The notes under the pieces: model-generated
What the model saw: only the letters and a program-made list of their open reading frames with translations
Database searches by the model: none
Told to the model about the DNA's origin: nothing
Source: Methanoculleus formosensis
GTDB taxonomy: Archaea > Halobacteriota > Methanomicrobia > Methanomicrobiales > Methanoculleaceae
Reading direction: 5' to 3'
DNA length: 64,000 bases
NCBI RefSeq assembly: GCF_025384765.1
Contig: NZ_VHLL01000002.1
Span: 124,001 to 188,000 of the forward strand
In this document: piece by piece, positions 1 through 64,000 of the stretch
Layout: the number at the start of each line of letters is the position of its first letter
Position numbering within the stretch: the first letter of the stretch is position 1
Program-made: the position numbers and the translations under genes

Positions 1-1
1 T

Positions 2-943
2 AACGCCCTCCCCGAGTGCGACATGGACGCGATCGAGACAAAGACGCGGTTCCTCGGCGCGACACTCGACTCCCCGCTCTTCATTGCAGCGATGACCGGA
101 GGACACCCGGACACCCTGGAGGTGAACCAGCGGCTCGCACGGGCCGCGGAACGGTATAACCTCGGCATGGGTGTCGGTTCTCAGCGAGCGGCATTGGAGA
201 AGCCCGAACTGGAGGGAAGTTTCACCATCGTGCGAGAGGAGGCGCCACACGCGTTTCTCTGCGCGAACCTGGGGATCATCCAGCTCCGTGACCACGGCAT
301 CGAGTGGGCGGAACGGGCTGTCGAGATGATCGATGCACAGGCGATCGCCATCCACGTCAATTCGCTCCAGGAAGCGATTCAGCCGGAGGGCGATCACAAC
401 GCAGAGGGGTGCATCGAAGCGCTGCGAAACCTCTGCCGGGAGTTCTCCTATCCCGTCATCGTGAAGGAGACGGGTTCCGGCATATCGGCCGGAACCGCAA
501 GGGTCATCCGGGGCGCCGGAGCAAGCGCCATTGATATCGGCGGCTACGGGGGCACGTCGTGGGCGAAGATCGAACGCCTGCGGGCAAGCGGCCCCGAACT
601 CGCCGATCTCGGGGATGCGTTCCTCTCGTGGGGCATACCGACGGTGGTGAGCCTTCATGAGGTGCGGACGGCAGGCGGGCCGATCATCGCAACGGGCGGA
701 CTGCGTTCCGGCATCGATATCGCGAAGGCCGTTGCTCTCGGGGCAGACCTCGGGGGCATGGCGCTCCCCCTCTTGAAACCGGCCATGGAGAGCGATGATG
801 CGCTCTCGCTGGCTATCGAGGCGATGCACCGCGAACTCCGCGTGGCGATGTTCCTGACGGGATCCCGGTCTATAGCGGATCTCCGGCACGCCAGGACGTA
901 TATAACCGGCCTGACCCGGCAAATGATTGAAAACAGCGAGTAA
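2..943 (+). CDS. fni: Type 2 isopentenyl-diphosphate delta-isomerase, 5'-partial
   Basis: Interconverts isopentenyl and dimethylallyl diphosphate with FMN and NAD(P)H, in the cytoplasm, for archaeal lipid synthesis. The reading frame is open from base 2, and the residues before the first ATG (23) read NALPECD, which matches the family's usual N-terminal segment. The gene therefore starts before the window and the ATG at 23 is internal. Family motifs are AMTGGH, GVGSQRA, HVNSLQEAIQPEGD, KETGSGIS, DIGGYGGTSW and ATGGLRSG (flavin phosphate binding). It lies 28 bases before an RNase J gene in an operon with idsA and gltX, a common arrangement in methanogens. Confidence 0.95.
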   Translation, partial: NALPECDMDAIETKTRFLGATLDSPLFIAAMTGGHPDTLEVNQRLARAAERYNLGMGVGSQRAALEKPELEGSFTIVREEAPHAFLCANLGIIQLRDHGIEWAERAVEMIDAQAIAIHVNSLQEAIQPEGDHNAEGCIEALRNLCREFSYPVIVKETGSGISAGTARVIRGAGASAIDIGGYGGTSWAKIERLRASGPELADLGDAFLSWGIPTVVSLHEVRTAGGPIIATGGLRSGIDIAKAVALGADLGGMALPLLKPAMESDDALSLAIEAMHRELRVAMFLTGSRSIADLRHARTYITGLTRQMIENSE

Positions 944-971
944 CCACACAAAATCTCAACAAGGAGACAAC

Positions 972-2309
972 ATGGATATTGAGATCATAGCAGTGGGCGG
1001 GTATAACGAAGTCGGCAGAAATATGACCGCCGTCCGCTGCGGAAAGGAGATTGTCATCTTTGATATGGGCCTCCGGCTCGACCAGGTGATGATCCACGAG
1101 GATGCTGATATTGAGAATATGCATTCCCTGGACCTGATCGAGATGAAGGCCATTCCTGATGACACCATCATGAATGGGATCGAGGGGAGTGTCAAGGCTA
1201 TCGTCTGTTCGCACGGACACCTTGACCATATCGGTGCGATACCGAAACTGGCGCACCGATACAACGCCCCGATCATCAGCACGCCGTATACATCGGAACT
1301 GATCCGGCAGCAGATTGCAGGCGAACAGAAGTTCGGGGTGAACAACAAGCTCTTCGCCCTGAAAGCCGGGCAGCGCTACACCATCTCCCCGCACCTGACG
1401 CTCGAGTTCGTGCGCGCCCAGCACTCGATCATTGACACCGTCTTCCCGGTCCTGCATACGCCCCGGGGCGCGGTCGTCTACGCAAACGACTTCAAACTCG
1501 ACCGGACGCCGGTGATCGGGGAACCCCCGGACTTTGCCCGGCTGCGCCAGATCGGGAAGGAGGGCGTCATCGCTCTCATCACGGAGAGCGTCAACATCGC
1601 CGACAACGGGCGGTGTCCGAGCGAGAAGATCGCACGGGATCTCGTGCGGGACACCATCACGAGTTACGAGGACGACAAGAGCGCCCTCTTCGTCTCGACG
1701 TTCTCGTCGCACATCTCCCGTGTGAAGTCGATCGCCGAATGCGCCCATGAGATCGGCAGAAAACCGGTCCTGCTCGGGCGCTCGATGGAGCGCTACAGCT
1801 CGGCGGCGGAACAGTTGAAACTGGTCGGGTTCCCCGAGTCGCTCTCGATGTTCGGCAACCGGCGGACGGTTGACCGGACGCTGCGGCGGATCATGAAGAC
1901 CGGAAAGGACAAGTTCCTCCCGATCGTCACCGGCCACCAGGGAGAGTCGGGCGCCATCCTCACAAGGATCGTGATGGGGGACACCCCCTACAAACTGGAG
2001 AAAGGCGATAAGATCCTCTTCTCGGCGAAGGTGATCCCGAACCCGATGAACCGCGGTCAGCGCTACCTGGTCGAGGCCCGTGCCAAGATGGCGGGCGTGC
2101 GGATCTTCGACGAACTGCACGTCTCGGGCCACGCCTACAAAGAAGACCACTACGAATTCCTCCACCTCTTGAACCCGCAGCACGTCATCCCGTCGCACGG
2201 CGACATCAGCATGACCGGCGGCTATGCGAAGTTCGCGGAGGAGATCGGGTATACCCTCGGAAACGACCTTCATATCATGAGGAACGGGAAGAGTGTCCTG
2301 ATTAAGTAG
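972..2309 (+). CDS. rnj: RNase J family beta-CASP ribonuclease
   Basis: Metallo-beta-lactamase/beta-CASP nuclease of 445 residues, expected to degrade RNA 5' to 3'. The zinc motif SHGHLDH is near residue 80; later family residues include NDFKLD, STFSSH, TGHQGE and the C-terminal VSGHAYKED/IPSHGD. The start at 972 is chosen because AAGGAG lies just upstream; an in-frame ATG at 927 would overlap fni and gives a non-conserved leader. It sits between the isoprenoid genes fni and idsA, a recurrent archaeal arrangement. Exo- versus endonuclease activity cannot be read from sequence. Confidence 0.93.
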   Translation: MDIEIIAVGGYNEVGRNMTAVRCGKEIVIFDMGLRLDQVMIHEDADIENMHSLDLIEMKAIPDDTIMNGIEGSVKAIVCSHGHLDHIGAIPKLAHRYNAPIISTPYTSELIRQQIAGEQKFGVNNKLFALKAGQRYTISPHLTLEFVRAQHSIIDTVFPVLHTPRGAVVYANDFKLDRTPVIGEPPDFARLRQIGKEGVIALITESVNIADNGRCPSEKIARDLVRDTITSYEDDKSALFVSTFSSHISRVKSIAECAHEIGRKPVLLGRSMERYSSAAEQLKLVGFPESLSMFGNRRTVDRTLRRIMKTGKDKFLPIVTGHQGESGAILTRIVMGDTPYKLEKGDKILFSAKVIPNPMNRGQRYLVEARAKMAGVRIFDELHVSGHAYKEDHYEFLHLLNPQHVIPSHGDISMTGGYAKFAEEIGYTLGNDLHIMRNGKSVLIK

Positions 2310-2319
2310 GAGAATCTAC

Positions 2320-3285
2320 ATGACGACGCTTGAAGACTACCTGGAGATGAATGCTGAGCGGATAGACAAGGCGCTGCACCGTTACTTCGGAGACGTCCAA
2401 GGCGATCTCTTCCGGGCGAGCGCCCACCTGCTGCTTGCAGGCGGCAAACGCCTTCGCCCGGCGGTCGTCATCCTCGCTGCGGATGCGGTGAGGAAGGGGA
2501 GCTCGGACGACCTGCTCCCGGCGGCCCTTTCGCTCGAACTGACCCACAACTTCACCCTCATCCACGACGACATCATGGACGGCGACGCCGTCCGGCGCGG
2601 CGTGCCGACGGTGCATACGGTCTGGGACGAACCGACGGCGATCCTCGCCGGGGACGTCCTCTACGCGAAGGCGTTCGAGTTCATCTGCCTCTCGGAAGCA
2701 GCGGACGCCGCCAAGATCCGGGCGGTGAAGATGCTTGCCCGGACGTGCACCGATATCTGCGACGGGCAGAGCATGGACATGGCGTTCGAGAAGCGCGAGG
2801 ATGTTACCGGGATGGAGTACCTGGAGATGGTCAGCAAGAAGACCGGGGTGCTCTACGGGGCATCCGCCGCCATCGGCGGGATCCTTGCGGGTGCAACCGC
2901 CATCCAGGCCGACGCCCTCTACCAGTACGGGGTGAACAGCGGCATCGCCTTCCAGATCCAGGACGATCTCATCGATCTCCTCGCGAGCAGCGATGTGACC
3001 GGCAAGGACCGGGCCTCGGACATTCGGGAAGGAAAGCAGACCCTGATCGCCATCCGGGCACGGGAGAAAGGGATCGATCTCGCCCCATACCGGAGGAGAC
3101 TCACGGTAGCCGAGATCGACGACCTGATCGCCCGGCTCGGGGAGGCGGGCGTCATCGACGAGGTCAGGGCGGTCGCCGTCGAGCGGGCCACCGTCGCGAA
3201 AGAGGCGCTCTCGGTCATCCCGGACTCGGAGGAGAAGCGTCTTCTCGGCGATATCGCCGATTTCTTCATCGCTCGAGGCAACTGA
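2320..3285 (+). CDS. idsA: Short-chain isoprenyl diphosphate synthase (GGPP/FPP synthase)
   Basis: Condenses IPP with allylic diphosphates to make the prenyl chains of archaeal membrane lipids. The protein has 321 residues. The first Asp-rich motif is DDIMD at 83-87, the second is DDLID within FQIQDDLIDL, and GGKRLRP (41-47) binds diphosphate. Phe78, five residues before the first motif, is an aromatic residue often linked to shorter products, so a mixed C15/C20 product is possible (inference). It follows RNase J by 10 bases and precedes gltX by 4, so co-transcription is very likely. Confidence 0.93.
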   Translation: MTTLEDYLEMNAERIDKALHRYFGDVQGDLFRASAHLLLAGGKRLRPAVVILAADAVRKGSSDDLLPAALSLELTHNFTLIHDDIMDGDAVRRGVPTVHTVWDEPTAILAGDVLYAKAFEFICLSEAADAAKIRAVKMLARTCTDICDGQSMDMAFEKREDVTGMEYLEMVSKKTGVLYGASAAIGGILAGATAIQADALYQYGVNSGIAFQIQDDLIDLLASSDVTGKDRASDIREGKQTLIAIRAREKGIDLAPYRRRLTVAEIDDLIARLGEAGVIDEVRAVAVERATVAKEALSVIPDSEEKRLLGDIADFFIARGN

Positions 3286-3289
3286 TACC

Positions 3290-4975
3290 ATGGAGACCGA
3301 TATCGAGCGTCTGCTCTTTATCTACGCTCTGCAGAACGCGGTGAAGCACGATAGCGCCCCGAAGAGCGGGACGGTCATCGGCACGGTGCTCGGCAAGCAC
3401 CCGGAGTTCCGGAGCCGGGCGAAGGAACTCGGGCCGCTCGCGGGGAAGGCGATTGCGGAGGTGGCGGCGATGAGCGCGGCGGAGAGGAGGAGCCGTCTCG
3501 AAGAACTCGCCCCCGAACTTGTTGCGGAACTCACCGAGACGCACGAGAAGTCGAGGGAACTCCCCGCGCTCGAAGGCGCGGAGAACGGCGTGGTGATGCG
3601 GTTCGCGCCGAACCCGAGCGGGCCGCTGCACCTCGGGCACGCTCGCGCCTCCGTCCTGAACGACTACTACGTCAAACGCTACGGCGGGCGGTACGTCCTC
3701 CGTGTCGAGGATACCGACCCGAGGAGGGTCGATCCCGAGGCATACGCGATGGTCCTCGAGGACATCGAGTGGCTGGGGCTCGGGATCACCGATATCGTCT
3801 ACCAGAGCGACCGCCTCGATATCTACTACGACTGGTGCAGGAGGCTGATCGAACTCGGCGGCGGCTACGTCTGCGTCTGCGACTCCGAACGCTTCCGCGA
3901 ACTCAAACTCAAGGGGAAGGCATGCCCCTGCCGGGAGCGGACGGTGGAGGAGAACCTGGAACTCTGGCAGAAGATGCTTGATCAGGAGTTCTACGAGGGC
4001 GACGCGACCGTCCGGGTGAAGACGGAGCTCGACCATCCCGACCCGGCGATGCGGGACTACTCGGCGATGCGGATCGTGAACACGCCGCTCCACCCGCGGG
4101 TGGAGAACACGGTCTTTCCGCTGATGAACTTCTCGGTCGCGGTGGACGACCACCTGCTCGGGATCACCCACGTCATCCGCGGCAAGGACCACATCGCGAA
4201 CACGAGACGGCAGCGCTACCTCTTCGACTACTTCGGGTGGAAGCCGCCGGTCTACCGCCACTACGGGCGGATGGGGATATCGGGCGTCGTCCTCTCGACG
4301 TCGGGGATGCGCGAGGGGATCAAGAGCGGCCTCTACACCGGCTGGGACGACATCCATCTCGGGACGATGCGGGCGATCGCGCGCCGGGGCATCGAGCCGG
4401 AAGCCGTCCGGAACGCCATGATCGATATCGGGATCGGAGAGACCGACATATCGTTTTCGTGGGAGAACCTCTACTCACGGAACAAGGAGATCGTTGACCC
4501 GAAGGCGAACCGCTACTTCTTCGTGCCCGACCCGGTCGAGGTGACCGTCGAGGACGCCCCTTACCGCGAGGCCCACGCGGCCCTCCATCCGGGCGATCCC
4601 GCCCGGGGGGTCAGGACGCTCGTCGCCGAAGGGAGGATCCTCCTCCCGCGGGCGGATATCGAAGGGAGGAGCATGGTCCGGTTGAAAGACCTCTACAACG
4701 TCGGGATAGCGTGGGACGGCGATACACCGCGGGTATCCTACGCAGGCGACGCACTCGAGGATGCCCGGCGCGAGAAGGCGCCGATCATCCAGTGGCTGCC
4801 GGCGGATGCAAAACTCCCCTGCACCCTTCTCCAGCAGGACGGGACCCTCGAAGGGTTCTGCGAACCATCGGTCGCCGGCGAGGCGAATAGGGTCGTCCAG
4901 TTCGAGCGGATCGGGTTTGCCCGGGTCGACTCCGTCGAGGGCGGCCGGGTGAGCGCGTATTTCGCGCACCGGTAG
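3290..4975 (+). CDS. gltX: Glutamyl-tRNA synthetase, archaeal type
   Basis: Charges tRNA-Glu with glutamate. The protein has 561 residues, as usual for archaeal non-discriminating GluRS, with an N-terminal helical extension before the catalytic core. The HIGH-type motif is seen as PNPSGPLHLGHARA near residue 105, and the KMSKS-equivalent is VLSTSGMREG. A CVCDS...CPCR cysteine set in the catalytic insert may bind zinc. The C-terminal half is the beta-barrel anticodon domain of the GlnRS-like subclass. It is the last gene of the fni-rnj-idsA-gltX operon and is followed by a T-run. Confidence 0.96.
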   Translation: METDIERLLFIYALQNAVKHDSAPKSGTVIGTVLGKHPEFRSRAKELGPLAGKAIAEVAAMSAAERRSRLEELAPELVAELTETHEKSRELPALEGAENGVVMRFAPNPSGPLHLGHARASVLNDYYVKRYGGRYVLRVEDTDPRRVDPEAYAMVLEDIEWLGLGITDIVYQSDRLDIYYDWCRRLIELGGGYVCVCDSERFRELKLKGKACPCRERTVEENLELWQKMLDQEFYEGDATVRVKTELDHPDPAMRDYSAMRIVNTPLHPRVENTVFPLMNFSVAVDDHLLGITHVIRGKDHIANTRRQRYLFDYFGWKPPVYRHYGRMGISGVVLSTSGMREGIKSGLYTGWDDIHLGTMRAIARRGIEPEAVRNAMIDIGIGETDISFSWENLYSRNKEIVDPKANRYFFVPDPVEVTVEDAPYREAHAALHPGDPARGVRTLVAEGRILLPRADIEGRSMVRLKDLYNVGIAWDGDTPRVSYAGDALEDARREKAPIIQWLPADAKLPCTLLQQDGTLEGFCEPSVAGEANRVVQFERIGFARVDSVEGGRVSAYFAHR

Positions 4976-4989
4976 ATTGGGTTTCCCCT

Positions 4990-5003
4990 TCCCCCGTTTT
5001 TTT
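4990..5003 (+). terminator. Poly-T terminator after gltX
   Basis: A C-rich stretch runs into an eight-T tract about 20 bases past the gltX stop codon, the usual form of intrinsic archaeal termination. It lies between convergent genes. Confidence 0.55.
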
Positions 5004-5063
5004 AATCCAGTTCAGGTTTCCATCCTTAGCCCGACGAGGTGGGTCCCAAGCCCGGATGAAGTG

Positions 5064-5897
5064 TCACTTCTCCCACCGAATATGGGCCGTCTTCGATGAC
5101 CCCGGGATACAGAACCCGGTCTTGGTCCGCACGATCCGCTCATGCACGAACGAGGCGACGATCTCCCGCTGCCGGTCGTCGTGGGCATACAGGCGCCGGC
5201 AGTAGTCGGCAACAGCCTCCTCCTCGGTCGGGTAGCGCTGCCCTTTATCCACGTCTTCGACCGTGAGATCCGGGTAGATCCCGACCTGGCAGAGACAGTT
5301 CCAGAGGAGATCCGCCGTCGGTTCGGCAGCAAACTCGCTCCCGTGCAGTCGCGGCCAGAGACTGAAGTTCGCTCCGGTCCACGCGGGCGGCGTCAGGAAC
5401 CAGAAGAGGTGTACCGACCGCTTCGCCACCGAGTCTATCTTTTTGAGGGAAGGGCCGATGTCGTCGAGCGCGAGCGAGAACGAAGCGACGACGACGTCGT
5501 GCGTCCCCACCTCCGCCGGGTCCGCATCCTCCCACCGGGAGGGGATCTCGCGGATCTCCGGAGCCCCGGAGAACGCCCGGTACTCCTTCATCGCGGCCCG
5601 CATCCCGGCGGACGGCTCCACGACCGTGACGTCGCAGCCCGCGAGAGCAAGGGGGACGGCAAGAGTCCCCGGACCCGCCCCGATGTCGAGCACCGTGGAC
5701 CCGGGAGGGATCTGCATCGCCGCAATCTGGTCAACGATACGCGACCGGTCGCCGTTCAGCAGCCGGTCCACAAACCGGCGGATGTTTGCCGGGTCTTCCC
5801 AGAAACTTCTGCCGTCGTTCCAGACCTGCTTCTGGCGGTTCGCCGCCTCGTGCTGCTCGTTCCAGAGAGCGATGTAGTCGACCGCCATGCAACTCAC
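5064..5897 (-). CDS. Class I SAM-dependent methyltransferase, coupled to ABC importer
   Basis: A 277-residue Rossmann methyltransferase with motif I VLDIGAGPGTLAVPLA near residue 70, followed by VVEPSAGM and VVASFSLALDD. The substrate is unknown. The GTG start at 5897 is chosen because GGGAGGGG lies about 10 bases upstream and the start overlaps the preceding stop as GTGA, a sign of translational coupling; an ATG at 5888 is the alternative. It is the last gene behind the substrate-binding protein, ATPase and permease, so it may act on the imported ligand (inference). It faces gltX convergently. Confidence 0.85.
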   Translation of the reverse strand: MSCMAVDYIALWNEQHEAANRQKQVWNDGRSFWEDPANIRRFVDRLLNGDRSRIVDQIAAMQIPPGSTVLDIGAGPGTLAVPLALAGCDVTVVEPSAGMRAAMKEYRAFSGAPEIREIPSRWEDADPAEVGTHDVVVASFSLALDDIGPSLKKIDSVAKRSVHLFWFLTPPAWTGANFSLWPRLHGSEFAAEPTADLLWNCLCQVGIYPDLTVEDVDKGQRYPTEEEAVADYCRRLYAHDDRQREIVASFVHERIVRTKTGFCIPGSSKTAHIRWEK

Positions 5898-7081
5898 CGG
5901 TTGCGTCCCCTCCCGGCAACAGCCGCTGCTGCGGCGAGACCTGCAAGAACGCCGAAGAGCGGGGCCGGAGCCTGCGTGGTTGCCTGTGCCGACGCAGACG
6001 CCGGTGCGGGCTTTGCATACACCATCAGGTCGTCCAGCTCCGCATCCGTCAGGTCGTACCTGAAGAACAGCGAGTAGAACTCCTTGACGCGCTCATCGAT
6101 ATCGTAGTCGAAGACGTCCGGGTACATCAGGTTGCCGAGCCAGATCATCGAGAGCAGCCGCTGAATCGACGGCGGACCGCCCATCCAGCTGTACGGGCCG
6201 TAGGGAGCCTCGTAGACATTGCCGTTCCTGACCGCGGAGAGCGACCGCCACATCGGATCGGTCATGATCGTGTTATAGTAGGCGTGCCCGTCGACGTACC
6301 CCACGATGATGTAATCGGGGTTCAACTGGAGGATATCCTCCATCGTGTACTCGTCGCCCGGCCCGCCGGTCGTCGCGGGTTTTGCGAGGTTGTTGCCGAC
6401 ATAATCGATAACCTCGGCATGATACGACCCTTTTCCGATCGTGGACACGGAGTTGCCGTCGATGGCGGTCACGTAGATCAGGGACTTCTTATTGTCGCCG
6501 ACCTCCTTCATGCCGGTATCAAACTCGGCAAGAAGCGCCGAGACGTAGTCGGCGAGTTCCTGGCCGCGCTCCGGGCGGGAGAGAAGTTCGCCGAGTTTCA
6601 CATAGGAGCCGGGGATCTCCTTGAGCTTGTTCTGGGTGACGAACGCGAACCCCACACCGGTCTTCGACTGGATATCGTCGAGGTCCGGCTTCATGGTCTC
6701 CTTTGCTTCACCGATGTCCAGAACCACGTCGATGTTGAGGTTTTTGTTCAACTCCATGATCGACTCGGGGTTCATGGTCGCGGCCTTGGAACCGTAGAAC
6801 TGGCCGGTGACCGGAAGCGTCAGAAGCCGGGGATCGATGTACTTTGCCTGTGCATCGGTAAACTCGCTGGAGACACTCACGAAGAGGTCCTGATCCACTG
6901 AGTAGAGCACGATCTGTGCCAGGGGGCCGGACGGCGAGACCGCATCGATCTTGACCGGCAGGGTGATCTCCCGGCCGACATCGTCGACGAATGTCCGGGT
7001 CTCCTCGGCGGCGCTGCAGAATGCGACGGCGGTGCCGGAGAGGAGAACGAGAACCACGAGCATTTTCATTACTGTCTTCAT
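5894..7081 (-). CDS. Periplasmic-type substrate-binding protein of iron-complex/cobalamin ABC importer
   Basis: A TroA/BtuF-like binding protein of 395 residues with a hydrophobic signal (MKTVMKMLVVLVLL) and the domain opening TRTFVDDVGREITLP typical of this family. The start at 7081 has GGGAGGT about seven bases upstream; the frame is open further, to 7189, but without a sensible leader. The C-terminus APLFGVLAGLAAAAAVAG followed by RGRNR resembles a PGF-CTERM-like archaeosortase sorting tail (small-residue helix plus basic end). Substrate (ferric chelate, corrinoid or other) cannot be set from sequence. Confidence 0.88.
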   Translation of the reverse strand: MKTVMKMLVVLVLLSGTAVAFCSAAEETRTFVDDVGREITLPVKIDAVSPSGPLAQIVLYSVDQDLFVSVSSEFTDAQAKYIDPRLLTLPVTGQFYGSKAATMNPESIMELNKNLNIDVVLDIGEAKETMKPDLDDIQSKTGVGFAFVTQNKLKEIPGSYVKLGELLSRPERGQELADYVSALLAEFDTGMKEVGDNKKSLIYVTAIDGNSVSTIGKGSYHAEVIDYVGNNLAKPATTGGPGDEYTMEDILQLNPDYIIVGYVDGHAYYNTIMTDPMWRSLSAVRNGNVYEAPYGPYSWMGGPPSIQRLLSMIWLGNLMYPDVFDYDIDERVKEFYSLFFRYDLTDAELDDLMVYAKPAPASASAQATTQAPAPLFGVLAGLAAAAAVAGRGRNR

Positions 7082-7194
7082 ACGTGTACCTCCCGAGAAC
7101 GGGAACGTTACATAGGTATGATCTGGGTGCAGGCAGATTAAATATTTTTCATTACAATTTAGGGTAAATAAATAATTTAATATTAACAAAAATA

Positions 7195-7998
7195 CTACTC
7201 GTGCTTCCCGACCCCACCGTCGATCGGGATGCAGAGTTTGTGGCGGCGTGAGCCGTACTGGTAATCCTCGATATGTACATCCACACCATAGACATCCTTG
7301 ATCAGGCCTGCGTCCAGAACATCCTCCGGCGTCCCATCAGCGATCACCCTCCCGCCGTAGATCATCAGCGTCCGGTTCGCGTACAGAAACGCATGGTCCG
7401 GGTTGTGGGTCGAGAGGATGATGATGTAGCCGTCCCTCGCGAGATCCGATATCCGGCACATCACCCGAAACTGGTTGCCGTAATCCAGGTTTGCCGTCGG
7501 CTCGTCCATGATCAGGATCTTTGCCTTCTGCACAAGCGCACGGGCGACCAGGGCAAGCTGCCGCTCGCCGCCGCTGATCTCGCCGTATCCTGCATCCCGG
7601 AGATGGGCGATGCCAAGGTTCTCCATCGCCGCGTACGCCTCATCGATGTGGCTCCGGTTCGGCGTACCAAGCAGACGCACCTGATTGGTCAGACCCATCA
7701 GGACCACGTCCAGCACCGTGTAGTTGAAGACCGGGTGCGTCGACTGGGGGATGTAGGCGACGTGCTTTGCAATCTCCTTGTGATCGAGCGTCTTGATATC
7801 CAGACCGTTCAGCCGGATGTTGCCCCGGTAGTTTCGCAGAAATCCGAGGATGCACCGGAACATCGTGCTCTTCCCGACGCCGTTCGGCCCGAGCACGGCG
7901 AGGAGGTCTCCCTCCTTCACCGAGAACGAGACATCGTCGAGCACCAGGCGGGTGCGCCTGCCGTAGGCAAAGGAGAGGTGCGATATCTCCAGGCTCAT
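7195..7998 (-). CDS. ABC transporter ATP-binding protein, FecE/BtuD type
   Basis: A 267-residue ATPase. Walker A is GPNGVGKST near residue 36, the Q-loop is YIPQSTHPVF, the signature is SGGERQLALVARAL, Walker B is ILIMDEPT and the switch His is in LSTHNPDH. Its start overlaps the permease stop by four bases. The binding-protein gene starts 113 bases further on, and the space between is AT-rich and may hold a secondary promoter. It energises uptake of a chelated metal or corrinoid. Confidence 0.92.
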   Translation of the reverse strand: MSLEISHLSFAYGRRTRLVLDDVSFSVKEGDLLAVLGPNGVGKSTMFRCILGFLRNYRGNIRLNGLDIKTLDHKEIAKHVAYIPQSTHPVFNYTVLDVVLMGLTNQVRLLGTPNRSHIDEAYAAMENLGIAHLRDAGYGEISGGERQLALVARALVQKAKILIMDEPTANLDYGNQFRVMCRISDLARDGYIIILSTHNPDHAFLYANRTLMIYGGRVIADGTPEDVLDAGLIKDVYGVDVHIEDYQYGSRRHKLCIPIDGGVGKHE

Positions 7999-9206
7999 GA
8001 CCGCTTCCCCCCCATCATCAGCAGATAGGCAAAGATCGGCGCTCCGACGAACGCGGTGAGGATGCCGAGCGGCACCTCGGTGGTTGCGATCGTCCGGGCG
8101 AAATTGTCCACCAGGAGAAGAAAACCGCCGCCCATAACGATTGCCGCAGGGATGATCCTCCGGTAGTCGTAGCCGAAGATCATCCGGCAGAAGTGCGGGA
8201 TGACGAGGCCGACCCAGCCGATGATGCCGGAGATCGAGACGGCGACCGCCGTAACGAGGGTTGCACAGAGGATCACGATCAGCCGGAGCAGGTGGGTGTT
8301 GATCCCCATGCTCTTCGCCTCGTCCTCGCCGAGGGTGAGGACGTTCATCCTCCAGCGGAGCAGGTAGAGGGGGATGAGGCCGATGACGATCACCACGCCC
8401 GCAAAGTAGACGTCCTTCATGGTCGCGCCGGCAAGGCTGCCCATCAGCCAGTAGGTGATGGCCGGCAGCTGGTCGTTGGTATCGGCGACGAGTTTGATGT
8501 AGGAGGTGGATGCGGAGAAGAGGCTGGCGACAAGGATTCCGGCAAGGACCATACCAAGGGTGGGGTTTCCTCTCGTCAGGCGGCTGACCGCATACGCGGT
8601 GCCGACCGCAACAAGACCACCGGCGAAGGCGAAGATCGTGATCGCCCCGGTCCCGAGATAGCAGTTGATGGCAAGAGCCGCGCCGAAACCGGCACCGGCG
8701 GATGCTCCGAGGATATCGGGAGAGACAAGAGGATTCTGAAACATTCCCTGGTATGCGGCGCCGGCCGTCGAGAGGGCGGCCCCGACGAGAAGCGCCGCGA
8801 GGATCCGCGGCAGGCGGATGTTGAAGACGACGCTGTACATCGCATCGTCCCAGGTCTCCGCCACGGATATGAGCGGCGAGAGGAGAATGTGCATGATATC
8901 GTTCAGGACCGGGACATCCAGCGACACGGCGAAATAAAAGGCCGGCGAGAGGAGGATGAGAACGGCGTCGGCGACGGCGAGCGAGAACCTGCCGACGGCA
9001 AACGACCCGATGATGCAGGAGACGGCGGCGAGTATCAGAAGGATGAACCGGAACCGGTAATTGGGCAGTTCCCGGTCCGAGACGGACGGGGTCGATGCCG
9101 CACCGGCTGTCTGCAACCGGGTCTCCGGTGGAGCGCCGGTCGGTGCCGTAAGAGGTGATCTCGTCGGTTCTGCATCAGCCATGTAGGGATATTGATTCTT
9201 CTTCAT
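7995..9206 (-). CDS. FecCD/BtuC family ABC permease
   Basis: A polytopic membrane permease of 403 residues with roughly ten hydrophobic segments, and family landmarks including NPLVSPDILGASAGAGFGAALAI split around a Gly-rich turn, RLPRILAALLVGAALSTAG and GWVGLVIPHFCRM. About 60 hydrophilic, Pro/Ala-rich N-terminal residues precede the first membrane segment, which is longer than usual. It is the first gene of the permease-ATPase-binding protein-methyltransferase operon; the AT-rich stretch 9207-9260 upstream carries the likely promoter. Confidence 0.92.
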   Translation of the reverse strand: MKKNQYPYMADAEPTRSPLTAPTGAPPETRLQTAGAASTPSVSDRELPNYRFRFILLILAAVSCIIGSFAVGRFSLAVADAVLILLSPAFYFAVSLDVPVLNDIMHILLSPLISVAETWDDAMYSVVFNIRLPRILAALLVGAALSTAGAAYQGMFQNPLVSPDILGASAGAGFGAALAINCYLGTGAITIFAFAGGLVAVGTAYAVSRLTRGNPTLGMVLAGILVASLFSASTSYIKLVADTNDQLPAITYWLMGSLAGATMKDVYFAGVVIVIGLIPLYLLRWRMNVLTLGEDEAKSMGINTHLLRLIVILCATLVTAVAVSISGIIGWVGLVIPHFCRMIFGYDYRRIIPAAIVMGGGFLLLVDNFARTIATTEVPLGILTAFVGAPIFAYLLMMGGKRS

Positions 9207-9395
9207 AGTTAATTAAATATGCTTTTATTTTCAGGCATGTTAACTAAGTAAAATTAACAATTCACACCGCCGGAAATAAGGATCGGTCGAAGAGAGCAAC
9301 AGGACCGTCCGCCGGCGCAGATGCACCGGAGGCGGATCCGTTTCTGCTCCAGAAGATCCGCCCGTGACATTCTCCCCGGGCTTTAGCCGGGAGAT
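9207..9395. other. Promoter region and transposon-flank sequence
   Basis: The first 55 bases are very AT-rich and contain TATA-like runs in the orientation of the minus-strand importer operon. From about 9370 a CCCCGGGCTTTAGCCGGG motif able to form a hairpin appears; a near copy lies at 10661-10682. No coding sequence seen in the rest. Confidence 0.5.
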
Positions 9396-9551
9396 TCACG
9401 TTTCACCGACCGGGACCTGCATCACCGGGATTGGTAGTGTGGTGATCCTCACTGGCGTCAGGTTAAGGCCATGGACATCATCCTTCACACTCTTACCCGG
9501 GCAACTCGTCCGGGTAAGGCTCCCGGAGGTCATCACATTGTCCCATGAGCT
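9396..9551 (-). pseudogene. Possible 3' remnant of an IS200/IS605-type tnpB
   Basis: A minus-strand frame ends at 9396 with a tail reading ...GLNLTPVRITTLPIPV... and MQVPVGET-stop, directly followed by a GGCTTTAGCC-type hairpin motif as found at ends of IS605-group elements. The frame meets a stop (TGA) at about 9552 and no catalytic domain remains. The transposase assignment rests on the tail style and the adjacent hairpin only, so it is tentative. Confidence 0.3.
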
Positions 9552-9594
9552 TCACACACCACCGTTGCCAGGGATTCATGTCATGGTAGAGTCA

Positions 9595-9717
9595 TGCCGA
9601 AAAGAACGACAACCTCACGCGAAGCCGCAAAGTCCGGTGCTGCCGATTCCGTTGGGTCGCTATGCGAGATTGATGAGTCGATTGCAGAGGCTATTATTAG
9701 CGAAGTACTGAGACCGA
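9595..9717 (+). other. Unrecognised short frame between remnants
   Basis: From an ATG at 9595 the plus strand reads MPKRTTTSREAAKSG, continuing as a Glu/Ile-rich segment until it overlaps the end of the relE gene. The amino-acid composition looks protein-like but there is no ribosome site or recognised domain. It could be a decayed gene fragment. Confidence 0.2.
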
Positions 9718-10005
9718 TCACATACGCCCGTATCTTCGATGTGCCCGTTCAGTGGTCAGGATCTGGATGATATGAACGATATCATTGCGCGGATCGATGG
9801 TATAGATTGCCGTAAAAGAGCGTGCAATGTGCATCCGGTAAATGATCCTGTTTTTGCCGGTGCGAAGTTTCTCTTTGCCCCCTGTTCCAGGATACGGGTC
9901 CTCTTTCAAAGTGTTGATATAATCCCTGACGATTCGTTGGCTCTTTGGATTGAGGGAATGCAAAAACACACACGCATCCTCATCCACGAGAACCCGAAAC
10001 GCCAC
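9718..10005 (-). CDS. RelE/ParE-type toxin
   Basis: A 95-residue protein of the RelE/ParE fold, beginning MAFRVLVDEDACVFLHSL. The central KLRTGKNRIIYRM and the strand FTAIYTIDPRNDIVHIIQI are typical of RelE mRNA interferases, which cut mRNA at the ribosome. It starts two bases after the antitoxin stop. Whether the C-terminal residues HRRYGRM supply the catalytic base/acid set is unclear. It lies within transposon debris, as such modules often do. Confidence 0.85.
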   Translation of the reverse strand: MAFRVLVDEDACVFLHSLNPKSQRIVRDYINTLKEDPYPGTGGKEKLRTGKNRIIYRMHIARSFTAIYTIDPRNDIVHIIQILTTERAHRRYGRM

Positions 10006-10007
10006 GG

Positions 10008-10211
10008 TTATATCTCCACGAACCGATTGCGGGCAAGAATCGCTTCGACGTCGTTCTCAAGCTGCTGCTTCTTCGCCTGCTCCACCAGATTCGCGATAAT
10101 TTCGTCGAACGTTCTGTTGGGACCCTTCAGATCCGAGATCTCCTCGTATGTTTTTTGCGATACGGGGATGAACTCCGTAGTCGTCATCGAGGTATGATCT
10201 GTGCTAATCAT
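10008..10211 (-). CDS. Antitoxin of the RelE-type pair
   Basis: A 67-residue protein with a short strand FIPVSQKTYEEISDL, then FDEIIANLVEQAKKQQ, an arrangement found in small VapB/ribbon-helix-helix-like antitoxins of methanogens. The start at 10211 has GAGG nine bases upstream; an internal ATG at 10187 is the alternative. It would bind the operator of the pair and neutralise the toxin encoded immediately downstream (inference from family and order). Confidence 0.75.
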   Translation of the reverse strand: MISTDHTSMTTTEFIPVSQKTYEEISDLKGPNRTFDEIIANLVEQAKKQQLENDVEAILARNRFVEI

Positions 10212-10724
10212 AGATATACCTCATCCATACCGAGAACAAAAGAAGCCAGGCCGGCGGGGAGCGCGGCAGGGTGTGCCGGAAGAGCACCTGGCAAAGCCTA
10301 CCTCCCGGCTGCAGACAGACATGTACGTTTTGAGGATCGATTGTATAGCGGACTTCAAGGGGGTTGTCCACCGTATGGTCAGATAAGACTGCATGCAGAG
10401 CGGAGCAGAGGTATAGGGCGGGACTGGATATGTGAGATCGTCGCCGCCGATCAGGGAGTGCAAAAGATCAGAGTCTGTTTTGGCTCATTCAAAAGTGATC
10501 CATCAGGCTCATCTAAAACTTATCCACCTGAGTGGTCCTGATCTCCACAAACGTCGATTCGAGTGTGCCCCACCCTGCACAGAGAACAATGGTATTGTGA
10601 TATGACTAAAAGGGTATCCCGTGCGAGGTGAAAGCGAACTGACAGAGGGTGCGATTCATCCCCGCGGGCTTTAGCCGGGGGCTTTCTTGCATCCCTTGAA
10701 CCTTGAACCTGTAAAAAAGTTCGT
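10212..10724. other. Non-coding stretch with transposon scars
   Basis: No supported gene. It carries the TA promoter near 10212-10230, an imperfect 23-base direct repeat at 10482-10504 and 10506-10528 (see separate entry), and a second CGGGCTTTAGCCGG hairpin motif near 10664-10680 matching the one at 9376. These read as ends of different decayed insertion sequences. Confidence 0.5.
10482..10528. repeat. Tandem 23-base imperfect repeats, possible IS21-type end
   Basis: Two copies begin GGCTCATTCAAAAGTGATCC and GGCTCATCTAAAACTTATCC, at 24-base spacing. Tandem repeats with this GGCTCAnn-AAA-TGATCCA character are found at ends of IS21-group elements, but no istA or istB is present, so this would be a solo end. 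Confidence 0.35.
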
Positions 10725-11573
10725 TCAGGGGGTTTCCGACCGGCGGAAGGTCGCCTTCTCGGCGGATTTGCCGAAGAAATGGTACCCGGATCCGCCCTCC
10801 GCAATCGTATCGAGCAGTTCGTCAGGGCGGGTGACGATATCCCCGCCGAGTATCGTTACACCGCGCCGGAAGAATGCATCCGGAAGCATGCTGGCGGTCG
10901 GTCCGACGACGACGATCGAGGCGCCGGGCCGGGCGAGGGCAAGCAGGGGCTCAAGCGTGTTGTTGATGAGGGTGGTGCCGGTGATGACGAGCATATCGGC
11001 CCTGCGGACCGCTGCATCCGCCTCATCCTGAGGAACCACATAGGGCAGTTCGTCGGGCTTCAACGTGCGCGGGTCGAGTTCGAGGATCCCGAACGGCTTT
11101 CCCCGCGCCTTGAGCCGCCGGATCACCGGCACGAGCGCCCCCACCACCACGACGTACCCGTCCTCGGGCAGCGGCACGGTATCGAGGATGTCCTGTCCGG
11201 TCTCCCGGATGTAGTCGGGCCGGCGCTTCCAGCAGGACTCGGAGAGGGCGTTTAAGATAGCGATACCGACCGCCTTCTTGAGCGGGGGCGCACGGGGAAG
11301 GTCGCGGAGGAACTCCGCGGCGCTTCGCCCCGTAAACCGTCCGGGGTAGGGCATGGCGCGGGCCGAACTCGGGCAGCAGACCGCTTCCGGGATCTCCTTT
11401 ATCGGGGTGAAACAGAGGCCCCCGGAGCCGTCGCTGAGTGTGACGCCGGAGAAGAAGATACCGATGACAACCCGCTCCACGGTGATGGAGTCAAGATCGC
11501 TTCCGAGGATCTCCCGGATCTCTCCTATGGTCTCTTCGAGGATCGAGCCGGGGTGTAGAGGTGTAGTCGTCAT
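10725..11573 (-). CDS. DUF364/DUF4213 family protein (putative heavy-metal chelation)
   Basis: A 282-residue protein with an N-terminal DUF4213-like segment (VERVVIGIFFSGVTLSDG) and a C-terminal Rossmann-like DUF364 domain (VVVVGALVPVIRRLKARG; LVITGTTLINNTLEPLL; VVVGPTASMLPDAFFRRGV). Family members have been linked to metal or molybdenum handling by genomic context, but no reaction is established. The ATG at 11573 is supported by length. A lone gene, divergent from the DUF2178/XRE pair. Confidence 0.85.
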   Translation of the reverse strand: MTTTPLHPGSILEETIGEIREILGSDLDSITVERVVIGIFFSGVTLSDGSGGLCFTPIKEIPEAVCCPSSARAMPYPGRFTGRSAAEFLRDLPRAPPLKKAVGIAILNALSESCWKRRPDYIRETGQDILDTVPLPEDGYVVVVGALVPVIRRLKARGKPFGILELDPRTLKPDELPYVVPQDEADAAVRRADMLVITGTTLINNTLEPLLALARPGASIVVVGPTASMLPDAFFRRGVTILGGDIVTRPDELLDTIAEGGSGYHFFGKSAEKATFRRSETP

Positions 11574-11867
11574 AGGTTACCTGTTTTAGTTCTATTCGGT
11601 TAACAGGATTAAGGAAGGAAGTCCACTTAATGATAACGTCCCGCATTTTCTGTAAAATAACTACTCTGTATCCATCTCGCTCATCGCCGGACCAGGGGAT
11701 ATCGGCACCCGCGACGGCGCAGAAAGGAAGGGGCACCAAGAACCCTTTCCAGCGGGGAATAACCCGGATAACTGCACAGGGCATCTGTCAGGACAGCGGG
11801 ATCTCCTGCAGCCCCTTGAAGTTAAACATTAATAACGAAATGCCCAAGATAGTATACATAGGCTGTT
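11574..11867. promoter_or_regulatory. Divergent intergenic region
   Basis: No gene seen. TAGTATACATAG at about 11849-11860 is a plausible TATA box only some 10-20 bases before the 11868 start, implying a short-leader or leaderless transcript. Confidence 0.4.
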
Positions 11868-12341
11868 ATGAAGCGAAACACGTTCTATCTTCTGGCCGGT
11901 ATCGTTGCGCTCGCCGAGGTCGGCATCTTCTGGCTCTCGGTGGAGCTTGAGAGGTCGATCCTGATCCAGGTCGCATTCGTTCTTGGTGTCCTCCTGATCT
12001 ACGGGGCGCGAAGGATGGTTGAAGACAGGGTCGAGGACGAACGGACGGCGATGATCACGCAGAAGGCGGCGCTCCGGACACTGGAGGTCTTCTGGGTGAC
12101 CTTTTTCGTGGTCAACCTGGGGAGTGCCGTCGCCGTTTTTTCCAGGCCGCTCGGCCTACGCCCACCCCATCCGGGCCCTCCCGGAACGGCCCCACCCGAC
12201 ATGCTCGAATTTCCGGTCATCGGCAATTTTGCTATCCTCCAGATGGCGCTGCTCTGCCTGATGATATTCCTGTATGTCGGATTCAGGATGTACTACGCGC
12301 GCAAGTACGGAGAATGGGATACCGATGAAGAACAGGATTAA
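11868..12341 (+). CDS. DUF2178 family membrane protein
   Basis: A 157-residue protein with four hydrophobic segments in two hairpins (residues ~5-22, 28-45, 70-95, 120-140). The conserved VEDERTAMITQKAALRTL between the second and third is characteristic of DUF2178. No function is established. Its 3' end overlaps an XRE regulator by 17 bases, the usual pairing, suggesting the regulator and membrane protein form a sensing or self-regulated unit. Confidence 0.82.
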   Translation: MKRNTFYLLAGIVALAEVGIFWLSVELERSILIQVAFVLGVLLIYGARRMVEDRVEDERTAMITQKAALRTLEVFWVTFFVVNLGSAVAVFSRPLGLRPPHPGPPGTAPPDMLEFPVIGNFAILQMALLCLMIFLYVGFRMYYARKYGEWDTDEEQD

Positions 12342-12534
12342 GGTCTACCGGGCGATGCACGACCTGACCCAGGAAGGGCTCGCAAACGAGCTCGGGGTCA
12401 CTCGGCAGACCATCCTCGCCATCGAAAAGGGGAAGTACGACCCGTCGCTCGACCTCGCCTTCAAGATCGCCAGGTTCTTCGGCGTCACCATCGAGGAGAT
12501 CTTTCTCTACGGCGATACGGCAGAACAGAAATAG
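12325..12534 (+). CDS. XRE-family HTH transcriptional regulator
   Basis: A 69-residue single-domain regulator. The helix-turn-helix is LTQEGLANELGVTRQTILAIEKG at residues ~11-33, followed by YDPSLDLAFKIARFF and IEEIF, the standard small Cro/CI-like form. The start at 12325 (MKNRIKVYRAM) lies inside the DUF2178 gene, so translation is coupled. It probably represses its own operon. Confidence 0.9.
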   Translation: MKNRIKVYRAMHDLTQEGLANELGVTRQTILAIEKGKYDPSLDLAFKIARFFGVTIEEIFLYGDTAEQK

Positions 12535-13366
12535 GCCAGGGCTCGTCTGGGATAGAGGCTTCCTGATACAACGGTCTTTTAGTGGCTTCGGTGACGGAGC
12601 GGAGCATCAGGCCTTCGCCGGCCGGACTACCGCAAAATCTGTTCTCATGGTGGAAGTGGCGGCGATCAGTAATGTTTTAATAACAAAATGTACAATAGTT
12701 TTTACGTGGCGAGATGGTTCCGCCGTCCCGTGCGGGATCACCGCCCAAGAGCAGAATGGAGGTAACCGAAACCGCTGAGTAAAAACGACCGTCAATCAGG
12801 ATACCGGCAGAAGATGGAGGAAGAGATTTTCGTCACCGCTTCTCCGACGGCAACGCTCGGGAAGGATTATTGGGCAGCAGTATGCCAATATCACCCACTC
12901 AAAGTCCGGGAGTCGGTTATGCGATACACACCACCCGAAGATCAGACTCACCAGACTCATGAAACGTCCTGCTGCCCGGTCATCACCCCCTCTCTCCTGT
13001 CCTTTCCCGGGGCGCGACACAGGCGATCCCTCCCGTGCGCCGTTTGATTTCAAAACCTCGCAAACGACTCCCCTGCCTGCAGACGCCGGTGGTTGGACAG
13101 AGTTAACCGGAACGTATCCGTAAACCCGGTACCTCTTGCCAGATTTGTCGATTCCACCCGCTATTATGTTCATTATCTCTAGCAATTAGTAACAAATAAA
13201 TAACAATATGTAAAATATGCATTACATTGTCGGACAGCCCTCCCCGCAGATTCGGGGGGACGCGACATCAGAGCAGCAGATTCAAAACGAGTGAAAAGAC
13301 CATGAAACCTGCCAGATCGATACCAGAGCAGCACCGATACCATACCATGCCCCGGAGGCGGAGCGA
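12535..13366. other. Long intergenic region without a supported gene
   Basis: About 830 bases. Short frames occur on both strands (e.g. 12814-13047 plus; 12796-13185 minus) but lack ribosome sites, domains or codon bias. AT-rich stretches at 12668-12712 and 13186-13225 look like promoters; the second would serve the secreted CARDB protein at 13367. Confidence 0.45.
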
Positions 13367-14611
13367 ATGATGCGCAATCTCTGCATTCTGCTCCTCCTTC
13401 TCTCGGCAATCGTGGGTGCTGTGTCAGCGGCCAATGCGTCGGCGGAAGAACAGATCGCGGTCACCGACGTCACCGTCAATCCCGAGACGCTCATGCGCGG
13501 GGATACCGGCACGGTGACGGTCGATATCAAGAACACCGGGGAGACAGGCGTTGCCATCAGCAGGGCTGAACTCTATCCCAACGGAATTGCCGTCGTCAAC
13601 GACAAGACCTACGATTCGGTGGGCACCATTGGCCCCGGGAACACCATGTCGTTCACGTTCACCGTGCGGGCCGACACCGCAGACGGCATCTACTACCCGA
13701 CCTTCTACCTGGACCTCCGGGACAGCGGAAGCGTCCGCTACTCTGTTCCGGTGACGGTTGAGAGCACCGAGATTCAGGTCAACGTCGTCGACGCCCCGGA
13801 GACCTTCCCGGCAAACAGTGAAGACACCATCGTCCTCTCCGTCGGGAACCCCCGTGAGGGCAGCGTGAGCGGCGTCACCGTCACCCCGACCGGCGAAGGC
13901 ATCAGGAGCACCCAGACGGCCGTCTTCCTCGGCGCCCTCGCACCGGACGAGGAGAAGAGCGCCTCGTTCCGGATCCTGGCATCGCGATCGACCGAACTCA
14001 CGTTCGACGTCTCCTACCGGAACGGAAACAACGAACACCACGCCGTCCTGACCGTCCCTGTCGAGATCGGCGAGCGGGCGGTTGCGCCCGACATGGTCGT
14101 CAACAACATCGAGGTCTCGCAGAGCGGCGGCGCGATCACGCTGACCGGGGACGTGACCAACGCCGGCCTGGAGGATGCATACTCGGTCAAGGTCACCGTC
14201 GACGACCCCGCGACCCCGACGGACCCCTACCCGGTCTACGTCGTCGGCGGGCTGGAATCGGACGACTTCTCGAGCTTCGAGGTCACGTGCAGCGCCGAAG
14301 GCGCATCGTCCATCCCGCTCCTCGTCCAGTACAAAGACGAGAACGGCAAAACCTTCAGCGAGACCGTGACTGTCTCCCTCTCCTCCGCAGGGCAGGCATC
14401 ACAGGCCGGCACCGGCAGCACGATGCCGTCCGGCATGAGCGGCGGCCCGCAGGGCGGAAGAGGCGGCATGGGCATGTTCGGATCGTTCGGCAGCGGGTTT
14501 TCACAGATCCCGGTAGTCGAGATCCTCCTCGTGATCATCGGAGGCGTGGCCGTCGTCGCCGCATGGCGGAAGGGTTACTTAGGAAAGATCCGTGAGCGGT
14601 TCCACAAGTAA
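13367..14611 (+). CDS. Secreted CARDB/COG1361-type protein with C-terminal membrane anchor
   Basis: A 414-residue envelope protein. Residues 1-22 form a signal peptide (LCILLLLLSAIVGAVSAA). Several beta-sandwich repeats of CARDB type follow (VTVDIKNTGETGVAI; ITLTGDVTNAGLEDAYSVKV). Next comes a Gly/Met-rich tract (GGPQGGRGGMGMFGSFGSG) and a membrane helix with a basic end (VVEILLVIIGGVAVVAAW). It lies 14 bases before an ABC ATPase and is probably the extracellular adaptor of that exporter, as COG1361 proteins often accompany MacB-like systems in methanogens. Confidence 0.85.
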   Translation: MMRNLCILLLLLSAIVGAVSAANASAEEQIAVTDVTVNPETLMRGDTGTVTVDIKNTGETGVAISRAELYPNGIAVVNDKTYDSVGTIGPGNTMSFTFTVRADTADGIYYPTFYLDLRDSGSVRYSVPVTVESTEIQVNVVDAPETFPANSEDTIVLSVGNPREGSVSGVTVTPTGEGIRSTQTAVFLGALAPDEEKSASFRILASRSTELTFDVSYRNGNNEHHAVLTVPVEIGERAVAPDMVVNNIEVSQSGGAITLTGDVTNAGLEDAYSVKVTVDDPATPTDPYPVYVVGGLESDDFSSFEVTCSAEGASSIPLLVQYKDENGKTFSETVTVSLSSAGQASQAGTGSTMPSGMSGGPQGGRGGMGMFGSFGSGFSQIPVVEILLVIIGGVAVVAAWRKGYLGKIRERFHK

Positions 14612-14625
14612 CCGGGGGAAGACAG

Positions 14626-15297
14626 ATGAGCAGTCCGGTTATCGAACTCGACGACGTCAAAAAAATCTACCCCCTCCCTTCGGGGGACGTCACGGCGTTA
14701 AGAGGGATATCCCTCCGGATCGACGAGGGGGAGTTCGTCGCCATCATGGGGCCGTCGGGGTCGGGAAAGTCGACCCTCCTCAACCAGATCGGGTGCCTGG
14801 ACCGCCCCACGTCGGGCGACCTCTTCCTCGCCGGGAAGAACACCCGGGAGATGGACGACCGGGAGCTGACCAGCCTCCGGCTCACCTCCATCGGCTACAT
14901 CTTCCAGAAGTTCAACCTCATCCCCCTCCTCTCCGCCTACGAGAACGTCGAATACCCCTACATCATGAAGCACAGGAAGAACGACGACACCGGAAGGGTG
15001 CGGGATCTGCTCGCCATGGTCGGGATCGATGAAAATCTCTCGGCACATAAGCCAAACGAACTCTCGGGAGGCCAGCAGCAACGGATCGCCATTGCGAGAG
15101 CGCTCGTCAACGACCCGGCGATCCTCCTCTGCGACGAACCGACCGGGAACCTGGACTCGCAGACGAGCCTCCAGATCATGGAGATCCTCGGCGACCTCCA
15201 CCACAGGGGCCGGACGATCGTCATGGTGACCCATAACCCGGAGACCGCCGAGTACGCGGACAGGACGATCACGATACGGGACGGGATGGTCGCATGA
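14626..15297 (+). CDS. ABC transporter ATP-binding protein, MacB/LolD type
   Basis: A 223-residue ATPase. Walker A is GPSGSGKST (~40), the Q-loop is YIFQKFNLIPLL, the signature is LSGGQQQRIAIARALVN, Walker B is ILLCDEPTGNLD and the H-loop is MVTHNPE. LDSQTS after Walker B and the FQKFNL context are hallmarks of the LolD/MacB class, which pairs with FtsX-like permeases and drives mechanotransmission rather than classical transport. Its stop overlaps the permease ATG by four bases. Confidence 0.93.
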   Translation: MSSPVIELDDVKKIYPLPSGDVTALRGISLRIDEGEFVAIMGPSGSGKSTLLNQIGCLDRPTSGDLFLAGKNTREMDDRELTSLRLTSIGYIFQKFNLIPLLSAYENVEYPYIMKHRKNDDTGRVRDLLAMVGIDENLSAHKPNELSGGQQQRIAIARALVNDPAILLCDEPTGNLDSQTSLQIMEILGDLHHRGRTIVMVTHNPETAEYADRTITIRDGMVA

Positions 15298-16511
15298 TCG
15301 GAAACGACATCATCTTCGCGCTCTCGGTACGGAGTGTCCGGCTCCACTTCCTCCGTTCGGTCCTTGCCGCCCTCGGCATCGTCATCGGCGTCGTCGCCAT
15401 CGCCTCGATCGGCATGATGGGGGCGAACATGACGCTTTCGGTCACGGAGGAACTCTCCGATATGGCGAACAAACTCACCGTCACCCCCTACACCGGGGGT
15501 GGGGGCGGCATGATGGGAGGGCCCGGAGGCGGGGGCGGTAGTTCCGACGACGACGATGCGATCACGGAAAAAGAGTTCAAGACAATTCAACGCATCGTCG
15601 CGAAGTACGGGACCGCCTACACCATTATGTCGGAATCCGACCAGATCGAGGTCGGCTCGGAAGAAGGAAGAGCGACCATCTACGGCCTTGATGCGGAGAT
15701 CATGCGCGAGATTCTCACCGTCGAGACGGGGGAGTACCCCAAGAGCACGACCTCGGTGGTCGTCGGGCCGACGCTTGCAGAACGGCTCGACCTCAAGATC
15801 GGGAGCAAGATCGATATCGGCGACCCCGACGAGGGGTCCACCACGACCGTCCGGGTCGTCGGCATCCTCGAGGAGCGCGGCATGTCGATGGATCTCTCCA
15901 CGGATATGGCGATCATCGGGACCCAGAAACTCTTTGTCGGCATCTACGGCGGCGAAGGTGAGTACGATCAGGTCAACATCGTCGTGAACGACTTGAACGA
16001 TATCGATGCGGTCACGGAGGCGATCGAAGACGAACTCAACCGGAAAGAAGATACGGTCACCATCCAGGACAGCAGCCGGATGACGGAGAGCATCACCTCG
16101 ACGGTCTCCACGATGACGACGTTCGTGATGGCGATCGCAGGGATCTCGCTCCTCGTCGCCGCGGTCTCGATCTTCAACGTGATGATGATGTCGGTGAACG
16201 AACGGATACGGGAGATCGGGATCCTCCGCTCCATCGGGACGCAGCGAACCGAGATCCTGCGGATGTTCATCTACGAGGCAGGGATTCTCGGGATCGTCGG
16301 AGCGGTCATCGGTGCCGTTGCGAGCATCGTCATCGGCTATATCGTCGTGCTTGGCATGGTCGGCACCACCGAGTACTTCTTCGCTCCCGGGAGCATCGGT
16401 TACGTCCCGATAGCCATGGCCATCGGCGCCGCAATCTGCATCGTCACCGGGGTTTACCCGGCATGGCGGGCATCTAACCTCGACCCGATCGAGGCGCTGC
16501 GGGCCGAATAG
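15294..16511 (+). CDS. MacB/FtsX-type ABC permease
   Basis: A 405-residue permease with one N-terminal membrane helix (FLRSVLAALGIVIGVVAIASI), a ~220-residue MacB periplasmic-core-like extracellular domain, and three C-terminal helices with the FtsX motif REIGILRSIGTQRTEILRMF. The extracellular domain starts with an unusual Gly/Met-rich, Asp-rich insert (TGGGGGMMGGPGGGGG then SSDDDD). It acts with the adjacent ATPase and the anchored CARDB protein; substrate unknown. Confidence 0.92.
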   Translation: MIGNDIIFALSVRSVRLHFLRSVLAALGIVIGVVAIASIGMMGANMTLSVTEELSDMANKLTVTPYTGGGGGMMGGPGGGGGSSDDDDAITEKEFKTIQRIVAKYGTAYTIMSESDQIEVGSEEGRATIYGLDAEIMREILTVETGEYPKSTTSVVVGPTLAERLDLKIGSKIDIGDPDEGSTTTVRVVGILEERGMSMDLSTDMAIIGTQKLFVGIYGGEGEYDQVNIVVNDLNDIDAVTEAIEDELNRKEDTVTIQDSSRMTESITSTVSTMTTFVMAIAGISLLVAAVSIFNVMMMSVNERIREIGILRSIGTQRTEILRMFIYEAGILGIVGAVIGAVASIVIGYIVVLGMVGTTEYFFAPGSIGYVPIAMAIGAAICIVTGVYPAWRASNLDPIEALRAE

Positions 16512-16587
16512 TGTACAGACAGGAGATTACCCATTTTTACCCGAAACATATGTCGCAAGAAAACAGATTGGTATCTGTGCGATCGCT

Positions 16588-16944
16588 ATGCTCGTCGTTA
16601 TTGCAGCAGCATGCGGATGCACCAGCGCGAGCGGTGAATCACAGCCCGCAGGGCAGCCGCAAGAAGACGTGGGAGCGCCTCGGGCAAACGGGACGGCCCC
16701 GGGGCAGCGTGAGCAGCCGCAGATGGACTTCGCCTCGGCCGCGGTCGCGCTCGGGGTCACCGAAGAGGAACTCCGGGCGGCGCTCGGCGAACCGGGCCAG
16801 GGCCGGAACATCTTCGCTGATGCAGCGGCAACGCTCGGTGTCTCCGAGAAGGAACTCATAGAAGCGCTCGGGGTTTTGGAGGGTATGGGAGAAGGCGGGA
16901 TGCCCGGCGGCATGGAGAACGGCACTCCTCCGGGGCCCCGGTAA
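16588..16944 (+). CDS. Small lipoprotein with Gly/Met-rich tail; start uncertain
   Basis: The ORF from ATG 16588 gives 118 residues with a hydrophobic start and a Cys in IAAACGCTS that could be lipidated. The same frame continues upstream as VARKQIGICAIAMLVV, a textbook basic-plus-hydrophobic signal, but with no ATG/GTG/TTG there, so the true start is unclear or damaged. The body has two copies of an ~20-residue unit (FASAAVALGVTEEELRAALG and FADAAATLGVSEKELIEALG) and ends in a Gly/Met-rich segment (GMGEGGMPGGMENG). It follows the MacB-like operon. Confidence 0.6.
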   Translation: MLVVIAAACGCTSASGESQPAGQPQEDVGAPRANGTAPGQREQPQMDFASAAVALGVTEEELRAALGEPGQGRNIFADAAATLGVSEKELIEALGVLEGMGEGGMPGGMENGTPPGPR

Positions 16945-16977
16945 GAGACGACCGATTGGAGTGTGCAACACAGCCCG

Positions 16978-17346
16978 ATGACGACAAACACCGATGCTCC
17001 GGAGAGGCCGGACGGGGAGTCGGACGCCCGTGATCCCAATCCAGGACGTGGCCGGTTCCCTGCTGGCTCCTCCGGACAGTACGCCCTGTATTCGGCACGA
17101 GTGGAGAATGAGGCCGCCGACTCTGCCCGGGAACTCCTCGCCACCATCTCCGATCGCATCAGAAACCCCCTGCAGGTGCTCCTCGCTCGGGCAGATCTGA
17201 TGGAGGATGAAGAGACCGCCGGGTGGATCCGGGAGCAGGTCCGCCGGATCAACGATGCCGTCAAATACCTCGAAAATGTCTTACCCGATTTGTACAGCAC
17301 CGCAAAGAAGGGACCGGCACCGGACGAGAAGACTCACCGGCCCTGA
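16978..17346 (+). CDS. HisKA-like dimerisation fragment lacking the phospho-His
   Basis: About 122 residues. The C-terminal part reads ELLATISDRIRNPLQVLLAR, then a second amphipathic helix (WIREQVRRINDAVKYLEN), the two-helix layout of HisKA domains. The usual H-E in the H-box is replaced by D-R (ISDRIRNPL against ISHELRNPL), and there is no ATPase domain. It may be a remnant of a sensor kinase or a dimerisation partner. The start could instead be the GTG at 16963. It overlaps the 3' end of the TPR gene on the other strand. Confidence 0.55.
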   Translation: MTTNTDAPERPDGESDARDPNPGRGRFPAGSSGQYALYSARVENEAADSARELLATISDRIRNPLQVLLARADLMEDEETAGWIREQVRRINDAVKYLENVLPDLYSTAKKGPAPDEKTHRP

Positions 17347-17975
17347 ACCGCCGCGCTCTCCGCCCGGCGGGCGAGTTCCCGGAGCACCGTCCGTGCGAGA
17401 GACACGTTGCCGTAGTCCCGCTCCCGGACGACGTCGCGGATGCAGGCCGGCACCTCGACGACCCCTTCGGCCTCCCGGATCTCGGCCTCGAGCGCCGCGA
17501 GATCCCGCCTCTCCCGCATCCGATCCCGGTGCCAGACCGCGGACCCCCGCTCCGGGTCGATCGAGAGGACTGCCTCGTAACATTCCATCGCTTCGTCGTA
17601 GCGGCAGATCACCCCGAGCACCCAGCCCCGGCTCTGCCAGGCGAGAACGTGCTCCGGGTCAAGGCCGAGCGCCAGGTCAAAGCAGGCGACCGCATCTTCA
17701 TGCTCCCCGAGGTGCGCGAGGGCGTAGCCCTTCCGCTGCCATGCCGTCGCATCGCCGGGGTCGAGGCTGAGCGCCCGGTCGAAACAGGCGGCCGCCTCGG
17801 CGTAGCGGCCGGCCTTGATGAGCGCAAAACCCTTTCTCCGCCAGAGGAGAGGGTCGGCGGGGGAGAGCTCAAGTGCTTCATCGTAACAGACGACCGCATC
17901 GCTGAAACATCCGGTGGTGCAGAGGACCCGACCCCTCCGATACCACCGCTCAGTATCCTCATCTCCTGTCGTCAT
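17334..17975 (-). CDS. TPR-repeat protein
   Basis: A 213-residue protein with four or five tetratricopeptide repeats (e.g. LLWRRKGFALIKAGRYAEAA, ATAWQRKGYALAHLGEHEDA, VLAWQSRGWVLGVICRYDEA), each with the A-x-x-x-F/Y-D-x-A-L spacing, followed by a charged helical C-terminus. It is presumably a protein-interaction scaffold; no partner is evident. The ATG at 17975 is preferred over a TTG at 17996; neither has a clear ribosome site. Confidence 0.8.
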   Translation of the reverse strand: MTTGDEDTERWYRRGRVLCTTGCFSDAVVCYDEALELSPADPLLWRRKGFALIKAGRYAEAAACFDRALSLDPGDATAWQRKGYALAHLGEHEDAVACFDLALGLDPEHVLAWQSRGWVLGVICRYDEAMECYEAVLSIDPERGSAVWHRDRMRERRDLAALEAEIREAEGVVEVPACIRDVVRERDYGNVSLARTVLRELARRAESAAVQGR

Positions 17976-18037
17976 CGAACCAGAAAGGGGGACCAACCCA
18001 TAAGAAGATAACCCGTTCGAGCACGAAGTACCTACAC

Positions 18038-18544
18038 ATGACAGAGAGGATTCTTGTTGCCTACGCCACCCGTTACGGCTCGACCGCAGAAGTGGCGGAG
18101 GCGATTGGCGAAGAACTCCGCAGATCAGGCGCCGATGTTGATGTAATGCCGGTGAGCGAGGTCCGGGACCTCTCCCCGTACCGGGCCGCCGTCATCGGGA
18201 GCCCGATCTACATGGGGAAGTGGCTCCCGGAACCGCAGGTCTTCATCGAGAAGAACCAGAACCACCTCCGCACCATCCCGGTCGCCTACTTCGCCGTGGG
18301 CCTCACGGTCACGGACAGAAGCCCCGAGATCCTCAGGAAAGCGGAGGCATCGATGGACGCCGTCAGGATGCTCGTCAACCCGGTGGAGGTCGGTATCTTC
18401 CCGGGCAGACTGGAGAGCGGCGGCCTCTCCTTCACCGACCGCACCATCATCAAGATGATCCGGGCAAAGACCGGGGACTTCCGCGACGTTCAGGTCGTCC
18501 GCGCCTGGGCGCAGGCGGTCTGCCGGAAGTTCATGGCGGCGTGA
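18038..18544 (+). CDS. Flavodoxin-domain protein (HemG-like)
   Basis: A 168-residue FMN-binding flavodoxin. The phosphate loop is YATRYGSTAEVAEAI at residues ~8-22, then VIGSPIYMGKW at the isoalloxazine site, as in menaquinone-dependent protoporphyrinogen oxidase HemG and related domains. In methanogens such proteins are more likely general flavin redox carriers. A single gene, divergent from the TPR gene. Confidence 0.85.
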   Translation: MTERILVAYATRYGSTAEVAEAIGEELRRSGADVDVMPVSEVRDLSPYRAAVIGSPIYMGKWLPEPQVFIEKNQNHLRTIPVAYFAVGLTVTDRSPEILRKAEASMDAVRMLVNPVEVGIFPGRLESGGLSFTDRTIIKMIRAKTGDFRDVQVVRAWAQAVCRKFMAA

Positions 18545-18599
18545 TCAGCGGCCAAAGAAGCCTCCCTTTTCTCGTCAGAGGTGTCGCACCGCACAAAAA

Positions 18600-18612
18600 A
18601 GTGCTTATAGGA
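18600..18612 (+). promoter_or_regulatory. TATA box for the ACT-MBL gene
   Basis: GTGCTTATAGG with an A-rich BRE-like run (CACAAAAAA) immediately upstream, about 35 bases before the GTG start at 18641; this predicts a very short leader. Confidence 0.45.
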
Positions 18613-18640
18613 CGGTCGCTCACCTCTATGGAATCATAAG

Positions 18641-20170
18641 GTGAACCGGGTGAATAAATATTCTTTTGTCGCCAGAGTGCCCGATAAACCGGGCACGCTG
18701 CATCGCGTGGCCGAGATCGTCAAGTCCTACTCCGGTAACATCATCCGCATCCAGTACGACCGCCGGATCGATCCCGCCACGGTCTTCTTTGAGGTTGCCG
18801 CGGAACCGGAGGGATACTCCCGGATGAAAGAAGACCTCCATGCGCTCGGCTACCTCCAGGAGTCGCTCCCCACCCTCGGATTTCTCAAATTCTCCGTATA
18901 CCTCCCTCACGAGCCCGGATCCCTCTTCGAGCTCCTCACCTACATCACCGGGGCGGGGGCGAACATCGCCTACATCGACTTCGACGACCGGCGGTGCGAC
19001 CCCGGCAGAGTCACCATCAGCCTGAACGTCGAAGAGACCGCGATCGTCGAGAGCCTGCTCGACCGGCTGAAGTCCCGCTACCGGCTTGAGATCCTCGAGT
19101 ATGACACCACCGGCGAGCAGCTCGACGACACCGTCTTCTACGTCCGGTTCGCCCAGGCGGTGCGAGGACTGATCGGGACGGCGGAGGACGAGTTCCTGCT
19201 CTCGCTCCTGCAGGACGTCAACCACATCGTCCAGGAATTGAACAGCCTCGGCCAGGATCCAAGAGAGGTCTTCGAGTCCATCCTCCGCACCGGCCGGACG
19301 CTCAAGAACACGACCGGCGATGGGTTCTACGCCGACGTCCAGCGGATCGCCCTCACCGACGACGTCGAGGTCTTCTGCTTCCAGATGCCGGGCGGCGGGA
19401 ACATCTTCCTGCTCCGCGCCCCGGACGAGACGGTGATGATCGATACCGGATACGGGGTTTACCACGAAGACGCCGTCCGGATGTTCCGGCACTACGACCT
19501 CGGGGATCCGGGGAAGCTCAACCAGATCTACATCACCCACGCCGACGCCGACCACTGCGGGGCGGCGGGGTTCTTCGACGCAACGGCGTATACGCACACC
19601 GGGTCGCTCGAGATCATCCGCCGGGCAAACCGGGCCTACGGGTCGCGCAGCGAGTCCTCGATCCTCGAAGAGGTCTACACGACCGTCATCAACCTCTTCT
19701 CGCAGTTCACTCCCCCGAAGAACCCGGAGGTCTTTGCAGCGGGACGGATCGGGATGCGCTCGATCTTTCCCATCCTCGCACGCTTCAGGGTCCACGACCT
19801 CGAGTTCGAGGTGCTGGAATCCCTTGGCGGGCACATGCACGGCCAGGTCTACTTCTTCTGCCCCACACACGGGATCATCTTCACCGCCGACACCCTGATC
19901 AACTTCGGAAGCCTCGACGAGGAGCGGAAGCGCTACAACTCGCTTGCCGACTTCCTGGTCACCTCGGTCAACGTCGACAGCGACCGTGCACGCCAGGAGA
20001 GGAAGGCGTTGCTTGAGTTGATCCGGGAAACGGACGAAGAACTCGCCCCGGCCGGCCGCCGGTGCCTGGTCGCATGCGGTCACGGCGCCATATCCGTCCT
20101 CTCGGACGGGAGACTGGAGGCGGTCGGGGAGATCGAGCGCTACCGGGCAAAAGAGCCGGGAGAAGGTTAG
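18641..20170 (+). CDS. Two ACT domains fused to a metallo-beta-lactamase fold
   Basis: A 509-residue protein. Residues ~5-75 (FVARVPDKPGTLHRVAEIV) and ~85-165 (FSVYLPHEPGSLFELLTYI) are ACT domains, which usually bind amino acids. A ~75-residue helical linker follows, then a metallo-beta-lactamase domain with GGNIFLLRAPDETVMIDTG and the zinc motif HADADHCG, and later metal ligands at GGHMHGQ and FTADTL. This suggests a ligand-regulated hydrolase or a flavodiiron-like thiol-binding MBL; the substrate is unknown. The GTG start at 18641 is preferred because the protein begins VNKYSFVARVP directly at the ACT domain. Confidence 0.85.
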   Translation: MNRVNKYSFVARVPDKPGTLHRVAEIVKSYSGNIIRIQYDRRIDPATVFFEVAAEPEGYSRMKEDLHALGYLQESLPTLGFLKFSVYLPHEPGSLFELLTYITGAGANIAYIDFDDRRCDPGRVTISLNVEETAIVESLLDRLKSRYRLEILEYDTTGEQLDDTVFYVRFAQAVRGLIGTAEDEFLLSLLQDVNHIVQELNSLGQDPREVFESILRTGRTLKNTTGDGFYADVQRIALTDDVEVFCFQMPGGGNIFLLRAPDETVMIDTGYGVYHEDAVRMFRHYDLGDPGKLNQIYITHADADHCGAAGFFDATAYTHTGSLEIIRRANRAYGSRSESSILEEVYTTVINLFSQFTPPKNPEVFAAGRIGMRSIFPILARFRVHDLEFEVLESLGGHMHGQVYFFCPTHGIIFTADTLINFGSLDEERKRYNSLADFLVTSVNVDSDRARQERKALLELIRETDEELAPAGRRCLVACGHGAISVLSDGRLEAVGEIERYRAKEPGEG

Positions 20171-21477
20171 GGAGCGGCCGACCCCTTCTCGCCGAAGAGG
20201 GCGATCAGCGCGCCGATGACGACCATCACCCCGCCGACCATCAGCACGAGAGAGCCCAGCTGGGTGAGGAGGAGGAGGGTCGAGACGATCCCGACGGCCG
20301 GGATGAGCGGGAACCTGCCGATGTTGCCCGGTATCCGGAACGGTCGGGCCACGTCCGGAGCGCGGTAGCGGAGCAGGATCACGGAGGCGTTGATGATGGC
20401 AAACGTCACGAAGAGCGTGAAGTTCGTGATGCTTGCAACGAAGTCGATCTCGCCGGCAAAGAGGAAGACGATGGAGGCGAGTGCGACGGCGATGGTTGCC
20501 GCCCAGGGCGTCCGCGTCCGGCGGTGCACCCGGGCGAAGACCGAAGGGAGCGAGGAGGAGGAGGCCATTCCGTAGAGGATCCGGGACGACGCCATCATCA
20601 TCAGGAGGGCGGTGTTTGCCGTAGCAAAGAGGGCGATGACGGAGATAAGGGTGAACGCCGCAGGGCCGAGAGCGACGGCCGCGACCTCGGCGAAGGGCGC
20701 CCGGGAGGCGGCGAGCTGTTCCCACCCGACGACCGAGACGGCAGCGAGTGAGACCAGGATGTAGAGAAGGACAGAGATGACGAGCGCGATCATCAGGGCG
20801 CGGGGGATGGTTTGTTCCGGGTCTTTGGTCTCCTCCGAGAGTTTCACGATCTCCTCAAACCCCATGTAGGCGAAGAAGACGAGTGCGGAGGCCTGCAGGA
20901 GACCTGGAACCCCGAAGGGCATCTCGAGATAGTCCACCCGGCCAAGGTACGGGAGGCCGATCAGGATGACCATGACGATCCCCCCGACCTCGATGAGCGT
21001 CATGGCGACGGCGGCCCGGGCGGTCTCCCTGATGCCGTAGAGGAGGACCCCGGTAAGGACGAGGAGGAGGAGGATCGCGGCGGGGAGAGCCGGGACGCCG
21101 AAGAGGTCCGAGAAGTAGCCGGAGAACCCGAGCGAGACGGTCGCGGCCCCGAGGATCCCGGAGAGGGCGATCAGCCACCCGACGACGAAGGCGAGCCTCC
21201 TCCCGAAGGCGTTTCTAACGTACTCGAACTCGGCGCTCGCACGGGGGTACATCGACGAGAGTTCGGCGTAACCGAGCGCGCTGAAACCGGCGATGGCCGC
21301 AGCGATGGCAAACGTCAGCCAGACGGCGTTTCCGGCCATGCCGGCCGCTTCCCCGAGCAGGGCATAGATCCCGGCCCCGAGGATGATCCCGACGCCCGAG
21401 AGGGTGACCGCGGGAAGGCCGAGTTCGCGCCGGAGTTTCGTTCCGGGAGCCGGGGAGGCCCGGTCCTCGTTTGGCAT
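20167..21477 (-). CDS. APC-superfamily amino-acid permease
   Basis: A 436-residue transporter with about 12 hydrophobic segments. The first helix carries GVGIILGAGIYALLGEAAG, the unwound GxG substrate site of APC transporters, and ALVFFAYMGFEEIVKLSEE marks helix 6. The start at 21477 (MPNEDRASPAPG) has AGGATT seven bases upstream; the frame is open to 21540 without support. Its 3' end overlaps the ACT-MBL gene by four bases convergently, so an amino-acid link between them is tempting but unproven. Confidence 0.9.
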   Translation of the reverse strand: MPNEDRASPAPGTKLRRELGLPAVTLSGVGIILGAGIYALLGEAAGMAGNAVWLTFAIAAAIAGFSALGYAELSSMYPRASAEFEYVRNAFGRRLAFVVGWLIALSGILGAATVSLGFSGYFSDLFGVPALPAAILLLLVLTGVLLYGIRETARAAVAMTLIEVGGIVMVILIGLPYLGRVDYLEMPFGVPGLLQASALVFFAYMGFEEIVKLSEETKDPEQTIPRALMIALVISVLLYILVSLAAVSVVGWEQLAASRAPFAEVAAVALGPAAFTLISVIALFATANTALLMMMASSRILYGMASSSSLPSVFARVHRRTRTPWAATIAVALASIVFLFAGEIDFVASITNFTLFVTFAIINASVILLRYRAPDVARPFRIPGNIGRFPLIPAVGIVSTLLLLTQLGSLVLMVGGVMVVIGALIALFGEKGSAAP

Positions 21478-21605
21478 GTACAATCCTATGCACCAGGAGC
21501 ATTTATGGATATCCGGGAGCCCCTGCCGGGGGATCGGCATGATCCGCCGTCCAGCCGGGGATACCGCTGCCGGAACGGGAGAAGAGGCCGCGGGACGGAA
21601 CAGCG

Positions 21606-21622
21606 CATAATGTATATATACC
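21606..21622 (+). promoter_or_regulatory. TATA box of hemerythrin gene
   Basis: ATAATGTATATATACCC, about 50 bases before the chosen ATG at 21672, is one of the clearest TATA elements in the window. Confidence 0.6.
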
Positions 21623-21671
21623 CGTCTCGCCCCTCATGGCCTCCCTGCAAGAGCGGGGGGGAAGTGACTCG

Positions 21672-22121
21672 ATGGCACAGAACGTTATCGATATCCTGAA
21701 GCAGGAGCACGAGGTGGTGCTCTCGCAGCTCTCGGAACTCGCGAGCAAGGGCACGAGCAGCCGGGAGCAGAAGTACAACACCATGAAGGAGAACCTCATA
21801 CCGCACATGGTAGGGGAGGAACAGGCCGTATACCCGAAGTTGATGGACGCAGGCATGAAGGAGATGGCCCTCGAGTCAATCGAGGAGCACAACGCGGTCA
21901 AGACGCTCCTATCCCAGCTCGACAGCGCATCGTCCTCAGAAGAAGACGTCTGGGTGGCGAAGATAACGGTGATCCAGGAGAACGTGCAGCACCACATCAG
22001 CGAGGAGGAGGAGCATATCTTCCCCGAGATGCAGCAGAAGATGAGCAGCAGCGACCTATCGGGTATGGGGAGCAGTTACGAAGAGGCAAAGAAGAGCGCG
22101 ATGCCGATGGCGGCACGCTGA
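21672..22121 (+). CDS. Hemerythrin-domain protein
   Basis: A 149-residue four-helix bundle with iron ligands visible as EHEVVLSQL, HMVGEEQAVYPKL, EHNAVKTLL and HHISEEEEHIFPEM. It binds O2, NO or iron at a di-iron site and in strict anaerobes is thought to act in oxygen or iron handling. The start at 21672 follows GGGGGAAGTGA; an in-frame ATG at 21636 lies too close to the TATA box. A second hemerythrin follows. Confidence 0.88.
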   Translation: MAQNVIDILKQEHEVVLSQLSELASKGTSSREQKYNTMKENLIPHMVGEEQAVYPKLMDAGMKEMALESIEEHNAVKTLLSQLDSASSSEEDVWVAKITVIQENVQHHISEEEEHIFPEMQQKMSSSDLSGMGSSYEEAKKSAMPMAAR

Positions 22122-22128
22122 GCGGCCG

Positions 22129-22156
22129 GGCGAAGGTGTCGGCACCTCTCTTTTTT
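22129..22156 (+). terminator. Hairpin plus T-run after first hemerythrin
   Basis: GGTGTCGGCACC (short inverted repeat) followed by CTCTCTTTTTT; lies just after the stop codon and before the next gene's own promoter. Confidence 0.55.
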
Positions 22157-22224
22157 GGCCGGGACATCCCGGGCGAAACCGTTAAGTCCCTCATCCCCTA
22201 TTCTCCCCCGGACGGAGGACGCAT

Positions 22225-22662
22225 ATGCCGCAGATTCTTGAACTGATCCGGGAGGACCACGGACTCATCGGGGTGCTCTTCGACGACCTCGAGAACAAAC
22301 CCGAGACCCGGGACGTCCGGTGCATCACACTGCGCCGGGAACTGACGGGCCACATGTACGCGGAGGAGGCCACGCTGTATGCATGGCTCCGGGATATGGT
22401 GCCGGAAGAGATCCGGAGGTCGCTCGACGAACATGATGCTGTTCGTGCTGTGCTTGTACGCTTCGAGAGAATACCGCTCCGGGACGACGCCTGGATGCCG
22501 GGGCTCCGCGAACTGAGGGGGGAGATCGAGGCGCACTTCGCGACGGAGGAGGGGAGGGTCTTTGCCCTGGCGGAGCAGCACCTCAGCCAGGACAACCTCT
22601 TTGAACTTGGCGAGACGTTCCGGCAGGAGAAAGAGGCGGCGGCACAGACTGCGGTGATCTGA
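22225..22662 (+). CDS. Hemerythrin-domain protein, second copy
   Basis: A 145-residue protein of the same fold: EDHGLIGVLFDDL, HMYAEEATLYAWL, EHDAVRAVLVRF and HFATEEGRVFALA supply the His/Glu ligands. It is divergent in sequence from the neighbour at 21672, so it is an old duplication or independent gain. ATG at 22225 follows GGACGGAGGACGCAT. The transcript is likely separate because a terminator precedes it. Confidence 0.86.
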   Translation: MPQILELIREDHGLIGVLFDDLENKPETRDVRCITLRRELTGHMYAEEATLYAWLRDMVPEEIRRSLDEHDAVRAVLVRFERIPLRDDAWMPGLRELRGEIEAHFATEEGRVFALAEQHLSQDNLFELGETFRQEKEAAAQTAVI

Positions 22663-23223
22663 CCTCCCGGTGCTCCACGGTCGCGGTCAGAGCACCGCGC
22701 CTCTGCCGCATGCGTGGGGCCGGGGGGAGAGACGGGCCACGAGAGGTCCCCGCCGGAGGTGGTGAACCTATCGAGTTAATGCCATTTATTCAACAAATGA
22801 ATAAAGTTAAATAGTTTAGATATATATTGAGAGTATGGTGCCACTGCATCTGCGGTGCATCATGAGAGCAACGGAATGCGGAGGAACTGGAATACCAGAT
22901 GAAGATCCCCCGTTGGCAAGAGGCTGATGAAGTAACGATCACGCCCTGAATTCTCATAAGCATCAACGTAATGAACCAGCAGGTCACCCGGGAGGAGCTG
23001 AAGGGGACGCGAACCGTCATCCGGGTGCCTCTGGAAACGCCATGGAAGCCGGGCGGGAACGGTGTCACCATCCCCGCCCAACCTATTCTACCGCTGCTTT
23101 CCTCCATGGGCTCTCCGTAGAAGCGGATTCATCCCGGACTGGTGGCAAAATATATCGTTTACATATCCCGAAAGTAAACCACATTAACAACTATTATCCA
23201 TGCAGAAGTCTGATTGACCTTCT
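22663..23223. other. Intergenic region upstream of fwdDB
   Basis: No confident gene. It holds an inverted repeat ATTTATTC/GAATAAA (22790-22805), a TATA-like AAAGTTAAATA (22803-22813), an RNA-hairpin candidate at 22835-22863, a short frame 22971-23120 (MNQQVTREELKGTRTVIRVP, 49 residues, unrecognised) and an AAAATATATCG element at 23147-23157 which is the likely fwdDB promoter. Confidence 0.45.
22835..22863 (+). ncRNA. Candidate structured leader or small RNA hairpin
   Basis: ATGGTG and CACTGC pair with GCGGTG and CATCAT around an ATCT loop, giving 12 base pairs (two G-U type) with one bulged C. It starts 32 bases after AAAGTTAAATA, about where transcription from that TATA would begin. A matching promoter and ATGGTGC start is found at 25030-25069. 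Confidence 0.3.
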
Positions 23224-24987
23224 ATGGACGTTCTCATCACGAGCGGGAGGACGATCGCCCAGGGCGGAGAACTCTACTACAAAGACATGCCCCGGTACTC
23301 CGAAGAGACGGCACGCTGTTTCGTCAACCCGTTCGATCTCCTGGAACTCGGCGCGGCGGCAGGCGACTCTCTTCTCCTCTCAACCGCCACAGGAGAAGAA
23401 GTCTTCACCGCCACACCCTGCGACGATCTCGTCTCCGGGACCGTGTTCATCCCCTGCGGGCCGCACGCAAATGCCATCCTGCATGCGACCACGCGGGGGA
23501 CCGGTGCCCCTGACTACAAGTGGCTGAAAGGGACGGTGACCCCGACACGGAGACCCCCGCGGTCGGGCTGGGATATCCTCATCGAGGAAGGCGGGGCCGC
23601 ATGCCCTCCGGTGCCGGCACTCCCCGGCGGAGAAGACGACGAAGTCGTGACCGTCAGCGATGTCGTCTGCCCGCTCTGTGGGTGCCTCTGCGATGACCTC
23701 GTCGTGGAGGTCGGGGACGGGGCCGTCAGGTCGGTCGATAACGCATGTTCGCTCGGCTCAGAGAAGTTCCTCTCGCAGAGCCGTCTTACGCACCCGATAT
23801 CGAACGATGGAGGCACCTGGAGCGCGATCGACTTTCAGGGGGCGATCCGGTATACCGCAGAGGTGCTCGCCGACGCCGAACGACCGCTCCTCTTTGGGTG
23901 GAGCGGGACGTCCGCGGAGGCACAGTGCATCGGCATCCATATTGCCGAAGCGATCGGGGGCGTCATCGACAACTGTTCGTCGATCTGTCACGGCCCCTCG
24001 ATCATGGGCATCCAGGAGGCGGGCCACCCGGGGTGCACGCTCGGTACCGTGAAGAACCGGGCCGACGTCGTGATCTACTGGGGCTCAAATCCCATCGAGT
24101 CGCACCCGCGCCACCTTTCCCGGTATACGACGTTCGTCAACGGGAAGTACCGGGAGAACGGGCACCATGACCGGATCCTCATCGTCGTGGATATCAGGAA
24201 GACCGATACCGCGAAGATCGCCGACGAGTTCATCCGGATCAAGCCGGGCGGGGATTACGCCGTCTTTTCAGCCCTGCGGGCAATCCTCAGGGGCCACGCA
24301 GACACCCTTCCCGCAACCGTCGCCGGCGTCCCGCGGGAGAGGTTGATCTGGCTCGCCGACCTCTGCAAAAACACCCGGTTCGGGGCGCTCTTCACGGGAA
24401 TAGGCCTGACCCAGTCCCGGGGCAGGTACAAGAACGTCAGGAACGCCATCCAGCTCGTCGACGAACTCAACCGGCATACGAAGTTCACCCTGACCCCCAT
24501 GCGCGGGCACTGGAATGTCAACGGCACCAACCAGACGTTCTCCTACCTCACGGGTTACCCCTACGGCGTCGATTTCTCCCGTGGGATACCTTACTACAAC
24601 CCCGGCGAGACGACGGCGGTCGACCTGCTCCGGCGGGGCGAGGCCGATGCATGCCTCATCATCGGCGCCGATCCCGGGGCGCACTTCCCGAGGAGGTGCA
24701 ACGAGCACCTTGCGAAGATCCCGACGATCGTCATCGATCCGTTCGTCTCGCTCAGCACCTCCTTTGCGGACCTCCACATCCCGGTCGCATGTGTGGGGAT
24801 CGACTGCGAGGGGACGGGCTACCGGATGGACTCCGTCCCGATCCGGATGAAGAAAGTTCTCTCCCTGGGTCTCCCAACCGACGAAGAGGTGCTGTCGCAG
24901 ATCCTCTCCCGGGTACAGGAGAGGCGCCAGCCATACGGCGTAAACGTCCAGAAGAGGGTCCCTTCAGAAGCGCCGCCGGTAGCATGA
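23224..24987 (+). CDS. fwdDB: Formylmethanofuran dehydrogenase, fused subunits D and B
   Basis: Part of the Mo/W enzyme that reduces CO2 onto methanofuran, the first step of methanogenesis. Residues ~1-125 match subunit D (molybdopterin-dinucleotide binding: GELYYKDMPRYSEETARCF; CGPHANAILHATT). Residues ~143-580 match catalytic subunit B, with a Cys cluster CPLCGCLCDD (149-158) and SSICHGPSIMG, whose Cys255 is the expected metal ligand (Cys rather than Sec). The two are usually separate genes; here they are one 587-residue chain joined by a Pro/Gly-rich linker. No other fwd subunit lies nearby. Confidence 0.9.
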   Translation: MDVLITSGRTIAQGGELYYKDMPRYSEETARCFVNPFDLLELGAAAGDSLLLSTATGEEVFTATPCDDLVSGTVFIPCGPHANAILHATTRGTGAPDYKWLKGTVTPTRRPPRSGWDILIEEGGAACPPVPALPGGEDDEVVTVSDVVCPLCGCLCDDLVVEVGDGAVRSVDNACSLGSEKFLSQSRLTHPISNDGGTWSAIDFQGAIRYTAEVLADAERPLLFGWSGTSAEAQCIGIHIAEAIGGVIDNCSSICHGPSIMGIQEAGHPGCTLGTVKNRADVVIYWGSNPIESHPRHLSRYTTFVNGKYRENGHHDRILIVVDIRKTDTAKIADEFIRIKPGGDYAVFSALRAILRGHADTLPATVAGVPRERLIWLADLCKNTRFGALFTGIGLTQSRGRYKNVRNAIQLVDELNRHTKFTLTPMRGHWNVNGTNQTFSYLTGYPYGVDFSRGIPYYNPGETTAVDLLRRGEADACLIIGADPGAHFPRRCNEHLAKIPTIVIDPFVSLSTSFADLHIPVACVGIDCEGTGYRMDSVPIRMKKVLSLGLPTDEEVLSQILSRVQERRQPYGVNVQKRVPSEAPPVA

Positions 24988-25362
24988 TGCGCGCCGCCGA
25001 GGTAAAGGCAAATAATTCGACTCGCGACAAAAGTTAAATATACTCAACCGCCAACAGATAGAATGGTGCTGCCGCAGTGGCGGGCATCCTTGAGATCCAA
25101 TCTTTAAACCTCAATTCCAACACCGGGAACGGGGAAGAGCCCGACCGGGCATCGTGCCGGATGTCCCGGGAGGCGCCTCAAGGGCGACAGGGATTGTTTC
25201 CGCTCTTCTCCACCCCCGTCTTTCGATTTTATGATACCATCATTGATAAAGCATGCGCTACGCAGAAGAAGAACGATCGATAACAGGCGTTCGCACGAGA
25301 AAGAAACAGAGTAAAAACTCAAAGAACAGCAAACTCAAAGAACAGTTTTCAGTGTAAAGGAA
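24988..25362. other. Intergenic region between fwdDB and the rRNA operon end
   Basis: No supported gene. AAAGTTAAATA at 25030-25040 followed 33 bases on by ATGGTGC (25063) copies the signature upstream of fwdDB and may drive a short RNA. The remainder is the 3' flank of the convergent rRNA operon. Confidence 0.4.
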
Positions 25363-25489
25363 GGTAATAGCAGCGAGTTGTGTTTCCCGAGGGCTCGCGC
25401 ACCTCAGTACCGCACATCACGTGAGAGGGCTTAACTTCTGGGTTCGGAATGGGTCCAGGTGTTTCCCCTCTGCTATGGCCGCTATTACC
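25363..25489 (-). rRNA. rrf: 5S ribosomal RNA
   Basis: The ends pair as GGTAATAGC with GCTATTACC, and the internal ACCTGGACCCATTCCGAACC / AGAAGTTAAGC segments are universal 5S features. Last rRNA of the minus-strand operon, followed upstream in the window by no T-run of note. Ends are estimated from the closing helix. Confidence 0.95.
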
Positions 25490-25491
25490 AA

Positions 25492-25563
25492 AGCCAAGGC
25501 CCGGACTTGAACCGGGGTGTAGTTGATCTGCAGTCAACCGCGTGGCCGCTCCGCCACCTTGGC
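25492..25563 (-). tRNA. tRNA-Cys (GCA)
   Basis: Minus strand: acceptor GCCAAGG with CCTTGGC, anticodon loop CTGCAGA (GCA), T-arm GGTTCAAGTCC. The discriminator base is U, the tRNA-Cys identity element. CCA is not encoded. It lies between 23S and 5S, three bases from the 5S gene. Confidence 0.93.
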
Positions 25564-25642
25564 AAGCTGTGTTACCTTACTATGTTCTCGCCCAATCTAT
25601 TTAAGGGTTACACCCTCATCAGATTCGGCTGTAAGGCGCTAT

Positions 25643-25677
25643 GGTGCGTACTCCGGATTTCGTCTGAGCTCAGCGGA
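25643..25677 (-). other. 3' strand of pre-23S processing stem (bulge-helix-bulge)
   Basis: Pairs with 28591-28625. GAGTACGCACC matches GGTGCGTACTC, and TCCGCTGAGCTC matches GAGTTCAGCGGA. Between them a 4-bp helix (CGTT with GACG) is flanked by a 3-base AAA bulge on each strand, here 25658-25660 and 28604-28606. This is the motif cut by the archaeal tRNA-splicing endonuclease. Confidence 0.85.
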
Positions 25678-28590
<2,913 letters not shown>

Positions 28591-28625
28591 TCCGCTGAAC
28601 TCATTTAACGTCCAGAGTACGCACC
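28591..28625 (-). other. 5' strand of pre-23S processing stem
   Basis: Partner of 25643-25677; contains GGTGCGTACTC, the CGTT helix half, the AAA bulge at 28604-28606 and GAGTTCAGCGGA. Confidence 0.85.
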
Positions 28626-28722
28626 TATACACAGCTTCGTCAGGTCAAAAGACCTTCAGCCCTTCCCCGGTGATTCACATCTCCGGGTGCATCGAAGGCA
28701 GGAAGGGATGCTTCCTGCCCAG

Positions 28723-28795
28723 TGGACTCAGGGGGATTTGAACCCCCGGCCTCCGCCTCGCAAAGGCGGCGCTCTTCCAACTGAGCTATGAGCCC
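28723..28795 (-). tRNA. tRNA-Ala (UGC)
   Basis: Acceptor GGGCTCA with TGAGTCC (one G-U pair), anticodon loop CTTTGCGAG (UGC), T-arm GGGGGTTCAAATCCCCC, discriminator A. It lies in the 16S-23S spacer, as in most euryarchaeal rRNA operons. Confidence 0.95.
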
Positions 28796-28809
28796 TAATC
28801 TCCCGTTGA

Positions 28810-28842
28810 CATCGGCAATTTTACGTTTTGTTCAGCAACCGC
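28810..28842 (-). other. 3' strand of pre-16S processing stem
   Basis: GCGGTTGCTGAAC and ATTGCCGATG pair with GTTCAGTAACCGC and CATTGGCAAT at 30367-30399. Between them CGTA/TGCG can form a 4-bp helix with an AAA bulge on this strand and GAA plus a mismatch on the other, a near-standard bulge-helix-bulge. Confidence 0.75.
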
Positions 28843-28863
28843 GATTCCCAAGTCGATTTCTTT

Positions 28864-30330
<1,467 letters not shown>

Positions 30331-30366
30331 TTGAAATACGCACACTTACTGAACTTGGAAGAATTA

Positions 30367-30399
30367 GCGGTTACTGAACAAATTTCCGCATTGCCAATG
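30367..30399 (-). other. 5' strand of pre-16S processing stem
   Basis: Partner of 28810-28842, located in the rRNA leader between the most proximal promoter and the mature 16S 5' end. Confidence 0.75.
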
Positions 30400-30474
30400 C
30401 CAACGTCAGAATCAACCCGCACAATGGCGGTCGTGTTGATTCTCCATCATCAGGATAACAATGTTTATTTCATA

Positions 30475-30490
30475 AGTATTTAAACATTTG
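30475..30490 (-). promoter_or_regulatory. rRNA promoter P1 (TATA)
   Basis: Minus-strand CAAATGTTTAAATACT; the closest of six similar boxes, ~145 bases before mature 16S. An A-rich BRE-like GAAACAAATG and CTGATGCAGG precede it. Confidence 0.75.
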
Positions 30491-30610
30491 TTTCCTGCAT
30501 CAGATTCGAGAACGAATCTCGAACCTTCATATCCATCTTGAAAGCAGGGAACTCGGCCCAACCAGGTCGCGAGATTCCACCTGCGCAGGAATTAACGTTT
30601 GTGCTTCAAC

Positions 30611-30626
30611 ACATATAAACGTTTTC
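30611..30626 (-). promoter_or_regulatory. rRNA promoter P2 (TATA)
   Basis: Minus-strand AAAACGTTTATATGTG, about 135 bases upstream of P1. The palindrome CCTGCGCAGG (30580-30589) lies about where transcription should begin. Confidence 0.7.
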
Positions 30627-30756
30627 ATCCCACCACAGGATCCAGCCCGGAGATTCCGAGTTGGAACCCCGGCCCGAATGAGGAGTTCGTCCGGAATTTA
30701 GCGCTCCGGAGCCCCGCATACTTCACCTGTGCAGGAACATATGTTTGCGAGTTATC

Positions 30757-30772
30757 GCATATAAACATTTGC
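30757..30772 (-). promoter_or_regulatory. rRNA promoter P3 (TATA)
   Basis: Minus-strand GCAAATGTTTATATGC, ~147 bases upstream of P2; near-palindrome CCTGTGCAGG at 30726-30735 in the start region, as for P2. Confidence 0.72.
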
Positions 30773-30870
30773 TCCCATCCAGATTTTGGGCCGGAGATCC
30801 ATATTCTCCGGCCCGTGCACCCGCATCGCGGGGCACACATCGCCTTGTGAGAATATACGTTGAATCTCCG

Positions 30871-30886
30871 AGCATATAAACATTGT
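30871..30886 (-). promoter_or_regulatory. rRNA promoter P4 (TATA)
   Basis: Minus-strand ACAATGTTTATATGCT, ~113 bases upstream of P3, preceded by TGATGCAGGG as at P1. Confidence 0.72.
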
Positions 30887-31014
30887 CACCCTGCATCAGA
30901 CCCGACGAGATTGTCGGGCCCTCACAGCGGTTGAAGGGACACGAGATCAGACCACCCCCGAAGAGGCTGCACGACCCGAGCCCTGACAACACAGCCTTAC
31001 AATGTTGTCACCAA

Positions 31015-31030
31015 TGCTATATGAACATTT
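31015..31030 (-). promoter_or_regulatory. rRNA promoter P5 (TATA)
   Basis: Minus-strand AAATGTTCATATAGC, ~145 bases upstream of P4; one base off the common TTTATAT, so possibly weaker. GATGCAGGG precedes it. Confidence 0.6.
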
Positions 31031-31162
31031 CCCTGCATCGTCGGATCAAAGCACACGGCTTTGACCCCCATAGACGTTGAGATCTCCGGACGACCTGCGC
31101 ATTTTGCGCAGGAATCGAGCGGATTTCGCTCCCAACTTGACTATTACATGTTGATGCCGGAT

Positions 31163-31178
31163 GTATTTAAACATTTAC
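31163..31178 (-). promoter_or_regulatory. rRNA promoter P6 (TATA)
   Basis: Minus-strand TAAATGTTTAAATACA, ~148 bases upstream of P5; same core as P1. No further copy seen upstream. Confidence 0.68.
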
Positions 31179-31211
31179 CTCGCACCCAATCAGGAAACCG
31201 GGATCGTCCCG

Positions 31212-31753
31212 CAAAATCTCCAGGTTTCACCCTGTAAAATACCTCGCCGGGAACCCCGTGCGCCGGCGAGAACCTATGCGCGCAGCGCCGTCGAAGGTGA
31301 ATCCGGCATCATTATCGAGAACGCCCTGCAAAACACCCGACAATCTAAGACTTCTCCCGGGCCTTCCCCCTCGCATGCGTGCCCGGGATACGGCTTCACA
31401 CAGGGTATCGCCACAACCGCCCCCACCCCTCACGGTCGGGGAGGAGCGCGAAGCGCGGGTGAGGCGACGGGACAGAGGTGCCGCGAGAGGTGGAAAACAG
31501 GGAAGGTGAAGACCGCTCCACCACGAGTTGCCACCCCGGCGCACAGCATGAGGCGATGCTTGCAAGCGAGGGTTCTCTGCGAGAACAGGCCGGGTCACAG
31601 TAATTCGCGGCAACGCGCTCTTCGCGTGAGATCATAGTGCTATCTTCGCCCATTAACTCACGCAGAAGCACGCGGGAGAACGCGAAGAGAGGTCGATGAG
31701 TTGACGTTTTGAAGATTACATCAACCGTTTTAGCGAAGTACTGAGGCTGGAGG
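31212..31753. other. Spacer upstream of rRNA promoter array
   Basis: No supported gene. It includes a G/C-rich palindromic patch near 31425-31480 (GGAGCGCGAAGCGCGGGTGAGG). Frames here on both strands lack ribosome sites or recognisable domains. Confidence 0.4.
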
Positions 31754-32506
31754 TCACTTCTCCAGATCGCTCTCTTCAGCATCCCTCTCCGGGATCCGGT
31801 CGCCGACATAGATCTCACCGAAGAACTCGTCCTGCCAGAGCGCGAGTTCCCCCTCGAGCATCAGGAACAGGAGCGGGATGTAGACCTCACGGCGGCTCCG
31901 TCCCATGGTGCTGGCGAGATCGCCGAGCGTCAGGACATCCCCGTTCGAGGCAACGCGCCGGAACTCCTTCATCACGCCCGAGACCGCGCCCTGGTATCCC
32001 TCATCGTGCGCCACCGCCACCACGTCCCGCGCGTCGAGGTCGAGATCCGGCTCTCTCGCCACAGGGGCGCGTTTCCGCTGTCGGCGGCGCTGCTCCTTCT
32101 CCGCTGTTTTGAGCTGCTTGATGAGTTCGTAGAGTGTGACCGGAGGGCGTTTGCGCAGGTTCTTCCGCCCCAGGCGGCGCTGGATCTCCCGCTCCAGGCG
32201 ACCGATCGGCTCGACCTCCCCGGCCGACTCGAAGTCGAACCCAAGATCCTCAAACGACTCGTCTTCGTCGTCGTCGAACGAATCCTCGTCCTCTTCTTCG
32301 CCCCAACCATCGAAATAATCCGACTTCAGGCGCAGCAGGCACGCGGCATAAAAGAGCGTCCTTCCCGAGATCCGGAGGTCCAGTTCCTTACGGCGGTCGA
32401 GTTCGGCGAGGAACCGGTCGGTCACGTCCACGATATCGATGTTCCAGGGATCGACCTCCCCACGCTCGGCCATGCCGGCCAGGATCTCGACAGGTTCCTC
32501 ATCCAT
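31754..32506 (-). CDS. scpA: Segregation and condensation protein A
   Basis: Kleisin-family partner of SMC in chromosome condensation, 250 residues. The N-terminal segment EILAGMAERGEVDPWNIDIVDVTDRFL and then LRISGRTLFYAACLLRLKSDYF are ScpA hallmarks; an acidic middle (EEEDEDSFDDDEDESFED) and a C-terminal winged-helix region (VLTLGDLASTMGRSRREVYIPLLFLMLEGE) follow. The ATG at 32506 overlaps the smc stop by eight bases, so translation is coupled. Confidence 0.92.
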   Translation of the reverse strand: MDEEPVEILAGMAERGEVDPWNIDIVDVTDRFLAELDRRKELDLRISGRTLFYAACLLRLKSDYFDGWGEEEDEDSFDDDEDESFEDLGFDFESAGEVEPIGRLEREIQRRLGRKNLRKRPPVTLYELIKQLKTAEKEQRRRQRKRAPVAREPDLDLDARDVVAVAHDEGYQGAVSGVMKEFRRVASNGDVLTLGDLASTMGRSRREVYIPLLFLMLEGELALWQDEFFGEIYVGDRIPERDAEESDLEK

Positions 32507-35500
32507 TGTTCTGCACACCGGTCACGTAGGTGCTCTTGTCCGCGCGGATCGTCACGCCCACGATACGGTCGGCACGCTCGATCATCGGTTTTCGGAGCGA
32601 GACGATGATCGACTGCGCGTTCCCGGAGAGTTCGCTCATCATGGTGGCGATGCGGCCGACGTTGTTCCCGTCGAGGAACATATCCACCTCATCGAGCGCG
32701 TAGAACGGCGCGGGCATGAACTGCTGGATAGAGAAGATGAACGCGAGCGTGGTGAGCGACTTCTCGCCCCCCGAGAGCGAGGAGAGGAGGTGCACCTTCT
32801 TGTCCCGCGGCTGGACCGCAAACGTCATCCCGCCGGCGAAGGGGTCCTCCTCATTGTCGAGGACAAGCCTCCCGCTCCCGTCGGTCAGGCGCGCGAAGAT
32901 ATCGCGGAAGTTCGTGTCGATCGCGGTAAACGCGGTCATGAAGGCGTCGTACTTCATCTTCTCGTACTTCTCGATCCGCTCAAGAAGCATCATCCGCTCC
33001 CGCGAGAGCACCTCTTTCTTCTCCGTCCGCTCCTCGACGCGGGCAGAGACCCGGTCGCACTCCTCGATCGCGAGCATGTTCACCGCGCCGATCTTCTTGA
33101 GCGCCTTCTCGGCCTCCGCGATCCCGGCGTCGATGGCGGCGAGATCGAGATCCGTCTCCACGTCGCCCGCCTGCTCCCTGAGGACCGCGAGTTCCGCAAG
33201 GAGCGAGTGTTCCCGCTCATTGAGAGCGTCGATCTGCATCCGGATCCGCTCCATCGCGCCCGAGAGTTCAAGCGAGCGCTGGTCGAGCGCCCGGATCTCC
33301 GCGAGAATCCGGTCGCGTTTCTCGTGCAGGCCCGCGAGTTCGTCGGAGAACTCCTTCTGGCGCGCCTCGAACTGCACGATCAGGCGGCGCTGTTCCTCGA
33401 TCTGCTCCTGGGTAGCCGTGATCTCGTCGCCGATCTCCTGGTTCTTCGCCTCAAGGCGGCTCCGTTCCGCGGTGAGTTCCTCGATCCGGTTCGCGAAGTG
33501 CTGGCGCTCGCGCTTCACATCGGTGATGTCCGCATCCTTGTTGCGGAGCCGCCGCTCGATATCCTCGACGGTCTTACGGATGTTCTCATAGCGCTCGCTG
33601 AGCACCGGAACCTCGGTGTCGTCGAGTTTCTTCTTGAGGTCGTCGATCTCCGCCGAGACCTGCGCAATCTCGCCGGTTATCCGTTCGAGATCGCCTTCGA
33701 GCCGCGCAAGTTCCTCGCCGCCGCTCTTCGCGGCATCGCGCATCTCCTGCAGGCTCTCTTCGAGCGTCCGCTTCTCGCCGGAGAGCACCTCGATCCGCTT
33801 CTGGAACTCGTCCACCATCATCCGGTAGCGCGCAATCTGCTCGTCGATCGAACTCCGCTCCGCCCGTTTCGCCTCCGCGGCCACGGCAAAGCGGCCGGTG
33901 GACGCCTCGATCTCGCCCGCCTCCGCCTCGAGTTCGGCAAGCTTCGCGCGGGTCCGGGCGACCTCGTCGTCGACCGCCACCCCGAACCCGCGGACCTTCT
34001 TCCCCTGGGAACCGCCGGTCATGGCGCCGCTCCTCTCGACGACATCACCCTCGATGGTGACCATCTTGTAGCGGCCCATCATCCGCCGCGCACGGTCGAG
34101 GGTATCCACCACCACCGTCGCGCCGAAGACGACACGGAACGCGCGGTCGAACGCCGGGTCGAACTCCAGGAGATCGACCGCGTAGCCGACGATCCCCGGG
34201 TCGGCCTCGAGCGGCGAGAGGATCGGGGGCCGGAGTTTGTTGAGCGGCAGGAACGTGACCCGCCCGAGCCGGTTATCTTTCAGGTAGCGGATCGCATCGG
34301 ACGCCACCGCGTCGGTATCGACAACCACCCACCTGAGCCGGCCCATCGCCGCCACGTCGAGCGCGTTTGCGTACTCCGCCGGCGCCCGCCCGAGCTGCGC
34401 GACCGCGCCGTGGACGCCGTCCATGCCGAGGACGACCTCCATCGCCTTTCCGCCGGCATCGCCGTGCGCCTGCTGCTGCGCCTCAAGCCGCATCAGGTTC
34501 TGCTCGTTCTCCCGGATCTCCTTCTTCAGCCGATCGAGCGTCGAGCGCCGCCCAAAAAGCGTGCTCTCCGCCTCGGAGAGGTCGCGCTCGACCTGCCGCT
34601 TCTGTGCCTCGCAGTCGGCCATCGAGGAGGAGTACTCCGCTACCTGCTCCTGCTTGTTCGTGAGTTCCTCATCGATCTGTTTGAGCCGCGCGTCCAGGCG
34701 TTCCCGCTCCGAGGTCCGCATCCGGCTCTTCTCGATGAAGATATCCTGTTCGTGGAGGATCTTCGACCGGAGCTCCTTCTTGCTCTCCAGGTCCTGCATC
34801 TTTGCAAAGAGCTGGTCTTTCAGCCCTTCGACCTCCTTGCTCCCGCTCGCGATGCGTTCCTCGACCTCCTTCATCTCATCGCGCTGCGTCGTGAGTTCCA
34901 TGGCGAGGTTCGCCCGGTCGATCGAGAGGTTGCGGACCTGTGCGGCGCATTCCTCGACTTTCGTCTCGGCACGTTTGCCGTCGAGATAGATCCGCTGGAC
35001 TGCCTCGCCGTTCTCGTCGCGGTTGGCCTTCAGCCGCTCGATGTTCTTCTCGCCGAGTTTGATCGCGCTCCGCGCCTCTTCGAGCTTTCCGACGAGTTCG
35101 AGATACTCAGGGCCGCTCTTGTGGTTTATCTCCTCTTCGACCGTCTGCTGGCGCCCGTTCGCATCCTCGATCTCTTTCTGGACGGCCTCGATCTCGCCTT
35201 CGGTGCGTGCGGTCGCCGCCTGCTGGTCCTGCATGAGACCATGGAGGGTGCCGATCTCCTGCTCCTTCTGCCGGACGAGCGCCGCCCCCCGGCACTGCTC
35301 GAGGTGCTCGAGGTCTTCCTGCCACCGCCGGTACTCCATCGCCTGCTCGCGCTCGTGCTGGAGCGCGTCGAGTCGCGCCACGAGCTCGTTCAAGAGGAGT
35401 TCCTCGCGTTCGAGCCGCTCCCGCACCACCTCGAGCTCCGAGAACGCCTGTCCGCGCTTCTGGTCGAACTCGGCGACGCCCGCAATCTCGTCGATGATCT

Positions 35501-35942
35501 TTCGCCGCTCGCCGTCAGTCATCTCCATGATGCGGGTGATGTCGCCCTGCATCACGACGTTGTAGCCCTCCGGCTTGATCCCGATCTTCGCGAGGAACTC
35601 GATGACGTCGGCCTGCTTGCAGAGACGGTTGTTGAGGTAGTTGTAACTGTAGTATCCCGCAGGCGTCCGCTTGATCCGGCGGCGGATCACCGTTCCGTCC
35701 GAGAACGTGACCGTCACCTCGGCGGTGTTCTTCCCGGAGTTGACGTTGATGAGATCGGTCAGCTTCTCGGCCCGCAGCCCTCGCGCACCCGAGAGGGCCA
35801 GGACGAAGAGGATACTATCGATGATGTTGCTCTTCCCGGAGCCATTCGGGCCTGAGACGACGGTAAATCCTTCGAAAAAAGGGATTTTCGTCTTTCTGGC
35901 GAAAGACTTGAAGTTGTCTATCTCAAGCTGCGTGATGTACAA
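32499..35942 (-). CDS. smc: Chromosome segregation protein SMC
   Basis: 1147 residues. Walker A GPNGSGKSNIIDSI lies near residues 32-45. Long coiled coils flank a hinge around residues 510-640 (GAVAQLGRAPAEYANALDVA; VVVDTLDRARRMMGRYKMVT; Gly-rich GGSQGKKVRGFG). The C-terminal ATPase half has LSSLSGGEKSLTTLAFIFS (signature) and FYALDEVDMFLDGNN (Walker B). It forms condensin with ScpA encoded directly downstream. It starts 18 bases after a coiled-coil gene. Confidence 0.97.
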   Translation of the reverse strand: MYITQLEIDNFKSFARKTKIPFFEGFTVVSGPNGSGKSNIIDSILFVLALSGARGLRAEKLTDLINVNSGKNTAEVTVTFSDGTVIRRRIKRTPAGYYSYNYLNNRLCKQADVIEFLAKIGIKPEGYNVVMQGDITRIMEMTDGERRKIIDEIAGVAEFDQKRGQAFSELEVVRERLEREELLLNELVARLDALQHEREQAMEYRRWQEDLEHLEQCRGAALVRQKEQEIGTLHGLMQDQQAATARTEGEIEAVQKEIEDANGRQQTVEEEINHKSGPEYLELVGKLEEARSAIKLGEKNIERLKANRDENGEAVQRIYLDGKRAETKVEECAAQVRNLSIDRANLAMELTTQRDEMKEVEERIASGSKEVEGLKDQLFAKMQDLESKKELRSKILHEQDIFIEKSRMRTSERERLDARLKQIDEELTNKQEQVAEYSSSMADCEAQKRQVERDLSEAESTLFGRRSTLDRLKKEIRENEQNLMRLEAQQQAHGDAGGKAMEVVLGMDGVHGAVAQLGRAPAEYANALDVAAMGRLRWVVVDTDAVASDAIRYLKDNRLGRVTFLPLNKLRPPILSPLEADPGIVGYAVDLLEFDPAFDRAFRVVFGATVVVDTLDRARRMMGRYKMVTIEGDVVERSGAMTGGSQGKKVRGFGVAVDDEVARTRAKLAELEAEAGEIEASTGRFAVAAEAKRAERSSIDEQIARYRMMVDEFQKRIEVLSGEKRTLEESLQEMRDAAKSGGEELARLEGDLERITGEIAQVSAEIDDLKKKLDDTEVPVLSERYENIRKTVEDIERRLRNKDADITDVKRERQHFANRIEELTAERSRLEAKNQEIGDEITATQEQIEEQRRLIVQFEARQKEFSDELAGLHEKRDRILAEIRALDQRSLELSGAMERIRMQIDALNEREHSLLAELAVLREQAGDVETDLDLAAIDAGIAEAEKALKKIGAVNMLAIEECDRVSARVEERTEKKEVLSRERMMLLERIEKYEKMKYDAFMTAFTAIDTNFRDIFARLTDGSGRLVLDNEEDPFAGGMTFAVQPRDKKVHLLSSLSGGEKSLTTLAFIFSIQQFMPAPFYALDEVDMFLDGNNVGRIATMMSELSGNAQSIIVSLRKPMIERADRIVGVTIRADKSTYVTGVQNNG

Positions 35943-35960
35943 GGACGAAAACTCCCCTAT

Positions 35961-36695
35961 CTATCGATCGAGGTCGACGGTGTCGTCCTCTTCAGCCTGG
36001 ATGACGTCATCGACCGGACGGGCCGCCTTCTGCTCGACGAAGAGCTTGCGTTCGGCCGGTTTGCCGCCCCTCCCCCGGTTCTTCGCCGCGGCGATCCCGG
36101 ACCCGGTGCTGGCGACGATGTACTCGGAGGACCTCCTCGGCTCCGGCTTTAGCGTCCCGTCGTTCTGCATGATGAGCTCGAGGTCCCGGTCGTCCTCCGG
36201 AGCAGGCGCGGGCGCGGGTTGCCGCCGCTCCACCTGACGCGCGGGAACCTTCCGCTCCATGGCACGCACGGGGCGCGGCTCGGCCTCGGCGCGCGGCTCG
36301 GCCTGGAGCGTAACCGCGGGCTTCTTCACTTCTGCCGGCACCGAAGTCACCTTCCGGCGCTCATCCGCGTCCCGGGCGAGTTTCATCACGATCGATTTGA
36401 TGTCGAGAACCTCTTCTGTCAGGCCTTTTATCACGGCCTCCTGTTCCCTCACCTTCCGTTCCAGGTCGCGCAGGCGCTCGTCTCCCGCCTCAGGCGCCCG
36501 GGAAGTCCCGCGATCTTCCGCCAGGCCCCTCATAACATCCTCGAACTCCCGCATCTTCCGCTCCAGATCGGAGAGGCGCTCGTCCCCCGCATCCGATACC
36601 GGCGGCTCTTCTCGCTCTTTCATCGTCTCCATCTCCTTCTCGCGTTCCGCAAGTTCCCGCTCAAGAAACCGTATCCTTGCATCTTTCTGCGCCAT
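35961..36695 (-). CDS. Coiled-coil protein upstream of smc
   Basis: A 244-residue, highly charged protein. Residues 1-110 are predicted coiled coil with two related units, DAGDERLSDLERKMREFEDV and EAGDERLRDLERKVREQEAV. A Pro/Arg/Glu-rich disordered middle follows, then a short C-terminal segment (EYIVASTGSGIAAAKNRG). No known domain. The ATG at 36695 has GAGGGAG upstream; a TTG at 36707 is possible. First gene of the operon with smc and scpA, so it may serve chromosome organisation (inference). Confidence 0.75.
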   Translation of the reverse strand: MAQKDARIRFLERELAEREKEMETMKEREEPPVSDAGDERLSDLERKMREFEDVMRGLAEDRGTSRAPEAGDERLRDLERKVREQEAVIKGLTEEVLDIKSIVMKLARDADERRKVTSVPAEVKKPAVTLQAEPRAEAEPRPVRAMERKVPARQVERRQPAPAPAPEDDRDLELIMQNDGTLKPEPRRSSEYIVASTGSGIAAAKNRGRGGKPAERKLFVEQKAARPVDDVIQAEEDDTVDLDR

Positions 36696-36717
36696 TATCT
36701 CCCTCAAACTAATCCTT

Positions 36718-36752
36718 GATAATAATTACGTAATAATATTACTATAGATTCC
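36718..36752 (-). promoter_or_regulatory. Promoter of the coiled-coil/smc/scpA operon
   Basis: AT-rich stretch with minus-strand TATAGTAATATTATTACG and the perfect palindrome ATTACGTAAT at 36725-36734, a possible operator. Confidence 0.4.
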
Positions 36753-36857
36753 CTGAATGAAGAAGTATTACATTTAATCCGGGGCGCAGCCGGGGAGATA
36801 CCGGCGTTCGTCGCGGATGACACAGAGACGCTATGCGCCCGGGCACGCATAACCGGC

Positions 36858-36870
36858 CCAGTATAAAAGA
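36858..36870 (+). promoter_or_regulatory. TATA box of the glyA operon
   Basis: CCAGTATAAAAGA about 40 bases before the glyA ATG, predicting a ~20-base leader. Confidence 0.55.
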
Positions 36871-36906
36871 AAGCATATTACCTCAACGGGGCAACCCTTT
36901 TTCTGC

Positions 36907-38178
36907 ATGTCTAATCTGGCAACCTTCGATCCGGAAGTCGCAGGCCTCATCGAGGAAGAGCGCCTGCGCCAGGTCAACGGGCTGGAACTGATCGCCTCCG
37001 AGAACGTCGTCAGCAAGGCTGTTCTCGAAGCGATGGGTTCTATCATGACCAATAAATATGCCGAGGGGTACCCCGGCAAGCGCTATTACGGCGGCTGTGA
37101 GTACCATGACGTCGTGGAGAACCTAGCGCGCGACCGGCTCTGCGAACTCTTCGGCGCCGAGCACGCAAACGTCCAGCCCCACTCGGGGAGCCAGGCAAAC
37201 CAGGCGGTCTACTTCGCCTACCTCGGCTACAAGGACAGAATCCTGAGCCAGAGCCTCACCCAGGGCGGCCACCTCTCTCACGGGTCGCCGGTCAACATCA
37301 CCGGGCGCTGGTACTCTATCTTCCACTACGGCGTCGATTCCGAGTCCGAAACGCTCGATTATGCGGCTATCGAGGAACTCGCACGAACGGTGAGCCCACA
37401 GATGATCGTCTGCGGAGCGAGCGCCTACCCGCGCGAGATCGACTTCAAGGCCTTCCAGGAGGTCGCCGACACCGTCGGTGCGCGGTGCATGGCCGATATC
37501 GCCCACATCGCCGGACTCTGCGCGACCGGACACCACAACTCCCCCGTAGGGGTCGTCGACATCGTGACGACGACGACGCACAAGACCCTGCGCGGCCCCC
37601 GCGGCGGCGCCATCATGTGCAGCAACGAGGACGCGGCCGCGATCGACAAGTCGATCTTCCCCGGGATGCAGGGCGGCCCGCTGATGCACACGATCGCGGC
37701 AAAGGCGGTCTGCTTCAAGGAGGCCCTGACCCCCGCGTATAAGGACTACTGCGGACAGGTCGTCAGGAACGCAAAGACGATGGCCGACGTCCTCGCGAGC
37801 GAAGGGCTCGACCTCGTCTCCGGCGGCACCGACAACCACCTCATCCTGCTCGACCTGACCGGCGTCTCGACGAACGGCCAGCACCTCACCGGCCTCGCGG
37901 CCGAGGTCGCGCTCGGCGCGGCGGGGATCACCGTCAACAAGAACACCATCCCCCGCGAACAGCTCAGCCCCTTCGTGACGAGCGGCCTACGAATCGGCAC
38001 GCCTGCCGTCACCTCGCGCGGCATGAAAGAGGAGGAGATGAAGCAGATCGGCCACTGGATCGCCCGGGTCGTGAAGGATATCGCAAAGGATAAGACCTCA
38101 AAGAAAGCGATCACCGAAGTGAGAGAAGAGGTTATTGCCCTCGCGAGCAAGTACCCCCTCTACCCTGAAGTAGCATGA
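36907..38178 (+). CDS. glyA: Serine hydroxymethyltransferase
   Basis: PLP enzyme interconverting serine and glycine with a C1-carrying pterin; 423 residues. It shows [27 protein letters not shown], the PLP-lysine motif [14 protein letters not shown] and [15 protein letters not shown], all standard. Its stop overlaps the folD start by four bases. With folD and a folP-like gene next, the set points to a tetrahydrofolate-type or shared pterin one-carbon branch in this methanogen (inference). Confidence 0.97.
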
Positions 38179-39026
38179 TACTCGACGGCAAAGCGGTCTC
38201 GGAGAAGAGGCTCGAGATCCTGAAAGAGAAGATAGAAGAGTTCGGGCTCTACCCGCGCCTCGCGACCGTCATCGTGGGAGAAGATCCCGCGTCGCAGATG
38301 TACGTCCGCATGAAGCACCGGGCGTGCGAGCGCGTCGGGATCGGGTCGATCGGGATCGAGCTCCCGGCGGACGCCACGACCGGGCGGGTGCTCGAGGCGA
38401 TCACGCGCCTCAACAACGACCCGGACATCAACGGCATCCTGGTCCAGCTCCCGCTCCCCTCCGGGGTCGATACCACCCGCGTCATCGAGGCGGTCGCGCC
38501 CGATAAGGATGTGGACGGGTTCCACCCCTGTAGCCTCGGGAGGCTCTTCTCCGGAACCCCGGTCTTTTCGCCCTGCACCCCGCAGGGGATCATGACGATC
38601 CTCGATGAATACAGGATCCCGATCGCAGGAAAGCGGGCGGTCGTCGTCGGCCGGAGCATCGACGTCGGTCGGCCGATGGCCGCCCTGCTCCTGAACGCCG
38701 ACGCGACCGTCACCATATGCCACTCAAAGACCGAGAACCTCGCAGCGGAGATGCGAGCGGCCGACATCCTGGTCAGCGCCGTCGGAAAAGCGAAGTTTGT
38801 CGGGCCGGATATGGTGAAGGAGGGCGCGACGGTCATCGACGTCGGCATCAACCAGGACGAGCAGGGCAAGCTCTGTGGCGACGTCGATTTCGAGGCGGTG
38901 AAAGACCGGGCGGGAGCGATAACCCCGGTTCCCGGAGGCGTCGGCCCCATGACCATCGCGACGCTGATGGAGAATACCTTCATGGCGGCCAAGATGAGGA
39001 CATGCGACAACACCACGGTATGGTAA
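38175..39026 (+). CDS. folD: Bifunctional methylene-THF dehydrogenase / methenyl-THF cyclohydrolase
   Basis: 283 residues. The active-site motif [14 protein letters not shown] contains the catalytic Tyr/Lys pair; [33 protein letters not shown] (NAD(P) binding) and [11 protein letters not shown] are conserved. It oxidises methylene- to formyl-tetrahydrofolate. FolD is not part of the core H4MPT pathway, so its presence argues for some true folate use. Confidence 0.96.
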
Positions 39027-39817
39027 ACCGTCTCCGGATCGGCGGCGGCGCCCCGGTTCGCCTGATGGGCGTCATCAACTGCAGCCCCGAGTCGTTCTAC
39101 CGGGGCTCCTATATCCCGGCAAAAGAGATCTACGACCGCGCCCTCGCCATGACGGCGGCGGGCGCCGATATGATCGATCTCGGGGCGCGGAGCACCGCCC
39201 CCGGCTCTTCTCCCATCACCGTCGCCGAGGAGGCGGCGCGGGTGGACGCGGCTCTCTCGGAACTCGACGGGACCGGGATCACCCTCTCGGTGGACACCCG
39301 GCACCCGGAGGTGCTCGATGTCGCTCTCCGCCACGATGTCCACGCGGTGAACGATATCTCCGGGCTTGCCGAAGAGCGCTACGCGCGGGCGGTCGCCGAC
39401 TCCGGGCTCCCGGTCTTCGCGATGGCGAGCCTCCGGGAGCCCGGCGACGCCGTCGGGCTTGCCGCCACGCGACAAGCCCTCGAGGCGGTCGTCAGCCGGT
39501 GCGCGCGTCTCGGGATCGAGGAGTACATCCTCGACCCCGCGGTCGGGCGGTGGGTTCCGGAGCGCACAAGCGAGGACGACTGGGAACTCTGTCGGAACTT
39601 CGCTTCGTTCCTGGACTTCGGCAGCCCGGTGCTCGCGGCGGTATCGCGAAAGACGTTCATCGGCGACTTGCTCGGCCGCCGGCCCGAAGACCGGCTCGCG
39701 GGCACCCTCGCGCTCACGATGATGCTCGTCGACGCGGGCGCGTCCGTCGTGCGGAGCCACGACGTCCCCGAGACCGCCGACCTCCTGCGGGTCCATGCAA
39801 CGATGAGGCAGATATGA
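39020..39817 (+). CDS. Dihydropteroate synthase-like protein
   Basis: A 265-residue TIM-barrel protein: [18 protein letters not shown] (first DHPS signature), [39 protein letters not shown] and a C-terminal [22 protein letters not shown]. Classical folate DHPS joins pterin to p-aminobenzoate; archaeal homologues may act in methanopterin or folate synthesis, so the precise reaction is open. The ATG at 39020 overlaps the folD end; ATG 39002 is an alternative. Its stop overlaps the cofE start. Confidence 0.85.
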
Positions 39818-40620
39818 CGACACCTTCATTCTCGGTATACAGTCTTGCGACCCCCCTGCTCCGCTCCGGCGACGACGTCGCGGCGCACCTTCTCTCATCC
39901 GTCGAACGCTCGGCCGCCCGGGGATTCGAGACGGGCGACGTCGTGGTCGTGGCGGAGTCCGCTCTCGCCACCGCCGAAGGGCGGGTCGTGCGGCTTGCCG
40001 ATATCGAGCCCTCGGCGGACGCCCTCCGGCTCGCCGAAGAGTACCATATGGACCCCCGCCACGTCGAGGTGGTCCTCCGGGAGAGCGACCGGATCGTCGG
40101 GGGCATCCCGGGGTTCCTGCTCTGCATGAAGAACGGAACGCTCCTCCCAAACGCGGGGATCGACGCCTCGAACGCCCCGGAGGGCTCGCTCGTCCTCCTC
40201 CCCCTTGACCCGGATGCATCCGCCGCGCGTATCCGTGCGGCGATACGGGAGCGGTCGCGTGCGGACGTCGGGGTGATCGTCATCGACTCCCGGACGCACG
40301 CGATGCGGCTTGGGTGCTCCGGGGTCGCGATCGGGTGCTCGGGCATCCCCTCGGTGGTCGACGAGCGCGGGAAAAAAGACCTCTTCGGCCGCGAACTCGA
40401 GGTCACGAAGAGGGCGGTCGCGGACTGCATCGCCTCCGCCGCCGAACTCGTGATGGGCGAGGCGGGGGAGTGCGTCCCCGCGGCCGTGGTGCGGGGAGTC
40501 GGGCTCCCCGTCGGCGATTACGCCGGAGTCGCCACGATCGACGCTTCAGAGTGTCTCTTTATGGGCGTCGCGCTGCACGCCGACCCGTCCCTTCTCGTCG
40601 ATGGCAAGAGAGAACCCTGA
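39814..40620 (+). CDS. cofE: Coenzyme F420-0:L-glutamate ligase
   Basis: Adds the gamma-linked glutamates to F420-0 using GTP. It has 268 residues with family motifs GDVVVVAESALATAEGR, GFLLCMKNGTLLPNAGIDAS, LPLDPDASAARIR, VIVIDSRTHAMRLGC and DLFGRELEVTKRAVAD (metal/GTP-binding region). The ATGA overlap with the folP-like gene marks co-translation. Its last 75 bases overlap, on the opposite strand, the 3' end of cofC. Confidence 0.94.
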   Translation: MTTPSFSVYSLATPLLRSGDDVAAHLLSSVERSAARGFETGDVVVVAESALATAEGRVVRLADIEPSADALRLAEEYHMDPRHVEVVLRESDRIVGGIPGFLLCMKNGTLLPNAGIDASNAPEGSLVLLPLDPDASAARIRAAIRERSRADVGVIVIDSRTHAMRLGCSGVAIGCSGIPSVVDERGKKDLFGRELEVTKRAVADCIASAAELVMGEAGECVPAAVVRGVGLPVGDYAGVATIDASECLFMGVALHADPSLLVDGKREP

Positions 40621-41193
40621 GTTCTCCAGGTACTCCCTGCTCTTTCTCCCTTTTCCGTGGATGAGGATCTCGACCAGGTCCTCTTTCTCGTCGATATCGG
40701 TCGACATCCTGAATGAGTCGATCACCTCGACGGAGAAGTTGCACTCTCCGGCAATCCGCATATGGTCGAGGAAACTCGCGCCGTAGTAGTCGGCGCGGAA
40801 GCACTGCGGCTTTTTCAAGAATATGATATTCGTCCCGCCGCCCCGGCCGGGCACGATGGACATATCCTTCTCGGTTCGGATCAGCCGCTGGATATCCCCG
40901 GCCGTCACCAGGGGGATATCGCCCATGATGATGAGCGCAGGGCAGTGGAACTGCTTGAGCGCCCAGTTGATGGCATCATTGAGCGACTCCTTCCGGACAG
41001 CGATGAGGGCGTTCTCATGTTTGAAGGGGTGGGTGCAGAGGAGGGTGGCGCTGCACCCGGACTTCTGCACGGCGGCGATCACGTCTTCAAGCATCGCCCG
41101 GGCAAACGCTTCCCGCTCCTCCTGGTCGAGGATGCAGGAGAGGCGCGTCTTGGGGTTTACCGGCTTAAAGGGGATGAGCGCGTGGAAGTACAT
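40546..41193 (-). CDS. cofC: 2-phospho-L-lactate guanylyltransferase
   Basis: Makes the lactyl-guanosyl diphosphate donor for F420. The 215-residue nucleotidyltransferase starts MYFHALIPFKPVNPKTRLS, whose PxKxxxxxK/R-type loop binds GTP, then NDAINWALKQF, ALIIMGDIPLV (metal-binding Asp) and VPGRGGGTNIIFL. Its coding end runs 75 bases into the 3' end of cofE in antisense. Confidence 0.92.
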   Translation of the reverse strand: MYFHALIPFKPVNPKTRLSCILDQEEREAFARAMLEDVIAAVQKSGCSATLLCTHPFKHENALIAVRKESLNDAINWALKQFHCPALIIMGDIPLVTAGDIQRLIRTEKDMSIVPGRGGGTNIIFLKKPQCFRADYYGASFLDHMRIAGECNFSVEVIDSFRMSTDIDEKEDLVEILIHGKGRKSREYLENSGFSLAIDEKGRVGVQRDAHKETL

Positions 41194-41382
41194 CGAGAAA
41201 CGATTGTCGGGGCAGTATCAAAAAGGCATCGTTTTCCCGGCGGCGAGGAGAGGCAGGCGGAGATAACGGGAGCGCCCCGCCCGGCCGTCCCGCACCCCCC
41301 CGGCGCGGCGTTCCGGGGCTTTGTGAGGCGCAAAGACTCAGCGTTCCCGAAGGTTCATGTAAGGCGATGCCGACATGTACCC

Positions 41383-42378
41383 ATGCACCGGCGCGTGATC
41401 ACCTACTCACGGAACGCGTTCCTCCCCCTGACGACGGTCTGCCAGAACCGCTGCGGCTACTGCTGTTTCCGCACCCCCGTCGAGGACGGGTGCGTCATGC
41501 CGCCCGCTGAGGCGATCCGGACGCTGGACGCAAGCGCGGCGCTCGGGTGCACGGAAGCGCTCTTCACCTTCGGGGAGCGGCCCGGCGCGGTGCCGGGCTT
41601 TGGCGAGGTGCTCGGGCGGCTCGGCTACGCGGATATCCTCGACTACGTCTACGACCTCTCACTTGCGGCGATCGAGCGCGATCTCCTCCCGCACACCAAC
41701 GCCGGCATCCTCACCTACGAGGAACTCGACCGGCTCCGCGAGGTGAACGCGAGCATGGGGCTGATGCTCGAGACGACTGCGGAGGTCGCAGCGCACCAGA
41801 ACTCCCCCGGGAAGGACCCCGCGGTCAGGATAGAGATGATCGAGAACGCCGGGAGACTCTCGATCCCGTTCACGACCGGGATCCTGCTCGGGATCGGCGA
41901 GACGATGGACGACCGCGAGGAGTCGCTCCGGGTCATCGCCGACCTCCACGCACGGTTTGGCCATATCCAGGAGGTTATCGTCCAGAACTTCTGTCCGAAA
42001 CCCGGGACCGCGATGGAGGGTGCGGCGGTTCCCGGGACCGACGAGATCTGCGCGACGATCAGCCTCGCCCGCGAGATCCTTCCCTCCGACGTCGCCGTCC
42101 AGATACCCCCGAACCTTGCGGACGCATCCCGTCTCATCGGGTGCGGCGTGAACGACCTCGGCGGGGTCTCCCCGCTCACCGTCGATTACGTCAACCCCGA
42201 GCACCCCTGGCCGCAGATCGACGAACTCCGGCGCCTCGTCGGGGACGCCGAACTCTGCGAACGGCTCTGCATCTACCCGCATCACATCGAGCGGGGCTGG
42301 TACTCTCCCCGGCTCGAACCCCTCATCCGGCGGCTCAGAGAGAGGATTGCCGCACCCGACCGGGGCGCGGGTGCATAA
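41383..42378 (+). CDS. cofG: FO synthase subunit 1, radical SAM
   Basis: With CofH it builds the deazaflavin chromophore of F420. It has 331 residues and the radical SAM motif CQNRCGYC near residue 22, then FTFGERP, GLMLETTAEV, SPGKDPAVRIEMI, FTTGILLGIGE and VIVQNFCPKPGT. The ATG at 41383 is the only close in-frame start; the open frame upstream is antisense to cofC. cofH is not in this window. Confidence 0.94.
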   Translation: MHRRVITYSRNAFLPLTTVCQNRCGYCCFRTPVEDGCVMPPAEAIRTLDASAALGCTEALFTFGERPGAVPGFGEVLGRLGYADILDYVYDLSLAAIERDLLPHTNAGILTYEELDRLREVNASMGLMLETTAEVAAHQNSPGKDPAVRIEMIENAGRLSIPFTTGILLGIGETMDDREESLRVIADLHARFGHIQEVIVQNFCPKPGTAMEGAAVPGTDEICATISLAREILPSDVAVQIPPNLADASRLIGCGVNDLGGVSPLTVDYVNPEHPWPQIDELRRLVGDAELCERLCIYPHHIERGWYSPRLEPLIRRLRERIAAPDRGAGA

Positions 42379-42421
42379 CCTCATGACAAATCCCGGACAA
42401 CACCTATCAGGAGATTAGATC

Positions 42422-43147
42422 ATGAAGCAGGCTGACCTCCTCTACACAGGGAAGGCTAAATCCGTCTACCGCACCGACGACCCGGAAGTATACATCATGA
42501 AATTCCGGGACGACATCACGGCGTTTGACGGCGAGAAGAAAGACACCCTGGAAGGGAAAGGAAGATATAACGCGGAAGTTTCGACCTTCATCTTCAGGTA
42601 CCTGGAAGAGCACGGGATCAGGACGCATTACCTCGAGAGCATCGAGCCCGGCGTCATCGCGGTGCGAAACCTCACGATGATCCCGCTCGAGGTGATCGTG
42701 AGAAACGTCGCGGCCGGCTCGATCGTGCGCAACTACCCCTTCAGGGAAGGCGCCCCGCTCGATCCACCGGTGATCGTCATCGACTACAAGAGCGACGCCC
42801 ACCACGACCCGATGTTGAACGACGACCTGATCTACGCTCTCGGCCTCGCCACGCCCGAGGAACTCGACCAGATCAAGGCTCTCGCGCTCGCAATAAACGC
42901 CCTCCTCACGGACTACCTCAACCTGCGCGGCATCACCCTGGTCGACTTCAAGATGGAGTTCGGCCGGTACAACGGCGAGATCGTCCTCGGCGACGAGATC
43001 AGCATGGACTCGATGCGCCTCTGGGACAAGGAGACCGGGACGTCCCTCGACAAGGACGTCTACCGGTTCGGCAAAGGGGACGTCATGGAGACCTACGCCG
43101 GCGTCTCGAAACGGATACTCTCGGCGCCCTGGGGCGAGCCCGCATGA
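42422..43147 (+). CDS. purC: SAICAR synthase (purine biosynthesis)
   Basis: Phosphoribosylaminoimidazole-succinocarboxamide synthase, 241 residues. LLYTGKAKSVYRTDDPEVY (ATP-binding loop), FRDDITAFDGEKKDTLEGKG, the catalytic region EVIVRNVAAGSIVRNYPF and LVDFKMEFGRYNGEIVLGDE are characteristic. ATG at 42422 follows AGGAG-like bases. Its stop overlaps a short frame that looks like the beginning of purS. Confidence 0.96.
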   Translation: MKQADLLYTGKAKSVYRTDDPEVYIMKFRDDITAFDGEKKDTLEGKGRYNAEVSTFIFRYLEEHGIRTHYLESIEPGVIAVRNLTMIPLEVIVRNVAAGSIVRNYPFREGAPLDPPVIVIDYKSDAHHDPMLNDDLIYALGLATPEELDQIKALALAINALLTDYLNLRGITLVDFKMEFGRYNGEIVLGDEISMDSMRLWDKETGTSLDKDVYRFGKGDVMETYAGVSKRILSAPWGEPA

Positions 43148-43260
43148 ACTGCACCGCCGTCGTCACCATCGGAGCGAAAGAGGAGATGCCCGGCTCAGAC
43201 GGCGGAGTCAAAATATTTAACTCGCTGATAGCCTATACCGAAGAGTACAGGCGCCGGTAA
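43144..43260 (+). pseudogene. Possible truncated purS-like remnant
   Basis: A 38-codon frame overlapping the purC stop as ATGA: MNCTAVVTIGAKEEMPGSDG, then unrelated sequence ending EEYRRR. The first ~18 residues have the strand pattern of PurS (usually ~80 residues and often next to purC), but the rest is missing and a TATA-like AAAATATTTAAC (43210-43221) for the next gene lies within it. It may alternatively be a small unknown protein. Confidence 0.3.
43210..43221 (+). promoter_or_regulatory. TATA box for ferredoxin-thioredoxin reductase gene
   Basis: AAAATATTTAAC about 65 bases before the 43284 start, matching archaeal box A. Confidence 0.5.
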
Positions 43261-43283
43261 GTTGTATAATTGGAGTTTTGATC

Positions 43284-43562
43284 ATGAGTGAAGAAGGGAT
43301 CAAAGAGGCGCGGACCAGGGCAAAGGTATACGCGAAGGAGAAAGGGTTCGTCTTGAACGTCGACGAGAAGCAGCTCGATGCCGTCCTCCGCGGGCTCGCC
43401 CGGAACAAGGAGCGGTTCGGGGAGGCATACTGCCCCTGCAGGCTCCGGAGCGGCGACCCCGAGAAGGACCGGATCATCATCTGCCCCTGCGTCTACCACG
43501 AGGAAGAGATCGAGGGGCAGGGGCTCTGCCACTGCCGGCTGTTCTTCAAGAAGGGCGAGTAA
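43284..43562 (+). CDS. Ferredoxin-thioredoxin reductase catalytic subunit
   Basis: A 92-residue iron-sulfur protein. CPCRLRSG, then IIICPCVYHEE, then LCHC give the CPC-(16)-CPC-(8)-CHC pattern of the FTR catalytic chain, which uses a [4Fe-4S] cluster next to a redox disulfide to reduce thioredoxin from ferredoxin. ATG at 43284 has GGAG eight bases upstream. No variable subunit is adjacent, as is normal in methanogens. Confidence 0.92.
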   Translation: MSEEGIKEARTRAKVYAKEKGFVLNVDEKQLDAVLRGLARNKERFGEAYCPCRLRSGDPEKDRIIICPCVYHEEEIEGQGLCHCRLFFKKGE

Positions 43563-44035
43563 TTTTTGGGGCCAGCAGCCGTACTGCCAAATCCGGCCTG
43601 GCGGTGCCTGAGCTCCGAATCGTGACCACTCGCGCCAGCACCGCTCGTACGCGTGATCGTCGGTTGCGCTCCGGTTGTGGCTTGTGTGGTGGCTATCGCC
43701 ATTGGGGAGGGGGCTCGCGGGGAGGGGGGATCGCCCCCCTCCGGGGCCCTCCCCCGGGTGGCGATATCCAGTGGAAAGCCGTTTCACCCTTTTTGCCCAG
43801 AATGCGGCTCAGATGGTAGACGCCCCGGACATAAGGGCTCCAATTAGGGTATACCGAATATTCGGAGGTCTTTTTGGGATGGCCTCGGGCAAGAAATGTC
43901 TTCTGTGCCGCACGTCCAGGCATAATTACTGGGGAGGTCATCCCAAAACGCTATTACCGGGAGGGGGACACCCGTCCGGGGACCCTTGCTCATTTCATGC
44001 CCCGATTCTACGACCCGTCGCACTCATCCCCCCGT
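43563..44035. other. Intergenic region with strong hairpins
   Basis: Near 43716-43742 GGAGGGGGG/CCCCCCTCC brackets ATCG, with outer G/C-rich arms, a REP-like or terminator structure. GGGATGGCCTC (43876) and GAGGTCATCCC (~43935) form a second, wider stem. A small frame from ATG 43879 with GGAGGT nine bases upstream reads MASGKKCLLCRTSRHNYWGG and runs to 44064, overlapping the AarF gene; it is too doubtful to call a gene. Confidence 0.45.
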
Positions 44036-45685
44036 TCACTTCCGGATCCCCCGGCTGTACCTGAGGACGTTGTAGACCGCGTAGAACCCGACGATCACCG
44101 CAAAGACGTAGCCCAGCGTTGCGAGCGTCGAGACATACCCGGGCACGGGGACGTCGGCAACCCGGAGCACCAGCGACGAGCCCACGACGATCGCGGCGAC
44201 AACCACCCCCACGATGATCTTGTCGCTCGTCCGGTCGATGACGCCGACGATCTCGTCGAGGTCGTGACCCTCGAGTTCGAGCGTGATGGTGCCCTCCGAG
44301 AGCGTCTTGAGCGTCTCGTTCACGTTCCCGGGGATGGCGATGAGGCTCTCGACCGCACCGACGATCGAGTGCATCGCACCCGTCACGTTATCGGGGGAGA
44401 GCCGCTGCGCCGCAGCGATATCGAGGAGGTACGGCCGGATCCTCTGGTCGAAGTTGAACGAGGGCTCGAGCCGGGTGCCGATGTCCATCACCATGACGAT
44501 CACCTTCATCATGATCATCAGGGTCGACGGCACCCGGATACGGTACCGACGAAGGGTCTCGGTCAGGCCCCGGATCGCCGTCCCGAAGTTCATCTGCTCG
44601 ATCTTCGTCTCCCGGTAGTCGAGCAGGACCACATAGAGGTCGTCTTTCACCGCATCGAGCACCGCCGGATCGATCCGGACGTCGAGTTTCTTGAGCGCTG
44701 AGATCACCCCGGCGACGTCCGTTCCGCTCATGGCGAGGAGAAGGTCCACGAAGACCCGCCGCCGCTCCGGGCGGAGGACGCCGACGATGCCGTAGTCGAG
44801 GAAGACGACCTCGCCCTTGCGTGTCACGAGAAGGTTGCCCGGGTGCGGGTCGCCGTGAAAGAAGCCGTCGACGAAGATCTGCTTGACGTAGGCCTCAAAC
44901 CCTGTCGCGGCGATATCCCCCGGGGAAAGGCCGAGGGCCTGGATCGCCTCGACGTCATCGATCCGTACACCCTCCACGTAGTCCATCGCAAGCATGGCAG
45001 GGCCGGAGAGGTCCCAGTGGATGCGGGGGATCCTCACGCACGGCAGGTCGGCGAGGTTCCGCCCGAGGCGCTCCGCGTTCATCCCGTCCTGAGTGAAATC
45101 GAGTTCGCGCCGGATCTGGGTCACGAACTCGTCCACCACCCCCTCCGGGTTGTAGACTCGCAGGTCGGGGAAGAGTGCGTTCGCCCGCTTTGCGAGCGAC
45201 CGCAGGATCGTGATATCGGTCTCGATCAACTCGGCGATCCCCGGGCGCTGCACCTTGAGGGCGAGTATCCGGCCGTCCCGCGTCACGGCGCGGTGCACCT
45301 GCGAGAGCGAAGCCGACGCGACCGGTTCCGCCTCGATGATATCGAAGCACTCATCGAGGTTCCTGCAATGCTCTGCGATCACCGGCCGGATATCGGCGTA
45401 AGGGACCGGAGCGACCCGGTCCTGGAGTTTCTGCAGTTCCTCGACCATCTCGGGGGGGAGGAGTTCCCGGCGGGTGCTCATGATCTGTCCGAACTTGACG
45501 TAGGTGGGCCCCAGTTCCTCGATGGCGAGCCGGATCCGTTCGTAGACCGACTGATCGTCTTTCCGGGTCTTCCCGAACCCCCGCAGCCGTTCTCCGCCGG
45601 GGACGAACTCTTCGACGAGGATCCCGAAGCCGTATTTGACCAGCACATCACCTATCTGGCGGTAGCGCTGGAACCGGGTGACCAT
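44036..45685 (-). CDS. AarF/UbiB/ABC1-type kinase-like protein
   Basis: A 549-residue atypical kinase. It has the KxGQ motif (YVKFGQIMSTR) at ~70, an Ala-rich loop in VASASLSQVHRAV, IRRELDF, FFHGDPHPGNLLV (catalytic Asp region), VFLDYGIVG, and two C-terminal membrane helices (IIVGVVVAAIVVGSSLVL; VFAVIVGFYAVYNVL). Members influence isoprenoid-lipid or quinone metabolism; the role in a methanogen is unknown. Last gene of the minus-strand series after the MFS gene, 43 bases away. Confidence 0.9.
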   Translation of the reverse strand: MVTRFQRYRQIGDVLVKYGFGILVEEFVPGGERLRGFGKTRKDDQSVYERIRLAIEELGPTYVKFGQIMSTRRELLPPEMVEELQKLQDRVAPVPYADIRPVIAEHCRNLDECFDIIEAEPVASASLSQVHRAVTRDGRILALKVQRPGIAELIETDITILRSLAKRANALFPDLRVYNPEGVVDEFVTQIRRELDFTQDGMNAERLGRNLADLPCVRIPRIHWDLSGPAMLAMDYVEGVRIDDVEAIQALGLSPGDIAATGFEAYVKQIFVDGFFHGDPHPGNLLVTRKGEVVFLDYGIVGVLRPERRRVFVDLLLAMSGTDVAGVISALKKLDVRIDPAVLDAVKDDLYVVLLDYRETKIEQMNFGTAIRGLTETLRRYRIRVPSTLMIMMKVIVMVMDIGTRLEPSFNFDQRIRPYLLDIAAAQRLSPDNVTGAMHSIVGAVESLIAIPGNVNETLKTLSEGTITLELEGHDLDEIVGVIDRTSDKIIVGVVVAAIVVGSSLVLRVADVPVPGYVSTLATLGYVFAVIVGFYAVYNVLRYSRGIRK

Positions 45686-45728
45686 CGGGGATGAATCCGC
45701 ACTCCCGATACTTAAGGGATGGGGCGAT

Positions 45729-46898
45729 TCATCCCCGGGTGGGGAGCCGGCCCCGTACGAGGGACTTCCAGGGGTAGGGGACGAGGAGGAAGAGCGGCAC
45801 GGCGAAGACGATCGCGAGCGGGATCGTGGTGAGGCCGAGCGTGAGCGTCGAGATATCGGCGATCCAGCCGGTTACCGAGACCCCCATTCCGCCGACGCCG
45901 ACCGCGAGCCCGAGCATCAGCCCGGAGACGAGCCCGACATTTCCCGGGGCTATCTCGTGGGCCATCGCGACGGTGACGGCGAAGGTCGACCAGAGGATGA
46001 ACCCGAAGATCATCAGCGCGACGAGCGAGACGATGCCCCCCGTGGTGAGGAATACGACGAACGGCGGGATGGCGGTGACAAGCCCCAGGATCGTGTACTC
46101 TTTGCGGCCGTAGCGATCGGAGAGAGCGCCGCCGACGACCTGCCCCGCGACCCCGGCGATGAGCATCCCCGAGACCAGGATGTTCGCGGTCACGAGGTCG
46201 AACCCCCGCATCGTGAGGATGGTGGGGAGGAAAGCGACCGAGCCGAAGATCGCCCATGCCCGGAGACCGGATGCCGCGACCAGAAGGCCGACCGCCCGGT
46301 AGGAGGGGCGGGTAGCCGGGACGACGGGGTCAGGGACGGCGCTGCGGTCGGGGGCGGGGAGGATGCGCCGGAGCACCACCGCCATCACGAGGCCGGGGAC
46401 GGCGAGCAGGGCGAGGCCCGGGAGGCCCATCAGCCCGACGGCGATCCCTGCGCAGATGGGGCCGATGGCGTAGCCCAGGTTGCCGCCGATGACGAAGTAG
46501 GAGGTGATCCTGCCCCGGCTCGCGTCCCGGGTCAGGCGGCTGACGGTGCCGAGTGCGCTCGGGTGGAAGAAGGCGTGCCCGAGCGCCGCGACGGCTACGG
46601 ACGCGAGGACGAGGTAGTAGTTGTCGAGCAGCCCGACGATGGAGATGAAGACCGCGCTGATGGCGACGCTCGTGCCGATGTGGACGGCAAACCCCCGGGT
46701 ATCGAAGACCCAGCCGACGAGCGGCTGCACGAACGACGACGTGAGGTTGTAGATCGTGACGATCAGCCCCGCGAGGAAGAACGAGTAGCCCTGCTCCACG
46801 ATGAGGAGCGGGAGGATTGCCGGGAGGACGGGCGAGTAGAGGTCGGTGACCAGGTGGGCGGCGGAGAGCCCCCAGACTGATCTGGTATTGGAAGTCAC
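45729..46898 (-). CDS. MFS transporter, fosmidomycin-resistance (Fsr)-like
   Basis: A 389-residue, 12-helix transporter. The beginning (GLSAAHLVTDLYSPVLPAIL), FHPSALGTVSRL and YFVIGGNLGYAIGPICAG resemble the Fsr family of drug exporters. The physiological substrate is unknown. It starts four bases after the METTL5-like methyltransferase gene and therefore belongs to the same transcript. Confidence 0.88.
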   Translation of the reverse strand: MTSNTRSVWGLSAAHLVTDLYSPVLPAILPLLIVEQGYSFFLAGLIVTIYNLTSSFVQPLVGWVFDTRGFAVHIGTSVAISAVFISIVGLLDNYYLVLASVAVAALGHAFFHPSALGTVSRLTRDASRGRITSYFVIGGNLGYAIGPICAGIAVGLMGLPGLALLAVPGLVMAVVLRRILPAPDRSAVPDPVVPATRPSYRAVGLLVAASGLRAWAIFGSVAFLPTILTMRGFDLVTANILVSGMLIAGVAGQVVGGALSDRYGRKEYTILGLVTAIPPFVVFLTTGGIVSLVALMIFGFILWSTFAVTVAMAHEIAPGNVGLVSGLMLGLAVGVGGMGVSVTGWIADISTLTLGLTTIPLAIVFAVPLFLLVPYPWKSLVRGRLPTRG

Positions 46899-46902
46899 GG
46901 TA

Positions 46903-47514
46903 TTAGATCCGTCTCAAGTGTATGACTTCTACGGTAATATCCACCCGGTCTTTACGGTGGTGCGCAAACGTCCGCTTCATCGGGAATGCGCACCGGATCA
47001 CCTCCTCGATCTCCGCCCGGCCTTCGGTGTAGGCGGCGACGAACGGGGTCGAACCTTCGTTGAAGATGCCGTAAACCTCGCCCGCGAGTTCGAGCGCCCG
47101 GTCGATGAACGGCCGGTCGGCATGCGCCTTCTGCGCTCCGAACGGCGGGTTCATCACGACTGTGTCGCAGGCGAGACTCCCCCAGTCGACACCGGGGTCG
47201 CGGACGTCGGCGACCAGGAACTCGACGGAGACGCCGAGCGTCTCCGCGTTCCGCCGGGCGATCTCGATCGCCGCCGGGTCGATCTCGAGCCCGGTCACGG
47301 GAGAGGCGCCGAGGAGTGCCGCGCCGCAGGCGAGGAACCCCGTCCCGCACCCGAGATCAGAGACCGCTCTTCCCTCGATCGCCCCCTGCATCGCGGCATG
47401 GTGAAGGAGGCGGGCCGCCACCGGCGCCGGGGTCTGGTACTGCTCGAGCCGGGCGGTCGGCCGCTCGAACCCGGCGAGGCGTTCGAGCCGCATCTCAAGG
47501 TGGCGCAGGTTCAT
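46903..47514 (-). CDS. METTL5-like RNA N6-adenine methyltransferase
   Basis: A 203-residue Rossmann methyltransferase with LEQYQTPAPVAARLL, motif I VSDLGCGTGFLACGAALLG and the N6-adenine signature NPPFGAQ. Archaeal/eukaryal METTL5-type enzymes methylate rRNA adenine. The ATG at 47514 overlaps the dph2 stop as ATGA. Its position next to dph2 suggests a translation-related job. Confidence 0.87.
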   Translation of the reverse strand: MNLRHLEMRLERLAGFERPTARLEQYQTPAPVAARLLHHAAMQGAIEGRAVSDLGCGTGFLACGAALLGASPVTGLEIDPAAIEIARRNAETLGVSVEFLVADVRDPGVDWGSLACDTVVMNPPFGAQKAHADRPFIDRALELAGEVYGIFNEGSTPFVAAYTEGRAEIEEVIRCAFPMKRTFAHHRKDRVDITVEVIHLRRI

Positions 47515-48464
47515 GGCGCGAGGTACTCGTCGATGGCATAGTCGTCCCAGTCCCGGGCGCCGCAGAGGATCTCGAACTCCGGCGGGGTCAGCACCGGAAC
47601 GGGGAACCTGACCTGGTCGTCGTAGGCGAGCCGGGGGCAGGCGGTGTTCACGTAGGCCCCAAACCCGAGGTCGAGCATCTCGGCAGGCGAGACCTCGCGC
47701 ATCGCGACCAGGAACGCCCGGTCGGAGAGGGCGGCGAGCCTTCGGGCGAGGGCCATCCGCTGCTGCCCGCTCTTGGTGCTGACGAGGATCCCGTAGTTCG
47801 CGGCGTCCCGCGCCTTCTCCATCACCGCGGCGCGGCGGCGGACCAGGCGGTCGGCGTCCACCTCCTGCGCCTCGCCGGTGTAGGGGTCGAGCGCGACGAC
47901 GCGGGCCCGGGTCGCGAGCCGGATCCCGATGGGGTGGAAGACCCCCGTCCCCACGAAGAGGATCTCCTCCGCTCCCGTCGCCCGTGCGGCGGCGAAGTTG
48001 CACCCGAGCACCTGCCCGGGGATCGGCGTCCGGCCGTCGCCGGGGGCGACGATCGCCTCGATGCCGCGATCGTGGAGATACGCCGCCATCGCGTCGAGGA
48101 GGTGGACGTGCTGGACGGTGGTGACGAGGCCGATCCGGCGGGCGGTCAGAAGAGGAAGGGCCATCTCAAGCACGGTTACGTCAAAGTCGAACCGGACGGG
48201 CTCGTAGATGACATTAGATCGCTCATCGACCGGGGCGTGGCCGAAGTGCACCAGGACGTCCGCGTACGCGAGGGTGTCGAGCGCGAGGTCGCAGGCCCCG
48301 TAGCAGGGGTCGCCACTGACGATCACCTCGAACCCCTCGCGGCGGAGGGCGGCGGCCGTCCCCGGCGCCTGCCGGGCGAGCCCGGCGGGGAACTGGAGGG
48401 CGACCGAGCGTGCCCCGCGTTCGCGGAGCCGCTCGATGAGATCAGAGACAGGTATCAACGACAC
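47511..48464 (-). CDS. dph2: Diphthamide biosynthesis enzyme Dph2
   Basis: Non-canonical radical SAM enzyme that transfers 3-amino-3-carboxypropyl to the EF-2 histidine. It has 317 residues. The three cluster Cys are seen in [17 protein letters not shown] and [11 protein letters not shown]. The GTG start at 48464 overlaps the hpt 3' end by 23 bases. One gene does the work of eukaryotic Dph1/Dph2, as is usual in archaea. Confidence 0.93.
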
Positions 48465-48906
48465 GCACCTGTGTCTCGGCGCCCGTCATCTCGATCGCAC
48501 TGATGAGGGCGCGGAGCGTCCCGCCGGTGCTGCAGACGTCGTCGATGATCACGACCCGGTCACCCGGATTGACGCCGTTTAAGTAGAGCTCGCCCTTCGA
48601 GTAACCGGTGGCCTGGTGGACCGCGACCTCGCCGGGGAGGCCGTAAGGGCGTTTCCTGACGACCACGAGGGGGATGTCCGTCATCATCGAGAATGCAACG
48701 CCGATGTGGATGCCCATAGCCTCGCAGACGACGATCTTGTCGACGTCCGCAAGGTCCAGGCTCCGCACCATGGCGCACCCGATCTCGCGGAGGAGCGCGG
48801 GCTCGAGGAGCGGCACCCCGTCGGTGATCGGGTTGATGAAGTAGTTGTACTCTCCCCGCTTCATGACCGGGGAGGTTTCCAGCGAATGAATCAGGCGTTC
48901 AAGCAT
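48442..48906 (-). CDS. hpt: Hypoxanthine/guanine phosphoribosyltransferase, archaeal type
   Basis: Purine salvage enzyme of 154 residues. The PRPP-binding motif is [14 protein letters not shown] near residue 118; [15 protein letters not shown] and [13 protein letters not shown] are typical of archaeal Hpt rather than Apt. The ATG at 48906 overlaps the mfnA stop; a GTG at 48915 is possible. Base preference (hypoxanthine versus adenine) is inferred from the family. Confidence 0.85.
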
Positions 48907-49996
48907 CGATATCACCCATATCTACAAGGAACCGCTCGATGACGTCGCGGGTGACGTGGGGCATGCAGACGGTCCGCATATGCCCGCTCCGGGTCCTCGA
49001 GACCCGCCACCCGGGGGGCGTCCGGTCGCAGGAGAACGTCGCCACGTTGACGTCGGGGGAGACGGCTCTCGGGAAGCCGAGCGCCTCCATCCCCTCGATC
49101 AGCCTCCGGGTGTTCTCCATGCACCCGGCGACCACCGCCCGCATCCCGTCCATCCCCAGGTACTCGAGGACGGCGACCGCCGCGGCCACCGACGCCCCCG
49201 GCCGGGTGCCGGCAAGGGTGCACTCCCGCTTCACCGTCAGGTAGGGGGTGTCGACGTTGAGGCACGCGAACCAGTCCGGGTTGCGCGTAAGAAGGCAGCC
49301 CGCCGGGATGGTGCTCATCCCCATCTTGTGGGGGTCAATGGAGATGGAGGAGACGCCCGGGAGCCGGAAGTCGAACGGGATCGGTCGGTCGAGGAACGGG
49401 ACGACCATCCCGCCGAACGCGGCGTCGACGTGGAGGAAGATATCCCGGTCGAGGGCGATCTCCGAGAGCCGGGCGATGGGGTCGACCATGCCGTACTCCG
49501 TCGTCCCGGCGACCCCGACGAGCGCGACTGTATCGTCGTCCACGAGGCAATCGACCGCCTCCGTGTCCATCCGGAACGCGTCGTCGAGCGGCACTGTCCG
49601 CATCTCAAGTGACAGGATGTCGCAGGCTTTCGTGAACGAAAAATGGCTCGATGCCGGGACGACGATGTTCGGGGACTTCACCGGCTTTTGTTTCTTTGCG
49701 ATCCGGAGCGCCTGGATGTTCGACTCGGTTCCCCCGGAGGTCGCGTACCCCCCGGCGTCCGGGTGGTGCATCAGGGCGCCGAGTCTCCGGACAAGGAGAT
49801 CCTCGAGCGCGGCCGTCCCCGGAAAGAGCCCGGGATCGCCGAGGTTGGTCTCAAGGAACATGGCATGCGCCCGCGCCGCGACCGGGTGCGGCGGCGTGCA
49901 CATCGAACTCAGGATATTCCGGTAGCCGAGATCCTCCTGCCGCCGGGCGAGGAGGAAGGAGAAGAGATCCTCCTCGGGGCAACCAGTTTCACGCAT
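48899..49996 (-). CDS. mfnA: L-tyrosine decarboxylase of methanofuran biosynthesis
   Basis: PLP enzyme making tyramine for methanofuran; archaeal homologues can also decarboxylate aspartate to beta-alanine for CoA. It has 365 residues from the ATG at 49996 (a TTG-ATG pair at 50014/50011 is possible). Motifs are [42 protein letters not shown] and the PLP-lysine [15 protein letters not shown]. It overlaps ppsA by eight bases upstream and hpt downstream. Confidence 0.93.
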
Positions 49997-52292
49997 TTCG
50001 TCTCGCCGCATCAAGGAGAATCTGGCGCTCTTTGCGCGCTACGGCCTCGCGGATGCGGGGAACCGCATCGATGTTCGCCGAGACGCTGGAGATACCGTGC
50101 TCGACGAGCCACGTGACCATCTCGGGGTCGGAGCCGGCCTGGCCGCATATGGAGCACTCGACGCCGTTCTCCCGGCAGACACCGATCGCGTAGTCGATCA
50201 GCCGGAGCACTGCAGGGTGCTTGGGCTGGTACATATCGGCGACGTTCTCGTTGTTCCGGTCGATCGCGAGCGTATACTGGATGAGGTCGTTCGTCCCGAA
50301 CGAGGCGAACCGGATCCCGGCCTGGATGAACTCCTCGACCATGAGGGCACTGCCCGGGACCTCGATCATGACGCCGAGGGTCGCGTTCTCCACGTCGACG
50401 CCCCACTCCTTCATCATCGCCCGGGCCTGGGTGAACTCGTTCGGGTGGTTGACCATGGGGAACATCACGCCGAGGTTGTCGTAGCCCGCCGCCCAGAGCC
50501 GCTTGAACGCCTCCACCTGCAGGCGGAACTGCTCAGGGCTCCGGAGGTCGCGGCGGATGCCGCGCCAGCCGAGCATCGGGTTGTGCTCGAACGGTTCTTC
50601 CTCTCCGCCTTCCATGTTGCGGAACTCGTCGGTCGGGGCGTCGAGCGTCCTGACCCAGACGGGTTTACCCGGGAAGGCGTCGAGGACGGTCTTGATGCCG
50701 CCGTAGAGTTCGGCGATGAACTCCTCCTCAGCGTCGTGCTCGATGTACCAGCCCGGAGTCTTTGCGAGGCCGAGGATAAGGTGCTCGATCCGGAGAAGGC
50801 CGACCCCGTCCGCGCCGGTGGCGGCGGCACGCTGTGCGGCCTCGGGCAGGGAGACGTTCACCTTGACGAGGGTGCCGGTGATGACCGGAGTGGCCGCTGC
50901 CGCCGCCGGAGCGGCTGCCGGGGCTGCTGCCGCAGGCGCTGCGACCGCACCTTCGTAGATGATGCCCTTCTCGCCGTCGACGGTGACGACCTGACCGTCC
51001 CGCAGGAGTTTCGTCGCTTTCTTGGTTCCGACGACCGCGGGCGTCCCGAGTTCACGGCTCACGATCGCCGCGTGGCAGGTCATACCGCCTTCGTCGGTGA
51101 CGATGGCGCTGACCCGGCGCATCGCCGGCACCATGTCGGGGTTGGTCATCTTCGTGACCATGATGTCGCCGTCCTTGACGGCGCTCGTGTCTTTGACGTC
51201 GCGCACGATGACGACCCGGCCGCTCACGACGCCGGGGGAAGCCCCCTGGCCTTCGACCAGCACCACGCCGAGAGAGCTTTTCTGCTGCTCTGCAGACCCG
51301 CCGTGGGGGATCTCAGGGCGCTTTATCGTCGTTATCGGCCGGGACTGGAGGATGAAGAAGACATCGCCGACGATCGCCCACTCGACATCCTGCGGGATGC
51401 CGTAGTGGTCTTCGGCGATCTTGCCGAGCGTGGCGAGGCGCGCCACCTCCGCGTCAGAGAGAACCGGCGCGGTGCGCTGTTTCGCAGAGAGGGTGACGGT
51501 CTTCGTCCCGCGCTTGCCCTCGGGAACGATCATGATCTCCTTTTCGGCGATCAGGCGGTCGACGACCCGTTCGGAGCGCAGGTCAAAGACATAGTTGTCG
51601 GGAGAGACGCTCCCCGAGACGACGGCCTCCCCGAGACCCCAGGATCCCTCGACGATCGTCAGGGGCTCGCCGGTGACGGGGTGGGAGGTGAACATGACGC
51701 CGGACTTCTCCGAGCGGATGAGTTCCTGGACGACGACGGCGATGTTCACGCTCCGGTCGTCGAACCCCTGCTTCGAGCGGTAGTAGATGGCGCGCGCGCC
51801 ATACAGCGAGGCCCAGCATTGCTGGACTGCTTCGAGGAGGTCGGTCTCCCCAAGAATATTGAGGAAGGTATCCTGCTGGCCGGCGAAACTGGCATCCGGT
51901 AGATCCTCGGCGGTAGCACTCGAACGGACGGCGACGACCGTTCCATCCTCACCCATCCGGTCGTATGCCGCGACGATCTCCTCGCGGATCTGATCGGGCA
52001 TCTCGACGCTGAGGACGAGGCCCTGCACATCCTTCGAGACCGATTCGAGCGCTCCGTTGTCGTCTACGTCCAGACGCTCCAGCCTGCGGAAGAGTTCCTC
52101 TTCGATCCCGGTTTCAATAAGAAACTTTCGGAATGCCTGGGCGGTCACCACAAACGCCTTCGGCACAGGAAGGCCGATGGCCGTCATCTCGCCCAGTGAG
52201 GCTCCCTTTCCACCTACAGAATTGATATCTTCCTTTTTTATTTCTTCGAGCCACAGAACGTTGGGCATTTCCTTCATGCTCGCACCACACAT
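49989..52292 (-). CDS. ppsA: Phosphoenolpyruvate synthase
   Basis: Converts pyruvate and ATP to PEP, feeding gluconeogenesis from acetyl-CoA. It has 767 residues: an ATP-grasp N-terminal domain (SVGGKGASLGEMTAIGLPVP; VRSSATAEDLPDASFAGQQD), the phospho-His domain with GGMTCHAAIVSRELGTPAVVG, and the PEP/pyruvate barrel (FGTNDLIQYTLAIDRNNENV; ECSICGQAGSD). An Ala/Pro-rich linker (AAPAAAAPAAAPAAAAA) after the His domain is unusual. First gene of the ppsA-mfnA-hpt-dph2 run; the ATG at 52292 follows GGTGAG. Confidence 0.95.
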   Translation of the reverse strand: MCGASMKEMPNVLWLEEIKKEDINSVGGKGASLGEMTAIGLPVPKAFVVTAQAFRKFLIETGIEEELFRRLERLDVDDNGALESVSKDVQGLVLSVEMPDQIREEIVAAYDRMGEDGTVVAVRSSATAEDLPDASFAGQQDTFLNILGETDLLEAVQQCWASLYGARAIYYRSKQGFDDRSVNIAVVVQELIRSEKSGVMFTSHPVTGEPLTIVEGSWGLGEAVVSGSVSPDNYVFDLRSERVVDRLIAEKEIMIVPEGKRGTKTVTLSAKQRTAPVLSDAEVARLATLGKIAEDHYGIPQDVEWAIVGDVFFILQSRPITTIKRPEIPHGGSAEQQKSSLGVVLVEGQGASPGVVSGRVVIVRDVKDTSAVKDGDIMVTKMTNPDMVPAMRRVSAIVTDEGGMTCHAAIVSRELGTPAVVGTKKATKLLRDGQVVTVDGEKGIIYEGAVAAPAAAAPAAAPAAAAATPVITGTLVKVNVSLPEAAQRAAATGADGVGLLRIEHLILGLAKTPGWYIEHDAEEEFIAELYGGIKTVLDAFPGKPVWVRTLDAPTDEFRNMEGGEEEPFEHNPMLGWRGIRRDLRSPEQFRLQVEAFKRLWAAGYDNLGVMFPMVNHPNEFTQARAMMKEWGVDVENATLGVMIEVPGSALMVEEFIQAGIRFASFGTNDLIQYTLAIDRNNENVADMYQPKHPAVLRLIDYAIGVCRENGVECSICGQAGSDPEMVTWLVEHGISSVSANIDAVPRIREAVARKERQILLDAARRNA

Positions 52293-52371
52293 ATACTTCT
52301 CACCATTACATAAAAGATTTCGGAGGAAAAAGCATCAATACATATGATGTTGAAATAGTATGGGTTGAACC

Positions 52372-53955
52372 GTGAAATATAGAGTGCTGGTCAGCGACCC
52401 GCTGGCAGAGGAAGGGATTGAGATCCTGAAGGAGTTTGCCGATGTGGATGTCAACACCGGGCTGACCGAGGATCAACTTGTTGCGAGTATCGGGAACTAC
52501 GATGCCCTGCTGGTGCGCTCGGGGACCGAGGTGACGGCGCGGGTCATAGATGCGGGGGAGAGACTCAAGTTCATCGGCCGTGCCGGCGCCGGGGTCGACA
52601 ATATCGATACGGAAGCCGCAACGCGCCGGGGCATCATCGTTGCGAACGCTCCCGAGGGAAACACCCTCGCGGCGACGGAGCACACGATGGCGATGATGCT
52701 CTCGCTCGCGCGCAATATCCCCCAGGCGACCGCATCCTTGAAGAAAGGCGAGTGGAAGCGCTCGAAGTTCATGGGCGTGGAACTGAACGACAAGGTCCTC
52801 GGCATCATGGGATTCGGACGTATCGGGCGCGAAGTGGCAAAACGGGCACAGGCACTGGAGATGAAGATCATCGCCTACGACCCGTTCATCACGCAGGAGA
52901 GGGCGGCGAGCCTCGGCGTGGAGATGGTGCCGCTCGACGAACTCTTCCGGAGGGCGGACGTTATCACCGTCCACACCCCGCTGATCAAGGAGACGCGCCA
53001 CGTCATCAACGCGAAGACAATCGCGACGATGAAGGACGGCGTCCGGCTGATCAACTGCGCCCGCGGCGGGATTATCGACGAAGCGGCCCTCGCGGACGCG
53101 ATCACGAGTGGCAAGGTCGCCGGCGCGGCGCTCGACGTCTTCGAGAGCGAACCGCCGACGGACTCGCCGGTCATCGGCCTCGATAAGGTGATCATCACCC
53201 CGCACCTCGGCGCAAGCACGGTCGAGGCGCAGCAGAACGTCGCGATATCGGTCGCGAACCAGTGCATCAGCGTCCTTTCAGGCGGCGCGGCGAAGTACGT
53301 GGTGAACGCGCCGATGATCCCGGCGGAGCAGCAGGCGCTGGTCGAGCCCTACGCGGTGCTCGCGCAGAAGATGGGGAGCCTCCTCATCCAGCTCACCGAC
53401 GGAAGACTCGAGTCGATCAAGGTCACCTACGGCGGCGAGGCCGCAGCGCTCCCGAACACGAAGTTCATCACCCGCATCATCTTAAAGGGCATGCTCGACC
53501 CGATCCTGCAGGCGCCTGTCAATATCGTGAACGCGGAGTTCGTCGCGAAGGAGCGCGGCATCCGGCTGAGCGAGACGACGACCGAGGAGGCGCACGGGTT
53601 CAGGAACATCATCAGCATCACCGCGAAGACCGATAAGATGACCGAGTCAGTGAGTGGGAGCGTCTCGGCCCCGGACCACGCGCGGATCGTGAGCATCGGC
53701 GGCTATATGACCGACCTGACCCCGACCGGCCACGTGGTCATCTCCCGCCACACCGACAAGCCGGGCGTCATCGGCAAGGCCGCGACGATCCTCGGCCGGG
53801 TGAACGTGAACATCGCGGGGATGCAGGTCGGCCGTCACAAGCCCGGCGAGGAGGCCCTGATGGTCCTCACCGTCGATTCTGCGGTGCCGGCCGAGGCGAT
53901 GGACGAGATCAAGAAGATCGACGGTATCCACACGGTCAAGCACGCCGAGATCTGA
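52372..53955 (+). CDS. serA: D-3-phosphoglycerate dehydrogenase
   Basis: First step of serine synthesis. It has 527 residues from a GTG at 52372: catalytic/NAD domain (GRAGAGVDNIDTEAATRRGI; GIMGFGRIGREVAKRA; NCARGGIIDEAALADA; His in ITPHLGASTVEAQQ), intervening ASB domain (~320-450), and C-terminal ACT domain (VVISRHTDKPGVIGKAATI) for serine feedback. It is divergent from ppsA. Serine made here would feed GlyA encoded at 36.9 kb. Confidence 0.96.
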   Translation: MKYRVLVSDPLAEEGIEILKEFADVDVNTGLTEDQLVASIGNYDALLVRSGTEVTARVIDAGERLKFIGRAGAGVDNIDTEAATRRGIIVANAPEGNTLAATEHTMAMMLSLARNIPQATASLKKGEWKRSKFMGVELNDKVLGIMGFGRIGREVAKRAQALEMKIIAYDPFITQERAASLGVEMVPLDELFRRADVITVHTPLIKETRHVINAKTIATMKDGVRLINCARGGIIDEAALADAITSGKVAGAALDVFESEPPTDSPVIGLDKVIITPHLGASTVEAQQNVAISVANQCISVLSGGAAKYVVNAPMIPAEQQALVEPYAVLAQKMGSLLIQLTDGRLESIKVTYGGEAAALPNTKFITRIILKGMLDPILQAPVNIVNAEFVAKERGIRLSETTTEEAHGFRNIISITAKTDKMTESVSGSVSAPDHARIVSIGGYMTDLTPTGHVVISRHTDKPGVIGKAATILGRVNVNIAGMQVGRHKPGEEALMVLTVDSAVPAEAMDEIKKIDGIHTVKHAEI

Positions 53956-53981
53956 TCGACCGGATCATCACCCCCTTTTTG
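53953..53981 (+). terminator. Hairpin and T-run after serA
   Basis: TGATCGACCGGATCA overlapping the stop codon, then CACCCCCTTTTT. Confidence 0.6.
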
Positions 53982-54041
53982 CACCGCGTGCCGACCCCCG
54001 ATGCGGCGGAGTCGGGACGGGGCAGATTCTGGTGGGTGACA

Positions 54042-54053
54042 ATAATTTTATAC
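54042..54053 (+). promoter_or_regulatory. TATA box of tRNA-Val
   Basis: ATAATTTTATAC about 40 bases before the tRNA 5' end. Confidence 0.5.
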
Positions 54054-54089
54054 CCGGAGAACCAACCTTATGGATCGTCGGGCAGACAC

Positions 54090-54163
54090 GGGCTCGTGGT
54101 CTAGCTGGTTATGACGTCGCCTTGACATGGCGGAGGTCCTGAGTTCGAATCTCAGCGAGCCCA
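54090..54163 (+). tRNA. tRNA-Val (GAC)
   Basis: Acceptor GGGCTCG with CGAGCCC, anticodon loop CTTGACATG (GAC), T-arm GAGTTCGAATCTC, discriminator A, no encoded CCA. It marks the left edge of the lower-GC accessory region. Confidence 0.95.
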
Positions 54164-54768
54164 TCACCGTTTTTCCTAAAATACTATTCTTACAAGGTTA
54201 TTCCCAGAGATGTTACTCAAGACGATACTATCTATATGAACCGAGAGATGTCTCCCATACCTTCGTACAAATAATCATACACTTCCTGCAAGACGATAAT
54301 ATAAACCGGGGGCTTTTGCGCTTCTTTTTCAATTTACGCACCACTTTTATCATCACCACCTCCCCCTCAAGTGATGTCCAGATACTCGCGCCGGAGTCCG
54401 GACACTTCGATCTGTTGGCGATGCGTGGTAAGAGTTATAATAAGATTGGTAGTTGGCATGACCACAGTTGGGACCGCTGCCTCGATACTCTTTCATGATG
54501 TCGCATAGCGTGGCGACCTTTCAGTAACCCTACGGCGTGGCGTGCTTTCATGGAGCACAGCAGGCGACACGCATGTACGTGTATGAGCAAAACATATCTC
54601 AGGGACTGATTCGCACGGGATGTGGCAACGTGTTTAAGAAGGTATTGGGACGACTCAAACATCTGGTTCAAGCATTTAGTGCATTCATTCCAACATCTTA
54701 ACGTTATACCCCAGTTGCGAGGACTGTCAAAACGAAAAGTATTTAATCATATCACAATATTTTAGGAC
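54164..54768. other. AT-rich region after tRNA-Val, no supported gene
   Basis: Base composition drops sharply after the tRNA. A repeated GCGTGGCG element occurs at about 54507 and 54535. Short frames on both strands have no recognised domain. AAAGTATTTAATC at ~54738-54750 is the likely promoter of the next gene. Confidence 0.4.
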
Positions 54769-55131
54769 ATGGAAGTTATCGATATAAACTTTAGGACAGG
54801 ATTATATCCAGAATGCTTTCGGTTGTCAAATAATAGAGTATTGAAAGTCCGAAGAAATTGCAAGTATTTCAAGATTGGAATAACGCATAATTATAATGAA
54901 CGGAAAGATGGGTACCTAGACTCTCTTGCACTGGGCCGAGAATTTCCATACGATCGTATGGAAATTCTTTATCGAACAGGATCTCTACCCTTATGCAAAA
55001 AAATGGAGATCGAGCTTATAAAAAAATTCAGAGATGGCGGGGTTAAATGTAAAAACGTTAGGGATGGGGGGGAGGGAAAAATTGACAAGTATCCTGCGCC
55101 TTACTATGCCTATGTTGTTTGGAAAGACTAA
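54769..55131 (+). CDS. GIY-YIG-like nuclease-domain protein
   Basis: A 120-residue protein. The central part reads KYFKIGITHNYNERKDGY, then MEILYRTGSLPLCKKMEIELI and KKFRDGGVKCKNVRDGGEG, matching the KIGxT-N...R pattern and the helix with conserved Glu (EIELIKKF) of GIY-YIG/T5orf172-type domains. Codon use is AT-rich, unlike the core genes, suggesting acquisition. The first GIY strand is imperfect, so activity is uncertain. Confidence 0.55.
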   Translation: MEVIDINFRTGLYPECFRLSNNRVLKVRRNCKYFKIGITHNYNERKDGYLDSLALGREFPYDRMEILYRTGSLPLCKKMEIELIKKFRDGGVKCKNVRDGGEGKIDKYPAPYYAYVVWKD

Positions 55132-55500
55132 GTTTAAGTTCCTCAACTATAGGAGATATCAATGAGATTAGGAATATTGTCCTTCTCCAGACATATGGAT
55201 GATAATTAGTGTATTTATGATACGTATTCGTAGGATTACTGATCTCGTAAATAATGAAGGTGAGATTGTCCCAAAAGACCTTTGCCGGGCTTCGAATCTG
55301 CCCCAGATTAATGTCGGCAAGATGCAGGAAAGCCAAAGGATGAAATCATCGGAGCAGTTCGTCCGGGTACTGAAACAGGTCTGCCAACGCCGCACCGAGT
55401 AAAAGTAACAGGCAGCGAAGGTGTCCAGAATCCCTTAACCCCGAGAATCTAGATATTTACAGAGCACAAAGGGCACAGCCAAGCTGCCAGAGAAAAAGCA
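55132..55500. other. Intergenic stretch with a weak frame
   Basis: A frame 55217-55402 reads MIRIRRITDLVNNEGEIVPK and onward to a stop; it has no clear ribosome site or recognised domain and may be a decayed gene end. Confidence 0.3.
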
Positions 55501-56571
55501 ATGACGCATGATGAACGGAATACTGAGAAAACGGCACTGGTCACACCGTCTGTTCTTTTAAACGATCTCCGCAGCATCATCGAGGAGACCCGGCAGGGAG
55601 TCGCTGCTACAGTCAACGCTGCCCTGACCCTGCTATACTGGCGTGTTGGCAAGCGGATCAACGAAGAGATACTCCAGGGTGGACGGGCGGAATATGGAGA
55701 ACAGATTCTTGCCACAGTGTCGCAAGAACTGATGCACGACTACGGCAGGGGTTTCAGTTATTCCGCGCTCACACGGATGGTGAAATTCAGTCAGGCGTTT
55801 CCGGACCCGAGGATTGTTGCCACGCTGTCGCAAACATTGAGTTGGTCGCATTTTCGGGAACTTCTCCCCCTTGAAAAGCCACTTCAGCGTGATTTCTATG
55901 CAGAGATGTGCCGCATTGAACGCTGGAGTGTCCGTACTCTGAGACAGAAGATTGCCTCCATGCTGTATGAGCGCACCGCTCTCTCAAGGAAGCCGGAGGA
56001 ACTGGCTCGCGTTGAACTTGATGCACTCCGGAACGAGAATAAGCTCACCCCGGATCTGGTCTTCCATGACCCATACTTCCTCGATTTTCTGGGGCTTACC
56101 GGGGCATTTCAGGAAAAAGACCTAGAAACTGCCATTTTGCGTGAGATGGAGGCCTTCATACTGGAACTGGGTGTGGGATTTACCTTCGTCGCCCGTCAGA
56201 AGCGGATTACAATGGACGGGGATGACTTCTATATCGATCTGCTTTTCTTCCATCGTCGCCTGCGCCGTCTGGTTGCAGTTGAACTCAAACTGGACAAGTT
56301 CCGTCCTGAACACAAAGGACAGATGGAGCTGTATTTACGCTGGCTGGATAAATACGAACGCCAGCCGGGGGAGGACTCGCCTATCGGCATAATTCTCTGC
56401 GCAGGCAAAAAACAGGAGCAGATCGAACTGCTGGAACTTGGGAATTCCGGCATCCATGTTGCCGAATATCTTGTGGAACTGCCATCCAGGGAACTCCTGC
56501 GAAATAAACTGCACCGGGCAATTACGCTCGCACGGGAACGTCTCGGGGATGAGAATACGGCTGCCTCATGA
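55501..56571 (+). CDS. YhcG/DUF1016-type PDDEXK nuclease-domain protein
   Basis: A 356-residue protein. The N-terminal DUF1016 region is ATVNAALTLLYWRVGKRINEEIL with GRGFSYSALTRMVKFSQAF and LSWSHFRELLPL; the C-terminal PDDEXK region has LTPDLVFHDPYFLDFLGL, FYIDLLFFHRRLRRLVAVELKLDKF (D...ExK core) and KGQMELYLRWLDKYE. Members are mobile, found near restriction-modification loci and transposons. Probable nuclease of the accessory island; biological role unknown. Confidence 0.9.
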   Translation: MTHDERNTEKTALVTPSVLLNDLRSIIEETRQGVAATVNAALTLLYWRVGKRINEEILQGGRAEYGEQILATVSQELMHDYGRGFSYSALTRMVKFSQAFPDPRIVATLSQTLSWSHFRELLPLEKPLQRDFYAEMCRIERWSVRTLRQKIASMLYERTALSRKPEELARVELDALRNENKLTPDLVFHDPYFLDFLGLTGAFQEKDLETAILREMEAFILELGVGFTFVARQKRITMDGDDFYIDLLFFHRRLRRLVAVELKLDKFRPEHKGQMELYLRWLDKYERQPGEDSPIGIILCAGKKQEQIELLELGNSGIHVAEYLVELPSRELLRNKLHRAITLARERLGDENTAAS

Positions 56572-57394
56572 TGCCGTGTTGCACAATAAGCCCCGCAGTT
56601 TCCTTATCAGTGTCTGCTGCGCTCTCGCTCAGGCCACCGTAGCCATCGGCATATTGCAGCCGCTCACTTTCATCCGGAGCTCGCGAAACATCTCTACCCG
56701 GGACGTCGCCTGCACCCTTGCACCGAAGGTCCTTTCGAGGGCGGAGAAGAGGGCGCGTGGAGAGAAGCGCAGACCGGCACGGACCCACTGCCCGGCGAGC
56801 CCGGTTCGCACGGGTGGGGCCCCCATCCAGGCCTCGCAGGAAGGCAGAAGCGCACATTCGCTGGTGAAACGAAAGGAAAGCCGGCGATCGAGCCTTCGCG
56901 GAGCCCTCCGCCCCACGTGAGCGGGTGTACGGGGTTGTAGGCCCGGTCCTCGAACGGATGGCGGGGCTCAGACAGGCTGCTTCATCGACAATACCAGCGG
57001 CATCGCCAGGCTGTCCCGCCAGCAGGCCGGGTCTGCGGGGTTAACGGTGTCCGGAACGCCCGACGCTCATCAACCGGGACTGCCGGTTCTTTGGATCCGG
57101 AGACCGACCGGGGCATCCCTGCTCGCCCAACGTCCGGACGTCATCATCGCTGGATCCATGTCGAGGGCAAAGGCTTCGACCTCGTCGACCTCTCGGTGCC
57201 CGGGGCTAGGATGCCAGCACCGAGGTCGTGGTGCCGGAGACCAGCAACCCGGGTGCGATGCCGTGGCCGATAAGGTAAAGGCGTTGGGGAGGTCTACCAA
57301 GGATCTGGTATTCATGGGCGATACGCTTTTATCCGCGGGGCTGTTCGGGAGGTGACCGATCCCGGCAGGAGAGGATAATACGGTACAAAAGGTT
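56572..57394. other. Decayed region between YhcG gene and GH3 pseudogene
   Basis: It holds a transposase relic (56629-56766) and otherwise no continuous frame with recognisable content. A 57047-57355 frame has protein-like patches (e.g. VIIAGS) but shifts frame. GATACGCTTTTATCC near 57320 is TATA-like. Confidence 0.35.
56629..56766 (-). pseudogene. IS5-group transposase C-terminal relic
   Basis: The minus strand reads FSPRALFSALERTFGARVQA then TSRVEMFRELRMKV, resembling the end of IS5-group transposases (S-x-FSALKR-x-FG...FREI). Nothing upstream continues in frame. Remaining length ~45 codons. Confidence 0.4.
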
Positions 57395-58681
57395 ATGACA
57401 CCGGAAAAATCGGCAGAAGAAGCCGCCTCGCTCACCCCGATGCAGCGCGCGGATGAACTGCTCCGCTAGATGACCATCGAGGAGAAGGCGATGCAGCTCT
57501 CCGCCGTCATGCCCATGGGTCTGCTCGGCACCGGGGGCCCCATCCACAGCATGCTCGACGCCCGGCTGAAGCACGGCATCGGGCAGATCAGCGGGCTGGG
57601 CCTCTTCGGCCACAAGACGCCCGAGACGGTCGCGAAGACGGTCAACGCCATCCAGCGCTACCTGGTCACCGAGACCCGCCTCAAGATTCCGGCAATCTTC
57701 CATAACGAGGCACTGAACGGCGTGGCCTCGGCCAACTTCACCCACTTCCCCACCGCGATCGGGCTCGCGGCGACGTGGGACCTCGGAGCCGTCGAGGAGA
57801 TGGCGGACCTTGTGCGCCGCTAGATGCGGTCGGTGGGCCTGCTCCAGGCACTCTCGCCCGTCATGGACGTCGCCCGCGACGCCCGGCCGGGGACGGGTCC
57901 ACGAGACCTTCGGGGAGGGCCCCTACCTGGTCACCGCCATGAGCGTCGCGTTCACACGGAGGATGCAGGGGACGACCTGCGCGAGGGGGTGCTGGCGACC
58001 GCGAAGCACTTCCTCGGCTACGCGGTGACCGAAGCCGGCCAGAATATGGCTGCGACCGCTATCGGCGGCACGCGCGAGTTCTATGACGTCTACGCCCGTC
58101 TGTTCGAGGCTGCCATCCGGCTCGCCGGGCAGGTCCCGGTCCACCACGGCCAGAAGACCGGCAGCGGCTACCGGCGGACTGCCATCGACATCCACAAAGG
58201 CTACATCGACATGCCGTCGACGCCGCTCTTCGCCTTCGGCCACGGTCTCAGTTACACGACCTTCGACTACGGCCCGCTGCAGCTGGAGAGCGAGACCGTC
58301 GATGCGGGCGGCGAACTCCGGGTCTCGCTCACCGTCACCAACACGGGGAGCCGGCGCGGGACCGAGGTCGTGCAACTCTACGCCGCCGACACGGCCACCG
58401 GCGTGACCCTCCCCGCGCAGCAGCTCATCGGGTTCGCCCGGCTCGACCTGGAGCGCGGCGTGTCGAGGACCGTTGCGTTCACGGTGCCGATGAGCGTGCT
58501 CGGCTACACGGGGCTCTCCGGCGAGTTCGTCATCGAGCCCGGTCCGGTGGAGGTGAGCGCGGGCAGCAGTTCGAGCGACATCCGGTCCAGCGCCGGGTTC
58601 ACCGTCACCGGGGAGACTCGCTCCATCCGCGGTGAGGACCGCGCGTTCCTCTCCGTTGCGACAGTCAGCCCGCCGGGGTGA
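57395..58681 (+). pseudogene. GH3 beta-glucosidase pseudogene
   Basis: The frame begins MTPEKSAEEAASLTPMQRAD, meets TAG at 57467, continues MTIEEKAMQLSAVMPMGLL...ALNGVASANFTHFPTAIGLA, meets TAG at 57821, then QALSPVMDVARDAR. It shifts frame for GRVHETFGEGPYLVTAMS (about 57890-57965) and shifts back at EGVLATAKHFLGY. After FEAAIR the sequence jumps to the C-terminal part (STPLFAFGHGLSYTTFDYG and a fibronectin III-like domain), so roughly 300 residues including the nucleophile region are missing. Both stops replace what would be CAG. Unusual in an autotrophic methanogen. Confidence 0.88.
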
Positions 58682-58735
58682 CCGGGAGCCGGGCTCATGA
58701 ACGGGAGGGCGGGACTCTCCCCACCCCCGACGACC

Positions 58736-59299
58736 CTACTTCTGCAGCCGCTCCAGGAGTTCGTCCAGCCGTGAGTAGGAGTCTTTCATACCTTCTTCCA
58801 TATCGGACCCCATCATCCCGTCGCGGTCCTCCACCGAGAGGAAGACCGACCGGCCGGTGAACCGTGTCCGGTTGCCGGGCAGTTCCTCGAACTTCGCCTC
58901 CTCGAGAATGACATGCCCGGACTCCGGGAGCCCCTCGTACTCGAAGGTCTGGATGATCCGCTCAGGAGGAGTCAGGTCGTGGTTCACCCCATGGAATCCG
59001 TACTCGTTCCCCTCCTCATCCGTCTGAACATACCGCCAGCGACCCCCGTTCCGCGCCTCGAACGTCTCTATCCTCGTAGAAAGACCTCGCGGCCCGATCC
59101 ACCGCTTATAGAGTTCCGGGTCGGTGTGGGCCCGAAAGACCAGGTCTCGCGGAGCGTCGAACTCCCGGACGACGACCATCTCCTGCTTTCCGGGCTCTGC
59201 CGTGATCCGGGTGGGGTTCTTCTCTGCCGGGGCCTGCCCACCCTCAATCGTGCCGCGGCCGGCGGCCGGCTCTTTGCTCTTCTGGAGTTCCTGTGCCAT
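58736..59299 (-). CDS. SRPBCC/AHSA1-family protein
   Basis: A 187-residue protein with a charged ~45-residue N-terminal extension, then an AHSA1-type START fold: [72 protein letters not shown]. These bind hydrophobic ligands or act as stress-related cofactors; the ligand is unknown. ATG 59299 is chosen because AAAGGAG lies eight bases upstream; ATG 59320 is possible. Confidence 0.85.
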
Positions 59300-59464
59300 T
59301 CTGTCCATCTCCTTTCGCATCCCCCCGGGACCCCCATCATTGTTATAGATTATCGGCCGTGCTGCGGAACACCACCGTGAGCGGTCGAGAACGATCGGGA
59401 GAATCCGTCCCGGGCGAGACTGTACAGCGAACCCGAACGGTGTCGGATTAACGGCAGAACTCCT

Positions 59465-60592
59465 TCACTGCAGCGGCCCTCGCCGCACCCGCGGTTCCCC
59501 GAGCAGCCACCCGGCGTACGGCACCACCGATAGCCCCCGCACCGCCGCGTAACTCCCGAGCACCGCCGCGATAAAGACCACCGGGTAGGTCGGCCAGTCC
59601 GCCCACGAGAGCCCGGTGAGAGAGAACCAGAGGGTCGCGGCGGCGGCGATGACGAGCGGGTGGACGAGGAAGATCCCGTAGGAGTGCTCCCCGAACGACC
59701 GGGTGGCGCCCGCTCCCCTCCAACCCGCTCCATCCAGCCGCCAGGCCGCGAGGACGAGGACGGCGATGACCGGGACGTAGTAGAGCGGCTCCAGGACCCG
59801 GTAGATGCAGAAGACCGCGAGCGTCGTGCCCGTGAGGCTCCCGTAATGGATCACGCTCGCAACCCAGACGCCGCCGAGGAGGAGAGCGCCCGCACCGGCC
59901 GCGACGAGAACCCACCCCGGCGGGACCGACCGGAACGCCGAGCGGCAGTCATCGGTATGCCGGGCGACGTGGATACCGAGGACGAAGTAGAGAAGGTGCG
60001 ATGGAAAGAGGCGGATCAGGACGGTATACCACTCAGGGCCCAGATACGCCCCCGCAAGGTGGGCGCCGGCGTTCCAGAGGATCTGGATGAGGAAGAGCGA
60101 GAAGAGGAGGAAGAGTGCCGTCCCGGCCCGGTCAAAGAGGTCGTAGCCCCGGACGATCAGCGGGAAGAGGAGGTAGAGCTGGATGATCAGCGCGAAGAAC
60201 CAGAGGTGGTAGGCCGCGGTTCCGAGGAGAAGGGCTTCCGCCACCCTCGCGAGAGAAGGCACCCCGGCAAACCCGATCGTCCCCTCCACGCGCACAACGA
60301 GGTAGAAGGCGGTGAAGAAGAGGTAGGGCGGGAGGATCGTCCGCGCCCGCCGGCGGTAGAACTCACCCGGGGAGCGATCGCCCCTATACCGCGCCGCGAG
60401 CACCCAGCCGGATACGAAGATGAAGACCGGGACCGCGAAGTGGGCGGCGATATAGATGAAGAGATCGAGGAGGGCGAGCAGGTTCACGGCGGGGATCCGG
60501 GTATAGTTCATCGAGACGTGAACGGCGATCACGGCGAGGGCGGCAAACCCCCGCATGTACTCGACCTCCCGGAACCAGACCACCGCAGCCAC
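59465..60592 (-). CDS. Acyltransferase 3 family membrane protein
   Basis: A 375-residue protein with about ten membrane helices. The start REVEYMRGFAALAVIAVHVS contains the family's conserved RG and His, followed by YLFFTAFYLVVR and LWFFALIIQLYLLFPLI. These enzymes O-acylate envelope glycans or lipids. The GTG at 60592 is given; a GTG at 60583 has better spacing from GAGGTG. Confidence 0.86.
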   Translation of the reverse strand: MAAVVWFREVEYMRGFAALAVIAVHVSMNYTRIPAVNLLALLDLFIYIAAHFAVPVFIFVSGWVLAARYRGDRSPGEFYRRRARTILPPYLFFTAFYLVVRVEGTIGFAGVPSLARVAEALLLGTAAYHLWFFALIIQLYLLFPLIVRGYDLFDRAGTALFLLFSLFLIQILWNAGAHLAGAYLGPEWYTVLIRLFPSHLLYFVLGIHVARHTDDCRSAFRSVPPGWVLVAAGAGALLLGGVWVASVIHYGSLTGTTLAVFCIYRVLEPLYYVPVIAVLVLAAWRLDGAGWRGAGATRSFGEHSYGIFLVHPLVIAAAATLWFSLTGLSWADWPTYPVVFIAAVLGSYAAVRGLSVVPYAGWLLGEPRVRRGPLQ

Positions 60593-60715
60593 ACCTCGCT
60601 CTTACCCGCAGGACTCTGTACCATGGCAGGCCGGGCATATAACTCTCCACCCGGGGGGCGGGTCAGGCACTAATAATACAGGAAGAGACCATCAATATCC
60701 AGGAGAGTTGAGTCC

Positions 60716-61165
60716 ATGCAATACTCGGAAGGGCAGGTCGGCAGGGTCTTCACCGTCCGGATCGACGACGGAGAGGACTTCCTCCGGGAGATCCAGCGGT
60801 TTGTCGCGGCGATGAACATCAGGTGCGGGACGGTCCAGTTCCTTGGCGCCGTCCGGTCGGCAACGCTCGTGACGGGCCCGAAAACGCCGGTCATCCCGCC
60901 GTCCCCGCGGGCCGAGGAGATATTCGGGGGCTGGGAACTCCTCGGGTTCGCGACCATCTACCCCGGGGAGGACGGGCCGTCCATCCACCTCCACGCGGCG
61001 GCGGGGAAGGGGATACGGTCGCTCGCCGGGTGCCTCCGGGAGAAGGCGGAGGTCTACCTGGTGGTCGAGGCGATCGTGACGGAGTTCGTCGGCATCACCG
61101 CAAAACGGCTCCCGGACGAGAAGACCGGCGTCAACCTCCCGGTCTTCGACCGGATGCTCCCATGA
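60716..61165 (+). CDS. PPC/DUF296-domain protein
   Basis: A 149-residue single PPC (plant and prokaryote conserved) domain: GRVFTVRIDDGEDFLREIQRF, IRCGTVQFLGAVRSATLV, GPSIHLHAAAG (metal-binding His pair) and VYLVVEAIVTEFVGI. Members form trimers and may bind DNA; function in archaea is unclear. Its stop overlaps the YgiQ-type start as ATGA, so co-expression is likely. Confidence 0.88.
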   Translation: MQYSEGQVGRVFTVRIDDGEDFLREIQRFVAAMNIRCGTVQFLGAVRSATLVTGPKTPVIPPSPRAEEIFGGWELLGFATIYPGEDGPSIHLHAAAGKGIRSLAGCLREKAEVYLVVEAIVTEFVGITAKRLPDEKTGVNLPVFDRMLP

Positions 61166-62952
61166 CCAGACAACCGGAATACCTCCCCATGACGATGGGG
61201 GAGGCGAGAAGGCTCGGTATCGACCAATTCGACATCGTCCTCGTCACCGGCGACGCCTACGTCGACCACCCCTCCTTCGGGACGGCACTGATCGGCCGGG
61301 TCCTCGTCGACGCCGGTTACTCGGTCGGGGTCATCGCCCAGCCCGACTGGAAGAGCGATGCCGACCTCCGGCGCCTCGGCGAGCCGCGTCTCTTCTTCTC
61401 GGTCTCGGCGGGAAACGTCGATTCACTGGTGAACGCCTTCACGCCGAACCTGAAACGCCGGAGCTCGGACGTCTACTCGCCGGGAGGGAGACTTCTCCGG
61501 CCTGACCGGGCGACCCTGGTCTACACCGACCGCATCCACGCCCTCTTCCCGGAGACGCCGATCGTCATCGGCGGGATCGAGGCGAGCCTCCGGCGGTTCG
61601 CCCACTATGACTACTGGTCCGACTCCATCCGGCAGGCCATCCTCGCCGACGCACCCGCCGATCTGCTTGTCTTCGGTATGGGCGAGCGCCAGGTGGTCAC
61701 GATCGCCGACCGCCTCGCCGCGGGCGAAAGAGACCTCACCGGTATCCCCGGCACCGCCCGCCGGGTCGACCTGAAGACCTGGCGGAGCATGGACCAGTCC
61801 GGCTACGTCGTCCTTCCCGGCTACCCGGAGGTGAAGGAGGACCGATATGCTTACGCGAGAGCGTTCGCGCTCCACTACAACGAGCAGGACCCCGTCCGGG
61901 GGAGACCGGTGGCCCAGCCGCACCCGAAGACCGTCGTCGTCCAGAACCCGCCGGCGATGCCGCTCTCAGGCGTTGAACTCGACCGGGTCTACGAACTCCC
62001 CTATACGAGGCGGGCGCACCCCTCCTACACCGAACCCATCCCCGCCCTCGAACCCGTCAGGTTCTCGGTCGTCACCCACCGGGGCTGCTTCGGCGCCTGC
62101 TCGTTCTGCGCCCTCACCCACCACCAGGGGCGGATCATCCAGAGCCGGAGCGCCGACTCGATCGTCCGCGAGGTGGAGCGGATGGCGCGGATGCCGGAGT
62201 TCACCGGGGTCGTCCAGGACGTCGGGGGGCCGACGGCGAACATGTACGGCATCCACTGCGGCCGGTGGGAGAACGACGGCACCTGCCCCGAGCGCCGCTG
62301 CACCGACTGCCCCGCGCTCGACCGAAGCCACGAGGAGCAGGTCCGCCTGCTCCGTCGCATCCGGGATATCCCGGGGGTGAAACGGGTCTTCATCGCTTCA
62401 GGCATCCGTTATGACCTGATCCCTCCGGGGGAAGAGTACCTCGCGGAGATCTCACGCCACCACGTCTCCGGACACCTCAAGGTCGCGCCCGAACACGTCT
62501 CGGAACGCGTCCTCGCCTGCATGGGAAAACCCCCCCGCGAGACCTTCGACGCCTTCCGCGAACGGTTCGAGGCTCTCCAGGAGGGGAAGAAGAAACGGCA
62601 GTACCTCGTCCCCTACCTCATGTCCGGCCATCCCGGGTGCCGGATCGCCGATATGGTCGAACTTGCCGAGTACGTCCGGGACGCCGGCCTTTATACCGAG
62701 CAGGTCCAGGACTTCACGCCGACCCCGATGAGCATCTCGACGACGATCTACCATACCGGCCTCGACCCGTTCACCCTCAAAGAGGTCTACGTCTCGAAAG
62801 GCCGGGAGAAACGGGTCCAGCGGGCGCTCATGCACTACCGCGATCCGGCGAACTACGCTCTCGTCTGCGAGGGGCTCCGCGCCGCCGGGAGGGAGGACCT
62901 CATCGGGAGCGCGTGGCGGTGCCTCGTCCCGGCGAGACGAAAGAAGAAGTAA
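61162..62952 (+). CDS. YgiQ-family radical SAM protein
   Basis: A 596-residue protein. The N-terminal part (YLPMTMGEARRLGIDQFDIV; VTGDAYVDHPSFG; VIGGIEASLRRFAHYDYWSD) is specific to the YgiQ/UPF0313 family; the radical SAM cysteines are GCFGACSFC near residue 312. A further cluster CPERRCTDCP follows, possibly binding a second Fe-S cluster. Reaction unknown. ATG 61162 overlaps the PPC gene stop. Confidence 0.92.
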   Translation: MTRQPEYLPMTMGEARRLGIDQFDIVLVTGDAYVDHPSFGTALIGRVLVDAGYSVGVIAQPDWKSDADLRRLGEPRLFFSVSAGNVDSLVNAFTPNLKRRSSDVYSPGGRLLRPDRATLVYTDRIHALFPETPIVIGGIEASLRRFAHYDYWSDSIRQAILADAPADLLVFGMGERQVVTIADRLAAGERDLTGIPGTARRVDLKTWRSMDQSGYVVLPGYPEVKEDRYAYARAFALHYNEQDPVRGRPVAQPHPKTVVVQNPPAMPLSGVELDRVYELPYTRRAHPSYTEPIPALEPVRFSVVTHRGCFGACSFCALTHHQGRIIQSRSADSIVREVERMARMPEFTGVVQDVGGPTANMYGIHCGRWENDGTCPERRCTDCPALDRSHEEQVRLLRRIRDIPGVKRVFIASGIRYDLIPPGEEYLAEISRHHVSGHLKVAPEHVSERVLACMGKPPRETFDAFRERFEALQEGKKKRQYLVPYLMSGHPGCRIADMVELAEYVRDAGLYTEQVQDFTPTPMSISTTIYHTGLDPFTLKEVYVSKGREKRVQRALMHYRDPANYALVCEGLRAAGREDLIGSAWRCLVPARRKKK

Positions 62953-62957
62953 GGGTA

Positions 62958-63104
62958 TCAGCGCAGGACCGAACCGACGGCGAACCCGGCGGCCATTGCG
63001 AGCACCGGGTTCGGGATCCGGGGGATCACGAGCGCCGTCACCGCGAGCGTGGCCGCACAGTTGGCTGCCGTTCCGCGGGTGAAGACGTCGCTTGCCATCC
63101 GCAT
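62958..63104 (-). CDS. Small predicted membrane protein
   Basis: A 48-residue frame MRMASDVFTRGTAANCAATL, then a hydrophobic helix (VTALVIPRIPNPVLAMAAGF), ending five bases from the YgiQ-type stop on the other strand. No ribosome site is obvious, and the frame is open up to 63230, where a related N-terminal segment (MRTASDLVERVAL) occurs because of a duplication. Confidence 0.4.
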   Translation of the reverse strand: MRMASDVFTRGTAANCAATLAVTALVIPRIPNPVLAMAAGFAVGSVLR

Positions 63105-63195
63105 CGTCGAGGAGCGCCATTCATGATGGGGCCCCGAAGGGAGCGCTACCCGCTCGACAAGGTCGCTCGCCGTCCGCATGGTAATCGAGCGCCAT
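63082..63195. repeat. Imperfect 39-base direct repeat
   Basis: 63082-63120 and 63157-63195 align over 39 bases at 75-base offset (about three quarters identical; both contain TCGCT..CC..CCGCAT and end GAGCGCCAT). The offset is a multiple of three, so both copies read WRS-TMR-ASD on the minus strand. Confidence 0.55.
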
Positions 63196-63255
63196 GAAGC
63201 CGTCTGCGACACGCTCTTTCTGCAGGGCATGGTAACCGGTGATGAGGAGCGGGGA

Positions 63256-63543
63256 TTACTTATTTCTATGGTCGGCGAACTCCCCCCGGATCCGGCGCAT
63301 GTGGTTCAGGTGGCAGGAGGGGCAGAGGGCCGCCAGGTTCCCGAGTGTATGGGGCCCGCCGCGGATCACCGGTTGCCGGAGGTCGAAGTATGTTGATACG
63401 GCATCGAGCGGGGTGCCGCACCCGGCGCACAGGTTATCCTGCCGCTCAAGAACGGCCTGGACAGCCTCGTGCGTGAGATACGCATCTCCGATAGGCATGT
63501 CGTCGAAATGCACCGCGGCATGAACCCCGCGCCCAGATGTCAC
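63256..63543 (-). CDS. HNH-type endonuclease domain protein
   Basis: A 95-residue protein with a zinc-ribbon CAGCG/CPSCH frame around RGGPHTLGNLAALCPSCHLNH, the HNH fold. The usual first DH of the motif is DL here (STYFDLRQPVIRGG), so catalysis is doubtful. The start could be internal at MPIGDAYLTHEAV (63498). It stands alone, divergent from nothing obvious. Confidence 0.75.
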   Translation of the reverse strand: MTSGRGVHAAVHFDDMPIGDAYLTHEAVQAVLERQDNLCAGCGTPLDAVSTYFDLRQPVIRGGPHTLGNLAALCPSCHLNHMRRIRGEFADHRNK

Positions 63544-63657
63544 GCGGAGAAATTATTTTTCCAGATGATATACCTTACGGTCCTGCACCGGGCTGCAGCA
63601 TCCGAAAAGAGAGATCTGTACCGGCGAGCAAGATGCAGGCGTATTCCCGCTCCGAGT

Positions 63658-63945
63658 TCAGGGGGAAGGCGCGACCCGTTCGACCGCCCGGTTCACCAGG
63701 CTCATCCCCGACTCCGCCATGTCCATCAGGCGTTCGAGATCCTCGCCCCACGTTTCAAGCCATTCGGGGACGTCGCGGGCGAGCGAGAGCAGGTCGCCGC
63801 CAATTTGCGCGATCCCATCGATAAATTCCCCGAACGCTTCGGCCGTCTCGAAGACACGCTCCGTTGCGTCGGAGACAGCGGGCATCCAAGCGCTGGTAGC
63901 CATTACGACGACGGCGAGGAGCAGGACGAGAGCGGTCGTCCTCAT
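63658..63945 (-). CDS. Small secreted protein of unknown function
   Basis: A 95-residue protein with a clear signal peptide (MRTTALVLLLAVVVMATSAW) and a mature part of amphipathic helices (RVFETAEAFGEFIDGIAQIG; WLETWGEDLERLMDMAESGM). No known domain. The sequence from 63946 to the end of the window shows no further start and probably carries its promoter. Confidence 0.55.
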   Translation of the reverse strand: MRTTALVLLLAVVVMATSAWMPAVSDATERVFETAEAFGEFIDGIAQIGGDLLSLARDVPEWLETWGEDLERLMDMAESGMSLVNRAVERVAPSP

Positions 63946-64000
63946 GGCGCCGCCTCACCGGCCGGAACGCCAATGAAGCGGACGGGAGGCGATCCGTTCT

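Follow-up and report, generated by a model that had tools for sequence, protein, structure and literature searches.

We know of no archaeal antitermination complex. How archaeal polymerases cross long untranslated rRNA without a complex of the bacterial type, and how polymerases that start at tandem rRNA promoters pass each other's promoters, are two questions posed by an operon on the minus strand of the window (the whole 64-kb stretch of DNA analysed here). This is an archaeal rRNA operon of the Methanoculleus type, in which Rfam and ARAGORN, with archaeal models, identify 16S, tRNA-Ala, 23S, tRNA-Cys and 5S genes. The 16S rRNA gene lies at 28864-30330 on the minus strand (Rfam RF01959, 1572.5 bits) and is preceded by six tandem TATA-type elements, P1 to P6, which stand at -159, -294, -440, -555, -700 and -846 and recur every 115-146 bp. 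The tRNA-Cys gene sits between 23S and 5S, at 25492-25563, and a group II intron D1-D4-7 match occurs at 9502-9613.

The TATA elements, all on the minus strand, are AATGTTTAAATA at 30477-30488 (P1, closest to the 16S gene), AACGTTTATATG at 30612-30623 (P2), AATGTTTATATG at both 30758-30769 (P3) and 30873-30884 (P4), AATGTTCATATA at 31018-31029 (P5), and AATGTTTAAATA again at 31164-31175 (P6, the most distal). Each was identified by its motif and by collinearity in 20 genomes of the same genus, where the array is collinear, with distances that hardly differ from one genome to the next, and P4 is eroded in two of the 20. With TATA promoters in series, the locus is on sequence grounds an archaeal tandem rRNA promoter array whose promoters and start sites are predicted, that of P6 lying about 25-28 nt downstream of its TATA element. 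Tandem rRNA promoters have long been known from Halobacterium cutirubrum (Dennis 1985, cited in PMC4983044), where, in the account given by the citing paper, several archaeal promoters likewise stand serially upstream of one rRNA operon; Methanoculleus differs from that report in its six collinear promoters and in having covarying hairpins in every interval. The P2 and P3 modules are duplicates, and in one genome (L008) their core sequences are near-identical, which suggests gene conversion between modules. Two dispersed elements lie beyond the array. One is a repeat between scpA and the rRNA leader (31596-31748, minus strand). It occurs at least seven more times in this genome and many times in relatives. 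The second, upstream of P6 (about 31386-31464, query positions 337-415), is found at many loci across the genus.

A sequence-only reading of this region had pointed to perfect inverted repeats beside P1, P3, P4, P5 and P6. All five are present on the minus strand, but the one at P6 is a chance occurrence, and a hairpin at P2 had been overlooked. Upstream of P1, H1 (GGTTCGAGA-TTCGT-TCTCGAATC, 30503-30525) is a real hairpin, although its conserved helix, GGTTCGAGA/TCTCGAATC, is offset from the AGATTCG/CGAATCT that had been claimed. H2, upstream of P2 (GGGCCGGGGTTCC-AACTC-GGAATCTCCGGGCTG, 30643-30675), contains G-U pairs; its core, GGGGTTCC-AACTC-GGAATCTC, forms eight pairs including G-U within a conserved 12-pair helix (covariation p=0.002). 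The 10-bp repeat at P3 lies at 30788-30814, just as described, in the H3 region (CGGGCCGGAGA-ATATGGA-TCTCCGGCCCA, 30787-30815), and the repeats CCCGAC/GTCGGG at P4 and TCAAAGC/GCTTTGA at P5 were also found as reported, the corresponding hairpins being H4 (GGCCCGAC-AATCTC-GTCGGGTC, 30899-30920) and the highly conserved H5 (GGGTCAAAGC-CGTGT-GCTTTGATCC, 31043-31067). In all relatives the 3' end of the hairpin is separated from the TATA element by 13-19 nt. The arms had been called unrelated, and H1-H5 indeed have no arm sequence or single fold in common, with the exception that the H2 and H3 arms in relatives are both GGGCCGGAGA-like, as is expected of duplicated modules.

The genome of the window makes a modest case by itself. 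In dinucleotide shuffles of the same 44-nt segments, the P3 hairpin was equalled in 0 of 400, and those at P5, P1 and P4 gave P=0.010, 0.025 and 0.043; neither P6 (P=0.24) nor P2 (P=0.34) was significant. A 5-bp hairpin is present in 33% of random 44-nt segments of the 64 kb, and the repeat at P6 (CGGGA-CGA-TCCCG, 31199-31211, minus strand) is therefore no more than chance would supply. It is unconserved, its arms being paired in 66% of cells among 20 relatives against 67.7% expected (p=0.64), and a hairpin at P6 was rejected as a general feature. This absence is what an RNA reading predicts, since the array transcribes nothing there. A separate candidate farther upstream of P6, CTCGCCGG/CCGGCGAG, was rejected as a general feature as well (52% paired in relatives); in the window's own genome it may be a terminator.

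Covariation among the 20 same-genus genomes was judged against a tree-based null, in which each column evolved independently along a tree built from this region, at a site rate matched by parsimony (400 simulations). Combined, H1-H5 contain 52 pair-preserving double-change cells where 12.2 are expected, and H4, H2 and H1 each exceed all 400 simulations. The strongest covariation is that of H4 (98.8% paired; 16 double-change cells against 2.5 expected, p=0.002), followed by H1 (97.7% of cells paired; 15 against 3.6, p=0.002), H2 (11 against 2.7, p=0.002) and H3 (7 against 2.2, p=0.03; four pairs with a double change, p=0.012). H5 is paired in 96% of cells, with 24 G-U and no A-C cells; its double changes are not significant, the helix being so nearly invariant that there is little to test. 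The comparisons with orthologues and with shuffled sequences, to which the sequence-only reading had entrusted its hairpins, thus proved decisive site by site, upholding H1-H4, telling against P6, and finding H5 almost without variation. Judged by compensatory changes in H1-H4 and several other helices, the leader is a conserved structured RNA, and an Rfam covariance-model search, which matched only 16S, assigns it to no known RNA family.

Singling out the repeats next to each promoter was, however, too narrow, as other helices in the intervals covary as strongly. Eight further helices are significant under the same null, and the promoter-adjacent hairpins are therefore the visible part of a continuous chain. 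Between the predicted start of P6 and P1 (30470-31150, minus strand) the leader is structured as a chain of helices with few U-tracts, and these helices fill all five inter-promoter intervals with two to five stem-loops per 115-146-nt module. Relative to column shuffles of each interval's alignment that preserve gaps and conservation, alifold z-scores from the P6-P5 to the P2-P1 interval are -8.2, -9.7, -7.7, -10.2 and -9.8, compared with -3.4 upstream of P6 and -2.0 between P1 and 16S. The fold of the 691-nt leader as a whole (z=-6.3) consists of local, self-contained stems. An all-pairs covariation search with a simulated null was underpowered at 20 sequences, few pairs reaching E<1, and its best B4 and B1 matches fall in H4, H1 and the P2 TATA stem. 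A candidate domain-closing helix between modules, TTCCTGC/GCAGGAA (B1 32-38/132-138), was rejected, having 16 A-C against 6 G-U cells and no double-change excess; its arms look like repeated DNA motifs.

Where the folding begins is informative. In single sequences folded in 80-nt segments and averaged over 19 genomes, the mean z is about 0 from -600 up to the P6 TATA element (position 0), falls to -3.3 at +30, the predicted P6 start, stays negative to about +720 (P1), and returns to about 0 before 16S. In six other operons or species, in which the distal TATA element stands at -580 to -782, the onset shifts with that element, mean z being 0.3 before it and -2.6 after. In addition, H4 is retained in both genomes with an eroded P4 TATA element (L037 and L048). 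The onset at the distal start, its shift with the distal TATA element and the survival of H4 indicate that the structure tracks the transcript, not the promoter.

A DNA palindrome is indifferent to whether a mismatch is G-T or A-C, whereas an RNA stem tolerates G-U only. In a strand-neutral set of pairs, predicted from both strands, the five intervals hold 236 G-U against 82 A-C cells, and slid partners, a control of the same base composition, give 1.38:1. Pair by pair, G-U is favoured by 78 of 99 and A-C by 21 (sign test, p=7e-9). In the block upstream of P6, 8 pairs favour G-U and 5 favour A-C, and P1 is balanced in this set (4:3). Better folding than in shuffles is also seen on the antisense strand, as it must be for any perfect hairpin, and the assignment of strand consequently depends on the G-U bias. 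Tolerance of G-U is strand-specific, and its excess, together with the onset at P6, indicates that selection acts on the rRNA-sense RNA made from the distal promoters and not on DNA. Covariation, a G-U asymmetry that is absent upstream of P6, and a folding excess from P6 to P1 are three independent tests that support selection at the RNA level. Through compensatory changes, sense G-U bias and folding onset at P6, they bear out the earlier suggestion of selection on hairpin structure in transcripts of distal promoters, and we regard structure and strand as established by comparison of the genomes.

What such a leader is for is less certain. We consider it probable that the repeats form hairpins in the RNA of a long pre-rRNA leader, one that folds fast, is free of terminators, and keeps distal polymerases moving. 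Six tandem promoters would feed one operon, and the predicted transcripts of P2-P6 would traverse the promoters downstream. Their read-through RNA may have been selected to fold almost immediately into a chain of local stem-loops, acting, as we infer, during transcription. Stem-loops behind RNA polymerase would limit backtracking; they would also leave the nascent untranslated RNA less open to R-loops and to aCPSF1/FttA, the terminator nuclease that binds U-tracts. Distal polymerases could thereby cross the downstream promoters without stalling or termination. The step from folding to elongation and anti-termination is drawn by analogy. For yeast RNA polymerase I it has been reported that rRNA structures close behind the polymerase promote forward movement and limit backtracking (PMC7427326), and there too a folded spacer in the nascent pre-rRNA is proposed to keep the polymerase moving (Turowski 2020, PMC7427326); that system is eukaryotic and has one promoter, whereas the Methanoculleus leader is archaeal and its folding starts from the outermost promoter.

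A serious rival, which we hold to be possible if doubtful, is that the folded leader serves pre-rRNA maturation, either by preventing mispairing of the variable leader with 16S or by providing a cleavage site or a platform for proteins. A leader that avoids interfering would be expected to consist of local, self-contained stems, and the stretch between P1 and 16S has no excess local folding, as expected if it is paired with distal sequence in the processing stem. For Haloferax it has been proposed that, once 16S has been cut out, the 5' leader is joined by ligation to the 23S precursor (PMC7038931). However, H1-H5 have neither a conserved sequence nor a common fold, and no Rfam match, which makes a specific protein or cleavage site unlikely, and transcripts from P1, which contain none of these hairpins, must nevertheless mature. 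Archaeal bulge-helix-bulge stems (PMC7038931) are likewise structured RNA in the pre-rRNA flanks, but they pair leader with trailer around 16S, whereas the stems described here are local and lie hundreds of nucleotides upstream. A box C/D-like sequence, CUGAUGAUGG ... UUCUGA, judged by eye, occurs in the 16S-proximal leader (30400-30452, minus strand) and may be the K-turn that has been described in ligated spacers of archaea.

The hairpins could alternatively be terminators, pause sites or attenuators that insulate the promoters from one another, and the ending of one hairpin 13-19 nt upstream of each of P1-P5 would suit such a function. We regard this as very unlikely. A stem followed by a U-tract, as in an intrinsic terminator or attenuator, is not what was found: no U-tract comes after any hairpin in the leader, which contains no terminator-like site (1.2 in shuffles), and runs of four or more T are depleted sixfold, the leaders of the 20 genomes, 13.2 kb in total, having 5 where dinucleotide shuffles lead one to expect 29.8 (runs of four or more A, 39 against 61.3). 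Folding, moreover, spans whole intervals and not merely promoter flanks. Archaeal terminators are U-tracts without hairpins, and aCPSF1 binds U-tracts (PMC8716108). The pausing or termination role that had been entertained for the repeats is accordingly not favoured. U-runs are scarce in mature 16S and 23S too, and the depletion may thus be general to rRNA-operon transcripts; it is weak in some other families. Taken with constant folding, the lack of U-tracts is most readily explained by a leader made for non-stop transcription, the function that we prefer.

In 12 of the 20 genomes (L004, L005, L007, L009, L011, L034, L037, L043 and L046-L049) the P6 TATA element has a T5-T7 run about 21-23 nt ahead of it, at a fixed place; this run is absent from the window's own genome. 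The run is possibly a terminator against read-in from the upstream smc-scpA genes, which under the non-stop transcription reading it would block. More tentatively, archaeal rRNA might be shielded from aCPSF1/FttA not by a protein complex but by a U-purged, continuously folded leader with a U-tract terminator upstream of it, a suggestion that we put forward with low confidence.

It is hardly tenable that the repeats act as DNA, giving each promoter a dyad binding site or a cruciform. Their place relative to the TATA element is fixed, but an operator or cruciform would be expected at every promoter and to be indifferent to strand, and neither was found: the repeat is missing at P6, the sole promoter not transcribed from upstream, the arms have no shared sequence, G-U is strongly favoured over A-C, and H4 outlasts an eroded P4 TATA element. 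A DNA role is possible at two dyads that join the TATA element to the start site (AAYGTTT..AAACRTT), at 30612-30596 (P2) and 30769-30740 (P3), where there are few G-U cells. The AACGTTT of the P2 TATA element pairs with an AAACGTT some 22 nt further downstream. These arms, in general form AAYGTTT (TATA element) and AAACRTT (near the start site), are 100% paired (covariation p=0.002) and co-vary between genomes (L004 versus L034; L046 versus L005 and L049). At P6 the TATA arm drifts without compensation. The covariation of the P2 TATA stem fits read-through RNA as well. Chance inverted repeats plus module duplication explain the P6 repeat and have the duplicated P2/P3 modules and some visible gene conversion on their side, yet covariation exceeds the tree null and each interval has a z of -8 to -10, so that they are almost certainly not the general explanation and are refuted for H1-H4.

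Among known systems, bacterial rrn antitermination (boxB-boxA-boxC with Nus factors; PMC10250234, PMC4807359) likewise uses a leader RNA element thought to protect untranslated transcription. In that system the hairpin precedes a conserved linear boxA that NusB/S10 recognises. The Methanoculleus leader differs in its many hairpins and apparently lacks, downstream of them, a linear box conserved as RNA in all modules; a GATGCAGG-like stretch follows H1, H4 and H5, but P2 and P3 have a different sequence there, and the stretch may belong to the promoter DNA. A search of Rfam and of open-licence papers returned no inter-promoter rRNA leader structure in archaea, and older subscription papers may cover parts. 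Excess folding upstream of 16S that is gone farther upstream also appears in other Methanomicrobiales and in Methanosarcina-like and haloarchaea-like genomes, which suggests that leader folding, found again in these other euryarchaea, is general, with the genomes tentatively assigned by 16S similarity and the signal nearest 16S being partly the processing stem. The leader offers a testable answer both to how archaeal polymerases would cross long untranslated rRNA and to how those from tandem promoters would pass one another's promoters, and with it the locus that methanogens transcribe most heavily gains a conserved RNA element that Rfam lacks.
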